Shown piece by piece: positions 1 through 61,561 of a stretch of DNA of 61,561 bases; the first letter of the stretch is position 1, and each line of letters starts with the position of its first letter. The stretch is from Nitrospira sp. (GTDB taxonomy: Bacteria; Nitrospirota; Nitrospiria; Nitrospirales; UBA8639). The notes under the pieces are model-generated. The model ran no database searches and was not told where the DNA came from. It saw nothing but the letters and a program-made list of their open reading frames with translations. The stretch spans positions 1 to 61,561 of the forward strand of contig JAPPLK010000024.1 in NCBI GenBank assembly GCA_028819435.1, given 5' to 3'. The translations under genes were made by a program, and so were the position numbers.

Positions 1-30
1 TGCTTTTTCTTTCGGGCGGAAAGACAAAAA

Positions 31-70
31 GATTCTGGATCCCCGATCGGGGTCGGGGATGACAGAAAGG
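31..70. repeat. Dispersed palindromic repeat (GATCGGGGATCCAG family)
   Basis: A short palindromic stretch pairing GGATCCCCGATC with GGTCGGGGATGAC. The same motif recurs in gaps near 4140, 13700, 44950, 59350, 59450, 60620 and 60710, so it belongs to a dispersed intergenic family. No gene is visible before 163. Confidence 0.7.
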
Positions 71-162
71 AGGCCCCGGATTCGGAGGGAAAGAGCAGAA
101 TCCAAACTGAGACAGTACCCTCGCGAGGGTGGGTCGTGACACGCAGTTTCTGCTCGGGCTGG

Positions 163-873
163 CTAAACCAGCGCCAGTTCCAGTTTATGTTTTCTTTGAA
201 CCCAGTCCGGCAGGCGGCGATCCAACAACTTGTAAAAGTTGGAATCGTGGTGGATGTGTGAAAGGTGGCAAAGTTCGTGGATTATCACGTATTCAATGCA
301 CTCTTTCGGGGCTTTGATCAGGTCCGGATTGAGCGTCAACTGGCCGTTTGTTGACAGGCTTCCCCACCGCGCCTTCATTTTTCGTATTTTCAGGCTTGGC
401 TTGGCAACGGTGTTTTTTTTGAACTTTTCCCAAACCAGATGAAAGACGGCTTGGAAGCAGGTTGAGGCTTTTTGCAAATACCACTCTTCAAGCAGTTCTT
501 GAATATGGCCCTGAGAGAGGTTCGGAGATTGAATATGGAAATATCCGCTCTTTAACAAAACCAGTGGGGTTGTGGCTCTCCTGATTTTCAGTCGATATTT
601 TCGCCCAAGATACAGGTGGGATTCTCCACTCACGTGGCGGCGAGGCGGGGTTTTCGGTTCAAACTGTTCAAAATAAAGCATCTGACGATGAATCCATCCG
701 GCACGCCTTCGTACCCTACGGGCAATCTCTTCCGAATCGCTTCCAAATGGGACTTTCACAACAACGGATTTGTCTGGGTGGACGGCAATCTCCATGGTTT
801 TTCTCTTGAGATGAACGACGTCAAATGCAATTTCATTCCCTCCATACGCAATTGACTCAGTTCTCCGGCTCAT
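163..873 (-). CDS. YgjP/SprT-like zinc metallopeptidase (DUF45)
   Basis: This 236-residue protein matches the YgjP-type (DUF45, M48-like) metal-dependent hydrolases. The visible signature is a zinc-binding HELCH motif near residue 198 followed by further histidines (HLSHIHH), preceded by a typical MKARWGS segment. Its ATG overlaps the stop of hsdR by four bases (ATGA), so the two are translationally coupled. Genes of this family often close type I restriction operons. The substrate is unknown. No signal peptide is seen, so a cytoplasmic role is expected. It could be an accessory protease of the restriction system or a passenger; the sequence does not decide. Confidence 0.85.
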   Translation of the reverse strand: MSRRTESIAYGGNEIAFDVVHLKRKTMEIAVHPDKSVVVKVPFGSDSEEIARRVRRRAGWIHRQMLYFEQFEPKTPPRRHVSGESHLYLGRKYRLKIRRATTPLVLLKSGYFHIQSPNLSQGHIQELLEEWYLQKASTCFQAVFHLVWEKFKKNTVAKPSLKIRKMKARWGSLSTNGQLTLNPDLIKAPKECIEYVIIHELCHLSHIHHDSNFYKLLDRRLPDWVQRKHKLELALV

Positions 874-3800
874 CCGTACATCCTGTTACGGGCAATCCTC
901 ATGGTGCGCTCGATAATCTCATCCAGTTGCTCGTTGTTGAATTCAATGCCTCTTTTCGCTTTCACTTCGTCATACAGGTAATCCTCAATGTCGTTGATGG
1001 CGCTGTTTCGGACATCCGGGTCGTCCCAGAAATGTACTTTGCCGTGGCGTTGCAAAATTTCATGAATTGCAAGAGCCGTATCCGCCGAGTGCTCATGGCA
1101 CGTTCCGGCAGTGCAGGTTTCAAACACGGGTTGAATGACGCCGAAGAAGGCTGTGGCGTCTCCGTTAAAACGCAATTTTTCAGGCACGTTCTCATGCCCC
1201 CGGCTGTCGAAGTTTTTTTTCAGTTTGGAAACCTTCTCCAGATATTCCACTCCAGAGAGACGTTCTGCCCTGAAGTCATCTATGACCTGCTGGATCAGGT
1301 TTGAAAATTTTTGGTAAAAGGCCGGGTCTTCCTCCATTCTTTCGCTGATTGTGCGTTTTATTAGGTGGGCGATGCTATCGGCCCGTGAAGCTTCGGTTTT
1401 GCTGCCGTATTCGACCTCTGCGCCGCTTTCGCCGATGGGGAGGCCGTGAAAAACGTTCTCCGGCTCGTTGATCTGTGTAACCCTGTCGGCTTGAATATGG
1501 GTGTCCAGGAGTTTTTTAATTTTCGGCTCGTGCTCCCTGTAATCAACGGTATCGGCATAGCGCAGCTTCACAGACTTCCTCAAATTTTCAAACCGTTTTA
1601 AATCTTCACGGTAATGCCGCAGGGCTGCTTCATCCGTATCCGTTAAAAACTGGTGAGAGGAAAGGGCAATGGCAAGGGTTTTGGCATATTCTCCCAGCAG
1701 CCTGTAAAACTTGTCTCTCTGTTCTTCATCGCCCAAAAGCCGCTCGTAGGCTTCCTCGTCGGCTTGATTTTTCACTGTTCTGAAAACGTCCCACAGGTGG
1801 GAATGCTTCTGCGGCAGTTTTTGAATCTGCTCATTGACAGAAACCAGTGTCCTTTCCAAATCCTTCGCATCAAATCCTTCCAGCGCGTCATACATCGTCA
1901 AAGCCGTGTTCAGTTCCCCGAGTATGCCTTCATAGTCCACGATATAGCCGAAGTCCTTGCCTTCATGCAGCCGGTTGACGCGAGCAATGGCCTGGAGCAG
2001 CGTGTGTTCGCGCAGTTTCCTGCAAAGATAGAGAACGGTGTTGACCGGGACGTCGAATCCGGTCAGAAGTTTATCCACGACGATTAAAATCTCAGGCTCT
2101 TCCGTGCTTGTGAAACGTTCAATAATATTTCCCGAGTATTCGGTCTCCGAGCCGAAGCGTTTCATCATTTTATCCCAGAAATTTCGAACGTCGGAATTCG
2201 GCTTTTCATCAACGTCTTCAAAACCCTCTCGCATATCGGGCGGGGAGATGACCACTTCGGAGGATACGGCTTCTATTTCTGTCATATACTGGTGATATTG
2301 AATGGCCGTGGCTTTGTCCGGTGCAACCAGTTGACCCTTGAAACCCGTGCCCTGCCAGTTCGCGCGATAATGTTCGCTGATGTCGAAGGCGCGCATATAG
2401 ACGACCCGTTTCGCCTTGTTGAGGGTGTTGGCGCGGGAATACTTTTTCTTCAAATCGGTTTTCTGTTTCTCACTGAGATCAGCGGTGTATCGTTCAAACC
2501 ACAAGTCAACGGCGGCTTTGTCCTGCTCCATCTCCACGTGACGCCCTTCGTAAAGCAGCGGCACAATCGCCTCGTCATCCAGAGCTTGCCGGACGGAATA
2601 GGAGGGCTCGATCAATCCCCCGAATTTGACGAAGTTATTTCTCTGTTCATTCGTGAGCGGGGTTCCCGTAAAACCGAGGTAGCAGGCCTTTGACAGCATT
2701 TGCCGCATTCTCGCCGAAAGGTTCCCGAACTGGGTGCGGTGGCTTTCATCGACCAGCACGAAAACGTTAGGATCGTCATCACTCATTCCACCCGCGTTCA
2801 AAGCCTTGTCGAATTTATGTACCAGGGTGGTAACAACGGGCGTTTTTGACCTGATCAGTTCGAGAAGTTCACGTCCGGTTGCCGCTTGCTCCGGCTCGAT
2901 CCCGCACTGCCGGAACACTTTTGCAATCTGTCTGTCCAGGTCTTTCCTGTCCGTTGCCATGATGAGGCGTGGATTGGTGATCTCCCCATCCATGGCCAGA
3001 AGACGCGCAAGCCAGACCATGGTCAGAGATTTTCCCGAACCCTGCGTATGCCAGATCATGCCGCCTTTTCGCCGTCCCTCGTTGTCGAACTCCTTGACGC
3101 GCTGCGAAGTCGAACGCACGACAAAAAATTGTTGGTAACGCGCAATTTTCTTTTTGCCCGCGTCAAAAAGCGTGAACAGACGGGAGAGTTCCATCAGCCT
3201 TTCCGGGCGGCAGAGGCTGTAGATGGCCCGATCCTGCTCCGTGATCTCCCGGGCGCCCAATTCGTCGAAATATCGGCGGGCAGCGGCAAAGTCACCGGAG
3301 AACAGGGCGTCTTTCGTTTCTTCTTGAAGCGGTGCGTTGACGATCTGTTCCACGTCCTTTTCGCTGTCTTCTTTTTCTCTCCAGAGACTCCAGAATTTCT
3401 GTTCCGTTCCAACCGTGGCATATCGGGCATCGTTTTTGTTGATCCCCATCAACAATTGGGCATAGATGAAAAGCCGGGGAATATAGTCTTCTGTCTGGTT
3501 GCGGATGGTTTGAGAGATTGCCGCTTCCACTTTGTCGGTGGGTGATTTGCATTCAATTACGGTAAATGGAATGCCGTTCACGAACAGGACGATATCCGGA
3601 CGGGCGGTCTCAGTGCTGCGCGTTCTCTCAACGGGAAATTCCGCGGTTACGTGAAACGCGTTGTTGGAAATGGTGTTCCAGTCAACATAGTTCAGGGTGA
3701 AACTCTTGGAGTCTCCCTCGATAGACTGCTCCATCGAAGTGCCGAGGGTCAGCAGGTCGTAGACCGTCTCATTGGTTTTCAGCAGTCCGGCATATTGGAT

Positions 3801-4049
3801 GTTCTTGATTTTCTGGATGGCGGACTGAATGTTTTCTTCACTGAACCGGTATTCGCGGCCCCTGTAGTGGATACGATTGATCTTCTTAATCTGCCGGCGC
3901 AGGATGTTTTCCAGCAAAACGTCGCCGAGTTTCTTGCGCCTTGCCTTGAAGACCTGCTCCGGCGTCAGGTATTCGTACCCGAGGTTGACCAGTTCCAGAA
4001 GAGCGGGAATTTGGGAGAGGTACTTTTCGTTGAATCGAAAGCCGGGCAT
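870..4049 (-). CDS. hsdR: Type I restriction enzyme, R (motor/nuclease) subunit
   Basis: HsdR cleaves DNA after ATP-driven translocation when bound to HsdM and HsdS. The N-terminal quarter carries a PD-(D/E)XK nuclease core (ARPDIVLF then IECKSP). The helicase core follows with Walker A TQGSGKS near residue 335, DESHR near 445, a GFTGTP motif and the late motif QAIARVNR. Full family length (about 1,060 residues). I start at 4049, where MPGFRFNEKYL resembles known HsdR N termini. A start at 4079 would add ten residues encoded by an adjoining palindromic repeat and has no well-spaced ribosome site. It is separated from the hsdM/hsdS genes by a variable accessory block and probably has its own promoter near a phased heptamer array. 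Confidence 0.95.
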   Translation of the reverse strand: MPGFRFNEKYLSQIPALLELVNLGYEYLTPEQVFKARRKKLGDVLLENILRRQIKKINRIHYRGREYRFSEENIQSAIQKIKNIQYAGLLKTNETVYDLLTLGTSMEQSIEGDSKSFTLNYVDWNTISNNAFHVTAEFPVERTRSTETARPDIVLFVNGIPFTVIECKSPTDKVEAAISQTIRNQTEDYIPRLFIYAQLLMGINKNDARYATVGTEQKFWSLWREKEDSEKDVEQIVNAPLQEETKDALFSGDFAAARRYFDELGAREITEQDRAIYSLCRPERLMELSRLFTLFDAGKKKIARYQQFFVVRSTSQRVKEFDNEGRRKGGMIWHTQGSGKSLTMVWLARLLAMDGEITNPRLIMATDRKDLDRQIAKVFRQCGIEPEQAATGRELLELIRSKTPVVTTLVHKFDKALNAGGMSDDDPNVFVLVDESHRTQFGNLSARMRQMLSKACYLGFTGTPLTNEQRNNFVKFGGLIEPSYSVRQALDDEAIVPLLYEGRHVEMEQDKAAVDLWFERYTADLSEKQKTDLKKKYSRANTLNKAKRVVYMRAFDISEHYRANWQGTGFKGQLVAPDKATAIQYHQYMTEIEAVSSEVVISPPDMREGFEDVDEKPNSDVRNFWDKMMKRFGSETEYSGNIIERFTSTEEPEILIVVDKLLTGFDVPVNTVLYLCRKLREHTLLQAIARVNRLHEGKDFGYIVDYEGILGELNTALTMYDALEGFDAKDLERTLVSVNEQIQKLPQKHSHLWDVFRTVKNQADEEAYERLLGDEEQRDKFYRLLGEYAKTLAIALSSHQFLTDTDEAALRHYREDLKRFENLRKSVKLRYADTVDYREHEPKIKKLLDTHIQADRVTQINEPENVFHGLPIGESGAEVEYGSKTEASRADSIAHLIKRTISERMEEDPAFYQKFSNLIQQVIDDFRAERLSGVEYLEKVSKLKKNFDSRGHENVPEKLRFNGDATAFFGVIQPVFETCTAGTCHEHSADTALAIHEILQRHGKVHFWDDPDVRNSAINDIEDYLYDEVKAKRGIEFNNEQLDEIIERTMRIARNRMYG

Positions 4050-4074
4050 TTTTTCTATCCGACTGCCTCTTTCC

Positions 4075-4262
4075 GTCATTCCCGCGCACGCGGGAATCCA
4101 GAGCTGGTTTTCTTCACAGGCAGAAAAGCAAAAACCTCTGGATCCGTCCCCGACCCCCGATTACAAAAGTCGAGGGCAGGCTATCCTTAATCGGGGATCG
4201 GGGTCAGGGATGACAGCAAGAAGATTCCTTCCTTCGACAAGCTCAGGACGGGTGCTTTGCTC
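4075..4262. repeat. Cluster of three dispersed palindromic repeats upstream of hsdR
   Basis: Three units lie in tandem: an inverted ATTCCCGCG/CGCGGGAAT unit at about 4078-4098, a GATCGGGGATCCAG-family unit at about 4138-4212, and a CTTCGACAAGCTCAGGAC unit at about 4230-4256. All recur elsewhere in the window. The block separates hsdR from its array and from the dinD relic. Confidence 0.7.
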
Positions 4263-4297
4263 AGCATGACCATTCTGGTGTGGTCAGGTCATTATTC

Positions 4298-4317
4298 TGT
4301 CAACGAATGAGTGAACA
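4298..4317 (-). mobile_element. Solo terminal repeat of a MITE
   Basis: TGTCAACGAATGAGTGAACA matches the terminal inverted repeats of the two complete elements at 42122-42345 and 60836-61033. No partner end is seen nearby, so this is a solo or decayed end. Confidence 0.6.
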
Positions 4318-4332
4318 TTTACAATCCTGTTT

Positions 4333-4459
4333 TATAGCAAAACATAGCAAGACAGACTTAGAAGATATTTTTGCTTTTTGCTATGAAAATGCTATGTTGG
4401 TGCTATATTTGCTATGAATTTGCTGTTTTATTGCTATGCATTGCTATGTTTTTGCTATG
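4333..4459. promoter_or_regulatory. Helically phased array of TGCTATG heptamers
   Basis: TGCTATG or a near match begins at 4379, 4390, 4401 (TGCTATA), 4410, 4421 (TGCTGTT), 4432, 4442 and 4453: eight units spaced 9-11 bp, mostly 11. Two inverted copies (TATAGCA at 4333, CATAGCA at 4343) sit one turn apart. The array lies in an A/T-rich gap upstream of hsdR on its coding strand. Even phasing on one DNA face suggests cooperative protein binding such as an operator or iterons. Function is inferred; nothing encoded here is known to bind it. Confidence 0.55.
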
Positions 4460-4553
4460 GTGCCGCGATGGTTGCGTTGGTCAGTTCTTCAACGTACCCG
4501 ATGTATCGGTGTGAAGGGACATAGTTAGTCGCTGCCCAAAGACTTTGGATTTT

Positions 4554-4865
4554 TCAACCCCTTTTCTCCTCGGCCTGTAACTTCCTTTCCACTTTTTTCA
4601 CGTCTTCATCGGGCGGCAAATCCTGCTGGCTTCCGGAGCCGAGGGAGACCATTTTGTTGGCGTCAACGAAATGGTCGATAATTCTGTGTTCCGACACTTC
4701 GCATGCTACTTTAGCGCGGTGAAGAACCTGTAAAAAGTTTCGCCAATCGGTATAGCCAAGCAGGCACTGAAGGTCACGAGCCAGCCAGAACTCAACGCCG
4801 CTCTCCGTTTGCCTGGCGTAAGATTCAAAGTCGTTGGTGAGAGATTGAATGATTTCGGCTTTCAT
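4554..4865 (-). pseudogene. dinD: Internally deleted DNA-damage-inducible protein D (DinD)
   Basis: The first ~75 residues match the DinD N terminus (FWLARDLQCLLGYTDWRNF, then HFVDANKMVSLGSGSQQ). The reading frame then jumps to what looks like the DinD C terminus (LPPDEDVKKVERKL). About two thirds of the usual ~275 residues are missing, consistent with an internal in-frame deletion. Full dinD genes are common inside type I restriction loci. A second decayed copy lies at 6885-7143, with homology extending upstream of both start codons. The 103-residue product could be made but is unlikely to keep the original activity. Confidence 0.75.
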
Positions 4866-5004
4866 GGATTTGTTCCTGTTTTATCCGCAGATAGATACAG
4901 ACAAATTCGCTACCAAAGGGCGGCACGGTTTTCCGCAGGCAACGCTTGTTTGACTTTGATTTTTTATCGTTTTAGTATACCAGTAAAGGTACCTCCCCGA
5001 TGAC

Positions 5005-5026
5005 AAGAGCCCAAGGGGCTCTCTCT
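5005..5026 (-). terminator. Hairpin after the DUF3800 gene
   Basis: GAGCCC and GGGCTC form a stem with a three-base loop about 45 bp past the DUF3800 stop. The following T-run is weak, so this is only a possible terminator for the TIR cassette. Confidence 0.35.
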
Positions 5027-5068
5027 TCAACAGAAGAGTAGTTGGGGAGGTCGATTTCATCCCTGCCA

Positions 5069-5767
5069 TCAGTAGTACCTTCTTTTTCCAGTCAGGAAGA
5101 TATCAACTTCACTCCGTATAGCCGATTTTATCAGGCTGTAGTGTTCATTATCGCTACGCTCCCATTTTCTGAAAATGCTCCAGTTACAATAGTCAACAAT
5201 CTGGAGACAATAGTGAGACTTGGCTGCATGATGCAGGATTATATAGTTCGTACCTTTGGGCAACATCGTTGCCAGCATCGTTTTGGTTGCCTTTTCCATT
5301 GCTTTGCGTTTGCTCGCTTCCGGTATGCTGTCCGTGATGATCACGATCTTGCTGAATTGACCGGATCGATAATCTTTCAAAACATAGGCTAAGAGGTAGC
5401 CCAGCATACTCGGATAAAATTCCGTTGGTTTCTGAAGAGAAGGGGAAGTCTTACGCTTCTCAACAATCAGGCTGTCAATGCGAAGTTTTGCCAGATACTT
5501 TTTGATAAAACCAAACATTTTTGACCTGATGTGCCTGTTGTCCTCGGCGCAGTGGAAAGATTCCAGAGGAAAGTCATGTTCAATCAAATCGTATTTGTAG
5601 TTATCGATTTCCTGGTACATCCCGAAAGGACGCTCTGTTGTTACACACGTCAGGGTAAAAAAAGCTGTTCCTTTCTCCGAAAAATCGAAATTTCCACCTT
5701 CATCCACAAACATATACAGGTTGCGCGGACGTGGAGTTTTCGTCTTTTGCACAAATGGATTTTCCAA
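5069..5767 (-). CDS. DUF3800 domain protein
   Basis: The 232-residue product begins with the DUF3800 hallmark, an acidic strand MFVDEGGNF (residues 19-27, usually D-E-S-G). It continues with the alternating helices and strands of that family (IVIITDS, then HHAAKSHYCLQIVDY). DUF3800 proteins are often predicted to have an RNase H-like fold and are frequent in defence islands. It starts 16 bases after the TIR-like gene and is the last member of a three-gene cassette. A nuclease-type effector or accessory function is inference; the biochemical role is unknown. Confidence 0.75.
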   Translation of the reverse strand: MENPFVQKTKTPRPRNLYMFVDEGGNFDFSEKGTAFFTLTCVTTERPFGMYQEIDNYKYDLIEHDFPLESFHCAEDNRHIRSKMFGFIKKYLAKLRIDSLIVEKRKTSPSLQKPTEFYPSMLGYLLAYVLKDYRSGQFSKIVIITDSIPEASKRKAMEKATKTMLATMLPKGTNYIILHHAAKSHYCLQIVDYCNWSIFRKWERSDNEHYSLIKSAIRSEVDIFLTGKRRYY

Positions 5768-5783
5768 TTTGCAGTAGCGCGCT

Positions 5784-6374
5784 TTATCTGCCCACTTGCT
5801 TAGCGGCTTCTTCTATCCAGTTGCTCAAGTTGTTATATCCGTCGTCTTCAACCCAATCATAAATCCTGTAATCGTCATCATTTGGCATCAGTACGGCAAG
5901 GGCAGCTCCAAAAATGGTAGCCGGAATGAGAAGTTGAGGAAAAACGAGCCTCGCAAGTCCCCATCCAGCGCCACCTCCGAGGAGAGCATTCTTAACGTTT
6001 TCGCCAAAGTTGGTTCCATTGTGGTCTTTCAGAAGATTAGCTCCTCTTCTATCAATCTTGCCTTTATCGTCTTTTATGTTGTGGATAAGAATTCCTAACA
6101 GTCCCTTCTTTTGCTCGATACTCTTTTCTATTTCGTATTTCACCCATTTGCTTTCATCTGTTTTGCTACCGATCAAGATACACGTCACAGAGGTTCCCTT
6201 CATCTGAGCATCGATCCATTTTTTGATTTCCTTGCCCGTTTGTCTCTTGAGCGTTTCCATCTCCGCCGCATCGACAAACCCTGCTATTTGATGGCCCTTT
6301 GTAACCCAACTGTTGCGGACCTGGTTGACTCGCCACACGTCATCCCAATCAAAACTGAAAAACACTCTTCTCAT
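5784..6374 (-). CDS. TIR-like protein (MTH538/ThsB-like) with embedded hydrophobic segment
   Basis: The N terminus RRVFFSFDWDDVWRVNQVRN is the signature of the MTH538 TIR-like family, which includes Thoeris ThsB sensors. Residues 1-110 form the TIR-like domain, with candidate catalytic glutamates at 81 and 83 (WVKYEIEKS). The family C terminus (YDWVEDDGYNNLSNWIEEAA) closes the protein. Between them, residues ~131-163 are glycine-rich and hydrophobic (GGGAGWGL through AALAVLM), an apparent membrane hairpin that I do not recall from plain family members. I start at 6374 because homology begins there and the ATG overlaps the upstream stop (ATGA). Role inferred: nucleotide-signal production during infection, possibly at the membrane. 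Confidence 0.85.
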   Translation of the reverse strand: MRRVFFSFDWDDVWRVNQVRNSWVTKGHQIAGFVDAAEMETLKRQTGKEIKKWIDAQMKGTSVTCILIGSKTDESKWVKYEIEKSIEQKKGLLGILIHNIKDDKGKIDRRGANLLKDHNGTNFGENVKNALLGGGAGWGLARLVFPQLLIPATIFGAALAVLMPNDDDYRIYDWVEDDGYNNLSNWIEEAAKQVGR

Positions 6375-6793
6375 GATGCCGCCCCCGGAGTTGTCAAAAA
6401 CACAACAACAGTCAAGACAACCTCTAACGAATAGAAAATGAGAAGCGTGACGGAAAACATGGCGGAGCCCCAACTACATTTCGGCTTATTTTTATGCTTC
6501 ATCATGTCCATTTTGAAATCGGTGTCGGATTGACATCTAACCTCATCGTATATTTTCCGAAATAACCTTTCTTGCCAGAGAAAGTATCCATCCAGAATCC
6601 AGAATCCGAGGATGGGGATAATAAGGGACAGAATAAGACATGGGTGTTGCAAGTCATATCTGGCCATTAAAACCATTGCCGTGACAATGATGGTCATGCT
6701 CCAACCCTTTAACAGGAAAGAGTTGTTTCCCAAACGGTTGATAACGGCTTGGGTCATTTCCAGATGCTTTACGACTTTTTCTGTACCGTCCAT
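6371..6793 (-). CDS. Small membrane protein partnered with TIR-like gene
   Basis: A 140-residue protein with a polar N-terminal helix (VVKHLEMTQAVINRLGNNSF) and about three hydrophobic segments (residues ~28-44, 51-70 and 109-135). Its stop overlaps the start of the TIR-like gene by four bases, a strong sign of joint action. Small proteins with an INRM-NSFLLKGW-type N terminus recur beside TIR-like genes in my recollection of other genomes. It may be a membrane effector or anchor in a TIR-triggered abortive infection pathway. The function is unproven. An AGGA lies nine bases upstream of the ATG. Confidence 0.75.
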   Translation of the reverse strand: MDGTEKVVKHLEMTQAVINRLGNNSFLLKGWSMTIIVTAMVLMARYDLQHPCLILSLIIPILGFWILDGYFLWQERLFRKIYDEVRCQSDTDFKMDMMKHKNKPKCSWGSAMFSVTLLIFYSLEVVLTVVVFLTTPGAAS

Positions 6794-6884
6794 GATTTGA
6801 TCCTGCTTTTTCTAGACCCCATTAGACTTTTACCATCCATTTCCCAGTCAGCAGTTTCTGCAGTAGTCCATGTCTTTGCATCGG

Positions 6885-7143
6885 GAATTCCGACTATGGT
6901 CTTTTCTGCCCCTTTCGGCATTTTTACGTTTTGCCGACGTCGGCAAAATGATTGAAAACGCGGTGTTCCGCCATCTCACAGGCAGTTCTTGCTTTATCAA
7001 TAACGGTTTTTAAGTTCTTCCATTGCTCATAACCAAGCTGGGGCTGAAGACCGCGGGCCAGCCAGAACTCAACGCCGTTTTCCGTTTGCCCGGCGTAGGA
7101 TTCAAAGTCGGTTGGTCGGGGATTGGATGATTTCGGTTTTCAT
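6885..7143 (-). pseudogene. dinD: Frameshifted second dinD relic
   Basis: From the ATG at 7143 the frame reads MKTEIIQSPTN, then a one-base insertion ends it. In the shifted frame ESYAGQTENGVEFWLARGL and ACEMAEHRVFNHFADVGK match DinD and the relic at 4554-4865. A further shift leads to MPKGAEKTI, again DinD-like, before homology fades. At least two frameshifts make this non-functional. The upstream sequence (ATTTGT-CCTGTTTTATCCG) also matches the other copy, so the pair is a direct repeat of about 150 bp. Confidence 0.75.
6929..6948. repeat. Perfect 20-bp palindrome in dinD relic
   Basis: TTTTGCCGACGTCGGCAAAA is a perfect inverted repeat with no loop. It lies where the second dinD relic loses its reading frame, so it may mark a rearrangement junction or a protein-binding site. 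Confidence 0.5.
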
Positions 7144-7225
7144 GTATTTGTCCCTGTTTTATCCGAAAAGGGGCCAGAGAAAGGCATTGGGAATGAAAGG
7201 CAAGAAATTTGTGAATTAGAGAGTG

Positions 7226-8131
7226 TTATTTTTGTCCGCTTTTGATCTCAACTTTCTTCTTCCCCCAAGAATCTATAAAAGTCTCCGATGGATCTAATTT
7301 TTCAGCAGGGTTTTTCTCAATAGCGTTTATCGTTACAGATATTAGATCCATTTTCTTTGTTTTTCCTTCTTCAGCATCAGTTGATTGTTCTATCTGCTTT
7401 GAAAAGCCGTCATAAATCCTCATCATTTTTTCTTTATGGCGATACTCTTCACTTATTCTTGTCATTTGGGAAATAGACCTCTGACAAAACCATGCTATCC
7501 AAATCAAAGGGAAACCAATAGTTGCGCGAATGGCGATTGTCGATAAATCAGTGGGTGGTGAGTTGTATACAAAAGAGTAGAAATATCCAGCCATTAAAAC
7601 AAGAAGGGAAGCAATAAACCCGATCCATAAGGGCATGGCTTTCTTCTCTTTTTGCGCGTCCTGGTAACTGGAAGCCAGCCCAGCAGAGGTTGCCCCTGGA
7701 AGCAATCCTTCAATCCTTGCTTTTAATTTCGCGAACTGTTTTTCAGAACTTTCTTGAAAGTTGCTTATTTGCTCTTTAATTGAAGGAACTCGCTTAGGGG
7801 CTTCTTCTGTTGCTTCTTCACCTTGAAGCAGATCAGAATAAAAGCTCTCGATTTCTTCTTGCTTATTTTCTACGTCCTCTCTCATTCCATCAATTTCTTG
7901 TTTTGCTTCAACAGCCTTTTGATTGAGTTCGTCGAGTTCAGCGCTTTGTTGTTGTGCTTGTTCAAGTTTAGAGGGTAAATCTTCAAGGGTCTGCGCATGC
8001 TCATCCACGAAGGATTCTATTTTCTTGATACTGGCTTGAGTTGATTCTATGGCCTCCTTATGTTTGCCGATGAAGTCAATCAACTCATCCTTTTTCCATT
8101 TTTCTATTGGTTTATCCATTCGATGATTCAT
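7226..8131 (-). CDS. Membrane-anchored coiled-coil protein in hsd operon
   Basis: I do not recognise a named function. From the ATG at 8131, chosen because a GGAGG lies eight bases upstream, the 301-residue protein has a long charged heptad-rich region (~residues 15-115). Two hydrophobic segments follow (near PLWIGFIASLLVLMAGYFY and FPLIWIAWFC), then a C-terminal cytosolic helix region (EEYRHKEKMMRIYDGF). It starts 37 bases after hsdS in the same direction. Membrane coiled-coil proteins beside restriction genes may act as accessory effectors; this is inference from position. Confidence 0.7.
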   Translation of the reverse strand: MNHRMDKPIEKWKKDELIDFIGKHKEAIESTQASIKKIESFVDEHAQTLEDLPSKLEQAQQQSAELDELNQKAVEAKQEIDGMREDVENKQEEIESFYSDLLQGEEATEEAPKRVPSIKEQISNFQESSEKQFAKLKARIEGLLPGATSAGLASSYQDAQKEKKAMPLWIGFIASLLVLMAGYFYSFVYNSPPTDLSTIAIRATIGFPLIWIAWFCQRSISQMTRISEEYRHKEKMMRIYDGFSKQIEQSTDAEEGKTKKMDLISVTINAIEKNPAEKLDPSETFIDSWGKKKVEIKSGQK

Positions 8132-8168
8132 CTCTTTATCCTCCATTCGCCCGTTAACAGTTTCTGTA

Positions 8169-9308
8169 TCAATCCGCGTTTTTGCATGCGGTATCGTTGG
8201 GCAAGTGATTTGAAAATAGAGCAATTTCTTGCTTGGCTGCATTAAGCGTTTGAGCGATTTGTTTTTGTTGTGACAGGGGTGGCACAAAAAACGACAGGTG
8301 TAATATCTGTCTATCTGATAACTCTTTTTGCCCCGTTCCGTCCATTACATGGCCTATCTTCTTGTAGTAATTTGTTCTGGAAAATGAATAGAACAGGAAA
8401 TCAGTGTTTAGCCTGTCGAGATTCAAATTTATGGACGTGACCGCATTTGATGCGATGTATCCATCAAGCTCAATGGGAACAATACCAAAACCCCCATTGT
8501 GAAAATTTTGTCTTCCAATTAGAAGCTCGCCTTTCTTTCTCTCAAAGTAGGGGCGACCTTTTGGATTTATTCTTGGGTTAAATGACGTTTTGTTTATTGC
8601 TATGCCTAGGCAATGAAGCTTTACGGTAAGAAGTTTCCTATCTGATAGATTCTGCATCGGTTTTTTCTTTGCAACCCAGGCAACATCTCCCAATTTTCGC
8701 TTCTGCCATTTAGGATTGTCCTGCTGGTCGCTGATAAGCCTTTTCAGTAACCACTTGAACTGCTTCTCCTTGGCGGCGATGAGGCGTTCGGTTTTGTCTA
8801 TTACAGCATCCCAAGTGCGTATTATTTTGACGATCTTGTCCTGCTGCTCTTTGGACGGACATGGAATCTTTAAGGCACACAGTTTTTCTCGTGTGAGATG
8901 GGCAATGCTGGTTTCACCGACAATTTTAGTTACTCCATTGTTCGCGGTGACGTGTTCCATATAGATGCACATGAAATAAGGATTTATCGTGTCTTTGTCT
9001 TTTGGCCGTAATCTGTGCAACGCCTTCTGGTAATAAAAATTCGTTGAGCGTTCATTCCAAATCGCACAGCGACCTACTTCGCCTCCTTCGCACATCAAAA
9101 TATCGCCCCGCGTAAGGGCGTATTTCTCTTTTTCGCTTTCGGTGAAATTCATTGACTTCACGTTTCCGAGGTTGAATTTTCCCCATTGAACGTTGAAGTT
9201 TGCCAGGTAAGGAAGTTGTTCTCCTTCCTTGGCCTTGGGGCTTAACATCTTTCCCAACTGCACATCGAAAAGTTCTCCGACCTGTTTCAGAGGCCAACCA
9301 TGCTTCAT
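8169..9308 (-). CDS. hsdS: Type I restriction enzyme specificity subunit (two-TRD HsdS)
   Basis: A full-length specificity subunit (379 residues) with two target recognition domains (~residues 1-150 and ~200-350). They are separated by a conserved helical spacer (QQDKIVKIIRTWDAVIDKTE, then KEKQFKWLLKRL), and the C-terminal helix is the second spacer (QQKQIAQTLNAAKQ). It tells HsdM/HsdR which bipartite DNA sequence to bind. Its ATG overlaps the rhuM stop by four bases. A second, half-length HsdS is encoded at the head of the operon, so the system may have two specificities. Confidence 0.93.
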   Translation of the reverse strand: MKHGWPLKQVGELFDVQLGKMLSPKAKEGEQLPYLANFNVQWGKFNLGNVKSMNFTESEKEKYALTRGDILMCEGGEVGRCAIWNERSTNFYYQKALHRLRPKDKDTINPYFMCIYMEHVTANNGVTKIVGETSIAHLTREKLCALKIPCPSKEQQDKIVKIIRTWDAVIDKTERLIAAKEKQFKWLLKRLISDQQDNPKWQKRKLGDVAWVAKKKPMQNLSDRKLLTVKLHCLGIAINKTSFNPRINPKGRPYFERKKGELLIGRQNFHNGGFGIVPIELDGYIASNAVTSINLNLDRLNTDFLFYSFSRTNYYKKIGHVMDGTGQKELSDRQILHLSFFVPPLSQQKQIAQTLNAAKQEIALFSNHLPNDTACKNAD

Positions 9309-10393
9309 TCATCGATCTCCGGTTGTTTCTGATTCCGATGCACCGCTTTGTCTTTTTTATCAAGCTGCCTTTCCAGTTTTCTGGTCTCCTTATCAAAGTC
9401 GGATTCAAACAGACGATCCTGGATAATGCGATACTTCTCAAATTCGCTTTCGGCGTGATCTTTGGCAATCTCGGCGCTGATTTTCCCTGCATCCTTTAAA
9501 ATTTCGCGTTCATTAAATTTCAGAAATTCATCCAACCGTTTTGTCCAGTCTTCCATGGTCATAGGGATTTTGCGTTTTGCGCGGTCTTCGGCAAGGTCAA
9601 GATAGGCGCCGACGATACGCCCCAATGATTCCATCTCTTCTTTGGACGGATAATTCTTGGCGACTGCCACATCGGTTTTCAGAATTTTCCCATCGGGGCT
9701 TCCTTCCCAACTGGTCAGCCCCATATTTTTAGCGCTGCTGTCCGCGCGGTTTTTGATGAGTTCCGCGGCGGTCTGGCCGTGAATAGCGTAATGCAGCTTA
9801 TTTTGTACGTTGGCAAAAAACTCACGGGTGGTCGGGGCGTCCTTGTTGTAATCCAGGCTGGTGGCGTAGATGTCAGTGATTTTCTGATAAAAGCGACGCT
9901 CGCTCAGACGGATTTCACGGATTTCAGCAAGCAGGCGTTCAAAATAGTCTTCACCGAGGAATGCTCCCTGTTCCAGACGCTTTTTATCCAGCACATAGCC
10001 CTTGATGGCAAATTCCCGCAGAACTTGCGTGGCCCATTGGCGGAATTGGGTGGCGCGTCTGGAGTTCACGCGGTAGCCAACGGAGATGATGGCATCGAGG
10101 TTGTAGAACTCCAACTCTCTTTCCACGTTGCGATTGCCTTCTTTCCGAACTGTTCGGAAATTCCGAACAGTTGAACTCTTGTTCAGTTCCTTAGAAGTGT
10201 AAATATTGCGCAAATGTTCGCTGATAGTGGATTTTGTCGTATCAAATAACTCAGCCATGAGTTTTTGCGTGAGCCAGATGGTTTCGTTCTGATAGCGTAC
10301 TTCAATCCCATCCTCACCGGCTTGATTGGTGAAGATGAGGAATTCCGCAGTGCTGTTGCGGATGGTCAGGCTTTTGGAGGGCTTTTTGCTCAT
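9305..10393 (-). CDS. rhuM: RhuM family protein
   Basis: A 362-residue RhuM-type protein (Salmonella SPI-3 RhuM family). The N-terminal domain has a helix-turn-helix-like stretch (WLTQKLMAELFDTTKSTISEH) and the hallmark EFYNLDAIISVGYRVNSRRA. The C-terminal half is helical and charged (EKYRIIQDRLFESDFDKE). Such genes are regular passengers of type I restriction operons, but their molecular role is unknown. The N-terminal domain is clearly paralogous to that of the adjacent Fic gene. It is spaced four bases from that gene and overlaps hsdS, so all are one transcript. Confidence 0.9.
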   Translation of the reverse strand: MSKKPSKSLTIRNSTAEFLIFTNQAGEDGIEVRYQNETIWLTQKLMAELFDTTKSTISEHLRNIYTSKELNKSSTVRNFRTVRKEGNRNVERELEFYNLDAIISVGYRVNSRRATQFRQWATQVLREFAIKGYVLDKKRLEQGAFLGEDYFERLLAEIREIRLSERRFYQKITDIYATSLDYNKDAPTTREFFANVQNKLHYAIHGQTAAELIKNRADSSAKNMGLTSWEGSPDGKILKTDVAVAKNYPSKEEMESLGRIVGAYLDLAEDRAKRKIPMTMEDWTKRLDEFLKFNEREILKDAGKISAEIAKDHAESEFEKYRIIQDRLFESDFDKETRKLERQLDKKDKAVHRNQKQPEIDE

Positions 10394-10397
10394 GCCT

Positions 10398-11414
10398 TTA
10401 TCTTCTTTGTAACAACAAGAGAATTAACCCGATGATCTTTTCCTTCTCTTTCGCATGACTCTCCGCCACCAGCAACGTCAAAGCCGTCAGGGCTTCCGGG
10501 GATAGGCTTGTCTGCAGGAGCCCTGCTTTTCGTAAAAACCAGACGAATGCGAACGCACCGCTTCGTTTGTTTCCGTCCACAAAGGGATGATTTTTCACCA
10601 TAAAGTAGAGAAGGTGTGAGGCTTTTTCTTCGACCGTCGGATACACATCTTGCTTGCCGAAGGATTGAAATACGTTGCCGACGATCCCGTGTACGGCGTC
10701 TTCGCTCTTTTCCTGACCGAACAGATCCGTCGCTTGTTTGCGTACGAGCAGTTCATGCTTGAACTCGTGCAGGGCCTGCGACAGTTCATCGGCCGTAAAT
10801 GTTGAGGCTTTTTTCGTTGCTCCGCTTTTGGGGAAGTTTTGCGTGTCATAGGCCTCCAGGGAAAACCATGTGCCGGCAAAAGCCTCCATGAGTTCCAGAA
10901 CGTCCTGTGTCTGGATTTGATTATCTTTAGGCAATAGTGTTTTGAGATCACCAACCGCCCGTAAGAACCGCTCGTAATTCAGAGCAATGCGTTTTTTGTT
11001 GATGGTGTAGCCTTCAAGGAGGTGTTGTCTAAGTGTCCTGGTGGCCCAGATGCGGAATTGTGTGGCTTGTTTCGAGTTTACACGATAGCCGACTGAGAGA
11101 ATCACGTCTAAATTGTAGTACTCTATTCTTCTGTTTACTTTTCTTGTTCCTTCCATTTGAACTGTTTCCAAAATGGAAACGGTTGCCTCCTTATCCAACT
11201 CCTTATCATTAAAAATATTTTTCATATGTTTTGAGACTGCCGCTTTTTGAACTCCGAATAACTCTCCAATCTGATTGATGCTGCCCCATATCGTGTTGCG
11301 TTTAAAATCCCCGCGGAATTCAATTTTGCCGCTTTTTGCCTGATAGATGACAATGTCTTGGACATTCTTTCCCTTTTTCACTTTTCTCACTCCTGTTTTT
11401 TTATCTACGCTCAT
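10398..11414 (-). CDS. RhuM N-terminal domain fused to Fic/Doc domain
   Basis: Residues ~30-140 repeat the RhuM N domain (EYYNLDVILSVGYRVNSKQATQF). Residues ~230-330 carry a Fic/Doc core with the active-site motif HPFVDGNKRSGAFAF. The H-P-F-x-D-G-N-K-R form sits between classic Fic (HPFxxGNGR) and Doc (HxFxxANKR). Fido enzymes transfer AMP or phosphate to protein targets. No inhibitory S/TxxxE(G/N) helix was obvious on reading, so control may come from the RhuM domain or a partner. It lies 17 bases after hsdM. Such RhuM-Fic proteins are known in restriction loci but not explained. Confidence 0.9.
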   Translation of the reverse strand: MSVDKKTGVRKVKKGKNVQDIVIYQAKSGKIEFRGDFKRNTIWGSINQIGELFGVQKAAVSKHMKNIFNDKELDKEATVSILETVQMEGTRKVNRRIEYYNLDVILSVGYRVNSKQATQFRIWATRTLRQHLLEGYTINKKRIALNYERFLRAVGDLKTLLPKDNQIQTQDVLELMEAFAGTWFSLEAYDTQNFPKSGATKKASTFTADELSQALHEFKHELLVRKQATDLFGQEKSEDAVHGIVGNVFQSFGKQDVYPTVEEKASHLLYFMVKNHPFVDGNKRSGAFAFVWFLRKAGLLQTSLSPEALTALTLLVAESHAKEKEKIIGLILLLLQRR

Positions 11415-11431
11415 CTGTGTTATTTGTGGAT

Positions 11432-12946
11432 TTATCCCTCAAGCTCTTTCAGCATTTTTCGCATCTTGCCGCGCACTTCGGCCAACTCGGTTTCCAACTC
11501 CTCAATTTCCTGCTCCACCGCGTCAATATCAATCGGCTCCTCTTCCTCGAAGGTGTCCACGTAGCGTGGGATGTTGAGGTTGCAATCGTTTTCTTCAATC
11601 TCGCTAACGCCGGCTAGGTGCGCATATTTCTCAATGCTTTCCCGCTTCTGATACGCCCTAACGATTTTGTCCAGGTGCTCGTCTAGCAACGTGTTCCGAT
11701 TTTTGCCCGACTGGTATTCCCGGCTCGCGTCAATAAACAGCACGTCCTTACGTGTTTCGTTTGCGCCGCCTTTTTCTCGGGAACGGTCAAAGATGAGAAT
11801 GGCGACCGGGATGGACGTGGTCGGGAACAGGTTGCCCGGCAAGCCGATTACCGCGTCCAGCAGATTTTCTTCGATCAGCTTCCGGCGAATGCGTCCTTCG
11901 GCTGAGCCGCGGAATAACACCCCGTGCGGCACCACAACCGCCACACGGCCTTTCTTTTCCAGTGCCACTTCAATCATGTGCGTGATAAAGGCGAAATCTC
12001 CTTTGGATTTGGGTGGTACTCCGCGCCAGAAGCGGTTGAAGCGGTCGTCCGCAGCTTCTTCGGCCCCCCATTTGTCCAGGGAAAACGGCGGGTTGGCGAC
12101 GATGTTGTCGAACTTCATCAGCCTGTCCTTCTCTACCAAAGCGGGGCCCGTGAGGGTATTGCACCATTCAATGCGGGCCGAGTCCATGCCGTGCAGGAAC
12201 ATGTTCATGCGGCATAAGGCCCATGTGCCGCCGTTTACTTCCATACCGGACAGGGAGAAATTCTTGTCGCCTACCTGTCGTGCGGCTTCAATCAGCAGGC
12301 CGCCGGACCCGCAGGCCGGATCGCAGATACGGGCGCCGGGTTTCGGCGCACACAGGCGCGCCGCCAGTTCCGATACCTTGTGGGGCGTATAGAACTCTCC
12401 GGCTTTCTTGCCGGCGTCGGAGGCAAACTTCTCAATGAGATAGATGTAGGTGTTGCCGATCACGTCTTCAGCTACCCGGTTGGGGTTGAGGTCAAGCTCA
12501 GGTCCGTTAAAATCTTCCAGCAACATTTTCAATCGCCGGTTGCGGTCCTTGGTTCTACCCAGTTTGGCTTCCGAATTGAAATCGATGTTGCGGAACACGC
12601 CTTCCAACTTTGTCCTGTTCTTTTCTTCAATGGAATCCAGGGCCACGTTGATCAACTCGCCGATGTTGGCATCGTTGCGTTTTTCGTAAAGCTCGTAGAA
12701 CCCGGCGCCTTCGGGCAGCACGAAACGTTCTCGTTCCAGTCTTCGGCGAATTCTGGTGTCATCACCGCTGAAGCGCTTCCGGTATTCCTCAAGATGCGCC
12801 TTCCAGGTGTCCGATATGTATTTCAGGAACAGCATGACCAGGATGAAGTCCTTGTAGCCCGTGGCATCCATCACGCCGCGGAAGGTATCGCAGGCCTTCC
12901 AGGCGGCGTTGTTAATGTCTTGCTGTTTGATGTCTTCTTTACCCAT
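11432..12946 (-). CDS. hsdM: Type I restriction enzyme methylase subunit
   Basis: HsdM methylates adenine in the target chosen by HsdS. The start at 12946 gives MGKEDIKQQDINNAAW, the usual HsdM N terminus, with a GGAGAG about ten bases upstream. A start at 13030 would add 28 unrelated residues overlapping the preceding gene. SAM motif I is DPACGSGGLL and the catalytic adenine-methylase motif is NPPF (IVANPPFSLDKW). The C-terminal region is coiled (EEEEPIDIDAVEQEIEELETELAEV). The length, 504 residues, is normal. Confidence 0.95.
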   Translation of the reverse strand: MGKEDIKQQDINNAAWKACDTFRGVMDATGYKDFILVMLFLKYISDTWKAHLEEYRKRFSGDDTRIRRRLERERFVLPEGAGFYELYEKRNDANIGELINVALDSIEEKNRTKLEGVFRNIDFNSEAKLGRTKDRNRRLKMLLEDFNGPELDLNPNRVAEDVIGNTYIYLIEKFASDAGKKAGEFYTPHKVSELAARLCAPKPGARICDPACGSGGLLIEAARQVGDKNFSLSGMEVNGGTWALCRMNMFLHGMDSARIEWCNTLTGPALVEKDRLMKFDNIVANPPFSLDKWGAEEAADDRFNRFWRGVPPKSKGDFAFITHMIEVALEKKGRVAVVVPHGVLFRGSAEGRIRRKLIEENLLDAVIGLPGNLFPTTSIPVAILIFDRSREKGGANETRKDVLFIDASREYQSGKNRNTLLDEHLDKIVRAYQKRESIEKYAHLAGVSEIEENDCNLNIPRYVDTFEEEEPIDIDAVEQEIEELETELAEVRGKMRKMLKELEG

Positions 12947-12965
12947 TTTGCATTTCTCTCCAATG

Positions 12966-13535
12966 TCAGAAAGCGGCTTGCAGCAGGAGCCTTTCAACAT
13001 ATTTTTCTCGCTTCTGCTTGATCTCTTCAAGCATGGCGGTTTCTTTTGTCAGCATGGCGGCTATTTTTTCAATTTTGCGCTGCACATCCAAAGCGGGTAT
13101 GGGAATTTCCAGATCTCTCAGGTGCTTCAAGGTTATCATCTTCAGGGCTGACCCCTCTGTTCTCTGGTAGAGAAATCGTTGCGCGGGAGTTTGATTGATG
13201 TACCAGCACAGGTAGCCGGGCAGCACGTGCGATGTATCTTTGACCCGGATTAGGAATAGAGGGGCCGATAAAACCGCCTTTCCGATGGTCCTCGGCACGA
13301 TGACGGCGGTGGTTGTGCGGCCTCGTGATCTGAATATGATGTCTCCGGGCTTCAAAAAGGTCACATTGCGTGGCGGTTTCAAGGCAAACTTTTCCAGGGT
13401 TTCAATTTTGACGGATGTGTTGTCGAGATCTTTCATCTGAACGACGCACAGGCCATCCGAGCCAGCAGCTTCATGGTGGGATCTGAAATTTATGCCCATG
13501 CTCAACAGAGTAATCTCTTTGATAGAGGCCTGCAT
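12966..13535 (-). CDS. Half-size HsdS (single target recognition domain)
   Basis: This 189-residue product is one complete HsdS half: a single target recognition domain (VVQMKDLDN, KPGDIIFRSRGRTTTAV, GSALKMITLKHLRDLEIPIP) and one spacer helix (QRKIEKIAAMLTKETAMLEEI). Known half-subunits can dimerise to recognise a palindromic bipartite site. It is the first gene of the operon, 19 bases before hsdM. A TTGACT-17-TACCTT promoter ends six bases from its ATG, which suggests leaderless translation. Full-length copies are ~380-400 residues, and no second half or frameshifted remainder is visible upstream. It could be a true half-HsdS or a truncated one. Confidence 0.85.
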   Translation of the reverse strand: MQASIKEITLLSMGINFRSHHEAAGSDGLCVVQMKDLDNTSVKIETLEKFALKPPRNVTFLKPGDIIFRSRGRTTTAVIVPRTIGKAVLSAPLFLIRVKDTSHVLPGYLCWYINQTPAQRFLYQRTEGSALKMITLKHLRDLEIPIPALDVQRKIEKIAAMLTKETAMLEEIKQKREKYVERLLLQAAF

Positions 13536-13541
13536 ATGAGT

Positions 13542-13570
13542 AAGGTAAACCTCATTTTTGGAAAAGTCAA
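13542..13570 (-). promoter_or_regulatory. Sigma-70-like promoter of the hsd operon
   Basis: On the minus strand TTGACT and TACCTT are separated by 17 bases. The -10 ends six bases before the half-hsdS ATG, so the expected transcript start falls at the start codon. Confidence 0.5.
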
Positions 13571-13680
13571 ATTTTTTTGTAGTAATGTCGTTATTTTTTA
13601 TAATTGCAAGGATTGGCGAAACGGATCGCGCTACGGAAGTCTCCCATGCAGACTTGCCGTCTGTACGCCAAGGAATGAAA

Positions 13681-13750
13681 GGGGAGAGAAAGGCCCTGGA
13701 TTCGTCCCCGACATCCTTAATCGGGGATCCAGATCTTTCTGTCTGAAATG
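13681..13750. repeat. Dispersed GATCGGGGATCCAG-family repeat
   Basis: The stretch CCTGGATTCGTCCCCGAC plus ATCGGGGATCCAG matches the family at 31-70 and 59350-59500. It separates the defence island from the GC-rich core genes. The rest of 13571-13826 shows no gene. Confidence 0.65.
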
Positions 13751-13826
13751 ACGGTTCGGGGCATCGTTGAGTATTTTCGTATAAAGGAAGAGCAGGTCCT
13801 CGTGGTACGTGGCTGACGGGGGAGGA

Positions 13827-14504
13827 TCAGCTTACCAGATGCCCGATGAGGCGGTCGGCGAGGCGGTGGGACTTGGGGAGAAGGGTCTCTGCTGATGCCA
13901 AAAGGGCTTCGGTTGTGGTTTGGGCTCGCCGTACGTCGGTGGCACATTCGCGGCAGAGGGCCGCGATGCCGTCGATTTCCAATTCCAGGTGAAATAGAAG
14001 CCCGTAGGCGCGGTTTCCGTACCGGAAGGCTTGCACCGGATAGAACTCGGATGAGGCGAGCACGCAGGCTCCCGGCGGCAGGGTGAGTCCTTCACCGTGC
14101 CATTGAAACACCGTGAACTCGCGGGGAAACGTGCCGAACACCGGGTCGGCGTCTTCCTCGACGGTCCGCGTCACCGGGGTCGGTCCGATTTCCAGGCGAG
14201 GGCCGGGGCGCACCTGTCCGCCCAAGGCCTTAGCCATGAATTGAGAGCCCAAGCACACGCCCAACACCGGGATACCCGCCTCGATCGCACGTCGAATGAA
14301 CAGCAGTTCTTTTTCAATCCATGGGTCGGAATCATTGACGGACATGGGTCCGCCCATGACCAGGAGGAAATCCGGAAGCGTGCAAGGAAGATCCCGTTTC
14401 GGGGCCAGCAGGGTTTCAAGCTGATAGTGACGGCTCTCCAACGCCTCCCGGAACGCGCCGGGACCTTCAAAGGGAACGTGTTGGAGGCACAGGGCCTGCT
14501 TCAT
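13827..14504 (-). CDS. Class I glutamine amidotransferase (GMP synthase-like)
   Basis: A 225-residue stand-alone class I glutamine amidotransferase. The nucleophile elbow is GVCLGSQ (Cys near residue 84), and the His/Glu pair of the triad is in LLFHLELE near residue 172. The MGGPMS motif near residue 51 is typical of the GMP-synthase-like family. It hydrolyses glutamine to donate ammonia to an unknown acceptor, or acts as a gamma-glutamyl peptidase as some relatives do. It is 37 bases downstream of a methyltransferase gene in the same direction, so it is probably cotranscribed. Confidence 0.85.
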   Translation of the reverse strand: MKQALCLQHVPFEGPGAFREALESRHYQLETLLAPKRDLPCTLPDFLLVMGGPMSVNDSDPWIEKELLFIRRAIEAGIPVLGVCLGSQFMAKALGGQVRPGPRLEIGPTPVTRTVEEDADPVFGTFPREFTVFQWHGEGLTLPPGACVLASSEFYPVQAFRYGNRAYGLLFHLELEIDGIAALCRECATDVRRAQTTTEALLASAETLLPKSHRLADRLIGHLVS

Positions 14505-14541
14505 GGGAACGACGGGTTGAGGAGGGGATCAGTTGAGGTGC

Positions 14542-15210
14542 TTACGAGTGAGCATACCCGTTTTTCGCGTTCACGCATTCCACCAGGTACCAATACTGGA
14601 AGGGATCCATCTTTTCCTTTTTCGCGACTTCGAGTGGTGTGCCATCGAGCACGTGATCCAAGGACAGATCCGTGCGGAACCCGATCCGCTGGCAGATGGG
14701 GGAAATCAGTTTCTCCACGGCCGCGATGAGTTTATTGCCGTTGCTGAAGTGGTTCAACATGACGATGCGGCCGCCGGGGCGGCAGACGCGAATCATCTCC
14801 GAGACGACTTTCCGGTAATCCGGGACCGCGGTGACCACGTAGGCGGCCATCACCAGGTCGAAGGTATCGTCCGGGAACGACATGTCTCCCGCGTCCATGC
14901 GCTGGAGCGTGACGTGCTCGAGACCATGCTTGGTCATGCGCTCCCCGGCCTTTTTCAGCATGCCTTCCGAGAGGTCGATGCCCGTGATCCGGCAGTGGGC
15001 CGGATACAGGGGCAGGGCCATGCCCGTGCCCACGCCGACTTCCAGCACGTGCTCATCAGGAGCGATTTCCAGCCCTTTCACGGCCGATTCGCGTGACTCG
15101 TCAAAAGCCTTCCCGAAGGTTTGGTCATAGACTGAGGAGTAATTCGTATAGACGCGCTCCAGGCTTTCGAGGTTCATGGCCTGTGCGTGTTGGTTTATTC
15201 CATTTCCCAT
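14542..15210 (-). CDS. PmtA/UbiE-like SAM methyltransferase
   Basis: A class I SAM methyltransferase of 222 residues. Motif I is LEVGVGTGMALPLYP and motif II GIDLSEGMLKKA. The sequence resembles Rhodobacter-type phosphatidylethanolamine N-methyltransferase (PmtA), including VNHFS-like LNHFSNGNK after RPGG. This suggests phospholipid or quinone-type small-molecule methylation at the membrane surface; the substrate is inferred only from similarity. The start at 15210 has an AGGG about nine bases upstream. Confidence 0.8.
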   Translation of the reverse strand: MGNGINQHAQAMNLESLERVYTNYSSVYDQTFGKAFDESRESAVKGLEIAPDEHVLEVGVGTGMALPLYPAHCRITGIDLSEGMLKKAGERMTKHGLEHVTLQRMDAGDMSFPDDTFDLVMAAYVVTAVPDYRKVVSEMIRVCRPGGRIVMLNHFSNGNKLIAAVEKLISPICQRIGFRTDLSLDHVLDGTPLEVAKKEKMDPFQYWYLVECVNAKNGYAHS

Positions 15211-15424
15211 GCCATATCCCTTGCTAGTTGGGTGACCAGATTACTTGCGACTACACGACATTCATTCGGGAGAGCGGGAAACGGGAGTGCTCCCGTTCTG
15301 CTCCAGCACCGTCGGAAGGCCCATATGAAGCGGGCACGATAGGGGCAGAAATTTAACACTACGCCGACAATGAGTCAATCCCGTTTTCATCCGGTCGAGA
15401 GGCCGGCCGGGCGGCTGATAGGCA
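15211..15424. other. Divergent intergenic region with an 18-bp palindrome
   Basis: No gene is seen between the divergent methyltransferase and secreted-protein genes. AACGGGAGTGCTCCCGTT at about 15280-15297 is a perfect inverted repeat and could be an operator or a transcript hairpin. Confidence 0.4.
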
Positions 15425-15454
15425 TTGAAAAGAGGTAGGGAGGTTTCTTACAAT
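15425..15454 (+). promoter_or_regulatory. Sigma-70-like promoter TTGAAA-18-TACAAT
   Basis: TTGAAA at 15425 and TACAAT at 15449 are separated by 18 bases. They lie about 70 bp upstream of the secreted-protein gene that starts at 15527. Confidence 0.5.
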
Positions 15455-15526
15455 TCAGCCTTGCCGTCATGTCTACAGGAATCCCTTCGTTATCCGTGCC
15501 AATCTGAAGCAAAAAGGAGAAACCGC

Positions 15527-16189
15527 ATGAGTTCACGTGAACGATACCACTACCGGAAAAAGGCATTCGGGCTCATGCTGTTGTTTGCGTTGGGAGCGAT
15601 GGGGTCGCCGGCGTTGGCGATCGACGTCGAATTGACGTTGGCACAAGCCAAGCAGGTCATGGCGTCAGCCCGCGGACCCATGGAGGCGGCGGCGTCCAAT
15701 GACGAAATGTTCGCCATCATCAAAGCCGCGGATAAAAACTCCCGCATCGGGGACGATCCGGCCACCAAACCCTGTGGCAGCAGCGCGATTCTTCGAACGA
15801 AAACCTATTGGTTCGAATATTTCGGACGTGAAGAGGGCCGGCGGTCCAAGGTCGCGAAACAGGAAGTCCGGATGCCGGAAGCCAAAATCCAGGAAATTCT
15901 GAACATGCCCAACCTTGAAATGGAAATCGGGCTGTGCGGACAGGAAGAGTTTTTTGCCGAAGGGGCCGACGTGGCCCTGCAGCAAGGATCGACGAACGTC
16001 ATGGCCGTGGACAAAGGCAAGCCCAGCCGTGGCCGGAAAATTCCCGGGTCCGAGATGGACTACGTCTCCCGGTTTTCCGCCCGGTTCGCCTATCAGGATT
16101 TCGACCCGCAGGCCGTGACAAATATCGTCGTGTTTTTCCCCGACGGCAAATTGGTCACCATCGAAGCGGACTTTTCGACGATCAAGTAG
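15527..16189 (+). CDS. Secreted protein of unknown function
   Basis: I do not recognise the family. The ATG at 15527 has an AAGGAG nine bases upstream and begins a signal peptide (basic n-region SSRERYHYRKK, hydrophobic LMLLFALGAMG, cleavage after SPALA). The mature ~190 residues are soluble and mixed alpha/beta, with two cysteines (KPCGSS and GLCGQE) that could form a disulfide in the periplasm. The C terminus is a clear beta hairpin (TNIVVFFPDGKLVTIEADF). The next gene starts 58 bases on and may be cotranscribed. Confidence 0.7.
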   Translation: MSSRERYHYRKKAFGLMLLFALGAMGSPALAIDVELTLAQAKQVMASARGPMEAAASNDEMFAIIKAADKNSRIGDDPATKPCGSSAILRTKTYWFEYFGREEGRRSKVAKQEVRMPEAKIQEILNMPNLEMEIGLCGQEEFFAEGADVALQQGSTNVMAVDKGKPSRGRKIPGSEMDYVSRFSARFAYQDFDPQAVTNIVVFFPDGKLVTIEADFSTIK

Positions 16190-16247
16190 ACGCGGCAGGC
16201 AGAGAAGGATCGGGCTGTCTGACAGTCCCCCTGAAACAGGTTTTAAC

Positions 16248-17831
16248 GTGATCCCTCTCCGTATCTTCATCAGTAGCGTACAGAAGGAGTTCGCAGGCGA
16301 ACGCAAGGCGCTTGTCGACTACTTGCGCAATGACCCGCTGATGCGGCACTTCTTTGAAGGCTTCCTGTTCGAGGAGATTCCGGCTTCGGACAGGCGGCCC
16401 GACAAGGTCTATCTGGATGAAGTGGAGCGCTGCGACATCTATGTGGGCTTGTTCGGAAAGGACTACGGGGCCGAAGACGAAACAGAACTGTCGCCTACGG
16501 AACGGGAATTCGACCATGCCACGGCGCTTGGCAAGCATCGTCTGATCTTCCTGAAGAATATGGACTCCAGCGTTCGACATCCGAAAATGCGGGCGTTGAT
16601 CGGCAAGGCCGAGACCGGGCTGATCCGCAGACGGTTCGATACGCAGGAGGAACTCGTGATTGGTCTCTACGCCGGACTGGTGGAATACCTTGAAGACAAG
16701 GAGCTGCTGCGCTTCGGGCCGTTCGACGCCGCCCCTTGCGAGGGAGCCACGCTTGACGATCTCGATACCGAACGGATGATCCGGCTCATCCGTACGGCCC
16801 GCAGGATCAGACAGTTTCCACTGGACGAAAATACCCCACCGGAGGACTTGCTCAGGCATCTGAACCTGTTGAACAAGGAGCGTTTGACCAATGCCGCCGT
16901 GTTGTTGTTCGGTAAGGCGCCGCAACGGTTTCTGATCTCGTCAGAGATCAAGTGCGCCCATTTCCACGGTACGCAGGTCGCCAAACCCATACCCTCCTAT
17001 CAGGTCTACAAGGGAACGGTGTTCGATCTGGTGGATCAGGCGGTGGACTTCGTATTGAGCAAGGTCGCACGGTCGATAGGCACGCGGGCGGAGAGCATTG
17101 AAGTTCCGACGGCCTATGAGATTCCGAAGGAGGTAGTAAGCGAGGCCATTGTAAACGCGGTGGTCCATCGCGACTACACGGATAACAGCAGTGTGCAGGT
17201 GATGCTTTTTTCAGACCGTTTGGATGTCATGAACTCCGGTCGGCTACCGCCCCTTCTTACAGTGGAGAAGTTGCGTATTCCGCACGAGTCCGTGCCGGGT
17301 AATCCATTACTGGCGGAGTCTATGTATCTACACGGATACATCGAGCGCATGGGAACGGGGACGGTGGACATGATCCGGCGCTGTGCGGCGGCCAGCTTGT
17401 CGGAACCGGAATTCGTGGCCAGCGGGAACTTCGTGACGACGATTCGGCGACCGGATTATGCGACGCAACTGGCAAGGGTCCAAGCCGGTGACCAGGCAGT
17501 GGTGCAAGCAGGCGGAACGCCAGAATCGCAGCCAGATGCAGGGGTCCAAGAAGGGGTCCAAGAAGGGGTCCAAGCAGTATTGTCGGACAAAGAAATCGCT
17601 ATGTTGCAAGTGTGCATTGACGGTGCCGTGACAGGTGCAATGCTGCTGCACGCCTTGGGCTATCCAAGCCGAACGCGAAATTTCAGAACATGGCTTGACC
17701 GACTTTTGAAAGAGGATCTTTTGGAAATGACCGACCCTGATAGACCGAGGAGTCCGAATCAGAAATACCGGCTGACGGACAAGGGGCACGCCGTTGTGGA
17801 GAACCTCAGAGCAGAAGAAACAGAATCATGA
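16248..17831 (+). CDS. DUF4062 (TIR-like) fused to RecG-C/HATPase_c_4 ATPase
   Basis: The GTG-initiated 527-residue protein starts with a DUF4062 domain (RIFISSVQKEFAGERKAL, residues 4-23, extending to ~105), a TIR-like fold found in NTPase defence proteins. The middle (~residues 285-380) is the GHKL-type HATPase_c_4 domain (EVVSEAIVNAVVHRDY, then YIERMGTGTVDMIR) that usually follows an AlbA_2/Schlafen domain, which is absent here. A GVQEGVQEGVQ linker encoded by 12-bp tandem repeats near 17540-17575 precedes a C-terminal winged helix (WLDRLLKEDLLEMTD). A regulator or defence sensor is plausible. A CAGG lies before the GTG. Confidence 0.8.
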   Translation: MIPLRIFISSVQKEFAGERKALVDYLRNDPLMRHFFEGFLFEEIPASDRRPDKVYLDEVERCDIYVGLFGKDYGAEDETELSPTEREFDHATALGKHRLIFLKNMDSSVRHPKMRALIGKAETGLIRRRFDTQEELVIGLYAGLVEYLEDKELLRFGPFDAAPCEGATLDDLDTERMIRLIRTARRIRQFPLDENTPPEDLLRHLNLLNKERLTNAAVLLFGKAPQRFLISSEIKCAHFHGTQVAKPIPSYQVYKGTVFDLVDQAVDFVLSKVARSIGTRAESIEVPTAYEIPKEVVSEAIVNAVVHRDYTDNSSVQVMLFSDRLDVMNSGRLPPLLTVEKLRIPHESVPGNPLLAESMYLHGYIERMGTGTVDMIRRCAAASLSEPEFVASGNFVTTIRRPDYATQLARVQAGDQAVVQAGGTPESQPDAGVQEGVQEGVQAVLSDKEIAMLQVCIDGAVTGAMLLHALGYPSRTRNFRTWLDRLLKEDLLEMTDPDRPRSPNQKYRLTDKGHAVVENLRAEETES

Positions 17832-17909
17832 GTGCTGTCATGAAGATTGGCGCTACTGAATGGCAACCATGATCCTGGGGCGTCGGGGGAAGACTCTATC
17901 TGTTAGTCT

Positions 17910-19649
17910 TCAGGACGCCGGCGTTTCCGATTCCACCATGCGGAGCGTATACAGGTGACGGTACAGGCCGTCTTGCTGCATGAGCGCCGCGTGCGTGCCT
18001 TGTTCGACGATCCTGCCCTTGTTGAGCACGAAGATCCGGTCGGCTTCCTGAATGGTCGTGAGGCGGTGCGCGATCACTATGGTCGTGCGTCCCGCCATGA
18101 GTTCCTGTAACGCGCGTTGGACCAGCAACTCGGATTCGGAATCCAGCGCCGAGGTCGCTTCATCCAGAATCAGGAGCCGGGGATTCTTGAGGATAGCCCT
18201 GGCAATGGCAATGCGTTGCCGCTGCCCTCCCGACAGGTTGACGCCTTTTTCCCCGACCAGCGTGGCATAGCCGTCCGGGAGCGCCGAAATGAATTCGTGG
18301 GCATGAGCCGCCCGGCTTGCTGCCAGAATATCCTCTTCCGAGGCGTCTTCCCGTCCGTATCGAATGTTTTCCATGATCGTGTCCCCGAACAGCACGGTTT
18401 CCTGGGGCACGATGGCCAGTTGTTGATACAGGCCGGACACCTGCAAATCCCGCAGGTCCTGCCGGTCGAGAGTGACGGCCCCTTCCGTCGGATCATAAAA
18501 CCGGTGCAAGAGGTTGGCGATCGTACTTTTCCCGGAACCGGTCGGTCCCACCAACGCGACGATTTCGCCCGGCTGCACTTCAAAGGAAAGATCAGTGAGC
18601 ACTGGGTGACGCGGGTCATACGCAAAACTCACGTGTGAAAATGTGACGTGGCCTTGCACGTCGCGCAGCGGCCGGGCGTGTGGGGCGTCCGTGACTTCCG
18701 GCGTGGTATCGAGCAATTCGAATACGCGTTCCAGGGCGCCCTGTCCCTCCTTCAACTGAGAAAAGAGGCGTGCCGCGGCGCCGAACGGACCGATGAGAAT
18801 CCCCGCGAACAACACGAAGGCCAGGAGGTCACCGGGGGTCATGGCCCCGTCGATCACTTGCTTGCCGCCGTACCACAGGACCACGCCGGCCATCATGAGC
18901 GTCAGGAGAGTGATGACGGGGATAAACACGGAAAGGATTTTGGCGCGGCTGAGCGTCCGGGCCACCAATGAATCGATTGCGACGCCGAAGCGTCCTTCCT
19001 CCCGGTCCGTGCGAACAAAGGATTTCACGACGCGAATGCCCGAAATCACTTCTTCGATGAGCGTGGACAGTGCGGCGGTCTGATCCTGTATTTGGGTGGA
19101 AAGGGATTTCAAGCGCTTGCCGAACAGCCGGGCCACTAGGACCAGGAGCGGCAGCAACAGGACAATCAACAGGCAGAGTTTCCAATTCATATACAACAGG
19201 AACGCGAGGCCGCCCACCAGCGTCACGAGTTGCTTGGCGGAATCAATCGGGGTTTCGGTCACCAGGTTCTGGATCACGCCCACGTCGTTCATGAGCCGTG
19301 AAAGGATTTCTCCCGTGCGCCGTTTGGCAAAGAAGTTGAGTGACAGGGTTTGCAGGTGACGAAACAGGTGGATGCGGAAATCCGCGATGATCAGTTGGGA
19401 CAGGCGGGTGCTCAGGTAGCTCTGCCCCATGCTCAGGACGCTTTGGACGACGGCGATCACCAGAAACAGCAGGATGGTCTGCGTCATGCGTTCGACGTCC
19501 CGTTGGACCGTGATGAGGTCCCACAGCGTGCCGCCGAGTCGCAGCAACGTCAGGTTGAGGCCCGCCACGTCCATGATCAGGACGCCGGCCAAGGCCAGTT
19601 GAGAAAGATACGGCCGGACAAACGGAAGCAGGCGAGAGAATTGACTCAT
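17910..19649 (-). CDS. ABC exporter, fused permease-ATPase (MsbA-like)
   Basis: A 579-residue half-transporter. The N-terminal membrane domain has six hydrophobic helices (residues ~15-310) with the coupling region FFAKRRTGEILSRLMNDV. The nucleotide-binding domain carries Walker A GPTGSGKST, Q-loop IVPQE, signature LSGGQRQ, Walker B LLILDEATSALD and the H-loop IAHRLTT. It would work as a homodimer in the inner membrane, exporting lipids, lipid A precursors or drugs; the substrate cannot be read from sequence. It faces the preceding plus-strand gene convergently with 78 bp between. Confidence 0.92.
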   Translation of the reverse strand: MSQFSRLLPFVRPYLSQLALAGVLIMDVAGLNLTLLRLGGTLWDLITVQRDVERMTQTILLFLVIAVVQSVLSMGQSYLSTRLSQLIIADFRIHLFRHLQTLSLNFFAKRRTGEILSRLMNDVGVIQNLVTETPIDSAKQLVTLVGGLAFLLYMNWKLCLLIVLLLPLLVLVARLFGKRLKSLSTQIQDQTAALSTLIEEVISGIRVVKSFVRTDREEGRFGVAIDSLVARTLSRAKILSVFIPVITLLTLMMAGVVLWYGGKQVIDGAMTPGDLLAFVLFAGILIGPFGAAARLFSQLKEGQGALERVFELLDTTPEVTDAPHARPLRDVQGHVTFSHVSFAYDPRHPVLTDLSFEVQPGEIVALVGPTGSGKSTIANLLHRFYDPTEGAVTLDRQDLRDLQVSGLYQQLAIVPQETVLFGDTIMENIRYGREDASEEDILAASRAAHAHEFISALPDGYATLVGEKGVNLSGGQRQRIAIARAILKNPRLLILDEATSALDSESELLVQRALQELMAGRTTIVIAHRLTTIQEADRIFVLNKGRIVEQGTHAALMQQDGLYRHLYTLRMVESETPAS

Positions 19650-19751
19650 GGCACGGGTTGGTCGTCAGGCGCGGCAGGAAACGAGTGCAGGCAAAGAGGT
19701 GGTCATGGACTACCACAGGCTCGAAAATAAACGAGATGATCAAGCCATCTA

Positions 19752-19789
19752 TTCCCCTCCTTTGTAAGGAGGGGCGAGGGGAGGTAGAG
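19752..19789. repeat. Palindromic repeat CCCCTCCTTTGTAAGGAGGGG family
   Basis: A hairpin-forming unit followed by the tail GAGGGGAGGTAGAG. Identical or near-identical units occur at about 25673, 42181, 42270, 43175, 43222, 44989, 45040, 50559, 50735, 60894 and 60958, including inside both MITE copies. Confidence 0.75.
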
Positions 19790-19828
19790 AGTATTTCCCT
19801 CGCCCACCTGCTACTGGAATGGAAAATC

Positions 19829-19924
19829 TCAGTTACGCCGACGGGCAAATTTCATGCGTCGGCGAAGTTTTTTATGCTTATGCTTCCGCATTTTTTTTCG
19901 TCGTTTTTTAACTACACTCGCCAT
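19829..19924 (-). CDS. AURKAIP1/COX24-domain tiny basic protein
   Basis: A 31-residue gene: MASVVKKRRKKMRKHKHK followed by LRRRMKFARRRN. More than half the residues are Lys, Arg or His. It matches the AURKAIP1/COX24 (mitochondrial S38-like) domain, annotated in several bacterial phyla as a very small ribosome-associated protein comparable to bS22. An AAGGAG lies seven bases before the ATG. The likely role is as a 30S ribosomal small-subunit component; this is inference from family identity. It is easily missed by gene finders because of its size. Confidence 0.8.
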   Translation of the reverse strand: MASVVKKRRKKMRKHKHKKLRRRMKFARRRN

Positions 19925-20152
19925 TCAGACTCCTTCAGTTCTTCTTCACGCGGAAGCCAGTCATGCTTCGCCGATCCGAGTCTCACGAGCGGTCCGGAGA
20001 CACGCGATCAGAACAGGTACGTAGCTGTGCAGAGGTAACACAGCGTTCCAAGAGGTGTCAAGAAACTGCGCGGTTCGGTTTCCGTGAGCCGTCAGGCGGC
20101 CTTGAAATGCATGGTCATCGCCATACCTCTTATTTGTGGTTATCATGTAGCC

Positions 20153-20181
20153 TTGATCGTAGTCACGGAATGGTCCATACT
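20153..20181 (+). promoter_or_regulatory. Possible promoter TTGATC-17-CATACT
   Basis: Hexamers 17 bases apart lie about 32 bp upstream of the orphan phd gene. The -10 is only a partial match. Nothing else was seen in 19925-20212. Confidence 0.4.
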
Positions 20182-20212
20182 ATCGTTCATGTGAATCAAT
20201 GGGAGGTCTGTT

Positions 20213-20467
20213 ATGGAATTCGCACTGCGGCAGGCAAAAGCCCGCCTCTCCGAACTCGTCGCTGCTGCCCAAGGCGGTGAGCGCGTTGTGATCACGAAGC
20301 ATGGCCAGCCGGCGGTGGAACTCGTGCGCTTCAGCAAGCCCGGCGGGATTGACTTCGACAAACTGAACGAGGCCCGTCATCGTCTCAGCATTAAAGACGA
20401 CGAAAAGGCGTGGCCCGAGCAATTTGATGATCCGGCGTTCAGCCGCAAGGTTCTCGGGCTCGAATAG
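20213..20467 (+). CDS. phd: Orphan Phd/YefM-type antitoxin
   Basis: An 84-residue antitoxin of the Phd/YefM family: the N-terminal DNA-binding core ALRQAKARLSELVAAAQGGERVVITKHGQPAVELV is complete. The C-terminal tail (DEKAWPEQFDDPAFSRKVLGLE) is the toxin-neutralising type. A GGGAGG lies eight bases before the ATG. Partners (usually VapC/PIN or RelE) normally follow directly, but the next gene, nine bases on, is a lipoprotein. No toxin relic was recognised. It may act as a solitary repressor or neutralise a toxin elsewhere. Confidence 0.85.
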   Translation: MEFALRQAKARLSELVAAAQGGERVVITKHGQPAVELVRFSKPGGIDFDKLNEARHRLSIKDDEKAWPEQFDDPAFSRKVLGLE

Positions 20468-20475
20468 GCTGTCCC

Positions 20476-20952
20476 ATGCATGACCCCATGTCTCGATCTC
20501 GCCTCTCTTTGCTCAGCCTGTTCCTGCTCCTCGTCGTGGTTCTGTCGGGATGTCAGTTCTTCTCCTCAGACAAGAAGGTTTCCGCGGACCATGAACGATT
20601 TGAGCGAATCGTGCAGGCCGTGGAAACCTTACGCTCGGCGTATGAACAGCAAAAGTTCGACGCGATTCAAAAATTGATGTTGCCGTTACAAGGCTTTCAG
20701 GAACTCGAAGGACAGATCCGACGGGACTTCGACACGTATGCCACGATTTCCCTGAACGTCACGATTGAGCGAATCCACATTCAAAAAGAACGGATCATGG
20801 TCAACGTGCGATGGGAAGGGGCTTGGCAACGTTCTCCCGAAGAAACGCCCGTAACGGACCAGGGCCACGGTGTGTGGGTATGGAACGGTACCAAGGATAT
20901 CTTGTTGGCGGGCGTGGAAGGCGCGATGCCGTTCGGAAAGACAGACCGCTAA
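20476..20952 (+). CDS. Lipoprotein of unknown function
   Basis: A 158-residue protein with a lipoprotein signal: hydrophobic LSLLSLFLLLVVVLSGC, with lipobox LSGC and Cys near residue 26. The mature part starts QFFSSDKKVS and has a helical segment (ERFERIVQAVETLRSAYEQQKFD). It then resembles a nuclear-transport-factor-2-like fold used by small periplasmic lipoproteins (VNVRWEGAW, GVWVWNGTKDILLAGVEG). Function unknown. Starts at 20476 and 20488 are both possible. Confidence 0.7.
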   Translation: MHDPMSRSRLSLLSLFLLLVVVLSGCQFFSSDKKVSADHERFERIVQAVETLRSAYEQQKFDAIQKLMLPLQGFQELEGQIRRDFDTYATISLNVTIERIHIQKERIMVNVRWEGAWQRSPEETPVTDQGHGVWVWNGTKDILLAGVEGAMPFGKTDR

Positions 20953-21038
20953 CTCCCGTTCCCTCTTCCTGATGAACTGACCCATCATTTCCCATCAGAT
21001 ATTGACGGCCGTCTCAGCGTCAACCACGCGTCATTGCC

Positions 21039-22661
21039 ATGAAAAACAGCACCATACCGTATCGGTGGGGCCCGGAGGCTGACTTCCTGGTGATCGGGAG
21101 CGGGATCGCCGGGTTGCGGGCCGCGATCGAACTGGCTCGACACGGTAAAGTGCTGATCGTGACGAAAGGCAGCCGCCTGGAAAGCAATTCGATCTATGCC
21201 CAGGGCGGAGTCGCCGTGGCCCTGAACGCTGAAGACGACGTGAACCTGCATTTCTCCGATACGATCCGGGCCGGACATCAGCTTGGCCGGGAAGACGCGG
21301 CGAGGGTTCTGGTGGAGGAAGGGCCGACGCGGATTCAGGAACTGATCACCTGGGGCACACAGTTCGACAAGGTCGGCGGGAAATTCGTCTTTACCAAGGA
21401 AGGGGCTCACAGCCGGAACCGCGTGCTGCGGGCCCGGGGCGATGCCACGGGCAATGAAATGATTCGCGTCCTGCTGGAACGGGCCCGGCAGCACGAGAAC
21501 ATTCAATGGTTTGATCGTCATTTCACAATGGACCTGTTGGTCATGGATGGCCGGTGCTGCGGCGCGGTGGCGGTGAGTGAAGCCACGGGGGACGTCAAAC
21601 TGCTCCCGGCCACGGCCGTGATTCTGACCACCGGGGGCGCAGGTCAGATTTACGGGAGAACCACCAATACGGGCAATGCCACGGGCGACGGCATGGCGAT
21701 GGCCTATCGGGCGGGCGTGGTGTTGGAAGACATGGAGTTCGTCCAGTTTCATCCCACGGCCCTGTACCTGCCTTCGAGTCCCCCGTTTCTGTTGTCCGAA
21801 GCCATGCGAGGCGAAGGCGGGGTACTTCGCAATCGGAAAGGCGAGTCGTTCCTGTCGCGGTATGATCCGGCTGCGGAACTGGCCTCCCGGGATATTGTTG
21901 CCCGGGCGATCTGGTCGGAAATGGCCGCGTCCCGGTCGCGCCACGTATATTTGGACGTCACGCATTTGGGGAAAGATTTTATCAAGAAACGGTTCCCGAC
22001 GATCTATCGGACCTGCCTGCGGTTCGACATCGATATCACGGAAGAATGGATTCCGGTTGCGCCAAGCGCTCACTATTTCATGGGCGGCTTGAAAGCCGGG
22101 ATCGACGGCGAGACCACCTTGCCCGGCCTGCTGGCCGCCGGAGAAACGGCCTGCAACGGGGTCCACGGAGCGAACCGGTTGGCCAGCAATTCGTTGTTGG
22201 AAGGACTGGTCTTCGGCTACCGTGCCGCCACGTCGGCGGCGTCTCTTCCGGCGGGTCCCAAGCGGGCGCATCTCAAAAGTCTGGCTGCCCGGTTGGCCGC
22301 GGAACCGGTCGGCGCGGTGGAAGACAGCGAAAAACTCAAGAACTCCTTGCGCCGGCTGATGTGGACCAAGGTCGGGTTGGTCAGGACCGGCGACTCCTTG
22401 ATCCAGGCGTTGGCACAACTCTCCCGGTGGGACCCGCAAATCCAGGTTTCGCTGCACACGCGGTCCGACCTCGAAGTCAGGAACATGGTCCAGGTGGCGC
22501 GGTGTGTCACCGAGGCTGCGTTGTGGAGGGAAAGCAGTCTGGGGGCACATTACCGGGAGGACTTCCCGACTTGTCAGGGTCCGGCGTGGAAAACGCACAG
22601 CCAAGTGAAGCTGGCCGAGATTCCGGCTCCGGCCCGGACGACGCGCCGGCGTACAGGGTAA
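21039..22661 (+). CDS. nadB: L-aspartate oxidase
   Basis: NadB oxidises L-aspartate to iminoaspartate, the first step of de novo NAD synthesis. The 540-residue protein has the FAD dinucleotide-binding motif VIGSGIAGLRAA (residues ~17-28), SIYAQGGVAVAL, the substrate-site segment EFVQFHPTALY, and GLLAAGETACNGVHGANRLASNSLLEGLVFG typical of the fumarate reductase/NadB flavoprotein group. The length is typical. No Shine-Dalgarno was visible. It converges with cysNC and ends 48 bp before a strong hairpin. nadA and nadC are not in the window. Confidence 0.95.
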   Translation: MKNSTIPYRWGPEADFLVIGSGIAGLRAAIELARHGKVLIVTKGSRLESNSIYAQGGVAVALNAEDDVNLHFSDTIRAGHQLGREDAARVLVEEGPTRIQELITWGTQFDKVGGKFVFTKEGAHSRNRVLRARGDATGNEMIRVLLERARQHENIQWFDRHFTMDLLVMDGRCCGAVAVSEATGDVKLLPATAVILTTGGAGQIYGRTTNTGNATGDGMAMAYRAGVVLEDMEFVQFHPTALYLPSSPPFLLSEAMRGEGGVLRNRKGESFLSRYDPAAELASRDIVARAIWSEMAASRSRHVYLDVTHLGKDFIKKRFPTIYRTCLRFDIDITEEWIPVAPSAHYFMGGLKAGIDGETTLPGLLAAGETACNGVHGANRLASNSLLEGLVFGYRAATSAASLPAGPKRAHLKSLAARLAAEPVGAVEDSEKLKNSLRRLMWTKVGLVRTGDSLIQALAQLSRWDPQIQVSLHTRSDLEVRNMVQVARCVTEAALWRESSLGAHYREDFPTCQGPAWKTHSQVKLAEIPAPARTTRRRTG

Positions 22662-22708
22662 TGCCCCCCACCGCATCAGCCGGCCGCCGGGCGGCTTGGC
22701 TTTTGCGA

Positions 22709-22729
22709 CTCCCCCTCAAGGGGGGAGTG
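22709..22729. terminator. Hairpin between convergent nadB and cysNC
   Basis: ACTCCCCC and GGGGGGAGT pair around a TCAA loop, a GC-rich stem placed after nadB. There is no clear T-run, so Rho-independent function is uncertain. Confidence 0.45.
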
Positions 22730-22735
22730 ATCTAA

Positions 22736-22877
22736 GGAGCCTCTGATTTATTGTGATAGCGGGATGCAGGGCAAGGCGTCCCGGAGCGAAACCCGAAGCT
22801 TATCATAGAGATAGGTGAGGGTTGAGCGAGGACACAACGCAGCCCTGCGCCCGATAGTGCATTAAATCAGAGGTTCC
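22736..22877. mobile_element. 142-bp palindromic element (MITE-like) with CTAA duplication
   Basis: Ends GGAGCCTCTGATTTA and TAAATCAGAGGTTCC are inverted repeats that extend ~35 bp with mismatches (TAGCGGGATGCAGGGC against GCCCTGCGCCCGATA). CTAA flanks both ends (22732-22735 and 22878-22881), as in a 4-bp target duplication. The right flank is the stop codon region of cysNC. There is no coding capacity. It appears once in this window; I read it as a non-autonomous transposable element or mobile hairpin repeat. Confidence 0.65.
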
Positions 22878-24803
22878 CTAAATTGAGAATTGGAACACGG
22901 GCTGGTTGCCGATGGTTTCGGCCAGGATGCCTTTTTGTTTCAGCGCGGCGAGCACGGCGTGGGCCGTGCGGGTGAAGTCTTCGGGTCCGGTGAAGGAGAG
23001 ATCGGCTTCGATGGAGGAGGGCGTCATCTCCTGGCTCATGTAGACGGTGAGGACCGGCGCGGGATGCACCAGCGTGCGGATCGCTTCGACGACCTGATCC
23101 GCCGGCAGGCCTGTCCTGAGCGTAGCGCTGCTGCGCGAAGTCGAAGGGCCTGTCGAAGGAAGTTCCGTCGAGGGGGTGAAGGAGTTGGTGGTTGAAATCA
23201 GCAGGACGCCGGTATCGATGAGCAGCCGTGCCACTTCGCCGTAGCGACGGATCATTTCCCGGGCATCGCCTTCCTGCAGGTCGGCGTCGAGCCCTCGGCG
23301 CAGGTTTTCCGGGTCCAGCATGTAGACGTGCCGGCCTTCGGCCACGAGCATGGATTCCATTTTTTTGGCCAGGAAGGTTTTGCTCGTGGTATCGGGGCCG
23401 ATGAGCAGGATCAGGGCCGCGCGGTGGCCGTAGTGCTTGGCGCGATCCGCCAACGTGACGTCACCCGTGACCCAGGCGAAATCCCGTTGGCGGGCTTCGA
23501 TCCGCAAGGTCTCTTCCCTGTCCGGCACCATCTCGGTGATGATGCCGCCCCCGGACACGTCGTAGTCATCGACCAGGACGAACCGGCCCGTGGTCTCGAA
23601 GTCCGCGTACAGGTCAAAGGCGAGCGGAGCCTTGGCTTGGATGGTGACGTCCGCCACCTCGTTGCGCTTGACGGCCACGTTGGTCTGTTGCTGATCCAAC
23701 GACAGGTTGTCGGCGTCCACGATGCGATGGATCGCGGCCACGCGGCATTCGACTTCGTGCGTGGCTAACCGCACCAGATAAGGTTTTCCCATGTCCAGGG
23801 GCCGGCGCCCGAGCCAGAACAGGTTGGCGCGAAAGGTCGTGGAGACGAGCGGTAGGGACCCCTCGTGACTGAGGATCTCCCCGCGTTCGACGAAAATCTG
23901 TTCGTCCAGGGTAATACCCACGGATTGTCCGGCTTGGGCCTGCGTGGGCGGCGGGTCCACGTTGAATGCTTCGAGCGTTTGCACGACCGCGCTCTTATTC
24001 GACGGTGAAAAAATCACCTGGTCGCCGACCTTGAGTCGCCCGGATGCGATACGTCCCGTCAGAATCCGGCGGGCGTCGAATTTGTACACGTCCTGAATGG
24101 GAAATCGCAGGGGTTGTTCGCCTTTATCCGATTCCGAGGAGAATTGCGCCAGCGATTCCAGGACCGTGGGGCCGGTGTGCCAGGCCACCTGAGGGCTTGG
24201 CGTGGCGATGTTGTCCCCGCGTTTGGCGCTGGCGGGGATCACGAATTGGGGTGTCACGTCGAGTTGAGACAGGAACGCGCGGTACTCCTTTTCAATGAGC
24301 GCGAACGTCTCCTGGCTATAGTCCACGAGGTCCATTTTGTTCACGACCACGGTGACCTGTTTCACGCCCAGCATCGAGAGCAACAGGCCGTGTCGTTTGG
24401 ATTGATCCTTGACCCCTTCCAGGGCATCGATCAGCAGGAGGGCGGCTTCGGCCCGCGCGGCGCCGGAGATCATGTTTTTCAGGAATTCCTTATGCCCGGG
24501 TGCGTCGATGATGATGTATTGACGGCCCGCCCATTGGAAAAAGGTGCGGGCCGTGTCGATGGTCACGCCCTGCTGCTGTTCTTCCAGGAAGGCGTCGAAC
24601 AGGAAGGCGTATTCAAATTCCTTGCCCTGTTGTTTGCAGATGGCCTGGATTTTTTCGACCTTGCCTTCCGGCAGGGTGCCCGTGTCCGCGTACAGTCGTC
24701 CCAGCAACGTCGATTTGCCGTGGTCCACGCTGCCCACGATGACGATGTTCATGCGGTCACGGATATCGACGTTCGCCGGTGTATCGGTCTTACATGTAGC
24801 CAT
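22878..24803 (-). CDS. cysN: Sulfate adenylyltransferase subunit 1 fused to degenerate APS kinase
   Basis: CysN is the GTPase that drives ATP sulfurylase with CysD. The start at 24803 (MATCKTDTP) overlaps cysD by 14 bases, and homology begins at DIRDRMN. The G1 motif GSVDHGKST is at residues 24-32, with DAPGH and NKMD following. After ~residue 450 comes a CysC-like domain, but its P-loop reads GPDTTSKT instead of G-x-SGSGKS/T, DGDN is DPEN, and the usual C-terminal kinase motifs are missing. Around residues 546-566 an in-frame dispersed repeat ([20 protein letters not shown]) is inserted. The GTPase looks intact; the kinase is probably inactive. Confidence 0.9.
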
Positions 24804-25587
24804 CTTTTCGGAGTAACTCCATGCCCCGGCCTTCGTCCTGCGCGCGACCGGCGCGTTCGGCCACTTTCGTGGCGCGCAGTTCTTCGATGATTTCATCGAC
24901 CGTGGACGCGGTGGATTTGATGGGGAAGGTACAGGGTGCGCACCCCAGGCTCCGGTATCGCGTGCCGTCGCCCCTGTTCAGGTACAGGTCCATAAAGGGG
25001 ATGTTTTCGAGCTTGATGTATTCCCAGATGTTGATTTCCGTCCAGTCCAGCAAGGGATGAATCCGGATGTGGGTGTTCGGCGGGAACGAGGTTTTGAATT
25101 GATCCCACAGTTCCGGGGGCTGGTCCCGGAAATCCCAATCGTTGTTTTTGTCGCGCGGGGAGAAATACCGTTCCTTGGCGCGCGTGCTTTCTTCATCCGC
25201 GCGGACGCCCAGGATGATGCCCGTGTACCCTTTTTCCTCCAGCAGAAGTTTGAGCCCGTTGGTTTTGAGCGCGGTGCAGCATTCGACCCGGCCCTTTTCA
25301 TGGTTCATTCCTTCGGCCAGGGCTTTCTTGTTCTGCCCGACGACCAGGTTGAGGCGCCATTCGCGTGCCAGTCGATCCCGGTACTCGATCATGGAGGGAA
25401 TCTTGTAACTGGTATCCACGTGCAGGAGCGGAAACGGGACGTGTCCGAAGAAGGCCTTGCGGGCCAACCACAGGAGCACCGTGGAATCCTTCCCCATGGA
25501 CCAGAGCATGCCCAGGTTATCGAAGTGTTTATACGCCTCGCGAAAAATATAGACGCTTTGGTCTTCCAGTTGCCGAAGATGTCTCAT
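24790..25587 (-). CDS. cysD: Sulfate adenylyltransferase subunit 2
   Basis: CysD forms APS from ATP and sulfate. The 265-residue protein has the PP-loop ([15 protein letters not shown]), [14 protein letters not shown], and the C-terminal TLGCAPCT-like [13 protein letters not shown] segment of the family. It lies in the sulfate operon between a TrpD2-like gene and cysNC. The 25-bp start region (25571-25595) is duplicated at 25738-25762 on the far side of an inserted repeat block, so it now sits 163 bp from the upstream gene with which it probably once overlapped. Confidence 0.95.
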
Positions 25588-25762
25588 GCGTGTACGACCT
25601 TCTGCTCACTGACTCCCTCTCCCCCGGAGGGAGAGAGCATGCGGGTGGGGTAGAGTGGTCCGGTTCCTTTCTCTACCTCCCCTTCGCCCCTCCTTACAAA
25701 GGAGGGGAAAGGAAAGGTAAACGACACTCCCTCTCCCTGCCGAATGTGTCTCATGCGTGCAC
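25571..25762. repeat. Repeat block inserted between trpD2-like gene and cysD, with 25-bp duplication
   Basis: Copies of TGCCGAA-(2)-TGTCTCATGCGTGYAC at 25571-25595 and 25738-25762 (22 of 25 identical) flank 142 bp of dispersed repeats. Those repeats are a CCCTCTCC-GGAGGGAGAG unit near 25614-25640 and a CCCCTCCTTACAAAGGAGGGG unit near 25686-25708. The layout looks like insertion with duplication of the cysD start region. Confidence 0.65.
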
Positions 25763-26980
25763 TCCGACTCCCTCTCCCCTGGAGGGAGAGGGCTGGGGTG
25801 AGGGGGGATTCATCGTCGAGATCTGTCCTGCGCTTTCAAGGGTCGCCGGGTTTGCAGCAAGATCCGCCAGTTTTTGCGCAGCCGCGCCGGAGTCCAATGC
25901 CTTTTTCGCCAACGGCACGCCTTCGGCGATGGACGGGGCCTTCCCTCCGGCATACAGGAACATGGCTGCGTTGTAGACGACCCAATCGCGGAATTGGGCC
26001 TGTCCTCCTTGTCCTGAGCGCCCTTCGACTTCGCTCATGCTACGCTCAGGACGAACGGAGGGAGAAGCCGTTGGCCTTGAGCCTTGGTTGTTCAGGGTGC
26101 GCTTAATCATCTCCGCCTCTAGTGCTGGGATTTCTTTGGGAGAGGCATGCTCCGAACTGTGAGTGGGCTGGGGTACTACGGCCATGTGCTGGAACGAGCC
26201 CGGGGATAGACGAACGTCCTCGGGTTTGAGCGACAAGGGGGTCACGCGGTTGTCACGCAGTTCGCGCATGGTCGTCAGGGTCGTCATCGAGAGTTCGGGA
26301 AATCCTTCCACCCCCTGAAACACCAGGAGCCTGCGCCCACCGATCATATTCACGACTTCCGGGATCTTTTCGAGGTACGGCGGATGAGCCACCCCCACCA
26401 CTTGCGAGTGCGCACGCATGGGATTGAGCAGCCGGGCGACCTGATGGAACAGGTTTTGAGCCCCCAGTTGTTCGCGCAATGCCAGTAACCCGGCCAAGGG
26501 AGGGTGATACAGCGCGAGGTCCAGGTACGCGAAGCCTTCGTTTTGCAACACCTCGGCAAGATCATCTCCCTGCAACGCGGCGGGAATGCCCAGTTGCTCC
26601 AATACCCGGGGAAGGTCGGAGGACACCGTGGGATTGTCGACGCCGTGAAACAGGATGGCGGCCCCGGCTGAGGCGGCGACGATGGCTGCGGGCAGGCATA
26701 CGTGATGCGTATTGTGCTTTTCGGCATAGACCGGCACGTCCACCACGTTGAGACCGGCCGGCGCGGCGATCGGCGCAACGTAGCTGCGCGTGGCCGCGGT
26801 GAACGAGGCTAATTCCGTCACGCCTTCCAACTTGATCCGCATGGCCATCAGGAACGCCCCGGTCTGATAGGGAGTGGCGTTGCCCTCGATCATGGCCCGG
26901 GAGGCCTGTTTGGCTTCGTCCCACGAGAGGTCTCTGACCCCGCGTTGCCCTTTTCCGATTTTGGTGATGAATTGGTGCAT
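25751..26980 (-). CDS. TrpD2/YbiB-like anthranilate phosphoribosyltransferase-family protein
   Basis: The 409-residue protein has the TrpD fold: an N-terminal helical domain (AKQASRAMIEGNATPYQTGAFLMAMRIKLE) and a Rossmann-like core. The diphosphate-binding GTGGD loop is replaced (VPVYAEKHNTHHV) and KHGNRS reads FHGVDNPTVSS. It therefore resembles the TrpD2/YbiB group rather than a true anthranilate enzyme. Between ~residues 305-328 a repeat-encoded segment interrupts the domain, and the last ~15 residues ([16 protein letters not shown]) come from another repeat. It sits in the sulfate operon; its role there is unknown. Confidence 0.8.
   Translation of the reverse strand: MHQFITKIGKGQRGVRDLSWDEAKQASRAMIEGNATPYQTGAFLMAMRIKLEGVTELASFTAATRSYVAPIAAPAGLNVVDVPVYAEKHNTHHVCLPAAIVAASAGAAILFHGVDNPTVSSDLPRVLEQLGIPAALQGDDLAEVLQNEGFAYLDLALYHPPLAGLLALREQLGAQNLFHQVARLLNPMRAHSQVVGVAHPPYLEKIPEVVNMIGGRRLLVFQGVEGFPELSMTTLTTMRELRDNRVTPLSLKPEDVRLSPGSFQHMAVVPQPTHSSEHASPKEIPALEAEMIKRTLNNQGSRPTASPSVRPERSMSEVEGRSGQGGQAQFRDWVVYNAAMFLYAGGKAPSIAEGVPLAKKALDSGAAAQKLADLAANPATLESAGQISTMNPPSPQPSPSRGEGVGVHA
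25997..26062. repeat. Dispersed repeat inside the trpD2-like gene
   Basis: TGTCCTGAGCG-CCTTCGACTTCG-GCTACGCTCAGGACGAACGG is the inverted CTGAGC/GCTCAG repeat family. It is inserted in frame here and recurs at 23105-23165, 30870-30925, 48915-49025 and 50885-50912. Confidence 0.7.
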
Positions 26981-27050
26981 CAGCAGTGTCTATGGTGTGT
27001 GAAATTCAGTGTGGTGGTTGGTCTACAGTGCTTGTTGTTCGGGAAGATGG

Positions 27051-27755
27051 TTATTGGTGCAGCCCACATTCGGTTTTTTCAAGAGTCTGCCATCGCCCTG
27101 ACCGCGGATCAGCACCCGGCTGAACCGGTGACGTGCAGTGCGTGCATCCGATGCTGGGATAGTCCTGGTCATGAAGCGCATTGTACGGCACGTCATGCGT
27201 CCTGATGTAGGCCCACACCTGATCGTTGGTCCAGGCTGCCAGGGGATTGAACTTGACGAGACCGAACCTGGCGTCCCATTCAACCAGTCCCGCGGTAGCG
27301 CGCGTGGGCGACTGGTCGCGACGAATGCCGGTTACCCATGCGGAGTAGTTCTTCAAAACCCCGGTCAACGGCTCGACTTTCCGGATTCGGCAGCATTCAT
27401 CCGGCTGCCGGACCCATAACAGGTCTCCGAACTGCTTCGCTTGTTCCGTGGGCGTGAGCGCCGGCGCGACGCGAATCACCTGCTCGGGAGAAACCTTGTA
27501 TCGGTCGATCAGGCGGTCACGCACGGCGTAGGTTTCCGGAAAGAGGAAATCCGTGTCCAGGTAAAACAGCGAAGCTTGAGGGTTGAGGCGGTGCATCATG
27601 TCCCAGAGCACCACGTCCTCCGCGCCAAAACTGCACGCCAACACGATCCTGGGGAAAAACCGTTCCAAGGCATAAGCCAGGATCTCTTGCGGCGATTCGC
27701 CTGCAAAGCGTTGGTTCAGCTCCTGGATCGTTCCTGTTGAAAGATTCGCTTGCAC
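27051..27755 (-). CDS. cysH: APS reductase ([4Fe-4S] CysH type)
   Basis: CysH reduces activated sulfate to sulfite with thioredoxin. The 234-residue protein carries the cluster motif of the APS-using branch: CC at 121-122 and CxxC at 204-207. The catalytic cysteine is C230 (ECGLH). PAPS-specific CysH lacks the cluster cysteines, so this enzyme most likely accepts APS directly. That makes an APS kinase unnecessary and fits the degenerate kinase domain of the downstream CysNC. It starts three bases after the sulfite reductase gene. Confidence 0.93.
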   Translation of the reverse strand: MQANLSTGTIQELNQRFAGESPQEILAYALERFFPRIVLACSFGAEDVVLWDMMHRLNPQASLFYLDTDFLFPETYAVRDRLIDRYKVSPEQVIRVAPALTPTEQAKQFGDLLWVRQPDECCRIRKVEPLTGVLKNYSAWVTGIRRDQSPTRATAGLVEWDARFGLVKFNPLAAWTNDQVWAYIRTHDVPYNALHDQDYPSIGCTHCTSPVQPGADPRSGRWQTLEKTECGLHQ

Positions 27756-27758
27756 GGC

Positions 27759-30230
27759 CTAACCTTCGACCTTCTCCACCAGTACCTTAAAATGCTGCTC
27801 ATCGGCTTCCAAGGGATCCTCGCCGAGGACCTTGTGGCCGTCGTTGCGCAGACTCATGGGCACGTTCTGAATGGGCTCTCCGGCATCCAGCCAGACTTCC
27901 AATCGTTCACCCTCGTCCATCATTTCCAATTTCAACTTGGTTTTGACGTAATTCAGCGGGCACATGACCCCTCGAAGATCCAGCACGGTCACATCCTGCG
28001 CGGGTTCGCTTTGCGCGGCGGACTCCGCCGGGGCCGGTTCTGGCGCGACTTGGCTTTCTTCGGCGAGCCCGAGCTTGAGATCCTCGCCGACGGCTTCGGT
28101 TAATTTCCGGCAATGTTCCACGAACCCTTTGGCGAAGGCCATTTTTTGGTTGGTGAATTCAGCGGAGTTGTTTTTGGTGCCCAAGTCGCTGACGGTCCGG
28201 GCCAACCCCCGATACGTTTGCGGAATGAGCCCGTTCTGCCGGTCAGCGAACTGATCGAATTCCGCCAGCGTGTCGGCATCGGTGTTCGGATCAATGCCCT
28301 CGGTCACGAGCAGGGCCTTGGCTCCGGCCACCACGGCGCGATAGGACTTGTTGATGGCCATGGCGTACTGATGTTTCCCGGCCAGGATGCGGGCTTGATA
28401 CAGTTCCTGCTCGGCTTCCAGGATCCGGTTGTCGATCATCTCGATGGCGCCGCCGGCGCATTCACCGGGTCCGAGGTCTTCGAGTGTGAATTCCTCTTCC
28501 GCTTCCCAGTCGAAGTAGTACGAGGGGTCGTCGTCAAAGGACGGCAGAATGGAATGGCCGATCAGTTCTTCCTTGAGCGCGTTCTTGCCCGTCCGCTTGA
28601 GAAAGGTGTGCAGGCTTTCGCCCTCCTGGCGGTCCCGTCGATACACGTCGAGCAAGTGCGACACCGCGGCAGGCACGTTCTTGGCCGGAAGTTTGATCGT
28701 CATGTGTCCGACTTCCGCGGTGCCGTTGACCCGTCCCCCGAGATGCAGTTCGTACACCGGGGCGATGTGATCCCCCACGCGTTTGCCGACCCCGTGCAGC
28801 CCGATGGTCGAGATATGATGCTGGGCACACGAATTATGACAGCCGCTGATATGGATCGTAGTCCCTTTCAAGTCCTCGGGAACCTGGCCGGGCGGAAAGA
28901 CTTCCGCTAAGGCGCGGGCCACGCCCTTGGATGAGGTGATGCCCAGACCGCAGGTATCGGTCCCCGGGCAGGCCACGATGTCCTCGGTTTTATTCGCCCC
29001 GGTTTGCGCCAGCCCGTGGGCGTTCAATTCTTCGTGAAAGGCCTCAAGCTGTTCATCGGCCACCCAGCGAATAATCAGGTTCTGCCCGATCGTGGTGCGC
29101 ACGTTGCCGTTGGAATAGCGTTCGGCCAGATCAGCCACGACCAGCATTTGCCCGGCAGTGATGTCGCCCGTCGGCAGTCGCAGCACGGCTGCGGAAAAAC
29201 CGTCCTGCCGTTGCTTCACCACGTTGGTACGTCTCCACGTGGCGAACGGCGAGGTCGGTGCTCCCTCAGGGTGACCGCCATTGCCGTTGCCTCCATTCTT
29301 CGCCGGCATGATGAGGGGAGCCGGGTCGGCGTGAGGGAGGAGTTTCATCGGCGGATGCGCGGGCTTGGCGCCGAACATCTCTTCATAGGCAGCTTCCCAC
29401 CGGCGCTTAAATTCTTCAAATCCCAGCTTCTCGATCACGAACTTCATGCGGGCCTTGCTACGGTTTTTCCGGTTACCCAGGTTGTCGAAGACCTTGATGA
29501 CGGCTTCGATGGACGGGATCAGGTCATCCATGGGCACGAATTCCCGGAGCAGGTGCGCAATGCGCGGGGCCGCGCCCAATCCGCCTCCGACCACCATGCG
29601 GAATCCGATCGTGCCGTCTTCGGCCTTCTTCGCCAGCAAGCCGACGTCGTGGATGGGCGTCATGGCGCAATCGTGATTACAGCCGGAAAACGCAATCTTG
29701 AATTTGCGCGGCAGGCTCTGGTTGAGCGGGTTGCGCAGCAGGTGTCGCGCCACGGTGTTCGCGTAGGGGGTGACATCAAAGACCTCGCCCTGGCAGACAC
29801 CAGCCAGGTGGCAGGCCGTGACGTTGCGGACGGTGTTGGCGCAGGCTTCGCGTGTGGTGAGTCCCACTTCTTCGAGTTTGCGCATGACCGTGCTGACCTG
29901 CGGCAGGGGCACGAAGTGCAATTGAATATCCTGCCTGGTCGTCACGTGGCCGACGCCCGTGGCATAGGTCTCGGCGAGTTCGGCAACGCGACGTACCTGG
30001 TTGGACGTCATCCCGCCAAAAGGAATTTTGATGCGCACCATTTGCACGTCCGCCTGCCGCTGGCCATAGATGCCATATTGCAACCGGAACGGCTTGAAGA
30101 GATCCAACGTGACGTCACCGGCCTGTAGCCGTTTGACCTCATCTTCAAACGTTTCGATTTCTTCTTGAATTTCTTGAGGGATGGGGAGGGTATGAATTTC
30201 AGGAAACGTGGTGGAACGGCCCGTGCTCAT
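27759..30230 (-). CDS. Siroheme sulfite (nitrite/sulfite) reductase fused to helical and TusA domains
   Basis: Residues ~1-590 are a duplicated nitrite/sulfite reductase with siroheme-[4Fe-4S] motifs in both halves: C140-x5-C146 with C184-x3-C188, and C421-x5-C427 with C464-x3-C468. E. coli CysI keeps only the second set. A helical domain (~600-715, AINKSYRAVVAGAKALL) resembles HEPN folds. An Ala/Pro/Glu linker leads to a TusA sulfur-carrier domain (~746-823, LDLRGVMCPLNYVKTKLKLE, with the carrier Cys in MCPL). It should reduce sulfite to sulfide in the cytoplasm, possibly handing sulfur to its own TusA. The gene order with cysH supports an assimilatory role. Confidence 0.9.
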   Translation of the reverse strand: MSTGRSTTFPEIHTLPIPQEIQEEIETFEDEVKRLQAGDVTLDLFKPFRLQYGIYGQRQADVQMVRIKIPFGGMTSNQVRRVAELAETYATGVGHVTTRQDIQLHFVPLPQVSTVMRKLEEVGLTTREACANTVRNVTACHLAGVCQGEVFDVTPYANTVARHLLRNPLNQSLPRKFKIAFSGCNHDCAMTPIHDVGLLAKKAEDGTIGFRMVVGGGLGAAPRIAHLLREFVPMDDLIPSIEAVIKVFDNLGNRKNRSKARMKFVIEKLGFEEFKRRWEAAYEEMFGAKPAHPPMKLLPHADPAPLIMPAKNGGNGNGGHPEGAPTSPFATWRRTNVVKQRQDGFSAAVLRLPTGDITAGQMLVVADLAERYSNGNVRTTIGQNLIIRWVADEQLEAFHEELNAHGLAQTGANKTEDIVACPGTDTCGLGITSSKGVARALAEVFPPGQVPEDLKGTTIHISGCHNSCAQHHISTIGLHGVGKRVGDHIAPVYELHLGGRVNGTAEVGHMTIKLPAKNVPAAVSHLLDVYRRDRQEGESLHTFLKRTGKNALKEELIGHSILPSFDDDPSYYFDWEAEEEFTLEDLGPGECAGGAIEMIDNRILEAEQELYQARILAGKHQYAMAINKSYRAVVAGAKALLVTEGIDPNTDADTLAEFDQFADRQNGLIPQTYRGLARTVSDLGTKNNSAEFTNQKMAFAKGFVEHCRKLTEAVGEDLKLGLAEESQVAPEPAPAESAAQSEPAQDVTVLDLRGVMCPLNYVKTKLKLEMMDEGERLEVWLDAGEPIQNVPMSLRNDGHKVLGEDPLEADEQHFKVLVEKVEG

Positions 30231-30272
30231 GATGTGCCTCCGGATGAAATGGGGAATGTGCTCTCAACACCG

Positions 30273-30728
30273 TTAGATGTGGTACATTGGCGCTCGTTTT
30301 TGTTCGAGCTCCGTATATTGTTCAATCAGGGATTGCAGCGTGACCGAATTCAAAATTTCCCGTTCGGCCTGGTACACGCGATCCCAGAGTCTCGATAATA
30401 ACGCCTCGCGATGGGGAGGCCGCAAGGCGTTCCCATTGGTCCCGGCCTCCCGCGTGTCCGGCTCGGCTTGGCCGTTCATCGTTTCGACGATGGTGGCCAG
30501 GGACACGTCCGATGGGGGTTGTCGCAACACGTATCCTCCCTGTGGCCCCCTGATGCTGTCAACAATGCCGCCTTGCTTCAAGGCGTGCAGCACCTGTTCG
30601 ATAAAACGTGGAGGGATGGTTTGCCGGCGGGCGATCGTCCTGGCCTGCACCGGACCCTCTCCATATCGCAACGCGAGATCCAACGTCACAAAAATCGCAT
30701 ACGTCACTTTCAACGGGACCTTCAGCAT
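30273..30728 (-). CDS. Rrf2-family regulator (CymR-like, no cysteines)
   Basis: A 151-residue Rrf2 protein: winged helix (PVQARTIARRQTIPPRFIEQVLHALKQGGIVDSIRGPQGGYVL) and dimerisation helix (REILNSVTLQSLIEQYTELE). It contains no cysteine, so it cannot bind an IscR-type Fe-S cluster and is closer to CymR-like sulfur regulators. It is the first gene of the sulfate operon, 42 bp before the sulfite reductase. It lies behind a consensus promoter with an inverted repeat over the start site, which suggests autoregulation of the operon in response to sulfur or cysteine status. Confidence 0.88.
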   Translation of the reverse strand: MLKVPLKVTYAIFVTLDLALRYGEGPVQARTIARRQTIPPRFIEQVLHALKQGGIVDSIRGPQGGYVLRQPPSDVSLATIVETMNGQAEPDTREAGTNGNALRPPHREALLSRLWDRVYQAEREILNSVTLQSLIEQYTELEQKRAPMYHI

Positions 30729-30740
30729 CTCAATTCATAC

Positions 30741-30756
30741 ATTTCCGATAGGAATT
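30741..30756 (-). promoter_or_regulatory. Dyad operator candidate at sulfate operon start site
   Basis: On the minus strand AATTCC-TATC-GGAAAT is a near-perfect dyad starting about six bases after the -10 box. It covers the expected transcription start, a typical repressor site. The Rrf2 protein encoded directly downstream is the likely binder. Confidence 0.5.
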
Positions 30757-30761
30757 GTAGA

Positions 30762-30790
30762 ATTATAGAAATTCACCCATGCCGTGTCAA
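30762..30790 (-). promoter_or_regulatory. Consensus sigma-70 promoter of the sulfate operon
   Basis: On the minus strand TTGACA and TATAAT are both perfect hexamers and are separated by exactly 17 bases, 34 bp upstream of the rrf2 ATG. Confidence 0.8.
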
Positions 30791-30814
30791 TACCAAGTTG
30801 GATAGAACACTCTC

Positions 30815-30950
30815 TCTGCTGTAGGGACAGGCCCCTGTGCCTGTCCGCTGCCGTCTCTTGAGTGGTCATCCTGAGCTTGTCCTGCCTGTCCTGATCCTTC
30901 GACTTCGCGCTGCCGCGCTACGCTCAGGATGAACGGAGGGGGCGCCGGTC
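30815..30950. repeat. Dispersed repeats (GTAGGGACAGGCCC and CTGAGC/GCTCAG families)
   Basis: TAGGGACAGGCCCCTGTGCCTGTC and CCTGTCCTGATCCTTCGACTTCG-GCTACGCTCAGGATGAACGG fill most of the gap between rrf2 and the glycosyltransferase pair. No gene is seen. Confidence 0.65.
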
Positions 30951-30964
30951 AGTACACGCGCCGG

Positions 30965-31750
30965 TTATTCAGGCGACGAGTTTCCGTGCCGTTGGATCAA
31001 CGTGTGCAGCACGTTGCTTGTTCGGGTAGACAACGTCTTTTTGTCGGCGTTTTCGTGCAGGAAGGCTTGCACGTCGTCGAACGTATCGAGATCGCGTTCG
31101 GGGTCCAGCAACCCGACAACCAGCCCCGCCCGGTCGGCGCGGGCCCGGCTTTGAGCGAGTACCTCGCTGGTTGACCAGGGAATATCGGCGAAGAGCGCGG
31201 GTACGGGGTGTTTGGCTCCCACCAGGTAATAGCCGCCGTCTGCCGTAGGCCCCAACACCACGTCCGTGGTCTGCAAGAGCGCGTTCGCGCGCTCATAGTG
31301 CCGGGCGGCCAAGTTGGGAACGTCCGTCCCGACAAGCAAGGCATGCGCGTACCCGCGGTTGAACGCGGTCGTGAGCGCATGATCCATGCGCTGTCCGAGA
31401 TCCGCGCCTACCTGATCGTACAAACGGATACGATGCCGGGCTGCCAGTGTTTGAAAAAACGGGTGGTCCATACTTGGCGAGCAGGCCAGGAATATATCGA
31501 ACCTCCGTAGCGAACGGGTACGTTCCACGGCATCCATGACCAGACTCCCGTGCAGGCTCGCCGCCTCATCAGGTGTCAGGGGCGGGCACATGCGCGTCTT
31601 CACTTCGCCGGGGACCGGCGCCTTGGCAAAAATAATAATCGTACCTTCGACAGGCACAGGACGTCGTCCTGCAGCGCGCCCCGAAGACGCGCCGCCGCTC
31701 CGTTTGCGGCGACCCCGACGCGATGGGCCGGCGTTACCTGATCGTGCCAT
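30965..31750 (-). CDS. DUF2064/TIGR04282-type glycosyltransferase
   Basis: A 261-residue GT-A-like protein of the DUF2064 family (TIGR04282). After a basic N-terminal extension (RRGRRKRSGG) the catalytic fold starts at TIIIFAKAPVPGEVKTRM. DVPNL and VVLGPTADGGYYLVG are family motifs. TIGR04282 and TIGR04283 proteins are named for arsenosugar biosynthesis, usually beside arsS. No arsS is visible here, so the real product may be another glycoconjugate. It overlaps the upstream glycosyltransferase gene by 17 bases, so the two likely act together. Confidence 0.85.
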   Translation of the reverse strand: MARSGNAGPSRRGRRKRSGGASSGRAAGRRPVPVEGTIIIFAKAPVPGEVKTRMCPPLTPDEAASLHGSLVMDAVERTRSLRRFDIFLACSPSMDHPFFQTLAARHRIRLYDQVGADLGQRMDHALTTAFNRGYAHALLVGTDVPNLAARHYERANALLQTTDVVLGPTADGGYYLVGAKHPVPALFADIPWSTSEVLAQSRARADRAGLVVGLLDPERDLDTFDDVQAFLHENADKKTLSTRTSNVLHTLIQRHGNSSPE

Positions 31751-32438
31751 ACCAATGCTGCAAGATTCTGGGCGGGACGCCCATCCAGTACAAAAAGCGG
31801 AGGAGCCACATCTGCAAAATGGTGCGGAGGGTCCCCTGTTGCTGCCATCGCCGAAACGACGTGGTCACCGTGGCGCGTAAGGCTGCAAAGGATCCCATGC
31901 GTTTGAGTCGCCGCGTCAACTCGATATCTTCCATCAGGGGGACGTCGGCAAACCCGCCCAGGTCGTCGAACGCGGAACGACGGACGAACAAGGCCTGATC
32001 CCCCGTGGCGATGCCCGACCATCGCGAGCGCCAATTGATCAGGCGGCTGATCAACCACGCCCACCCGCGATCGTCCTCGAACCGGATGTCGAAACGGCCT
32101 CCCATGTACTTGGGTTTCTCCATGACGCGCTCGATCTCGGTGCGCGTCTCCGGCGGCAGGAGCGTGTCGGCGTGCAGGAACAACAGCACGTCGGAATGCG
32201 TGGCTTGGGCACCGGCATTCATTTGCCTGGCGCGCCCCTGCTCCGCGACCATCACCTTCGCGGGGCGCAGGCTGAGCCCCTGCAACTGACCCTGCGCAAT
32301 GGACACCGTCTGGTCCCGGCTCCCGCCGTCCACGAGCACGACTTCATCGAAACGCAACTGTCGCAACGAAAGCAGCGTCCGCGACAGCACGCGTTCCTCG
32401 TTCAAGGTGGGAATCACAACGGCAATGGAGGTAGACAT
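31734..32438 (-). CDS. TIGR04283-type glycosyltransferase (GT2)
   Basis: A 234-residue family-2 glycosyltransferase: IAVVIPTLNEERVLSRTL start, nucleotide-binding DGGSRDQT, metal-binding FLHADTLLP, and a late RSAFDDLGGFADVPLMEDIELTRRL segment. This combination is the TIGR04283 arsenosugar-type subfamily. It is first of a two-gene unit with the overlapping DUF2064 protein. The short C-terminal hydrophobic region (FLYWMGVPPRIL) suggests membrane association. Confidence 0.88.
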   Translation of the reverse strand: MSTSIAVVIPTLNEERVLSRTLLSLRQLRFDEVVLVDGGSRDQTVSIAQGQLQGLSLRPAKVMVAEQGRARQMNAGAQATHSDVLLFLHADTLLPPETRTEIERVMEKPKYMGGRFDIRFEDDRGWAWLISRLINWRSRWSGIATGDQALFVRRSAFDDLGGFADVPLMEDIELTRRLKRMGSFAALRATVTTSFRRWQQQGTLRTILQMWLLRFLYWMGVPPRILQHWYGTIR

Positions 32439-32474
32439 GTCGCGTTAGGGTTTCTCTTGCCTCTTCCTCTTTCG

Positions 32475-32750
32475 TAGCCGCGCCATCTCATGGCGCTTGT
32501 TGTTCCTTTCCCTCACCCCAACCCTCTCCCGGAGGGAGAGGGAGCAAAAGGTGAAGACGTTGGAGTCTTGATTCCTTCTTCTGTCATCCTCGATGTTTTT
32601 TCTCCCTCTCCCCTGGAGGGAGAGGGCCGGGGTGAGGGGGACAGGGTCGTTGCCCTTTGTCTTTATAAAGAAAACAACCCTGGATCCTCGCATGCGCAAG
32701 GATGACAGACAAAAGCAAAAACAGGACCCTGGATTCCCGCGTACGCGGGA
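32475..32750. repeat. Cluster of dispersed palindromic repeats
   Basis: From left to right: GCGCCATCTCATGGCGC (about 32480), two CCCTCTCC-GGAGGGAGAGGG units (about 32511-32546 and 32604-32640), a GGATCCTCGCATGCGCAAGGATGAC unit and a TTCCCGCGTACGCGGGAA unit (about 32733-32750). No gene is visible in 32439-32776. Confidence 0.7.
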
Positions 32751-32776
32751 ATGACCGAAAGACTTCATGCGTCCCG

Positions 32777-33250
32777 CTACGACGGTTTGGAGGGTTTCAT
32801 CGGGTTCTGGAACATGAAGTAGACCACCATGGCGATGGTGCCCCAGTAAATGACGTATTTGTGCCAGAAGAGCACTTCGCCGACGTTGATGAAGGCGACG
32901 ATGCAGAAGAGGGAAAAGGCGATGACCGCATACCGGACAAAGGGAATCTTGACGGACGAATACGCCCACAGGGCCAGGCCCGCAAAATACAGGATCATGG
33001 GAAAGATGGAAATCTCCGCACCGGTGCTGGCGGACATGAAGACCTGAATGAACCCGATGAAGACCATGGCGGAGCCCACCATCTTCATGGCCACTTTCAT
33101 TTGCAGGGCTTCGTGCGCTTCCTGGTCCACGTCCGAATCCTGCCGCGGCGGACCCACCGGAATCCCGGGCACCTGCCGCTTGGGGGGCTCAGGTGGCCCG
33201 GATTGCTCGGAAACGCGGGAAGGGTCAGGCTGTTCCGTCTCGGGTGTCAT
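32777..33250 (-). CDS. Four-helix inner membrane protein of unknown function
   Basis: A 157-residue protein. The first ~50 residues are Pro/Glu-rich and soluble. Four hydrophobic segments follow (MKMVGSAMVFIGFIQVFM, ISIFPMILYFAGLALWAY, YAVIAFSLFCIVAFINV, YVIYWGTIAMVVYFMF). The ATG lies three bases after the dcd stop, so it is the last gene of a kamA-dcd operon. I recognise no family. Confidence 0.7.
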   Translation of the reverse strand: MTPETEQPDPSRVSEQSGPPEPPKRQVPGIPVGPPRQDSDVDQEAHEALQMKVAMKMVGSAMVFIGFIQVFMSASTGAEISIFPMILYFAGLALWAYSSVKIPFVRYAVIAFSLFCIVAFINVGEVLFWHKYVIYWGTIAMVVYFMFQNPMKPSKPS

Positions 33251-33253
33251 GCG

Positions 33254-34411
33254 CTACCACTTGAAATGTTTGCTGAGCGTGAGTCCCTGTTGATGATAAC
33301 TGGACCCGATGGAGGCCCCGTACAGGCGTTCCGGCAGGTCCAACATGTGCTCGTACACCACCTTGAAAAACGTCTGGCCGTCGTGAATCAAAAACGGCAC
33401 GTCATGCGGCCTGACTTCCAGCACCACCTGGGTGCCTTTGCGCGGCCCGTCTCCTGCGCCGAAGCCCGGGTCGAAGAAGCCGGCGTAGTGGGTCCGCAAC
33501 TCACCAAAGGCTGCTTCGTAAGCCACCATCTCGGCCGCGTACCCCGCGGGCACTTTGATACGCTCATGGGAAGCCAGGATATAAAACTCCTCGGGTTCGA
33601 GTAACAGCGTATTATTGGATTGCCGGTAGATGGGTTCCCAGAAATCGAGCGCCGAATAATGCCCGGTCCTGGACAGGTCCACCACGTGACTGTTTTTCTT
33701 CGCCCGGTATCCCACGATTTCGCGGTCCATGCCGGAACCTCGCAGGTCGATTCGCAAGAACAGGCCGTGATCCACCCGGACGTCCGGCGCGGCCAGCGGG
33801 CGGGAATCCGCCTGGTCGTCGTCATTGTGGTACAGCAGCTTGGCCGACCGGTGCAAAGCACGGAGGCGCGAATCCGAGACCGCGGGCCGGCCGGTCAGGA
33901 GCCGGAGCTGGTTTAACGCCAAGCCGGTTTGCACGCGAATGGTAAACGACCGAGGCACGATCTCCAGGTAGAGGGGCCCCTGGTAACCCGCAGGAATTTC
34001 ATCGAACCCCGCGTTCAGGTCCGTGATGAGGCGCGTGAAAATATCCAGGCGTCCCGTGGAGCTTTTGGGGTTCGCTTTCCCACGAACGTCAGGGGGCAAG
34101 GCCACGCGTTCCAACAACGGCACCAGGTACACGTGTCCTTTTTCCAGGATCGCGCCTTGGGTCAGGTCGATCTCATACATGACCAACTCGGATTGGTAGA
34201 GATCCAGCACGTTCAATCGCTCGCTGATCTCCGAGCGTTCAGGAAGAAAGCTGCTGATCAAGCGGTACGCTTTGGTGCCGAGCCGGAGGTCCACGCTGGC
34301 CGGTTGGACCTGGCCGTCGGTGACCGCGGGATCAGCGTCGATCGCGCGGTCCCGAATCAAGGTCTTCAGGTGGGTGTCGGACAGAATCCCGTGCTTGCGC
34401 GTCCCGCCCAT
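33254..34411 (-). CDS. dcd: 2'-deoxycytidine 5'-triphosphate deaminase (long, two-domain form)
   Basis: The enzyme makes dUTP from dCTP for thymidylate synthesis. The 385-residue form is about twice the usual ~190 and contains two dUTPase-like trimer folds. One has VQPASVDLRLG and RGKANPKSSTGRLDIFTR; the other has LEPEEFYILASHERIKVPAGYAAEM and GFFDPGFG. Long Dcd proteins of this type are known in alphaproteobacteria and some other phyla. The gene starts two bases after the kamA stop and is cotranscribed with it. Confidence 0.9.
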   Translation of the reverse strand: MGGTRKHGILSDTHLKTLIRDRAIDADPAVTDGQVQPASVDLRLGTKAYRLISSFLPERSEISERLNVLDLYQSELVMYEIDLTQGAILEKGHVYLVPLLERVALPPDVRGKANPKSSTGRLDIFTRLITDLNAGFDEIPAGYQGPLYLEIVPRSFTIRVQTGLALNQLRLLTGRPAVSDSRLRALHRSAKLLYHNDDDQADSRPLAAPDVRVDHGLFLRIDLRGSGMDREIVGYRAKKNSHVVDLSRTGHYSALDFWEPIYRQSNNTLLLEPEEFYILASHERIKVPAGYAAEMVAYEAAFGELRTHYAGFFDPGFGAGDGPRKGTQVVLEVRPHDVPFLIHDGQTFFKVVYEHMLDLPERLYGASIGSSYHQQGLTLSKHFKW

Positions 34412-34413
34412 CG

Positions 34414-35580
34414 TTATTCGTCCATGGCGCCCAGGCTACAGAGTCCCTCGGAAGCGGAGGTGCCGACCATGGGGAGTTCTCGTAGGCGACCCGGACTTCC
34501 CTCTCCCTCCGGGAGAGGGTCAGGGTGAGGGGTGGTTGGATCGGGCTGCGGATAATGGTAGGTCTTGTTTTCGTAATTTTTCAGGACCGCGCCGTTCTCA
34601 TCCAGGTTGAGCAGGTAGTCGGACGGCAACAGCGGAATTTTCCCGCCGCCGCCCGGGGCATCAATCACGAAATGCGGAACGGCCATGCCGCTGGTGTGCC
34701 CTTGCAACGACTGGATGATGGACAAGCCCGTTTCCACGGTCGTGCGGAAATGGTTGGTGCCCTTGGTCAGGTCGGCCTGGTACAGGTAATACGGCTTCAC
34801 GCGGGCCAGCAGGAGTTCGTGCATGAGCCGCTTCATCACGGCCGGATCATCATTCACCCCTTTCAGCAACACCGTTTGCGCGCCCAGGGGCACGCCGGCG
34901 TCAGCCAGGTGCCCGCAGGCCGCTTTCACGTCCGGGGTGAGTTCGTCGGGATGATTGAAATGCAGGTTCATATAGATCGGATGATACTGTTTGACGATCT
35001 CGCACAGTTCCGGGGTAATGCGCTGGGGTAGCGTCCCGGGCACGCGGGTACCGAACCGGATGAGTTCGAGGTGCGGAATGGTGCGGAGCGCCTTCAGGAT
35101 GCGTTCGATCAGGTGATCCGGCAACAACAGGGGATCGCCGCCCGAGAGGATCACGTCACGGACTTCCGTGTGCTCGCGAAGATAGGCGATGGCCTGGTCC
35201 AGTTCGCCCTTCTTTAAAAACCCGGGTTTGCCGACCAGCCGCTTGCGCGTACAGAACCGGCAGTAGATCGGACATTGATTCGTGACCATCAACAGCACGC
35301 GGTCCGGATAGCGATGGACCAGGTGCGGGACGGGACTATCGGTGTCTTCTTCCAGGGGATCGTCGGGCGCGTCGAAGTCGTCCATCTCAACGGCATCCGG
35401 CACCACCTGTTTCCAGATCGCGTCGCCCTGCTCCTTGATCGTGGCGAGCACCGTGGGCGTGATCCGCATGGGGTACGGGCCGACGACCTGCTCCACCTCT
35501 TTGGGATCCACGCCGAGATGTTTCGCCAAATCGTCGGGTTTGGTGATGCTCTGGGCCAGGATACGTTTCCAATCATCCAT
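34414..35580 (-). CDS. kamA: KamA-family radical SAM aminomutase
   Basis: A radical SAM enzyme related to lysine 2,3-aminomutase and EF-P lysine mutase (EpmB). The Fe-S motif is C103-x3-C107-xx-C110 (NQCPIYCRFC); GGDPLLLPD and the PLP-binding region (HFVIDAPGGGGKIPLLP) follow. I start at 35580, where a GAGG sits eight bases upstream, rather than 35586. The natural end near YHYPQP is extended by ~35 residues encoded by a palindromic repeat (HPDPLPEGEG) and what follows it. It overlaps no neighbour but is two bases from dcd. Whether lysine or an EF-P lysine is the substrate is open. Confidence 0.88.
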   Translation of the reverse strand: MDDWKRILAQSITKPDDLAKHLGVDPKEVEQVVGPYPMRITPTVLATIKEQGDAIWKQVVPDAVEMDDFDAPDDPLEEDTDSPVPHLVHRYPDRVLLMVTNQCPIYCRFCTRKRLVGKPGFLKKGELDQAIAYLREHTEVRDVILSGGDPLLLPDHLIERILKALRTIPHLELIRFGTRVPGTLPQRITPELCEIVKQYHPIYMNLHFNHPDELTPDVKAACGHLADAGVPLGAQTVLLKGVNDDPAVMKRLMHELLLARVKPYYLYQADLTKGTNHFRTTVETGLSIIQSLQGHTSGMAVPHFVIDAPGGGGKIPLLPSDYLLNLDENGAVLKNYENKTYHYPQPDPTTPHPDPLPEGEGSPGRLRELPMVGTSASEGLCSLGAMDE

Positions 35581-35675
35581 CGGCATGCCTCGTTACTCGG
35601 AGTGATAGTGGTGTGCACATTGCGGAACAGGCGGACTGTAGGAACAATAACACTTTTATACTCGATCTCCAACTC

Positions 35676-35785
35676 ATCCGGGACGGCACAGGGGCCGTCC
35701 CCTACGGTCTCTCTGACGCCGCCATCCGTGTAGGGACAACCCCCTGTGGTTGTCCGTCGCGAAATAGCCCGTCCATTCAGGCCAT
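35676..35785. repeat. Dispersed GGGACGGCACAGGGGCCGTCCC repeats
   Basis: GGGACGGCACAGGGGCCGTCCC and TAGGGACAACCCCCTGTGGTTGTCC are hairpin units. Close copies sit at about 45985-46015 and 46075-46150. No gene lies in 35587-35793. Confidence 0.65.
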
Positions 35786-35793
35786 AAACGCCC

Positions 35794-37287
35794 CTACCCA
35801 GCCGTCATCGCGCACGGAGCCAGGATGGCATCGCGCATGCCGTGCAGCACTTTTTTGTCCTTGGGACACACCGTCGCCAGAATCCCGCCGAGCGTCACCT
35901 CGTCGTCGGACACGAAATAATACGGGGACAGCCGCGCCCGCCCCTCCATTGATTCAAGTTGCCCGGTGCGCTCGTCCCAATAGGTCATCTCGTACGACCG
36001 GCCCTTGTGGAACGCCTGGAACACGTAGGGCGTCGAGGTAAAGGCATCCAGCGCATGATCCAGCTTCGCCGCCCAGGCGGACTGAGGGATATCATGCCCC
36101 ACGACGACCCCGCGGCTGCCCCAGGCCAGCTCCGAAAACCCCGACGGCTTCAGGACGCATTGGCGCTGCTTCTGCGTGGCCCGGGCCAACTGTCGCCAAT
36201 CGGACACGGCTTTCCCGTCAAGCGTGAGGTCCGGGATGATCGCGGACGGCGGCAGGGGACGCGGGTCCACGACCCAAGTCCTGGGCATGACCTGCCGGAG
36301 ATGCTCGAACACGTCCGGCCCCAGCGCGTCGGACCAGAAACCCTCCAGCATGGGGTGATGCAGGAGGGCGAAGGCCAGCTTCTCCTCCATCCAGGGCTTA
36401 TACGGCGGCGTCACGCTCACTCGGCCCTTCTTGGCGCTGTACATGAGCAATTCGGATTTCGGAACGTTTTCCAGGTCGAAGAGTTCAAAAAACCGGTAGA
36501 CGTGCGAGACGGGCCGTTCCCCGGAAGGCGTGCGCGCGAACAACGCAGGGGAGAACGAGCCCTCGTCCTCGCTGAACCGCAGGTCCCGGGGATGCACGCA
36601 ATACACGTCCATGCCCGCGGACCGGAGCCGGCACGCCACCCAGTCCATTTCGGTCCGGTAATCTTCGGCCTCATCGGACACCACGATGGCGACACAACTC
36701 GCATCTTCACTGGTTGTATCCCCGGACCGGAACAGCATGGCAAACCCCTCGATCATGCCGTCGGCTCCGCCGACCAGCGGATCACCCAGCGCGGCGTAAG
36801 CCGAGGACAAACTGCCCGTGATCCCGATGCCGCCGGGGACGGAATCCAACTCCGTGATCGTCATACCGGCCTCGGTCGGGATCACGTCGGGCCGGATCAC
36901 CCGGGGGAGCGCCTCGCGAAACCGTTTCATGCGGGCATACTCCAACAGGGCCGGCGGCTTGCCTTGATCCAGGTACTGGTGTACCCAGAACGGTTGCCGG
37001 CCCTTGACGCTGTCCAGGTACAGCCGGTTGAGCGCCTTCGAAAACGACCAGAGCCGGAAGCCCAGGTCTTCGAAGAACGACACCTCATCTGCGGTCAACT
37101 GGAACGGAACGGGTGACACGCGCCAGGCCGGTGAAGACTCGAACAGCCCCGCCGCTTGCAGGGCATCATGCACGGCCGAGCAGCGCCGGCCCTCTTCGCT
37201 CAGCGGAGGCGCGGGAGAGAAGCCGGAAGGGGACGCCGTATCCGAACACTGCTGAAGCATGGGACCTGCCGTCGGGCCGTGGGCCAT
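35794..37287 (-). CDS. Unassigned 497-residue protein, possibly ATP-grasp-like
   Basis: I do not recognise the family with certainty. The C-terminal half shows features reminiscent of ATP-grasp enzymes: CVLKPSGFSELAWGSRGVVVG resembles the lysine/glycine-rich nucleotide-binding strand, and EGRARLSPYYFVSDDEVTLGGILATVCPKDKK could supply metal-site residues. The N-terminal half has VIRPDVIPTEAGMTITELDSVPGGIG. No signal peptide or membrane helix is seen. It stands alone, divergent from a lipoprotein gene. An enzyme ligating small molecules or peptides is possible but unproven. Confidence 0.6.
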   Translation of the reverse strand: MAHGPTAGPMLQQCSDTASPSGFSPAPPLSEEGRRCSAVHDALQAAGLFESSPAWRVSPVPFQLTADEVSFFEDLGFRLWSFSKALNRLYLDSVKGRQPFWVHQYLDQGKPPALLEYARMKRFREALPRVIRPDVIPTEAGMTITELDSVPGGIGITGSLSSAYAALGDPLVGGADGMIEGFAMLFRSGDTTSEDASCVAIVVSDEAEDYRTEMDWVACRLRSAGMDVYCVHPRDLRFSEDEGSFSPALFARTPSGERPVSHVYRFFELFDLENVPKSELLMYSAKKGRVSVTPPYKPWMEEKLAFALLHHPMLEGFWSDALGPDVFEHLRQVMPRTWVVDPRPLPPSAIIPDLTLDGKAVSDWRQLARATQKQRQCVLKPSGFSELAWGSRGVVVGHDIPQSAWAAKLDHALDAFTSTPYVFQAFHKGRSYEMTYWDERTGQLESMEGRARLSPYYFVSDDEVTLGGILATVCPKDKKVLHGMRDAILAPCAMTAG

Positions 37288-37436
37288 GAAAACCTCTCAG
37301 TGGATCGCAATGATGAAGGGGTGAAGAATGGACGTTGGTGGAGTTCGCAGGGCCGCAACGGAATAAACGATACAATCAAATAATAGCACGCCTTCTTTCG
37401 GGTAGACAAGCGAAGCAAGCGTCCACGTTGCCACAG

Positions 37437-37465
37437 TTGACGATGGTACGGAAGTGGGCTACCTT
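37437..37465 (+). promoter_or_regulatory. Possible promoter TTGACG-17-TACCTT
   Basis: Hexamers spaced 17 bases lie 60 bp upstream of the TbpB-like lipoprotein gene at 37525. Confidence 0.45.
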
Positions 37466-37524
37466 TCGTCGGCGGATGTGAGAGCCTTGTCTTGGATATG
37501 CCCGAACTCAAAGGAGAGCACCTG

Positions 37525-38451
37525 ATGAGACGATGTCGATTCCTCGTGGCAATGGGCTTTGTACTGGTTCTAAGCGGCTGCGGCGGGAGCGGCTTTCTGC
37601 CAATGATGGGGGAGCCGCTTGACCTGGAGACGGCACGGTCTGAACGGAGTGCGGTCGGGGCGGTGCGCAATTCGTTGCTGGTCAGTGATCTCGTGTTCGC
37701 GCCCGGCAACAGCCAGGGAGAACGCATCCGTGGCCACACGTCCTGTGGCCGGACAACGTGCCGGTCCACCATATTAGGTCAGCCGTATCTCCGGATCAGC
37801 TTGGGCACCAGCGCCGAAGCCGAGGGTTCAGGGTTCTTCGCCGGGGAGCCGATAGTCAGTGCGCTGGAACGCTACCGGGGCGTGGCCCTGGGCGCGTTTT
37901 TCCGCACGGACAGGCTGCGGACGGAGCACGTGGAAGTGGACACGGATATACTGTCGTATGAAGGCTGGATGCAGTACAGTTCGTTTGGCGCGGAACTCAA
38001 TACCATCACGCATGGGATCATCAGCTATGGGGACTTTCAGCGGGTGCTGACCGGGGAGCGGTATGGTTTGGCCAGTTCCTCCGGGATGGCGACGGGCACC
38101 AATCCGGTCGACGGCAGCGCCACCTGGACGGGAGTCGTGATAGGCGGGAGAATCAGTCATGATGCCCTAGTCGGAATAGGCGTGCGGGGCCATGCCACGC
38201 TCACCTATGATTTCATGAATGAGAACATCGACGTGTTCCTCACCAACGTCCAAAATAGCCAGCCCGAGGTAGATGGACGGCAGATCTATCCGAATATGAC
38301 GTGGCAGAACTTGCCGGTCAGGGATGGCCGGTTCGGGGCGGACTTCGATGCCCCCGATCTCGAAGGCCGGTTTTATGGTCCCAACCATGAAGAAGTCGGC
38401 GGTATCTTTGAACGCAACCAGATCATCGGAGCCTTCGGCGCGAAGCGCTAG
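37525..38451 (+). CDS. TbpB-like surface lipoprotein (short form)
   Basis: The 308-residue precursor has a lipoprotein signal ([18 protein letters not shown], lipobox LSGC). The ATG at 37525 has AAGGAG nine bases upstream; a start at 37492 would add 11 residues and spoil the signal. The C-terminal ~120 residues form a beta-rich domain ending [26 protein letters not shown], the ending typical of transferrin-binding-protein-B-like (TbpB_B_D) barrels. Such lipoproteins are moved to the cell surface by Slam. A Slam gene lies at 56787. The ligand is unknown. The next gene, a CbbQ-like ATPase, follows after a repeat. Confidence 0.8.
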
Positions 38452-38461
38452 AAGCAGACTT

Positions 38462-38500
38462 GCTCCCTCTCCCCTTGAGGGAGAGGGCTGGGGTGAGGGG
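38462..38500. repeat. Palindromic CCCTCTCC-GAGGGAGAGGG repeat
   Basis: CTCCCTCTCCCCTTGAGGGAGAGGG-CTGGGGTGAGGGG is the common family found also at about 25769, 32511, 32604, 34497, 45087, 48823, 56890 and 56987. Confidence 0.75.
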
Positions 38501-38515
38501 AAACGCAGGGCACAC

Positions 38516-39328
38516 GTGAAAGGACACGAAATCGACGTCGAGCAATACCGGATCACCGAAGAGCCGTTTTATGAAGAGATCAACGGTGAAATCGGGCTCG
38601 CCGACGTTGCGGCGCAACAGCATCTACCGGTGATGCTCAAAGGCCCGACGGGCTGCGGCAAGACCCGGTTCGTGCAACACCTGGCCTACCGGCTGAAGCG
38701 CCCGCTGATCACGGTGGCCTGCCATGAGGACCTGACCGCGTCGGACCTGGTGGGCCGGTACTTGCTCAAAGGAGAAGAAACGATATGGATGGACGGCCCG
38801 CTGACCCTCGGGGTGAAACACGGGGCCATCGTTTACCTGGATGAAATCGTCGAAGCCCGAAAAGATACCACCGTGGTCGTACACCCGCTCGGCGACGACC
38901 GCCGGTTTCTGCCGATCGAAAAACGCGGACAGGTCATCGAAGCGGTCGATGACTTCATGCTCGTGATTTCCTACAACCCCGGCTACCAGAGCGTGCTCAA
39001 GGAATTGAAGCAAAGCACGAAACAGCGGTTCATGGCGATCGAGTTCACGTATCCGCCCGCGGACGTGGAAACGAAAATTATCGAGCATGAAGCCGGCGTG
39101 GCCAAGGACGTGGCCCAGCGGCTCGTCAAACTCGGGGGCAAGGTGCGGACCCTGCGCAACCACGGGCTCGAAGAAGGCGTCAGCACGCGACTGCTCATTT
39201 ACGCCGGCACCCTCATGCGGCAAGGCGTGACCCCGGAGCGGGCCTGTGAGGTGGCGGTCATCCAGCCCATCACGGACGACGCGGACATGCACCGCAGCAT
39301 ACAAGAACTGGTCAAAGCGATCTTTTAA
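38516..39328 (+). CDS. CbbQ/NirQ/NorQ/GpvN-family AAA+ ATPase
   Basis: A 271-residue MoxR-branch AAA+ ATPase. The GTG at 38516 has AGGG six bases upstream and gives the usual family length. Walker A is [28 protein letters not shown] is the family motif, Walker B is [13 protein letters not shown], and ISYNPGYQS is sensor 1. Relatives insert metal cofactors or activate Rubisco and nitric oxide or nitrite reductases, normally with a VWA-domain partner (CbbO/NorD). No such partner is adjacent: a lipoprotein precedes and an unrelated defence-like pair follows. The client is therefore unknown. Confidence 0.9.
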
Positions 39329-39385
39329 TGAGCCTGCCATAGTGCTTACATGGAGGTGAGGGAACGAGTTCCCTCTCAATATCAA

Positions 39386-40426
39386 ATGATCAGGTCACTC
39401 GATATAGAAAACTTCCGCTGCTTTGCCAGTGTCCGCGCGGGCAATATCCGCCGCTTTACCATTGTTACTGGCGAGAATGGGAGTGGGAAGACAGCTCTTT
39501 TGGAAGCGCTCTTCGTTTCCGGGGGCGGGAGTCAAGAAATATGCCTCCGAGCAGGAGCGTGGCGTGGGAATGAATTAATAATTGCAAATACTCTGTCTTC
39601 TGCTAGCTCAGTATTTGAAGATTTATTCCATAAATTTAATGTAGGAGCTGGACTCAAGATATCATTTGAGGATACCCGCAAAAATAGACGAGAGGTACAG
39701 GTCATTGCAGATGATGAAGTGGTAAATATTCCAGTTAACTCTAAATTGTCGGAATCCTCTCTTTTATCGACGGGGTTAAGATTTTTTTGGAAGACACCAG
39801 ATGGAGATTTTGAACCACAAATTGAAGTGACACCTAAAGAAATACGCGTATCGAAAGTTGTTAATCCCTATCCAATGATTATGCTCAATCAACTCACTTT
39901 TCAATCTCCTATAGAGAATGCACAACGGTATTCAGACCTGTCGACGAAAAACCAAGAAAAGACTGTTATTGAAACCCTTCAAGGATTATTCCCGCAGGTC
40001 GAGGATTTAAGCATTCAGGTAAAGGGAAATTCCCCTACACTTTTTGCCAAAGTTAAAGGCGTTGATCGCAAAATGCCACTGGGGTTGGTTTCGGCAGGAA
40101 TCCATAAATTCTTGGCAATTCTTTTGGCTATTACCTCTACTCCTCGTGGGGCGGTTCTTATTGATGAAGTCGAAAACGGGTTATATTACAAACTCCTGAC
40201 TCCCATGTGGGAAATGCTTATGAAGCACTGTATAGAGAATAAGTGCCAATTGATTGTGACAACCCACAGTAAGGAATTTTTGGATTCCCTTGCCCCGCTT
40301 ATTGCTTGCAATGAACAAGATTTCAGTTTGCTGCGAACCGAATGGAAGAACGGTGAAGCAACTATATCGAGCTTTAGCGGAAAAGAATTCGCGGCAGCGC
40401 TTAAGAATGGATTTGAAGTTCGATAG
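39386..40426 (+). CDS. ABC/OLD-type AAA ATPase of a two-gene defence-like module
   Basis: From MIRSLDIENFRCF the 346-residue protein is a RecF/SMC-like ATPase. Walker A is GENGSGKT (residues 29-36), and Walker B is AVLIDEVENGLYY, followed by the H-loop TTHSKEF. It has no long coiled coil. An alternative start at 39350 adds 12 residues; neither has a good ribosome site, and homology favours 39386. The gene is visibly richer in A/T than its neighbours, a sign of transfer. It touches a DUF3226 gene, a layout like PARIS, AbiL or OLD-nuclease pairs. Role inferred: phage sensor or effector-controlling ATPase. Confidence 0.82.
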   Translation: MIRSLDIENFRCFASVRAGNIRRFTIVTGENGSGKTALLEALFVSGGGSQEICLRAGAWRGNELIIANTLSSASSVFEDLFHKFNVGAGLKISFEDTRKNRREVQVIADDEVVNIPVNSKLSESSLLSTGLRFFWKTPDGDFEPQIEVTPKEIRVSKVVNPYPMIMLNQLTFQSPIENAQRYSDLSTKNQEKTVIETLQGLFPQVEDLSIQVKGNSPTLFAKVKGVDRKMPLGLVSAGIHKFLAILLAITSTPRGAVLIDEVENGLYYKLLTPMWEMLMKHCIENKCQLIVTTHSKEFLDSLAPLIACNEQDFSLLRTEWKNGEATISSFSGKEFAAALKNGFEVR

Positions 40427-41106
40427 TGACCATGGATAGATTCGACAAGGAGAATAGGAGTGAATTGACAAAACCGAATTTGGTTATCTGTGAAGGAAAG
40501 GGCGATGCGGCGTTTTTTCGACACGTCCTTGATGCGAATGAGATTTCAGGTTTTCAGGTAGGATTTCCGAACGGTGAAACGGCAGGCGGAAAGTTTGGTT
40601 CTACTGGATTTGGGAAATACCTTGAGGGGCTCAAGGTAAGGAGTGGATATAAAACATTAAAGCATATTGTCATTGCAAGAGATTCTGATATAGACCCCTC
40701 AAAGTCTTTTGATGAAGTATGCGATCAAATACAGAATGCCGGTGGATACGAGGTCCCGGATAAACCGCTTGCCCGCACCGAAGGCAAAGATCCGACTCTG
40801 TCGGTATTGCTAGTGCCTCATAGCGAAAAACCTGGCAATCTTGAAACACTATTTCTTGATGCGATGACTTTAGACGAGCAAGATAAGGATTGCTTTGAGA
40901 CATACTTTGAGTGCTTGAAATTAGACGCATTCGAAATAACGGTATCATCGAAGAAAAAGTTGACAACCATAATTGCCGCCAAAAATGACAAAAACCCAAG
41001 TTGTAGCTTAGCCTACATCTGGAGTACAGAGCAGAAGAAATACAACCCAATCAACATAAAACATTCAATGATATCCAACATCGTTAAATTTCTTCAATCA
41101 TTCTGA
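40426..41106 (+). CDS. DUF3226 (TOPRIM-like) partner of the ABC ATPase
   Basis: The 226-residue protein has the DUF3226 signature, related to TOPRIM/OLD nucleases: NLVICEGKGDAAFFRHVLD with the catalytic-type Glu near residue 23, and HIVIARDSDIDPSKSF supplying the acidic DxD. GNLETLFLDAM closes the core. The GTG overlaps the ATPase stop (TAGTG); an ATG at 40432 is also possible. It is A/T-rich like its partner. By analogy with AriB or OLD nucleases it may cut nucleic acid once released by the ATPase. That is inference from family and pairing. Confidence 0.8.
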   Translation: MTMDRFDKENRSELTKPNLVICEGKGDAAFFRHVLDANEISGFQVGFPNGETAGGKFGSTGFGKYLEGLKVRSGYKTLKHIVIARDSDIDPSKSFDEVCDQIQNAGGYEVPDKPLARTEGKDPTLSVLLVPHSEKPGNLETLFLDAMTLDEQDKDCFETYFECLKLDAFEITVSSKKKLTTIIAAKNDKNPSCSLAYIWSTEQKKYNPINIKHSMISNIVKFLQSF

Positions 41107-41197
41107 AGCGTCGGGCCGCTTCCATTTCAGTCGACATCAGAACAACGTGAACTAGCGGAAGTAACCCCCCGGTTAGACAGCGTTTTCACATCCCCGC

Positions 41198-42076
41198 ATG
41201 TCCGAACCACAAAACATTATCGCCGTCGTCTACGACTTCGATCACACCCTGAGCCCGCAGTACATGCAGGACCAGACGATCCTGCCGCACGCCGGGCTCG
41301 ATCCGCAGGCCTTCTGGCAAAGCTGTACCGCGCTCATCACACAACAAGGCTACGACCAGGAACTCGCGTATATGAAGCGGATGCTGGAGCACGACGCGAT
41401 TCGCACCCTTTCCAACCGGGACCTCCAAGGGATGGGCGCGCAACTCACGTTTTTCCCCGGCATCCCGGACTGCTTCGGCGAATTGAACGCCATCATCCAA
41501 CAACCCAAATATCAGGAATGGGACATTCATTTGGAACACTACGTGGTCAGTTCGGGATTGGAAGCGATCCTGGCAGGCAGTGAGATCGCGAAGTGGACCA
41601 AAGCCATCTGGGGATGCCAGTTCGATGAAGCCGACGGGCACGTCAGTTTCCCCAAGCGCACCATCAGTCATACGCAAAAAACGCAATATCTCTTCCGGGT
41701 CAACAAAAACCTGCTGGACCCGGCCCAGGACGTGAACGACCACGTGCCGGAAGAAGCCAGGCGCGTGCCGTTCCCCCATATGATCTACGTGGGGGACGGC
41801 CCGACCGACGTGCCGTGTTTCACCGTTATCAAGAAGCACGGCGGCCTCGCCGTGGCCGTGTACAACCCGGACGATCCCACGCGCCGGTCATTCAAAAAAT
41901 GTTACGACCTTGCGCACCATGCCGACCGCGTGCATTTCATGGCCCCGGCCGATTACCGTAGCGGGAGTCCACTCCGCATGATTCTGGAACAACACCTCAC
42001 CGAAATCGCCGACGGCATCGTCGAACGCCGCCGCCGCGCCATCGCCGCCACCCGCGTCGCCGCCCCCCCGCCGTGA
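41198..42076 (+). CDS. HAD-superfamily phosphatase (phosphoserine phosphatase-like)
   Basis: A 292-residue HAD hydrolase. Motif I is YDFDHTLSP (nucleophile near residue 13), motif II sits in YVVSSGLEAIL, and motif IV is YVGDGPTDVPCF. The cap region between motifs I and II is ~100 residues, as in SerB-like enzymes. The alanine/arginine-rich tail (RRRAIAATRVAAPPP) is low complexity. The substrate is unknown. GC-rich composition contrasts sharply with the preceding module. Confidence 0.85.
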   Translation: MSEPQNIIAVVYDFDHTLSPQYMQDQTILPHAGLDPQAFWQSCTALITQQGYDQELAYMKRMLEHDAIRTLSNRDLQGMGAQLTFFPGIPDCFGELNAIIQQPKYQEWDIHLEHYVVSSGLEAILAGSEIAKWTKAIWGCQFDEADGHVSFPKRTISHTQKTQYLFRVNKNLLDPAQDVNDHVPEEARRVPFPHMIYVGDGPTDVPCFTVIKKHGGLAVAVYNPDDPTRRSFKKCYDLAHHADRVHFMAPADYRSGSPLRMILEQHLTEIADGIVERRRRAIAATRVAAPPP

Positions 42077-42121
42077 CGGAGAAATGGGCGCCAGCCTGTG
42101 TTCCTCTCCGTCATTCCCGTA

Positions 42122-42345
42122 TGTGTTCACTAATTCGTTGACAGAATGCTCAGATTGAACAGGGTGACTGTATTCTTTTCCTCCCCTTTGTAAGGGGAGG
42201 CCGAGCTAGGCATGCCCCCGCGAAAGCGGGGGTGGGGTAGAACTGTCTCTCCATGAGGTTTCCAGGCTTCTACCTCCCCTCGCCCCTCCTTACAAAGGAG
42301 GGGAAAAAGGCGGGCTGGAAATGTGTCAACGAATGACTGAACACA
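42122..42345. mobile_element. MITE copy A with 22-bp terminal inverted repeats
   Basis: Left end TGTGTTCACTAATTCGTTGA (plus CA) and right end TGTCAACGAATGACTGAACA (plus CA) are inverted repeats with two mismatches. The 224-bp interior has no gene but carries two CCCCTCCTTTGTAAGG-type hairpins. Copy B at 60836-61033 is nearly identical except for a ~30-bp internal difference near a CCCCCGCGAAAGCGGGGG hairpin. This is a non-autonomous element; no transposase with matching ends is in the window. Confidence 0.8.
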
Positions 42346-42425
42346 GACAGGGATGACAACTTGGTATTTTGTTCAGGATGACCACGCTGGTGCTTCGCTC
42401 CGCATATCCGGTGTCTGCCGGATGA

Positions 42426-42454
42426 TTGCGAAAACGCTACGAGAGGGGTACAGT
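42426..42454 (+). promoter_or_regulatory. Possible promoter TTGCGA-17-TACAGT
   Basis: Hexamers 17 bases apart lie 37 bp upstream of the secreted-protein ATG at 42492. Confidence 0.45.
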
Positions 42455-42491
42455 ACTGCTAGAGACAAGCCTTTGCCGCGGCAGGTGTATC

Positions 42492-43136
42492 ATGACAAAA
42501 CAACCATCAATCGCAAATCACGCGCGTCGCGCCATCCGGTTACCCGGCAGCATCGGCCTCGCCGTGCTCCTGCTCGCCCTCGTGATGCCCCCAGTCACCG
42601 CGGGGAAAGAAGACAGAAGCTTCACGCCCCAGGCAGCCACGAAGGAGAGTGAAGGAAGCGTGACGGCCACGACCGAACTGATGGCGCTGGATCAGGAAAA
42701 TTGGCAGCGCCCGCAATCCGCCTTCAAATGGATCGCCATGGCCCGGGACATCAAGGTGCCCTGGGACACGTTCGGGCGACAGGGATGGATGACGGATGAC
42801 GCCTACGTGGAACCCGTGGACCCCGGCGCGTCCGAATTTCCGGCGGACACGGACATCTTCTATCTCGTCTTTGCGGTCTCGGCCCTCGACGCGCCCTCGC
42901 AATACCGGGCGGCATGGTTTCACATGCCGGACGGAAAGACTCCGTCAGAAGAATTGACGGGCACCGACGCCCTGTTCATGGAAATGAATGAAAAGGCGGG
43001 GTACCTGGAAATCTATCGACCCGAAGACGGCTGGAAAAAAGGCAAGTATCTCGTCAAGCTCTATTTTGAAAGTCCCGGCCAGGACCTGTACGACCCCAAC
43101 GTGATCGGCACCATGGCGTTCACGATTACGGAGTGA
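42492..43136 (+). CDS. Secreted protein of unknown function
   Basis: The ATG at 42492 opens a 214-residue precursor with a signal peptide (basic ANHARRAIRL, hydrophobic IGLAVLLLALVMPPVTAG). The mature part is acidic and beta-rich at the end (GYLEIYRPEDGWKKGKYLVKLYFESPGQD, NVIGTMAFTIT), with the look of an immunoglobulin-like or C2-like sandwich. I recognise no family. It is alone on the plus strand between a MITE and a repeat cluster. Confidence 0.65.
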   Translation: MTKQPSIANHARRAIRLPGSIGLAVLLLALVMPPVTAGKEDRSFTPQAATKESEGSVTATTELMALDQENWQRPQSAFKWIAMARDIKVPWDTFGRQGWMTDDAYVEPVDPGASEFPADTDIFYLVFAVSALDAPSQYRAAWFHMPDGKTPSEELTGTDALFMEMNEKAGYLEIYRPEDGWKKGKYLVKLYFESPGQDLYDPNVIGTMAFTITE

Positions 43137-43164
43137 TTGCCCGCCTTTCTTTCCTCCTTTGTCT

Positions 43165-43262
43165 CTACCCCTCCTATCCTCCCCTTACAAAGGGGAGGGA
43201 GAGTCTCGCTTTTTTCTTTTCCCCTCCTTTGTAAGGAGGGGCAAGGGGAGGTAGAGGCATTC
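43165..43262. repeat. Two CCCCTCCTTTGTAAGGAGGGG-type repeats in tandem
   Basis: Units CTACCCCTCCTATCCTCC-CTTACAAAGGGGAGG and CCCCTCCTTTGTAAGGAGGGG-CAAGGGGAGGTAGAGG lie side by side after the secreted-protein gene. They are the same family as inside the MITEs. Confidence 0.7.
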
Positions 43263-43298
43263 GGGAGAGAAAGCAAGTGCAATGAGGGCGAAGGTTTC

Positions 43299-44903
43299 TT
43301 ACGACGCGCGTTGGCGCGTCGCCGGGCGGGACCGCAACAGTTCTTCCAGGGTCAGCAGGGCATCCCGGCCCGAGTTGGCTTCCAGGCCTTTGGACAGGCT
43401 CTGGTCCGCGTACGTATGGCCGTGCTCCTGCGTGGCGCTTTGACTCAGGCTGCCGGACCAGGGCCTCGGGTCGCGGCTCCCGTGTTTCCGGTTCCAGGCC
43501 GCGAGGCACGCCTTTGCAATCAGTGTGTTCAGCGGCGCGGGGTTGTACAGCATCTTCTTGATGTTCCACGGCGTGAGGCTGAGGGGGTTGTAGCCCGCGG
43601 ACAGGTAGCCGTCGGACAACAACCGTTGTTCCAGGTCCGTATTCGGCTGAACGCCAAGAAAGAACATCAGCGGGAACACCCGATCCTCCCCAAGAATCGA
43701 CGCCACCACTTTATACGACTCGATACTCTGCAACAGCGTTTCTTCGGTTTCCTCCGGCGAGTTGAGCGAATAATTCAGGATCACGCGGCCCGCGAATCCC
43801 GCCTCCTGCAAATACCGGCAGCCGTCATACAGGTGTTCCAGCTTGAAGCCCATGTGCAAACTGTTCAACACCTTCTGTGAACCCGCGGTAATCGCCACTT
43901 CCAGGTCGCCCACGCCGGACCGGACCATCAGCGTCGCCAGGTCCGCGGAAATCAGCGATGTGCGCACGTACCCCGACCACTCAATAGCCAGGCCCTCGCG
44001 AATAATCCGTTCCAGGATCTCCGTGCATTGCGGATACGCGTCCTTCCCCGTAATGAATTGCGCGTCCGTAAACCAGAACCGTCGTGCGCCCCACTGGTGA
44101 TAATACTGGGCAAGATCGTGCACCACGTTCTCAGGCGGCCGGTACCGCACGCGCTTGCCCTCGATGTACGGATACAAACAAAACGCGCAGTCATACGGGC
44201 AGCCCCGTTTCGTCTGCACCCCGATACACTCGCCCACGTATTCGCGGTACTGCGGAAAAATCGACGTCAGGTACGGCAGGTCCACCGTCAATGAATCCAG
44301 CAAAGCCGGCGTATGCTTCTCGCCCTTGGTCACGCGCCCGCGCTCCCGGACGATGAACCGTTCATCCGTCAACGGCTCGCTGTTCAACACCTTGAGGATC
44401 GCGTCCTCGCCTTCGCCCAAAATGCCCAACGTGTGCTCGGGGAGCCGTTCGATCAACTGGTCCGCGAACGCGGTAAACGCCCCGCCGCCGATCATCAACC
44501 GCACGTCAGGAAACTCTTTGTGTACGAGCCACGGGTACGAGAGGTTCCGGCGGATGTCCTGGTAATAGCGATACAGGTTGCGCAGGCCCTGGACCGACGC
44601 CGACACGCGCTTCAGGGGATTGCTCGCATAATAGAAATTGAACGCCTGCTCCAGCGACGCGTCGCCTTCATGCGGTGAAAAAATCTGGATGTCGCGCCAT
44701 GAAAAACACACGAGGTCCGGGTGGAACGATTGCACGGTCTCCCGCAACGCGCGCGAGCGGTCGGCCAACGGAAACAGCGACAGGTCCAGAATCTGCTGGC
44801 GCACCTCCGGCCGGCGCCGGTGAATGAAATCGGCCAGGTACGTAATGCCGGTGGGATACACCTTCTTACACGGCAGGAACACGTAGAGAACGGAATCCAT
44901 CAC
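43299..44903 (-). CDS. B12-binding radical SAM protein
   Basis: A 534-residue enzyme with an N-terminal cobalamin-binding-like domain (residues ~1-175, SFHPDLVCFSWRDIQIF and LMIGGGAFTAFADQLIERLPEHTLGILGEGE) and a radical SAM core whose cluster motif is C235-x3-C239-xx-C242 (KRGCPYDCAFC). The C terminus (PLSLTPWNIKKMLYNPAPLN) is a family extension. These enzymes modify lipids, tetrapyrroles or natural products, often by methylation. The substrate is not evident. ubiE/menG is the next gene upstream in the same direction, separated by 179 bp of repeats. Confidence 0.88.
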   Translation of the reverse strand: MMDSVLYVFLPCKKVYPTGITYLADFIHRRRPEVRQQILDLSLFPLADRSRALRETVQSFHPDLVCFSWRDIQIFSPHEGDASLEQAFNFYYASNPLKRVSASVQGLRNLYRYYQDIRRNLSYPWLVHKEFPDVRLMIGGGAFTAFADQLIERLPEHTLGILGEGEDAILKVLNSEPLTDERFIVRERGRVTKGEKHTPALLDSLTVDLPYLTSIFPQYREYVGECIGVQTKRGCPYDCAFCLYPYIEGKRVRYRPPENVVHDLAQYYHQWGARRFWFTDAQFITGKDAYPQCTEILERIIREGLAIEWSGYVRTSLISADLATLMVRSGVGDLEVAITAGSQKVLNSLHMGFKLEHLYDGCRYLQEAGFAGRVILNYSLNSPEETEETLLQSIESYKVVASILGEDRVFPLMFFLGVQPNTDLEQRLLSDGYLSAGYNPLSLTPWNIKKMLYNPAPLNTLIAKACLAAWNRKHGSRDPRPWSGSLSQSATQEHGHTYADQSLSKGLEANSGRDALLTLEELLRSRPATRQRAS

Positions 44904-44918
44904 GCCTCATCCTTTGTA

Positions 44919-45076
44919 TGTGTTCACGGATTCGTTCATAACTTGGGCTCCCCGATTACAAACGTCGAGGACAGGCTTTTCCTTCCCCTCCTTTGTAATA
45001 AGGAGGGGCAAGGGGAGGTAGAGGCATTCAGTCAAGTCCTCTACCCCTCCTATCCTCCCCTTACAAAGGGGAGGAA
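44919..45076. repeat. Decayed MITE end and three dispersed repeats
   Basis: TGTGTTCACGGATTCGTTCA at 44919 resembles the MITE terminus. It is followed by a GATTACAAACGTCGAGGAC unit and two CCCCTCCTTTGTAA-type units (about 44989-45026 and 45040-45076). No gene is seen. Confidence 0.6.
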
Positions 45077-45082
45077 AAGGCC

Positions 45083-45970
45083 TTAACTCCCTCGCCCCTT
45101 GCGGGAGAGGGCCGGGGTGAGGGGAGGAAAACCCTGCTCTCCCAGGACAGGCTTCACGGCCACGTGAATGGCCACGATCCCGCCGCTCAGGTTGCGATAC
45201 TCCACCCGGCCGAAGCCGGCTTCCCGCAGCATCGCGGCCAACCCCTCCTGATCCGGAAACGTGCGGATGGATTCAGGCAAATAGCGATACACGTCCGTAT
45301 GATCCTTGGCCACCCAGGTGCCGATCGCGGGCAGGAGATGAAACGAATACCAGTCATACACGCGCCGAAGCCACGCCGACGTTGGGCGGGAAAACTCGAG
45401 ACAGACGAACCGGCCTCCCGGTTTCAGCACGCGGTAAATCTCACGAAAGGCCTGCGGCCGGTCGCCCACGTTCCGAATACAGAACCCCGCGGTGACCGCG
45501 TTGAACGTGCCGTCGCGGAACACGATCCGTTCCGCGTTCCCGCGGAAACACGCGATGCGGGAGGCCAGGCCTCGCCGGGCGATCTTGGCTGCGCCTACGC
45601 GTAGCATGGCGAAGTTCAAATCCATCGCCACCACCCGGCCGTGCTCGCCCATGCGGCGATCCAGCAAAAGGGCCAGGTCCCCGGTGCCCGCACCCAAGTC
45701 CAGGGCGCGCCCGTGCGTGAGGGGGGGAATCGAGCCGGCGGCCAACGCCTTCCAGCGGTGATGGAGTCCGAAACTGAGCAAGGAATTATTGAGGTCGTAC
45801 CGGGCGGCGATCGCCGTAAACATGCGCTGAACGGCCTGTTCCCGCGGCGGCCCCGACCATTGCGACACGGCCTTACCCGTGTGCAGGGGCGGACCGGAGT
45901 CTGCCCTGAGCGAAGTCGAAGGGTGCCTGCCCTCGGTTGCAGGGGCAATGTTGTGTGTTCGTCCATCCAT
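45083..45970 (-). CDS. ubiE: UbiE/MenG quinone methyltransferase
   Basis: A SAM-dependent C-methyltransferase of ubiquinone or menaquinone synthesis. Motifs: VQRMFTAIAARYDLNNSLLS, ALDLGAGTGDLALLL, VTAGFCIRNVGDRPQAFREIYRVLKPGG and SGGIVAIHVAVKP. The core is ~235 residues; the rest is repeat-derived. The N terminus carries HPSTSLRADSG from a CTGAGCGAAGTCGAAGG unit. The C terminus ends PPLTPALSRKGRGS from a CCCTCTCC-type palindrome. The start at 45970 (MDGRTHN) or 45982 cannot be decided, and a start near the motif VQRM may be used instead. Quinone type unknown. Confidence 0.9.
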   Translation of the reverse strand: MDGRTHNIAPATEGRHPSTSLRADSGPPLHTGKAVSQWSGPPREQAVQRMFTAIAARYDLNNSLLSFGLHHRWKALAAGSIPPLTHGRALDLGAGTGDLALLLDRRMGEHGRVVAMDLNFAMLRVGAAKIARRGLASRIACFRGNAERIVFRDGTFNAVTAGFCIRNVGDRPQAFREIYRVLKPGGRFVCLEFSRPTSAWLRRVYDWYSFHLLPAIGTWVAKDHTDVYRYLPESIRTFPDQEGLAAMLREAGFGRVEYRNLSGGIVAIHVAVKPVLGEQGFPPLTPALSRKGRGS

Positions 45971-45984
45971 GAATGGCATCATGC

Positions 45985-46225
45985 CGTAGGGGACGGCCCC
46001 TGTGCCGTCCCTAGCACCGGCCCTCCGAATTTGTCAAGGTAAACGGCATGGGCACCGGCCTCCCCGCAGGTCGGCGGACAACCACAGGGGGTTGTCCCTA
46101 CGGGCCGAAGGCATCATGCCGTAGGGGACGGCCCCCGTGCCGTCCCTAGTTGTAGCTGCCGCATCTCATGCGGCTGGGAGAGGCCGCCAAGAAACAGCGC
46201 CATGAGATGGCGCGGCTACAAAGGC
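45985..46225. repeat. Cluster of GTAGGGGACGGCCC and CATGAGATGGCGC hairpin repeats
   Basis: Three units of TAGGGGACGGCCCCYGTGCCGTCCCTA (about 45988-46014, 46120-46148) and its ACAACCACAGGGGGTTGTCCCTA variant (about 46079-46101) are followed by GCCGCATCTCATGCGGC and GCGCCATGAGATGGCGC. No gene is visible in 45983-46352. Confidence 0.65.
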
Positions 46226-46259
46226 GGAGAAAGGAGGTGACGGGGTGCCACACCGGAAC

Positions 46260-46289
46260 ATGACAAACCATTAACAGGCTCGCTACAAT
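46260..46289 (+). promoter_or_regulatory. Possible promoter ATGACA-18-TACAAT
   Basis: Hexamers lie 64 bp upstream of the TonB receptor ATG. The -10 is a good match. Confidence 0.45.
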
Positions 46290-46352
46290 TGATGCCTCAC
46301 GATCCATACTTTCTAATCGACTGCGACGAACCACACCTACGGGAGGCTCACC

Positions 46353-48797
46353 ATGAAGAATCAACGGGCTCATTCCAAGAAAGCAATAGAGTATTGCTGG
46401 AAACACGGAATAAAGTTGCTCGCGCTCTTGCCGTTGGCAATCGCGTTGGGTGTGGGGGAAACTGCCGCGCAGGGCGACGCCGGCACGCCGCAAAGCCTCA
46501 GCGTCTCCGACATCCATCAATTGGAAGAAGTCGTGGTCACGGCCACCCGGCGGGTTGAAACGGTCATGGACGTGCCCTTCTCCGTCAACGTGCAGGAAGA
46601 AAGCGACATCCAGCGCCTGAATACCTTCAACCTCGAAACCCTCTCCCGGAACGTCGCCGGCCTGAACGTCCAGAACCTGGGGCCCGGCCAGAGCGTCGTG
46701 AACATCCGCGGCATTTCATCCGGCCAGATCGTGCGCGACCAGCCCGGCGTCAAGGAGCAGGTGGGCGTCTACCTGGACGACGTGCCGATTGCGATCTCGC
46801 TGTTCACCCCGGACCTGGACCTCTATGACGTCCGGCGCGTGGAAACCCTGCGGGGCCCGCAAGGCACGCTGTTCGGCTCCGGGTCCATCGGCGGCACCGT
46901 GCGGTACGTCACCAACAAGCCCCAACTTGGCGTCAAGGACGTCAGGACGCAATTCGACCTCAACACCATCGACGGCGGCTCGTCAGGCGGGCACGTCAAG
47001 GCGGCCTTCAACGCGCCCCTGGGCGACAACGCGGCCGTGCGCGTGGTGGGTTACGGCACCCGATACGGCGGGTTCATCGACGCCCTGCAGGTCACGGGCG
47101 AAAGGGACGACAACGTCAACGACGGCGGTCGCTTCGGCGGTCGCGCGTCCGTGTTGTGGCAACCCACCGCGAACGTCACCATCACCCCCAGGCTGGTGTA
47201 CCAGAGCATCGACGTGGACGGGTTCAACCGCGACGAGATCTTCAACCTGTTCGCCAACCCGTATTCCACCACGCGACCCCGCGTGCAGCTTGGCAAACGC
47301 CAACAATTCCTGCTGCGGGAAGAAGCCTTTGAAGACGAAACGATGCTGCTCGACAATACCGTCAAATGGAACCCGAACGACCGCATCGAGGCGACCTACG
47401 TCACCAGCTATACCAAGCGCGACCTGCTGGTGAGCCGGGACTCCAGCGCGCTGGCGGGCAGTGTAGCGGTCGATATCGGATTTCCGCCGGAAGGCGTGCT
47501 CATCCCGTCCAACCTGCGGGACACCACTGAGTTGGAGCAGATGACCCATGAGGTGCGGGTCGCTTCCACCGACAACAGTCCGTTCCAATGGCAGGCGGGC
47601 GTCTTTTACTCCAACATCAAACGCGACTATTCCCAGCGTTTGCCCATGCCGGGGTGGGACCGGACCCATACAAATGCCGGAAGCCCGCTCGGGGCGTTGG
47701 AGGATTCCAGTAATGGCTTCAATACCATGGATTCGCCGTACGTATCGGATTTGACCTACGACCTCAGCCAGGTTGCCGTCTTCGGCGAAGCCACCTATAC
47801 ACTCTTCGACCGCCTCGGCCTGACCGCCGGGTTGCGCTGGTACGACTGGGAGGAAGACAAGACCTTCAGGTCGGGCGGGGTCTTCTCCAATGCGGCGGCG
47901 CAAAACCAGGCCGTCACCGTGTCCTCCAACGGGTTCACGCCCCGGTTCATGATCAAATATGACGTGACCGACCGCGTAGCCGTCAACGCCCAGGCGTCAC
48001 GCGGATTCCGGCTGGGCGGCGTGAACGACCCGTTGAATGCGCCGTTGTGCGGGGCTGACTATGACACCTACCGTGGCTACCAGCGGTTCAAGGACGAGAC
48101 CCTGTGGAACTATGAAGTCGGCCTCAAGTCCTCCTACGAAAAAGTGACCATGAATGCCTCGCTGTTCTACGCCGACATCGACAACCTGGGCGTGAACGTG
48201 GATGCCGGTGAATGTTCATCGCGGGTGACCGTCAGCGTGCCCGAAGCCCACACCATGGGCGGAGAACTGGAGTTCGCCGTGCATCCCACGGATGCCCTGC
48301 TGGTGACGTTTGCCGGCAGCTACGTGGAGGCGGAATTCGATTCCACGGTCCCCAACGTGCCCGGCATCAAGGACGGCAATCGCATCCCCTCCGTGCCCAA
48401 CTGGCAACTCTCCGCTGTGGCGACGTACACGTTCCCGGGCCTGTTCCAGTCCAAGGAAAGTTACGTCACGGCCTCCTGGCAGTACGTCGGCAATCAGTTC
48501 ACCCAACCCGGCGACCAGGAAAGCACGAGTTACCCGTCCAGGCTCATAACGGGTCTGACGGGAGCGGATATGGCTTCGGACAATTTTCGGGACCAGATGG
48601 AACTGGACGCGTACCACCTGCTCAACCTGAACACGGGGCTGCTGTACGACACGTGGGAAGTCATGCTCTACGTCAAGAACATTGCAGACGAAAACCCGCA
48701 ACTCTCCTTCGACCGGGAACGCAACGGCGCAGCCCGGATGGCCTATCGCGTGGGCCAACCCCGCACGTTCGGCATCCTCACCCGCTTCTACTTTTAG
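46353..48797 (+). CDS. TonB-dependent outer membrane receptor
   Basis: The 814-residue receptor has a signal peptide (LLALLPLAIALGVGETAAQ), a TonB-box-like LEEVVVTATRR, the plug domain (VQNLGPGQSVVNIRGISSG, VYLDDVPI, VETLRGPQGTLFGSGSIGGTVRYVTNKP) and a 22-strand barrel. The barrel ends in MAYRVGQPRTFGILTRFYF with the C-terminal aromatic needed for BAM assembly. GGGAGG lies seven bases before the ATG. It takes up a siderophore, cobalamin or another large ligand with TonB energy; the substrate is unknown. No tonB/exbBD lies nearby, and no TbpB-like lipoprotein is adjacent. Confidence 0.93.
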   Translation: MKNQRAHSKKAIEYCWKHGIKLLALLPLAIALGVGETAAQGDAGTPQSLSVSDIHQLEEVVVTATRRVETVMDVPFSVNVQEESDIQRLNTFNLETLSRNVAGLNVQNLGPGQSVVNIRGISSGQIVRDQPGVKEQVGVYLDDVPIAISLFTPDLDLYDVRRVETLRGPQGTLFGSGSIGGTVRYVTNKPQLGVKDVRTQFDLNTIDGGSSGGHVKAAFNAPLGDNAAVRVVGYGTRYGGFIDALQVTGERDDNVNDGGRFGGRASVLWQPTANVTITPRLVYQSIDVDGFNRDEIFNLFANPYSTTRPRVQLGKRQQFLLREEAFEDETMLLDNTVKWNPNDRIEATYVTSYTKRDLLVSRDSSALAGSVAVDIGFPPEGVLIPSNLRDTTELEQMTHEVRVASTDNSPFQWQAGVFYSNIKRDYSQRLPMPGWDRTHTNAGSPLGALEDSSNGFNTMDSPYVSDLTYDLSQVAVFGEATYTLFDRLGLTAGLRWYDWEEDKTFRSGGVFSNAAAQNQAVTVSSNGFTPRFMIKYDVTDRVAVNAQASRGFRLGGVNDPLNAPLCGADYDTYRGYQRFKDETLWNYEVGLKSSYEKVTMNASLFYADIDNLGVNVDAGECSSRVTVSVPEAHTMGGELEFAVHPTDALLVTFAGSYVEAEFDSTVPNVPGIKDGNRIPSVPNWQLSAVATYTFPGLFQSKESYVTASWQYVGNQFTQPGDQESTSYPSRLITGLTGADMASDNFRDQMELDAYHLLNLNTGLLYDTWEVMLYVKNIADENPQLSFDRERNGAARMAYRVGQPRTFGILTRFYF

Positions 48798-48819
48798 GTC
48801 CGGAGGTCACATCCTGAAA

Positions 48820-49062
48820 ACCCTCTCCCCTGGAGGGAGAGGGCAGGGTGAGGGGGACAACGACCCTGGATGCCCGGATCAAGTCCGGGCATGACAGGAA
48901 GGGGGGCATTCCCGCGCACCCTTCGACTTCAGGCGCGTTGCGCCTTACGCTCAGGGTGACCGGAGAGGCACCCGTTCGTCCTTCCCCCCGTTCGTCCTGA
49001 GCGTAGCGTTAGCGAAGTCGAAGGACGCTCAGGACAGGCGCAGGGATCCAGTGTCGTTCTCC
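48820..49062. repeat. Cluster of dispersed palindromic repeats
   Basis: A CCCTCTCCCCTGGAGGGAGAGGG unit, a GGATGCCCGGATC-GTCCGGGCATGAC unit and a CTTCGACTTC-GCTCAGG / CCTGAGCG-GAAGTCGAAGG pair (about 48920-48955 and 48993-49024) fill the gap. No gene is seen. Confidence 0.7.
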
Positions 49063-49134
49063 CCAATATTTGACCTTACGATATAAAACTGGCATAGTCA
49101 GGCACCCGTGCGAACCGGCGCGGGGCAGGTTACT

Positions 49135-50121
49135 ATGCGCAAATCCTCCAGCCCACACCGGAATTGTCATCCTGAACGAAGTGAAGGATCTCGTCGTTCC
49201 TGCACGCGCAGAACCTCATGCCTGTTACTCGCTCTGCTGGTTGCCGTTACCGCCGGGGCCGCGGGCTGCCAATCCATTCCCACGGACCGGCACGTCAGCA
49301 CCTTCGCAAACACCACGAGCATGGTCGTGGCCGTGGCCAGGGACACCCTCTCGGCGTCCAACGCCGCCGTGGTCACGCGCAAACTGCGGGAACGGGCCGA
49401 ACTCGGAGGCGGGGTGGACGACGCGCTCTTCACGCCGCTGGTCGCGGACGACGCCTACGCCACGCGCATCGAATTCCTGGACGCGCTGGAGCGGTACGCC
49501 ACGGCGTTGGACGAACTCGTGTCCGCCGATCGCAGCAAAACCATGGACAAAGCCGTCACCAAATTGGCGGGCGCGCTGGACGCCTTGGGCAAGCACTATG
49601 AAAGTCTCACCGGGAAAAAAGAACCGTCCGTGCGCCGCGGGGCCGTCAAGGAACTCGTCACCGTCATCGGCGGTGAGGTCACGGACGCTCAACGTCGCGA
49701 AGGCATCCGCCGCGCCGTGGCGCTCCAACGTGAAGTCATGCCGGACCTGCTGCCCGTCCTCCGCGATGAAGTCGGCCCCGCGGGCATCTTCGGGATCGCC
49801 CACCGCAACCAGGCGGAAAGCGAAAAGGCAACCCTGATGAGCCGTTACAACGTGGATCACCAGCAAGAGCGGTTACCCAAAAGCCCCGACGCGCGGCTGA
49901 AGCGGTTGAACCGCATCCGGGAGGCGTGGGACAGGGCGGCGACCGTCAAAACGCTGTACGAACGCCTGCAGGAAGCCGTCGAACAACTCGCCATTGCGGA
50001 ACAGGCGCTCTACGACGCGATCTCGGGCACCGGGAATCCCGAGCACCTCTTCGAGGCGGTGGGCCGCGCGGCCGACCAGGCGCGGGCCGTCAGCCGCATC
50101 CGCAAACTACTGAAGGAGTAA
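49135..50121 (+). CDS. Lipoprotein with repeat-derived n-region
   Basis: From the ATG at 49135 the 328-residue precursor reads MRKSSSPHRNCHPERSEGS, where NCHPERSEGS is a dispersed repeat in frame. A normal lipoprotein signal follows (LLLALLVAVTAGAAGC). The mature part is nearly all helical (KLRERAELGGGVDD, LDALERYATALDELV, LNRIREAWDRAATVKTLYERLQEAVEQL). I recognise no domain. It is translationally close (three bases) to a short coiled-coil gene. A periplasmic scaffold or envelope role is a guess. An internal start just before the hydrophobic stretch is possible. Confidence 0.68.
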   Translation: MRKSSSPHRNCHPERSEGSRRSCTRRTSCLLLALLVAVTAGAAGCQSIPTDRHVSTFANTTSMVVAVARDTLSASNAAVVTRKLRERAELGGGVDDALFTPLVADDAYATRIEFLDALERYATALDELVSADRSKTMDKAVTKLAGALDALGKHYESLTGKKEPSVRRGAVKELVTVIGGEVTDAQRREGIRRAVALQREVMPDLLPVLRDEVGPAGIFGIAHRNQAESEKATLMSRYNVDHQQERLPKSPDARLKRLNRIREAWDRAATVKTLYERLQEAVEQLAIAEQALYDAISGTGNPEHLFEAVGRAADQARAVSRIRKLLKE

Positions 50122-50124
50122 AGC

Positions 50125-50436
50125 ATGAACCTCCGATCCCGGCTCGTCGAACTCATTAACGTCTTGGACGAACTCCTGCGCAACGTGGCAATGACCGACG
50201 AACTGCGGGAGCAGTACCTGCGCCGGCGGACCCTGCTCTCCGCCATGCTCGACGAGGTGTTGCGCCAGAAGCTCGACAAGCACACCGGCAAATACAAGGT
50301 CGCGGTTGAGAAAACCAACAAGGCGGTCAAGTCGGCCAAACGCGCCCTCCGCGAGGCAGAAGACCGCGAAGCCGTCATCCAGGAAATCACCAAAGCCGCC
50401 AAGTCCATCGACGCCGTCATCAAACTCACCGTGTAA
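50125..50436 (+). CDS. Small coiled-coil protein
   Basis: A 103-residue, highly charged helical protein (LINVLDELLRNVAMTDELREQYL, then KTNKAVKSAKRALREAEDREAV) without signal peptide or hydrophobic segment. It starts three bases after the lipoprotein stop, with AAGGAG about four bases before the ATG, so the two are one operon. Function unknown. Confidence 0.65.
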   Translation: MNLRSRLVELINVLDELLRNVAMTDELREQYLRRRTLLSAMLDEVLRQKLDKHTGKYKVAVEKTNKAVKSAKRALREAEDREAVIQEITKAAKSIDAVIKLTV

Positions 50437-50489
50437 CGCTTCCTGTCATCCTTGTGCACGCGCGCATCCAGCGTCGTTATCTTTTCTAG

Positions 50490-50595
50490 CCTCCCCTTTG
50501 TAAGTGGGCGCATTTCCGAAGAGGGAATGCGGGTGGGGTAGAGCGGTTTTGGTCCCTCCCCTTTGTAAGGGGAGGCCAGGTGGGGTAGAGCCGAA
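50490..50595. repeat. CCCCTTTGTAAG-type repeats
   Basis: Two partial units of the GTAAGGGGAGGCCAGGTGGGGTAGA family, the second a clean copy of the MITE-internal segment. Confidence 0.6.
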
Positions 50596-50600
50596 CAAAC

Positions 50601-50720
50601 ATGGCGCACAAACAACGAACGCAACAGGGACTTCCAAGAACTCTTGTTCAGAAACGGCGACTTCGGACGGACATGACTCCCGCCGAAAAGCTTCTCTGGA
50701 CCAAACTCCGTTCAAAACAA
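50601..50720 (+). pseudogene. DUF559 endonuclease-like relic
   Basis: Residues MAHKQRTQQGLPRTLVQKRR then LRTDMTPAEKLLWTKLRSKQ match the N terminus of DUF559 (Vsr/PD-(D/E)XK-like) proteins, usually ~120 residues. Just after LRSKQ the frame runs into a CCCCTCCTTACAAAGGAGGGG repeat and the catalytic part is missing. It is a repeat-truncated relic. Confidence 0.65.
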
Positions 50721-50724
50721 TGTC

Positions 50725-50915
50725 ACTTGCTCTACCTCCCCTGGCCCCTCCTTACAAAGGAGGGGAAAAACACTGGATGCCCGATCAAGCCGGGCATGAC
50801 AACAAAGGCAAATGCCGCATCCCGGCACTTGCGGTGAGACGACCGCTTGCGAGAAGATGGACCGTAGGGGACGGCCTGCGTGCCGGCCCTGCCTGTCCTG
50901 AGCTTGTCGAAGGGT
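50725..50915. repeat. Repeat cluster after the DUF559 relic
   Basis: A CTACCTCCCC-CCTTACAAAGGAGGGG unit, a GGATGCCCGATCAAGCCGGGCATGAC unit, GTAGGGGACGGCC and CCTGAGCTTGTCGAAGG follow one another with no gene between. Confidence 0.65.
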
Positions 50916-50965
50916 CAGGCACCGGACACTGTCGCCACCACCGAATTGATGGAAGGAGACCGGGG

Positions 50966-51060
50966 ATGAAACGCATTACCGTCAATCCGAGAATACTCGG
51001 GGGAAACCCATCATCGCGGGGACTCGTATATCCGTGGAATTCATCCTTGGTATAGCGTGG
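50966..51060 (+). pseudogene. Frameshifted DUF433 antitoxin relic
   Basis: MKRITVNPRILGG matches the start of DUF433 antitoxins. A one-base shift in a G-run then gives KPIIAGTRISVEFIL, the second half of the same motif. The gene stops after ~30 residues, where the PhoD-like gene begins. A GGAGAC lies upstream of the ATG. No PIN toxin is present. Confidence 0.65.
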
Positions 51061-51068
51061 AGGAATGA

Positions 51069-52787
51069 ATGGCCCACTCGCCTGACTCGTTCATCTTCAA
51101 AACGGATCGTCCCTGGCCGAACGCACGGCTGAAGGTCGCGGCCATAGTCGGACACGCCACTTCGGAGAGCGTGCGCTTGTGGCTCCGCACTGGCCGACCG
51201 GGCCAATTTTCCCTGCTCTTGTATCAGCGAGACAAGGCCGTTGCAACCGCGAGCGGCGAGGCGGACGAAGCGGCGTTACAAGCGGTGCTGGGCACGGTAC
51301 CGTTGGCATTGAAAGACGCCAAGGTGCGGCTTCCGGGGATGAGGCGTGAAGATTTCGCTATTACGGACTACGCCGCCGATACTACCATCATCTTGGATCT
51401 TGAGAGGCTGAAGCCTGACACTCGCTACGGCTACGCCCTGTACGACCGAGACCGCAAGCGGATGGCATTGGGCCACAACCGGTTGCGTTGGTTCCGGACG
51501 CCGCCGTCCGAGAACGAGAAGCGTCCATTCCAGTTCGCCCTGTTCTCCTGCCACATGCCCTATGCGGTGAGCGGTCTGTTCGAGAAGCGCACCGACGTGA
51601 TGAACCTCAATATGTGGGATTTCCTTAACGCCGCCTTACAACGCCACGCGCAGGAAGTGGATCTGATAATCGCCGGTGGCGATCAGTGCTACAGCGACGG
51701 TGTGGCAACGCTGGACATCTGGCAACACTTGAACCGAACGATGCGGAAGGAAGACGGGCGGCTGCTGCCGGACGAAGAAGCGATGCTCAGTTGGTACCGG
51801 GATATTTATCGTGGCTACTGGGGCTTTGAGAGCCTTCAACGGGTCTTCGACAGTTTCCCGACCTACATGATTTGGGACGACCACGAAATCGGCGACGGCT
51901 GGGGTTCCTACTACTTCCGCAAAAAGGGGAAACCCGATGGCCTGCATCGTCTGCTGCCCGCCTTCGAGGAGCGGGGCCTGACGTACGACGAAGGGCGCGA
52001 GTTGATGCGGCGCATGTTCCGCGCAGCCAGGCAGGCCTACATTGAATATGAGCACAGCCATAATCCCTCCACGGCAACAGGAGACTTCGACTACGCCTTC
52101 CGGCGAGGCGGCTGCGCGTTCTACGTGTTGGACGGTCGCGGCCAGCGCGACGTCGAGCGCAAGAGCTATTGCATCCTGGGACAGGATCAATTCAAACGCT
52201 TCGCCAACTGGGCGAACGCCCTCACGCCGGAAGAGACGCCGTTCTTGTTTGTCGTCTCGGCGGTGCCGGTGTTGCACACGCGCGCCGCGCTCGTCAACGC
52301 CGATGAGCAGTGGCTGATCAGTCACGCCGGCTTGGACGACGACCTGCGGGATTCCTGGGAGCATGACCTGCATGCCACCGAGCGCGCCGCCCTGATGAAA
52401 GTGCTGTTTGCCGCAGCCAAGAAGGGCATCAAGGTCGCCATCCTGAGCGGTGACGTCCACGTCTCCGCAGTCTTCGCCCTCAGGGACAATGACGGTCACT
52501 GCATCTACCAACTCACGTCGAGCGCCATCACCTACAACGTCACCCGGCTGCAGTCGTGGGTCCTGCGCCTCGGTGCCGCAGACCATGGAGAGACTGAAGA
52601 AGGCTACAGCTTCGAACGCTTGGCGCTGTATGCCGAGAGTTCCTACGCTTTCATCAGCGTTAACCCTCAAAAGGGCGAGGCCTGGTTTAAACTGTACGGC
52701 GAGCAACAACTGGAGGCTCCATCAGGAGAGACAGACACGAAGGCGGTTCCGGTAAGCCACTCGCTGGCAAAGATCCGCCTGTTCTGA
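51069..52787 (+). CDS. PhoD-like metallophosphatase/phosphodiesterase
   Basis: The 572-residue protein belongs to the PhoD family. An N-terminal beta domain (VGHATSESVRLWLR) precedes the metallophosphatase core, with AGGDQCYSDG, YMIWDDHEIGDGWG and ILSGDVHVSAV providing Asp, His and Asn ligands. It has no signal peptide, unlike secreted PhoD of Bacillus, so it is probably cytoplasmic. GGAGG lies six bases before the ATG. Substrate unknown. A membrane protein gene follows after 42 bp. Confidence 0.9.
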   Translation: MAHSPDSFIFKTDRPWPNARLKVAAIVGHATSESVRLWLRTGRPGQFSLLLYQRDKAVATASGEADEAALQAVLGTVPLALKDAKVRLPGMRREDFAITDYAADTTIILDLERLKPDTRYGYALYDRDRKRMALGHNRLRWFRTPPSENEKRPFQFALFSCHMPYAVSGLFEKRTDVMNLNMWDFLNAALQRHAQEVDLIIAGGDQCYSDGVATLDIWQHLNRTMRKEDGRLLPDEEAMLSWYRDIYRGYWGFESLQRVFDSFPTYMIWDDHEIGDGWGSYYFRKKGKPDGLHRLLPAFEERGLTYDEGRELMRRMFRAARQAYIEYEHSHNPSTATGDFDYAFRRGGCAFYVLDGRGQRDVERKSYCILGQDQFKRFANWANALTPEETPFLFVVSAVPVLHTRAALVNADEQWLISHAGLDDDLRDSWEHDLHATERAALMKVLFAAAKKGIKVAILSGDVHVSAVFALRDNDGHCIYQLTSSAITYNVTRLQSWVLRLGAADHGETEEGYSFERLALYAESSYAFISVNPQKGEAWFKLYGEQQLEAPSGETDTKAVPVSHSLAKIRLF

Positions 52788-52829
52788 GGCTGCTGTCCAT
52801 CAGTTCACAATTTTGCCGGAGGGCTTCAA

Positions 52830-53924
52830 ATGACAACAGCGACCCTTGGTCTCATCGTTGGCTGGATCGTCGTCCTTGGATTTGCTGCGACGATCCTTAT
52901 CACGCTCCTTGCGTTGGTGGGGCGTTTGCCGGAAGTCAAAGAGAAATATCTTGGCAAGCTGTTTACGCTCGTCGTTGTGGAACTGGTCGGCGCGGGCTTC
53001 TGGTTGTTCAATCAGACCATCCAACCACCGGAGCCGCCGGAGGTCGCGTTTCAGCCTCCGTTACCTGCCGAAGTCTACGTATTCGGCCGTGACGGAGAAC
53101 CCGTTCCGCGCACGGCTATGAAGCTGGGTGACGTCCAGGAACGGACCTTCAATGATACGCCACAGATCACGTTCGACGCTCCTCGAAAGCTGGAACTCGC
53201 CTCGAACGGCGAGCATCTCCTGATCAAGAGCCAGCGTGCCGATCACCAACTTGGCACGATACGGGTTGACCATCTGTCTGACGAAATTATCGAAAAGGTG
53301 ACGTCAATAGACCGTCATGTGGCGCTGGGCCAGTATTATGCGGAATGTTTGGACTTTCCAACGTGCAAGAAGCGGAAGAATCCAACACAAGCGATCTTCC
53401 ACTTGACATGGGTCCTTCGATCTGAACAGGCCAATCCCGTACAACAAAAGTCGGCAGCCATCAGTCTCTTTCACTTGCAACATGATGTGTATAGCTGCGA
53501 GACGTTCCTGTTGCTGGTGGACAAGATCAAGCAGTATCGTCCGAGGGTGAATCGTTACGCCGAAATCGGAGATGTCTATCAGACCATGTGCAAGTCATCC
53601 CACCTCACTTTCGGTGAATGTAAAATCATCTATCTGCAGTCGCTGAAATATTTGCTGCGATTTCTGAGTTTGCCCCCTGTAAACGCCGGAACGGATTTAT
53701 TCGAGCGGGTGATCAGGCAGTCGTTTGATCTGGCTCACCATCTCACCTGGGCCAACTTCGAGACGACCGAGCTCAATACACTCGTGGACGAAGTTAAAGA
53801 CAGGCTTTCAGTTCCGTTGAACACGCAGAAAGCCCAACCTCTTCCAGTTGGGCTGAAGAACAGGCTTGGAGAGATCAGTGATGACCTTCCGGAGACGTTT
53901 CAGTGTCCTTCGACCTCGACGTGA
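52830..53924 (+). CDS. Membrane-anchored protein of unknown function
   Basis: A 364-residue protein with two N-terminal hydrophobic helices (LGLIVGWIVVLGFAATILITLLAL and KLFTLVVVELVGAGFWLF). A proline-rich turn (QPPEPPEVAFQPPLPAEVYVFG) starts a soluble domain with a small beta region and then helical, TPR-like repeats (GQYYAECLDFPTCKKRKNPTQAIFHLTWVLRSEQ). Ribosome site CGGAGGG lies before the ATG. It probably follows the PhoD-like gene in one transcript. No family recognised. Confidence 0.65.
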   Translation: MTTATLGLIVGWIVVLGFAATILITLLALVGRLPEVKEKYLGKLFTLVVVELVGAGFWLFNQTIQPPEPPEVAFQPPLPAEVYVFGRDGEPVPRTAMKLGDVQERTFNDTPQITFDAPRKLELASNGEHLLIKSQRADHQLGTIRVDHLSDEIIEKVTSIDRHVALGQYYAECLDFPTCKKRKNPTQAIFHLTWVLRSEQANPVQQKSAAISLFHLQHDVYSCETFLLLVDKIKQYRPRVNRYAEIGDVYQTMCKSSHLTFGECKIIYLQSLKYLLRFLSLPPVNAGTDLFERVIRQSFDLAHHLTWANFETTELNTLVDEVKDRLSVPLNTQKAQPLPVGLKNRLGEISDDLPETFQCPSTST

Positions 53925-54031
53925 TCTTGAAAAGGCTAAATTTTCGTCGTTGCCGGGAGTAGTCTGCCTGCAATACCCCTTGCGGTTTCGATCGCAGGGC
54001 GCGGGGGCCTCTTCGGAGGGGACTTACCCCT

Positions 54032-54260
54032 TTAACGTGACAAAAACTCTTTTGCGGAAATACCCGCTTGCTTCAAAATATGACGGAGGGTGCCAGGAGG
54101 AATATCTTTGCCATGATGGACAGGGATGGTCGTATATCGGTTGGTTTGGGCGTTATGCCAAATTTCGTGCGATCCTGGCCCTTGACGAAGATGGGTGAAG
54201 CCGTAGTGCTTTCAGCACTTTGAGCAGGTGCCGATAGCCATACCCGGCCAAGTGGCTCAT
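54032..54260 (-). pseudogene. hicA: HicA toxin gene with a one-base frameshift
   Basis: The frame starts MSHLAGYGYRHLLKVLKAL and, after one extra C, continues GFTHLRQGPGSHEIWHN, then TTIPVHHGKDIPPGTLRHIL and KQAGISAKEFLSR. Together this is a complete ~75-residue HicA with the catalytic histidine in GSHE. The single-base insertion inactivates it unless it is a sequencing error. The ATG shares one base with the hicB stop (TGATG). Confidence 0.8.
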
Positions 54261-54481
54261 CAGACGTTGACAACTAATCGTTGCCGTTTTGGGAGTGCAG
54301 GCCGACGAACGGCTCTCGGAGACTTTTGTTCTTTAAGTAAAATTCTGGCAAGTTCTAAGGCAGATTGAATGCCCTCTTCAACGGTGTTGCTTTGAGTGAC
54401 AAGTCCTTGCACTTGCGGAGAAGTGATGACATAGACCTGTTCGGGCAAGTATTCAATGGTGAGGGTGATTGGTTGCATCAT
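54260..54481 (-). CDS. hicB: HicB/DUF1902-type antitoxin
   Basis: A 73-residue antitoxin: ITLTIEYLPEQVYVITSPQVQGLVTQSNTVEEGIQSALELARILL is the partial RNase H-like fold of short HicB/DUF1902 proteins. AAGGA lies six bases upstream. It is directly upstream of, and overlaps, the hicA relic, so the antitoxin outlived its toxin. A close paralogue is at 60262. Confidence 0.85.
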   Translation of the reverse strand: MMQPITLTIEYLPEQVYVITSPQVQGLVTQSNTVEEGIQSALELARILLKEQKSPRAVRRPALPKRQRLVVNV

Positions 54482-54790
54482 ACATAGTCCTTCTAAAAGG
54501 TTACGGATACGGTTGTGGTTATGGGAACAGAGTCCATCTTAGGCCAACAGAACCGAGAAGAACAAGCGACAACATGCAGAATGCCGACTATTAGTAATCG
54601 AGTATCCAGCGGTTTTACTTTTTCTCCCTCGCCCCCTGGGTAAAAAACAATCATTGTCAACGATTCCGGATAATTCCCGAAACCACCCCACCCCACCAAG
54701 CAAACCGGGCCTCCTTTTTTTGGAACACGCATGCCAAAACAGTCCCCATGCGTAGAACAACCAAAAAAGAAATAATAAAAAAAGAAAGAC
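54482..54790. other. A/T-rich gap without a recognised gene
   Basis: Open frames here on the minus strand are phenylalanine-rich runs from homopolymer tracts and do not look coding. No repeat of the dispersed families was seen. The right part leads into the promoters of the surface lipoprotein gene. Confidence 0.4.
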
Positions 54791-54797
54791 AAAAGGC

Positions 54798-54826
54798 TTG
54801 ACACATTCATCCGTCATTCGTACAAT
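54798..54826 (+). promoter_or_regulatory. Promoter P1 TTGACA-17-TACAAT
   Basis: A perfect -35 and a near-perfect -10 with 17-bp spacing, about 205 bp upstream of the surface lipoprotein ATG. Confidence 0.7.
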
Positions 54827-54931
54827 CCGACCCAACTATTTGGTTTCGTAGTTGTCCACCTCTTTCCAATCTTCAATTTAGCCGGATTCAACTTTAGCTC
54901 TTCAATTAAGGAGATTTACAGAGAGGAAGGC

Positions 54932-54960
54932 TTGACTTACCCACCCGCCGAAAGTAGAAT
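54932..54960 (+). promoter_or_regulatory. Promoter P2 TTGACT-17-TAGAAT
   Basis: A second promoter with 17-bp spacing, 70 bp before the ATG. Both promoters share a GGCTTGAC context and each is followed by a TCAATTAA(A)GGAGAT segment (about 54901 and 55009), as if the leader had been duplicated. Confidence 0.65.
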
Positions 54961-55030
54961 CGTGCGAAACACGTGAACAGAATACTTGACCTACTCTCTA
55001 TAACTTATCAATTAAAGGAGATAAGACAAC

Positions 55031-56689
55031 ATGGACATGAAACGATTCTTCTTGTATGCAATCGTAATCGTTGCCTTGGCGTTGGCCGGGTGTGGAAGCG
55101 ACGGCAATGGCGGGATGACAGCTATGCCGGATCCTGATCCAACTCCAACGCCTGACCCGTGTCCAACGGGCCAGACAAGGAATGCGGATGGTGATTGTGA
55201 GGCACCACAACCGGCACGCATGCCCCCACCCATGGAGTTGGTCGAGGGCATCGTGACCGCGAATAACGATGATTTTAGCGCCGTGAATCCGGCGCCGTAT
55301 AGTCATGAGGATCGGCCTGGTAAGCTAGTAGAGAATGGTAGTCCCACAGGTGATGTGCTCGAAATAGGGGTGAAGATTGACGGGACTATCGGTGATGTCA
55401 ATATTGGTACAGACGATGGCGATGCCACCTCCGCCCTAACCAACCTGAGAGAATTGACGAAGTCCGATGACATGATGCCGCCGTCCGTTGGGTCGTTTGC
55501 CGACGGAAGCGTGCATAGCCGCACGAACATGGGTGTGACTGACACCGCGTATGTGTATGAAACGAGAGACGCGCCAGGAGGGCGGGCTTGGGATATGCTG
55601 TACCCAACAGCGGAAGAGGATAGTACAACAAATTCCGAACTAACAGGCACAGACGCTTTTGCCGGCATTGCCGAGCCTGATTCGACGCCGGCCGGCAACC
55701 AAGGTTTTAACGTCATCACATTTGGCTCTAGTGTGGATGCCATTGGGATGAGGTTTGAGTCCGACATGTTCCCGTCGTCGTCGTCACAAACCTATACGTA
55801 TCATACAAATAGTGAATACGATAGGATGCCCGCAACTGGTGAGGGTGCCAGGGGGGTATCGGATGTGCGCGGGCAAATGATTGATGGGATGTTTCATGGC
55901 ATCCCTGGCACATATACCTGTGCCGATGGGGGCACGCCCGGCACCTGCACGGTCCTCACGGATAATAGAGGCCAAGTTATGACGTTGGGGGGCACATGGA
56001 CTTTTAGGCCGGACAATCTGGCAACCGGCGTGACGGGGCATATGGTCCAGGGCGTGGTGGATGATACCGACTATCTGACATTTGGATATTGGGTGCAGAA
56101 AGACGAGAGCGACGACTTGGAGATCGGCGTGAGCACATTTGCCTCTGGTGAGGCATTGGATACTCCTTATATCACGGCTATGTTAAATTTGGTAGGCCAT
56201 GCTGACTATGATGGCAAAGCCGTCGGCAAGTTCGTCAAGAAGACCCTGTCGCCTGCTGGCGTGTCCACGATCACAGATGGCGGCACGTTTACTGCTGATG
56301 CGAGCCTAAAGGCTTATTTCGGTGGCAATGACATTTCCTTCAATGACAGATTTACCATCAGTGGGACTATTAATGGGTTCCGGAATTCGGATGGGGATAC
56401 AATTGACGATAATTGGTCTGTCACGTTAGAAAAGGCAGATTTTACGACAAATCCTGGTTCTGTTCCTGGTACCAACAAGACCACGACACAAGATACCTTC
56501 ATGGGCTTGACCTCAGCTGGCGGTCCGTCTGGAACATGGGGAGGCTCATTCTATGGCGACTCTCCGGCTACTGCTGATTTGCCCACGGCCACTGAAAATC
56601 AGAAGGCTTACCCGTCCAGCGTCGCGGGCGAGTTTGATGCCCACTTCACGAACGGGCATGCGTTGGGTGCCTTCGGGGCTGAGCGCTAA
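55031..56689 (+). CDS. TbpB-like Slam-dependent surface lipoprotein
   Basis: The 552-residue precursor has a lipoprotein signal (MKRFFLYAIVIVALALAGC, Cys21) and a flexible anchor (GSDGNGGMTAMPDPDPTPTPDP) typical of surface lipoproteins. The rest is beta-rich, with two barrel-like regions. The last strands read VAGEFDAHFTNGHALGAFGAER, the ending of TbpB-type barrels; the ~308-residue protein at 37525 ends the same way. AAAGGAGA precedes the ATG, and two promoters lie upstream. It is followed by a terminator hairpin and a Slam gene, so it is the likely cargo of that translocator. The ligand is unknown. Confidence 0.82.
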   Translation: MDMKRFFLYAIVIVALALAGCGSDGNGGMTAMPDPDPTPTPDPCPTGQTRNADGDCEAPQPARMPPPMELVEGIVTANNDDFSAVNPAPYSHEDRPGKLVENGSPTGDVLEIGVKIDGTIGDVNIGTDDGDATSALTNLRELTKSDDMMPPSVGSFADGSVHSRTNMGVTDTAYVYETRDAPGGRAWDMLYPTAEEDSTTNSELTGTDAFAGIAEPDSTPAGNQGFNVITFGSSVDAIGMRFESDMFPSSSSQTYTYHTNSEYDRMPATGEGARGVSDVRGQMIDGMFHGIPGTYTCADGGTPGTCTVLTDNRGQVMTLGGTWTFRPDNLATGVTGHMVQGVVDDTDYLTFGYWVQKDESDDLEIGVSTFASGEALDTPYITAMLNLVGHADYDGKAVGKFVKKTLSPAGVSTITDGGTFTADASLKAYFGGNDISFNDRFTISGTINGFRNSDGDTIDDNWSVTLEKADFTTNPGSVPGTNKTTTQDTFMGLTSAGGPSGTWGGSFYGDSPATADLPTATENQKAYPSSVAGEFDAHFTNGHALGAFGAER

Positions 56690-56741
56690 GTTAAGAGGTT
56701 GTTAGATGTCCGTGTAACAGGTTGTAATTTCTCAGTGAGAT

Positions 56742-56777
56742 AAAAGAAGGGCAGCCAGTTGGCTGCCCTTCTTTTTT
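56742..56777. terminator. Strong intrinsic terminator between lipoprotein and Slam genes
   Basis: AAAAGAAGGGCAGCC and GGCTGCCCTTCTTTT form a perfect 15-bp stem with a four-base AGTT loop, followed by a T-run. It ends only ten bases before the Slam ATG, so Slam must be made by read-through or from an unseen start. Confidence 0.85.
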
Positions 56778-56786
56778 GCCATCACC

Positions 56787-58373
56787 ATGCTACAAGCTCT
56801 GTATGTGCTTATCGTAGTTCTCCTGTTCCATACACCGTCGGCTTTGGCCGAGTCCGGTGATGCCGCAGATGGTGGGTCTCAATCGGCCCCCCTCACCCAA
56901 GCCCTCTCCCTCCAGGGGAGAGGGAGTCCTGAGGTGCCGCCCGAAGCCTGCCGGGACTGCGGATTGCGCTATTATCCGCCCTCTGCCCCCTCACCCCAAC
57001 CCTCTCCCTCCAAGGGAGAGGGAGAACAGGAGAGGAGAGGGAGTGTTGAGCAGGGGAGAGGGAGTTCTGGGGATCCATTCGTAGATGGCGGATCTCACCT
57101 CTCCTCCGATACGCGGGTCAATACCGCGCGGGTGCTGCTCGAAAGCCAACGCTATGCCGAAGCTCTGCAGATCCTTGGCCCCCTGATTCCAGATCATCCG
57201 GACCAGACGGACGTGCGGTTTCTCATCGGCTTGACCTCGAGCCGGTGGTCTCAGGATCCCCAACTGAGTGACGAGCAGCGGCTCGCGCTCTTGGACCAAT
57301 CCATCGGTGCGTTCCGGTCGATCCTGATCCACCGGCCGGAACTGGTGCGCGTGCGCTTGGAACTGGCCCTGGCCTTCTATTTGAAGCAGGATGACCAGTT
57401 GGCGCAGGAGCATTTTGAGCGGGTTCTGGTGGGTCGCCCACCCGCGAACCTGGTTGCCAACGTCAACCGGTTTCTGAACGTCATGCGTGGCAGGCGTCGC
57501 TGGCGCGGGTATTTCGGCTTCTCCCTGGCCCCGGACACGAACATCAATGCCGCGTCGGACGCGGAGTTCATTTACATCAACGGCCTGCCGTTCCGCCGAG
57601 GTGCGCAGGGACGCGCCAGTTCCGATATCGGCGTGGTGGGCTGGGGTGGCGGCGAATACCAATTCCCCTTGGCCGACCGCTGGCGCCTGCGCTCGGGGTT
57701 CGATCTCAACCACCGGGAATATAAAGGGAAGCAGTTCGACCAGACGTACGCCGGGGTCTATGCAGGGCCGCGCTGGCTGTTCAGCCGCACTACCGAAATG
57801 AGCCTGCTGGCCACAGTCAGCCAGCGCTGGTTCGGTCAATACAGCTTCAACTATGATTACGGCGCGCGCCTGGAAGTCGAGCACAGGATCTTCGCTGGCC
57901 TGCGGCTAAGCGGCCGGGCCTTGTGGAGCGATCGTAAATATCAGCAGCAGAAGTTCCTCGAAGGCCCACTCATGGTCTTCTCCCTGGCTGCGTCCTATGT
58001 TCCCTTCCCGATCGTTGGGGTCAACGCGCTGGTCGGCTATCAGGAACAGGATGCCTTATCTCACCAGTGGAACAATGCCGGGTACTGGACGCGAATAGGG
58101 GCGAACGTGGCGTTGCCGTGGGGCTTTAGCATGGGCCTCAGCGCCGAGTTCCGGTGGACGGATTACGAAGGCAGTTGGTTCCCTTTCACCACCGATGGCT
58201 CCACCCGCGAGGACCAGACCCGCATCCTGGGGGCCACGCTGCTGAACCGTGCGATTACCGTGTTCGGGTTCAGCCCGCAGGTCGCGTTTTCCAACCAACT
58301 GCGCACGTCCAACGCGCAACTGTTCGACTTCCAACGCAACCTCGTGGAAATGCGCTGGGTCCGCCAGTTTTAG
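56787..58373 (+). CDS. Slam (surface lipoprotein assembly modifier, DUF560) outer membrane protein
   Basis: The 528-residue protein has a signal peptide (LYVLIVVLLFHTPSALAE). Residues ~34-99 are encoded by two or more in-frame palindromic repeats ([25 protein letters not shown]). A TPR-type periplasmic domain follows (~105-205, LLESQRYAEALQILGPLIPDHPDQ). The DUF560 barrel begins RRRWRGYFGFSLAPDTNINAASD and ends with the aromatic MRWVRQF. Slam proteins move TbpB-like lipoproteins across the outer membrane (type XI secretion). The TbpB-like gene directly upstream supports this. No ribosome site is seen, only the preceding terminator. Confidence 0.85.
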   Translation: MLQALYVLIVVLLFHTPSALAESGDAADGGSQSAPLTQALSLQGRGSPEVPPEACRDCGLRYYPPSAPSPQPSPSKGEGEQERRGSVEQGRGSSGDPFVDGGSHLSSDTRVNTARVLLESQRYAEALQILGPLIPDHPDQTDVRFLIGLTSSRWSQDPQLSDEQRLALLDQSIGAFRSILIHRPELVRVRLELALAFYLKQDDQLAQEHFERVLVGRPPANLVANVNRFLNVMRGRRRWRGYFGFSLAPDTNINAASDAEFIYINGLPFRRGAQGRASSDIGVVGWGGGEYQFPLADRWRLRSGFDLNHREYKGKQFDQTYAGVYAGPRWLFSRTTEMSLLATVSQRWFGQYSFNYDYGARLEVEHRIFAGLRLSGRALWSDRKYQQQKFLEGPLMVFSLAASYVPFPIVGVNALVGYQEQDALSHQWNNAGYWTRIGANVALPWGFSMGLSAEFRWTDYEGSWFPFTTDGSTREDQTRILGATLLNRAITVFGFSPQVAFSNQLRTSNAQLFDFQRNLVEMRWVRQF

Positions 58374-58377
58374 GCCG

Positions 58378-58535
58378 GTGGGGGTGCGGGGTTTCGCCCC
58401 CACACGACCCTCTTTGTCATGCCCGACCCCGATCGGGCATCCAGGGTTGTTGCTTTTTTTCGTCCTTCTCTTTTTGTCTTTGTAGCTGCGCCATCCCTTC
58501 GACAGGCTCAGGACAGGCTTATGGCACTTCCTCTC
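58378..58535. repeat. Dispersed repeats after the Slam gene
   Basis: TGCCCGACCCCGATCGGGCATCCAGGG and GCGCCATCCCTTCGACAGGCTCAGGACAGGC are members of two dispersed families. There is no gene between 58374 and the toxin at 58626. Confidence 0.6.
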
Positions 58536-58591
58536 CTGGCCGCATTCTTGGCGGCATGAGCCTTGGGGGAATGGCGGCCTCATCCAGGAAC

Positions 58592-58620
58592 TTGCCTGAA
58601 TATGGTTGAATCGCTATAAT
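58592..58620 (+). promoter_or_regulatory. Promoter TTGCCT-17-TATAAT at toxin gene
   Basis: A perfect -10 with 17-bp spacing ends five bases before the GTG start codon, so the toxin message may be leaderless. Confidence 0.6.
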
Positions 58621-58625
58621 CAGGT

Positions 58626-58994
58626 GTGGTCGCAGACGTCCTGAAGCCTGTCGAATGGGTTGGTTCAAACAAAGCGGACCTGAAGGCATTCCCGGCCGCC
58701 GTACAGGACCAAGTCGGCTTCGCTCTGTATCAGGCGCAGGTGGGACTCAAGCACCGCGATGTCAAACCACTCAAGGGCTTTGGCGCTAAGGTCTTGGAGG
58801 TCGTCTCACGTCGAGAGGGCGATACCTACCGAACGGTGTACACCGTTCGGTTCAAGGCCGCCATCTATGTCCTGCACGCCTTCCAAAAGAAGGCCAAACA
58901 GGGGATCGCGACCCCGACGTCGGAGCTCGACCTCGTCAGACGCAGACTGAAGGCTGCACAAGAGCACTACGCCGACACCTATGGTGAAAGGTAG
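58626..58994 (+). CDS. RelE/HigB-type toxin (phage Gp49-like)
   Basis: A 122-residue toxin of the Gp49/HigB-like branch: PVEWVGSNKADLKAFPAAVQDQVGFALYQAQ, VKPLKGFGAKVLEVVSRREGDTYRTVYTV, and IYVLHAFQKKAKQGIATP are the diagnostic segments. Such toxins cut mRNA on the ribosome. The start is GTG; no ATG fits. It is followed four bases later by a helix-turn-helix antitoxin, the toxin-first order of HigBA systems. Confidence 0.85.
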   Translation: MVADVLKPVEWVGSNKADLKAFPAAVQDQVGFALYQAQVGLKHRDVKPLKGFGAKVLEVVSRREGDTYRTVYTVRFKAAIYVLHAFQKKAKQGIATPTSELDLVRRRLKAAQEHYADTYGER

Positions 58995-58998
58995 AGCC

Positions 58999-59325
58999 AT
59001 GAAGACGGACAAAATGAAAATCGAACGTGGCAGCGGTAACGTGTTTGCGGATCTGGGTCACCCGGATGCCGAGGCGCACTTGTTGAAGGCGAAACTCGTC
59101 ACTCGCATTGATGCGATCATCCGTCAGCGTGGCCTCACCCAGGTGGCGGCGGCGAAGCTGCTCGGCCTGTCCCAGCCGGATGTGTCGCGCCTTCTGCGGG
59201 GAAATTTTCGAGAGTTTTCCGTAGAACGCCTGCTGCGCCTGTTGATGGCGCTCGGCCGCGACGTAGAAATCGTCATTCGGGCCCCGCGCCGGACGCGTCA
59301 GGGTAAGCTCCTGGTCGAAGTGTAA
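58999..59325 (+). CDS. XRE-type HigA-like antitoxin
   Basis: A 108-residue antitoxin from ATG 58999. The helix-turn-helix is RIDAIIRQRGLTQVAAAKLLGLSQPDVSRLLRG, and FREFSVERLLRLLMALGRDVEIVI is the family tail. It neutralises the toxin encoded just upstream and probably represses the pair. A start at 58981 would overlap the toxin gene and adds nothing conserved. Confidence 0.88.
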   Translation: MKTDKMKIERGSGNVFADLGHPDAEAHLLKAKLVTRIDAIIRQRGLTQVAAAKLLGLSQPDVSRLLRGNFREFSVERLLRLLMALGRDVEIVIRAPRRTRQGKLLVEV

Positions 59326-59344
59326 CCCGACGCTACGGTCTTCT

Positions 59345-59505
59345 TGTTTTTGTCTGTCATCCTCGACGCTTGTCCTCGATGTCTTTCATCGAGGATCCAG
59401 GCAATATACGAGAATCCAGCGTCTTTTCTTTTTCCTGCGTTCTAAAGACCCTGGATCCCCGATCAAGCCTGTCCTTGACACGATCGAGGATCGGGAATGA
59501 CAGAA
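59345..59505. repeat. Two GATCGAGGATCCAGG-family repeats
   Basis: GTCATCCTCGACGCTTGTCCTCGA-TCATCGAGGATCCAGG and CTGGATCCCCGATCAAGCC-ACGATCGAGGATCGGGAATGAC. The segment TCCAGGCAATATACGAGAATC also appears at about 60744-60764, so at least 60 bp are duplicated. Confidence 0.65.
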
Positions 59506-59592
59506 AAAGAAATGCGTAGGGATGTAGAGTCTTGACAAACACCTGCAGGCATGAATAATGAAGGCGAAACGAACGGTTCTACGGAGGAAGTC

Positions 59593-59802
59593 ATGAGTAC
59601 AAAGAACTCTGTCAGAAAACCCACCGTGAGAAAGCGCGGCGCAGTTGAAGACAACGCGAAGCCCTCTCGTTTCGTGGATGCCCCCGAAGATGTTATTGAT
59701 TCCGAAATCGCCGCAACGCGGTTACGCGAAATCAATGAAGGTCCCGAGAATCTTATTTCGGGAGAGAAGTTGACTGCCGCCCTTGACCGCCTCGTTAAGT
59801 GA
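59593..59802 (+). CDS. RelB-like antitoxin
   Basis: A 69-residue protein with a basic N terminus (STKNSVRKPTVRKRGAV) and an acidic C-terminal helix (SEIAATRLREINEGPENLISGEKLTAALDRLV). GGAGG lies six bases before the ATG at 59593; an upstream ATG at 59551 is less likely. It overlaps the toxin start by four bases (GTGA). The family is inferred from context and the RELISGEEL-like ending. Confidence 0.75.
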   Translation: MSTKNSVRKPTVRKRGAVEDNAKPSRFVDAPEDVIDSEIAATRLREINEGPENLISGEKLTAALDRLVK

Positions 59803-60074
59803 AGCGGTACATTTACGCGTATACGAAGGCGTCGCTTGATGCCCTCGCTGCTATGCCGAAAGATGTGCGCAGGCAGATCAAGCGTAAGATTGATGGCTTA
59901 GCAGAGGGTTCCACCAGACAAGGCATCAAACTCCGGGGCGTGCTGGACGGGACTCATCACGTTTATCGAATACGGTCTGGGCATTATCGCATTCTCTATT
60001 CCATCCGCGACGATTCCAAAATCATCGTTCTTGACATCGGGCATCGGCGTGATATCTACCGCCGGCTGAATTGA
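59799..60074 (+). CDS. RelE/ParE-type toxin
   Basis: A 91-residue GTG-started toxin of the RelE superfamily: IYAYTKASLDALAAMPKDVRRQIKRKIDGLAEG, then KLRGVLDGTHHVYRIRSGHYRILYSIRDDSKIIVLDIGHRRDIYRRL. The conserved basic YRIRSGHYRILY strand and the terminal GHRRDIYR are diagnostic. It would act as an mRNA interferase or gyrase poison. It is coupled to the antitoxin by the overlap. Confidence 0.9.
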   Translation: MKRYIYAYTKASLDALAAMPKDVRRQIKRKIDGLAEGSTRQGIKLRGVLDGTHHVYRIRSGHYRILYSIRDDSKIIVLDIGHRRDIYRRLN

Positions 60075-60105
60075 CGGACGATCCCTCAGGGGATGGCCGG
60101 ACACG

Positions 60106-60258
60106 TCACGATGGTCCTTCAAGCGAGTCGGTGGATTCCGATTCAATCGGCGTGAACCAGCCCTTCACCGGACAGGCGAGCAGCGTGTCCACCAATCCCT
60201 GATTCTTCGTTGCCGTCAGACGATACTTGCCTTTTTCCACCCGTTCCACATCAAATGC
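60106..60258 (-). pseudogene. C-terminal relic of an antitoxin gene
   Basis: The frame DVERVEKGKYRLTATKNQGLVDTLLACPVKGWFTPIESESTDSL ends normally but lacks an ATG and the N-terminal DNA-binding part. CPVKGWF-P-ESESTD endings occur in VapB/AbrB-type antitoxins as I recall them. It sits directly behind the hicB-like gene. It is a truncated remnant. Confidence 0.5.
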
Positions 60259-60261
60259 CTA

Positions 60262-60492
60262 TTAGACGGACACCACCAGATTATGCTTTATCGGATACGT
60301 GGCTTCTGCGAGCGTGATGGGTTGGTTGCGTTGCGCCTGGGCTTCAAGAATTTTTCGCGCCACGTCATGCGCATATTCAATCGTTTCTTCTATCGTCCGG
60401 CCTTGCACGACCAGCCCTTGGACGTCGGCTGACGTGGCGACATACACATTCTCCGGCAACTTCTCAATGTGCAGATTGATAATATGCTCCAT
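60262..60492 (-). CDS. Solitary HicB/DUF1902-type antitoxin
   Basis: A 76-residue paralogue of the protein at 54260 (INLHIEKLPENVYVATSADVQGLVVQGRTIEETIEYAHDVARKIL). AAGGAGG lies six bases before the ATG. No hicA follows; a truncated antitoxin relic takes its place. It may act alone as a repressor. Confidence 0.8.
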   Translation of the reverse strand: MEHIINLHIEKLPENVYVATSADVQGLVVQGRTIEETIEYAHDVARKILEAQAQRNQPITLAEATYPIKHNLVVSV

Positions 60493-60597
60493 TGACGGCC
60501 TCCTTCTTTATGAACTCTCCATCCTGCACACCCCACTACCACATAGACAAGAAGATTACGCCACGCTCGCCTCCTCCGACAACTGGTGCCTCCTTCT

Positions 60598-60765
60598 TGT
60601 CATCCTCGATCCTTTTTCCTTTGTGTCATCCCCGATCCTCGAGCCTGTCAAGGACAGGCTTGATCGGGGATCCAGAGGTTTTTCTTTTTCATTGTCTTTA
60701 TCTGTCATCCTCGACGCTGGTCCTCGACGTCTTGAATCGAGGATCCAGGCAATATACGAGAATCC
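60598..60765. repeat. Two GATCGGGGATCCAG-family repeats
   Basis: GTCATCCCCGATCCTCGAGCC-GACAGGCTTGATCGGGGATCCAGAGG and a copy of the 59350-59410 unit ending CCAGGCAATATACGAGAATC. No gene is seen in 60493-60835. Confidence 0.65.
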
Positions 60766-60835
60766 AGCGTCTTTTCCTTTTCCTCGGTTTGCGAAGACAA
60801 CGACACTGGATTCCCGCTAAAGACTTGCGATTGTA

Positions 60836-61033
60836 GATGTTCACTCATTCGTTGACAGAATGCTCAGATTGAACAGGGGTGACCGTATTCTTTTCCTCCC
60901 CTTTGTAAGGGGAGGCCAGGTGGGGTAGAACTGTCTGCCCATCAGGTTTCCAGGCTTCTACCTCCCCTCGCCCCTCCTTACAAAGGAGGGGAAAAAGGCG
61001 GGCTGGAAATGTGTCAACGAATTAGTGAACACA
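60836..61033. mobile_element. MITE copy B with terminal inverted repeats
   Basis: Left end TGTTCACTCATTCGTTGACA and right end TGTCAACGAATTAGTGAACA (plus CA). The right end is the exact inverse of the left end of copy A at 42122. The interior matches copy A apart from a short deletion. No coding capacity. Confidence 0.8.
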
Positions 61034-61561
61034 TACAAGTCGCCCCCCAGGCCCTTGTCGTCCCTCCCTGGTGTGCCAGGGCCAACTTATCGGCGAGACG
61101 CCATGATCCAGTTCCCGCACGTTCTAGGTCTATCATGAAAGGTAACAAGGCCGACCAAGCCTGCTCCGTTTTCGCTGCACTTCGTAATCTGATCTGCTCC
61201 TACAGGAACGCCCACACCTGGCCCGCTTGTTCGGCACTCTCATGCTGGTGAGCCGGCGTGGCGGGTCGCTGTTCGGCAAGATACCGGAGGGAGGCGCAAC
61301 CGTCCCCGAAGGGACAGCGGGCCGACTAGGAAGTGAGATGTGAGATGTGAAGGGGAGGAAGCACAAGGGGAAGGCCGGAAGCCTCCCCCCAGGCTCGACT
61401 CGAAGGCTAGAGGGTTCCTACTGACACGGTTCGGTTAATAACTGTATCCCCCCTAGCCGGAGCGAGAATAAGGCGTGGGGGTAGGGAAGTCAAGAAAGAG
61501 AAAGGTGCCGGGGATCCGGGCCAGGAGAAACCTCCGGGGAAAGGGGTATGAGGGATGAGAC
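61034..61561. other. Unassigned noncoding segment at window end, possibly structured RNA
   Basis: About 530 bp with no convincing reading frame. It is purine-rich toward the end (GGGGTAGGGAAGTCAAGAAA, then AAACCTCCGGGGAAAGGGG), with several short hairpins. The style resembles the leader of a group II intron ahead of its reverse transcriptase, but I could not identify the intron boundary or domain V. The window ends before this can be settled. Confidence 0.3.

Follow-up and report, generated by a model that had tools for sequence, protein, structure and literature searches.

Does a lipoprotein gene lying directly ahead of a Slam-like outer-membrane protein in a nitrite oxidiser amount to a genuine type XI secretion system (T11SS), a machinery that has been ascribed to "the phylum Proteobacteria" (PMC8406197) or that at least "predominantly occurs" there (PMC12282271)? 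The window, by which we mean the whole analysed stretch of 61,561 nucleotides (contig JAPPLK010000024.1), comes from a genome of the GTDB genus bin75. This genus is Ca. Nitrosymbion (Nitrospirota), with MPMZ01, "Nitrospira sp. bin75", as its name-giver, and its members live mainly in association with sponges, with some from corals and cold seeps (PMC11812461). The window genome and MPMZ01 bin75 belong to the same genus; its member G1081 carries a Slam with coordinates and scores identical to those of G296 (locus L064), which is MPMZ01 bin75, and this identity confirms the nitrifying Nitrospirota lineage suspected by the first-pass annotation. We consider it very likely that the gene pair is a Ca. 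Nitrosymbion Slam (type XI) module whose translocon serves as a shared export hub, that it belongs to a mostly sponge-associated clade which was probably spread horizontally, and that the N-terminal domains of its cargos face the host or its microbes. The machinery is of a known kind; the surprise lies in its distribution. The pair and its parts are as follows.

55031-56689, plus strand: predicted Slam-dependent surface lipoprotein (the cargo), 552 aa, ATG start, recognised by its open reading frame, lipobox, C-terminal eight-stranded barrel and structural matches
55031-55093, plus strand: signal peptide and lipobox read from the sequence, Cys21 being the predicted lipidation site
55094-56050, plus strand: variable N-terminal region of the cargo, residues 22-340, from the A2 alignment and identities
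56186-56686, plus strand: C-terminal eight-stranded barrel, residues 386-552, presumably the part recognised by Slam, from the model and hhalign
56742-56777, plus strand: intrinsic-terminator hairpin between cargo and Slam, with a 15-bp stem, a 4-nt loop and a U-run
56787-58373, plus strand: Slam (T11SS outer-membrane translocon), 528 aa, ATG start, from PF04575, TPR_Slam, a C-terminal Phe and the model
56890-57010, plus strand: a palindromic repeat found throughout the genome, present here twice as exact matches (56890-56912 and 56988-57010)
57111-57491, plus strand: TPR region of Slam, residues 109-235, from AlphaFold helices and TPR Pfam matches
57498-58364, plus strand: outer-membrane beta-barrel of Slam, residues 238-526, from PF04575 and fold comparison

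The downstream gene is readily placed. The PF04575 (SlipAM) model, absent from all 14 control genomes, covers residues 239-523 at 6e-24 and 85.5 bits (cut-off 22), and TPR_Slam matches at 1.5e-5, below its cut-off of 35.2 bits, along with several other TPR models of Pfam. The AlphaFold model (mean pLDDT 60, with the first strands poorly modelled) has an N-terminal TPR domain, predicted to be periplasmic, that resembles known TPR structures at Z 14-15, followed by a barrel of about 14 strands, for which the closest folds in the PDB are those of OmpG and CymA, porins of 14 strands (Z 17-18). Both the profile match and the TPR-plus-barrel architecture that had been proposed for this protein are thus borne out; a search of its profile against PDB sequences returned only TPR and TamA noise. 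The palindromic repeat, with 172 copies in the genome against one for a reversed control, is translated here as a variable linker between the signal peptide and the TPR region.

The cargo is less easily recognised by sequence. Its signal peptide, MDMKRFFLYAIVIVALALAGC, carries the lipobox LAGC at residues 18-21, and the protein ends in GEFDAHFTNGHALGAFGAER. Taken singly, it has no match among the models of Pfam or NCBIfam, PF01298 included; phmmer found nothing among PDB sequences, and the cargo profile retrieved only lipoprotein leaders and coiled coils there. The N-terminal part is modelled with low confidence, with strands from about residue 159, and the C-terminal barrel is predicted with a pLDDT of about 95 as eight strands at residues 390-551. 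In fold comparisons this barrel resembles fHbp (Z 15.2), hemophilin (13.8) and the TbpB C-lobe (13.3), as well as NHBA, LbpB and HpuA, and the top 50 entries of the fold list (Z 11.7-15.2) are Slam cargos only; the TbpB-type C terminus claimed for the lipoprotein is therefore real and not a chance resemblance. The expected PF01298 match failed for the single sequence and held for some of its relatives: it is found in four of 28 aligned relatives, and hhalign profile-profile comparison of the barrel with PF01298-type cargos gives 96.8% (E 2e-10). For these reasons the main cargo family, A2, largely invisible to PF01298, was filed by fold and context rather than by that model. In the large cargos (up to 1594 aa), a search for adhesion domains returned only PF01298 and low-complexity or coiled-coil matches.

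The two genes are adjacent, the cargo ending 97 bp upstream of Slam, and the pair of Slam and TbpB-like lipoprotein first read from the letters is confirmed by the PF04575 match and the barrel fold. RNA folding of the region around the hairpin (56735-56785) gave an MFE of -29.7 kcal/mol (z -6.2), although a terminator scan made no call at this position; of 16 other loci, drawn from different phyla, 13 have a similar hairpin in the gap between the two genes. In the mechanism that we propose, the cargo would be exported by Sec, lipidated at Cys21 and carried to the outer membrane, where the adjacent Slam would recognise the C-terminal barrel and thread the protein to the cell surface. The terminator between the genes would probably make for much cargo and little Slam, and the diverging N-terminal domains would most likely face the sponge or other sponge microbes. 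The gene pair, its folds, the lineage, the clade with its distribution and the divergence of the cargos are shown by the analysis; display at the surface, reliance on Slam and a role towards the host are inferred.

The cargos diverge far faster than either Slam or the flanking DNA. At a syntenic locus the flanks retain 86-92% DNA identity and Slam 77.5%, whereas the body of the cargo has no DNA match; in the A2 alignment the N-terminal regions of cargos within the genus are 19-29% identical. The leader and its upstream region (54760-55113) are conserved at the DNA level in several loci of the genus, and residues 1-21 are identical in a second cargo of the same genome (L042).

The extension of Slam to a nitrifier, as the first-pass annotation had it, is true and under-stated, the window Slam being one branch of a multi-phylum, mostly sponge-symbiont clade. 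This clade of 56 sequences (support 100/100, stem 0.60) spans Nitrospirota, Cyanobacteriota (Ca. Synechococcus spongiarum), Tectomicrobia, Binatota and Pseudomonadota. Sequence identity with the window Slam drops from 37% inside the clade to 30% outside, where the closest groups are proteobacterial Slams, some with an adjacent cargo (L116, L118, L121). We did not score as Slams the weak PF04575 matches (E 1e-4 to 1e-10) that turned up elsewhere in Nitrospirota, in Gammaproteobacteria and in the phylum sample for Binatia. The clade members come mostly from sponges where the source was checked or inferred, those of the OX/OY chromosomes, SB066x, MEX2-MAG12 and the window genome itself being unchecked. 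The clade probably spread by horizontal transfer, and the sharing of the closest Slams across sponge-dwelling phyla points to a host-association trait that has been passed around.

Could this be instead an ordinary Slam, gained a single time by the genus, whose cargo binds a nutrient (iron, haem or another metal), with the sponge pattern reflecting sequencing bias among marine genomes? Hemophores and transferrin receptors are among the known Slam cargos, hemophilin and HpuA appear among the structures matched by fold, and about 6 kb ahead of the pair there is a TonB-dependent receptor (46353-48797). This receptor, however, recurs only in the syntenic neighbour, and no TonB-dependent receptor recurs around the clade Slams. 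In a search of their neighbourhoods for shared genes that might hint at a ligand, only Slam and cargo recurred broadly; most other clusters could be put down to shadow ORFs on the antisense strand, to synteny at genus level or, at six loci, to a subtilase. The metal or haem ligand suggested earlier is accordingly not supported. As for bias, the clade emerged from a scan that took Nitrospirota Slams as seeds and so favours near relatives, which means that related non-sponge Slams may be under-sampled. Against this, PF04575 was found in just one of 339 sampled cyanobacterial genomes, that of the sponge symbiont, and neither Slam nor cargo was convincingly present in 35 genomes of the same Nitrospirota family that belong to other genera. 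On balance we hold the nutrient-and-bias explanation to be unlikely, and retain that of a sponge-associated display module.

The genome as a whole bears on whether the lipoprotein depends on Slam. The window holds a further cargo:

37492-38451, plus strand: second candidate cargo, no adjacent Slam, start codon uncertain, PF01298 1e-8

Here the PF01298 match is above its cut-off, and the NCBIfam model slam_lipo (NF041636) matches at 2.4e-6, below cut-off. Besides two Slams, the genome encodes about 14 candidate cargos, many of them without an adjacent Slam, so that a Slam would serve as a shared export hub. Within the genus, Slam was detected in 10 of 14 genomes and the cargo profile in 13; G199 and G229 have cargos and no detected Slam, so either these assemblies miss the gene or the cargo does not strictly need this Slam. 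These unlinked and Slam-less cargos might suggest that the TbpB-fold lipoprotein is periplasmic, or displayed without Slam, the neighbouring barrel serving another export task. In Neisseria, however, cargos unlinked to Slam are normal. Moreover, relatives of the window cargo stand directly upstream of Slam in many genomes and several phyla: the scan returned 53 clade Slams, of which 30 have an A2 match within 1.7 kb upstream on the same strand; in about 10 others a contig end truncates the locus, and about 13 with upstream room carry no A2-type cargo there. Outside the genus, the cargo family is also absent where Slam is absent. A periplasmic location or display independent of Slam thus appears improbable, and a Slam-dependent cargo remains our reading.

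That the contig or the cross-phylum pattern is an artefact of metagenome binning seems scarcely credible. Nearly all of the genomes are MAGs, and the Chloroflexi and Bryobacterales examples lie on short contigs, for which reason they were set aside as possible misbins; Chloroflexi, moreover, mostly lack an outer membrane, and clade membership of Chloroflexota and Acidobacteriota is doubtful. However, four lineages (Nitrospirota, Gammaproteobacteria, Binatia and Entotheonella) have clade Slams on chromosomes that are closed, and the window region is collinear with G202 and with the closed Nitrospirales chromosome OY282373; since the locus is also found on closed Nitrospirales chromosomes, it does not owe its presence to faulty binning. 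The five cyanobacterial assemblies form one clade and several have neighbouring genes in common; pcrA, guaA, miaB, ddl and ftsZ share a contig with one cyanobacterial Slam, and NCBIfam models found no lineage-specific marker among the contig neighbours. For Nitrospirota, Cyanobacteriota, Binatota and Tectomicrobia the artefact reading is largely disproved. Equally hard to credit is a PgaA-like or other TPR-barrel exporter caught by PF04575, a family that does include some PgaA homologues (PMC8406197) and matches weakly in many other genomes, given the full-length PF04575 match, the TPR_Slam hit, the 14-strand porins as best barrel matches, the adjacent TbpB-like cargo and the proteobacterial Slams as nearest groups outside the clade.

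One of the known systems closest to the pair is Slam1 of Neisseria meningitidis with TbpB and fHbp; the two have in common a TPR plus PF04575 barrel translocon, a lipobox cargo with a C-terminal eight-stranded barrel, and few translocons for several cargos. The pair differs in its Nitrospirota host, a cargo that PF01298 does not recognise, the lack of a TonB receptor partner and the terminator hairpin between cargo and Slam. With L127, the gammaproteobacterial protein that matches PF04575 most strongly, the window Slam shares only 18% identity. Hemophilin, HphA and HrpC share the handle and eight-stranded barrel of the cargo (Z about 13-14), which in contrast is a predicted lipoprotein with neither TonB nor haem genes linked to it. 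The "Cluster 3" T11SS of Rhodobacteraceae/Roseobacteraceae (PMC12282271) likewise belongs to marine bacteria, but TbpB-type barrel cargos are rare there and DUF1194 genes are found instead, whereas the clade described here usually has a barrel cargo beside Slam. Of the two window cargos, the second matches PF01298 and NF041636 directly and the main one joins this family by profile-profile comparison only.

With a coherent T11SS clade in Nitrospirota, Cyanobacteriota, Binatota and Tectomicrobia, the system reaches further than its proteobacterial description; the searchable open-access T11SS literature, which treats it as proteobacterial, nowhere mentions sponges, and a survey of about 1200 sponge MAGs found known secretion systems encoded by few lineages (PMC8163846). 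A nitrite-oxidising sponge symbiont carries the same kind of lipoprotein-display machine as meningococci, and sponge symbiosis research gains what was missing, a specific surface-display machine common to unrelated symbionts. A fast-changing cargo beside a stable translocon is the expected look of a host- or phage-facing surface protein. There is perhaps an even chance that horizontal transfer has carried a sponge-symbiont T11SS lineage between five or more phyla with an outer membrane, Cyanobacteria included, and that its rapidly diversifying surface lipoproteins mediate sponge recognition or persistence; the system would then be a symbiosis trait held in common, comparable to the host-interaction proteins that animal pathogens display by way of Slam. 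Each cargo is small enough for expression and for binding tests on sponge tissue, and how one animal host recognises or tolerates diverse microbes becomes a directly testable question.

Two neighbouring ORFs on the same strand, 97 bp apart, lie where the first-pass annotation had placed a TbpB-like lipoprotein and its Slam translocon:

55031-56689, + strand, cargo lipoprotein (552 aa ORF, lipobox LAGC)
56787-58373, + strand, Slam (528 aa)
56890-56912 and 56988-57010, REP-like repeat copies inside the Slam linker

The Slam machine itself is of an already known type. The check for PF04575 upheld its identity: the SlipAM profile spans the entire barrel (6e-24), TPR_Slam matches at 1.5e-5, and PF04575 was matched in 0 of 14 control genomes. 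The structural model, with a mean confidence of only 60 and weak first strands, has TPR helices at 109-235 and about 14 strands at 238-526; at this confidence the 14-strand porins OmpG and CymA come out as its closest structures (Z 17-18). The C-terminal residue is Phe. The linker N-terminal of the TPR, which differs in length between relatives, holds two translated copies of a genome-wide palindromic repeat. This REP-like repeat, CCCTCACCCNARCCCTCTCCC, has 172 copies in the genome and 8 matches within the window.

The cargo has a clean lipobox and the C-terminal sequence GEFDAHFTNGHALGAFGAER. As a single sequence it matched no Pfam or NCBIfam family, and hence not the expected PF01298. The proposed TbpB-type C terminus is nevertheless borne out, since PF01298 is matched by 4 of its 28 relatives in the family alignment (A2), a profile-profile comparison over the barrel scores 96.8% (E 2e-10) against PF01298-type cargos, and the predicted barrel has the appropriate fold matches. 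In the AlphaFold model, built from these 28 relatives, the C-terminal 167 residues form eight strands (pLDDT about 95) and the N-terminal half is poorly resolved. Re-alignment against PDB chains returned only known Slam cargos in the top 50; consistent with this, Foldseek found TbpB and HpuA at about 1e-4. As modelled, the cargo is a TbpB-fold protein.

Fold matches of the cargo model
factor H binding protein, Z 15.2
hemophilin/HphA, Z 13.8
TbpB C-lobe, Z 13.3
NHBA, Z 12.6
LbpB, Z 11.7

The suggested placement in Nitrospirota also holds: our genome is of one genus with that containing MPMZ01 'Nitrospira sp. bin75', with identical Slam coordinates and scores. That genus, bin75 in GTDB, corresponds to Ca. 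Nitrosymbion, a nitrite oxidiser known mainly from sponges; one of its MAGs is from coral and two are from cold seeps (PMC11812461). The window is not a stray contig, because the closed chromosome OY282373 and the genome G202 (the latter at 86-92% DNA identity) are both collinear with it. It also carries a TonB-dependent receptor (814 aa, 46353-48797; syntenic in G202, not recurrent beside Slams elsewhere), an AAA ATPase (AAA_21/AAA_15) followed by a DUF3226 protein in a defence-island-like setting (39350-41106, local GC dip to 0.43), a HigB/HigA-like toxin-antitoxin pair (Gp49 and HTH_37, 58626-59325) immediately 3' of Slam, and a ParE-type toxin (59799-60074) whose preceding small ORF (59551-59802) is a possible antitoxin. 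The cargo profile occurs in 13 of the 14 genus members, although true presence may be 12, since the G245 matches are only leader-like; Slam occurs in 10. Neither was detected in G1082, and G199 and G229 have cargo with no detected Slam, which could be an assembly gap. Neither was convincingly found in 35 genomes from other genera of the family. Our genome has two Slams; by our tally its candidate cargos number roughly 14, of which about nine come via A2 and five via PF01298.

At the syntenic G202 locus, DNA identity is 86-92% for the flanking genes and 77.5% for Slam; for the cargo, the upstream region and signal peptide match in DNA but the body does not. The G202 Slam is sister to our second copy (contig C22) and not to the syntenic window Slam, which suggests recombination between Slam copies. 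Within the genus, cargo barrels are 36-44% identical and N-terminal regions 19-29%. A strong terminator hairpin (z -6.2) separates cargo from Slam, with a comparable one at the same position in 13 of 16 further loci; we infer that much cargo and little Slam are expressed.

A scan over genomes of named species gave 64 loci. In the tree, 56 Slams make up one clade (100/100 support, 0.60 stem) whose neighbours are ordinary proteobacterial Slams; relative to the window Slam, identity drops from 37% within the clade to 30% beyond it. The clade comprises Nitrospirota, Cyanobacteriota, Tectomicrobia, Binatota and Pseudomonadota; Acidobacteriota and Chloroflexota are also represented, on short contigs that were given no weight. 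Closed chromosomes carry clade Slams in Nitrospirota, Gammaproteobacteria, Binatia and Entotheonella. The Cyanobacteriota Slams are a single subclade (100/100), and among 339 sampled cyanobacteria PF04575 occurs only in the sponge symbiont. Since phyla are interleaved in the tree, the simplest reading is that the clade spread by transfer between phyla, a count of changes not separating gain from loss. One cyanobacterial Slam (L112:5695-7277, CAR3_bin_5) is split between two overlapping ORFs and therefore frameshifted or misassembled. In the cyanobacterial loci L098 and L115, Slam is followed by a DUF1036 protein (L098:7299-7925, L115:7314-8003) that begins in an overlap with the stop codon of Slam, and six cyanobacterial loci have a related ORF. 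A subtilase (Peptidase_S8) ORF lies several kb or less from clade Slams in six loci (L074:10727-13459 and five more) and could release or process surface cargo.

Sponge origin is documented for Nitrosymbion (PMC11812461) and the jk18x bins (Ircinia; PMC9531527) and named for Ca. Synechococcus spongiarum. It is probable for the p16x bins, named like the jk18x set, for the RHO, COS and CAR bins, whose names fit the sponge species of PMC8163846, and for 277c, which resembles a Petrosia specimen code (PMC6506613). Because sources come partly from names, and the assignment leaves out the OX/OY chromosomes, SB066x bins, MEX2-MAG12, CO36405 and our own genome, we call the clade mostly, not exclusively, sponge-associated.

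By analogy, the cargo would be lipidated, brought to the outer membrane and displayed there. In the published system the Skp chaperone holds cargo ahead of Slam-mediated translocation, which required neither ATP nor proton motive force (PMC9090332). Because no TonB receptor recurs near clade Slams, we favour, with modest confidence, a host- or microbe-facing surface role for the variable domain over TbpB-type nutrient uptake. Published open-access work places the type XI secretion system (T11SS) in Proteobacteria. Within the open-access literature, subscription papers and preprints being outside our scope, T11SS papers make no mention of Nitrospirota and we found none joining Slam with sponges; a 2025 cargo survey mentions neither sponges nor cyanobacteria. 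The surprise is that Slam is common to several phyla among sponge symbionts.
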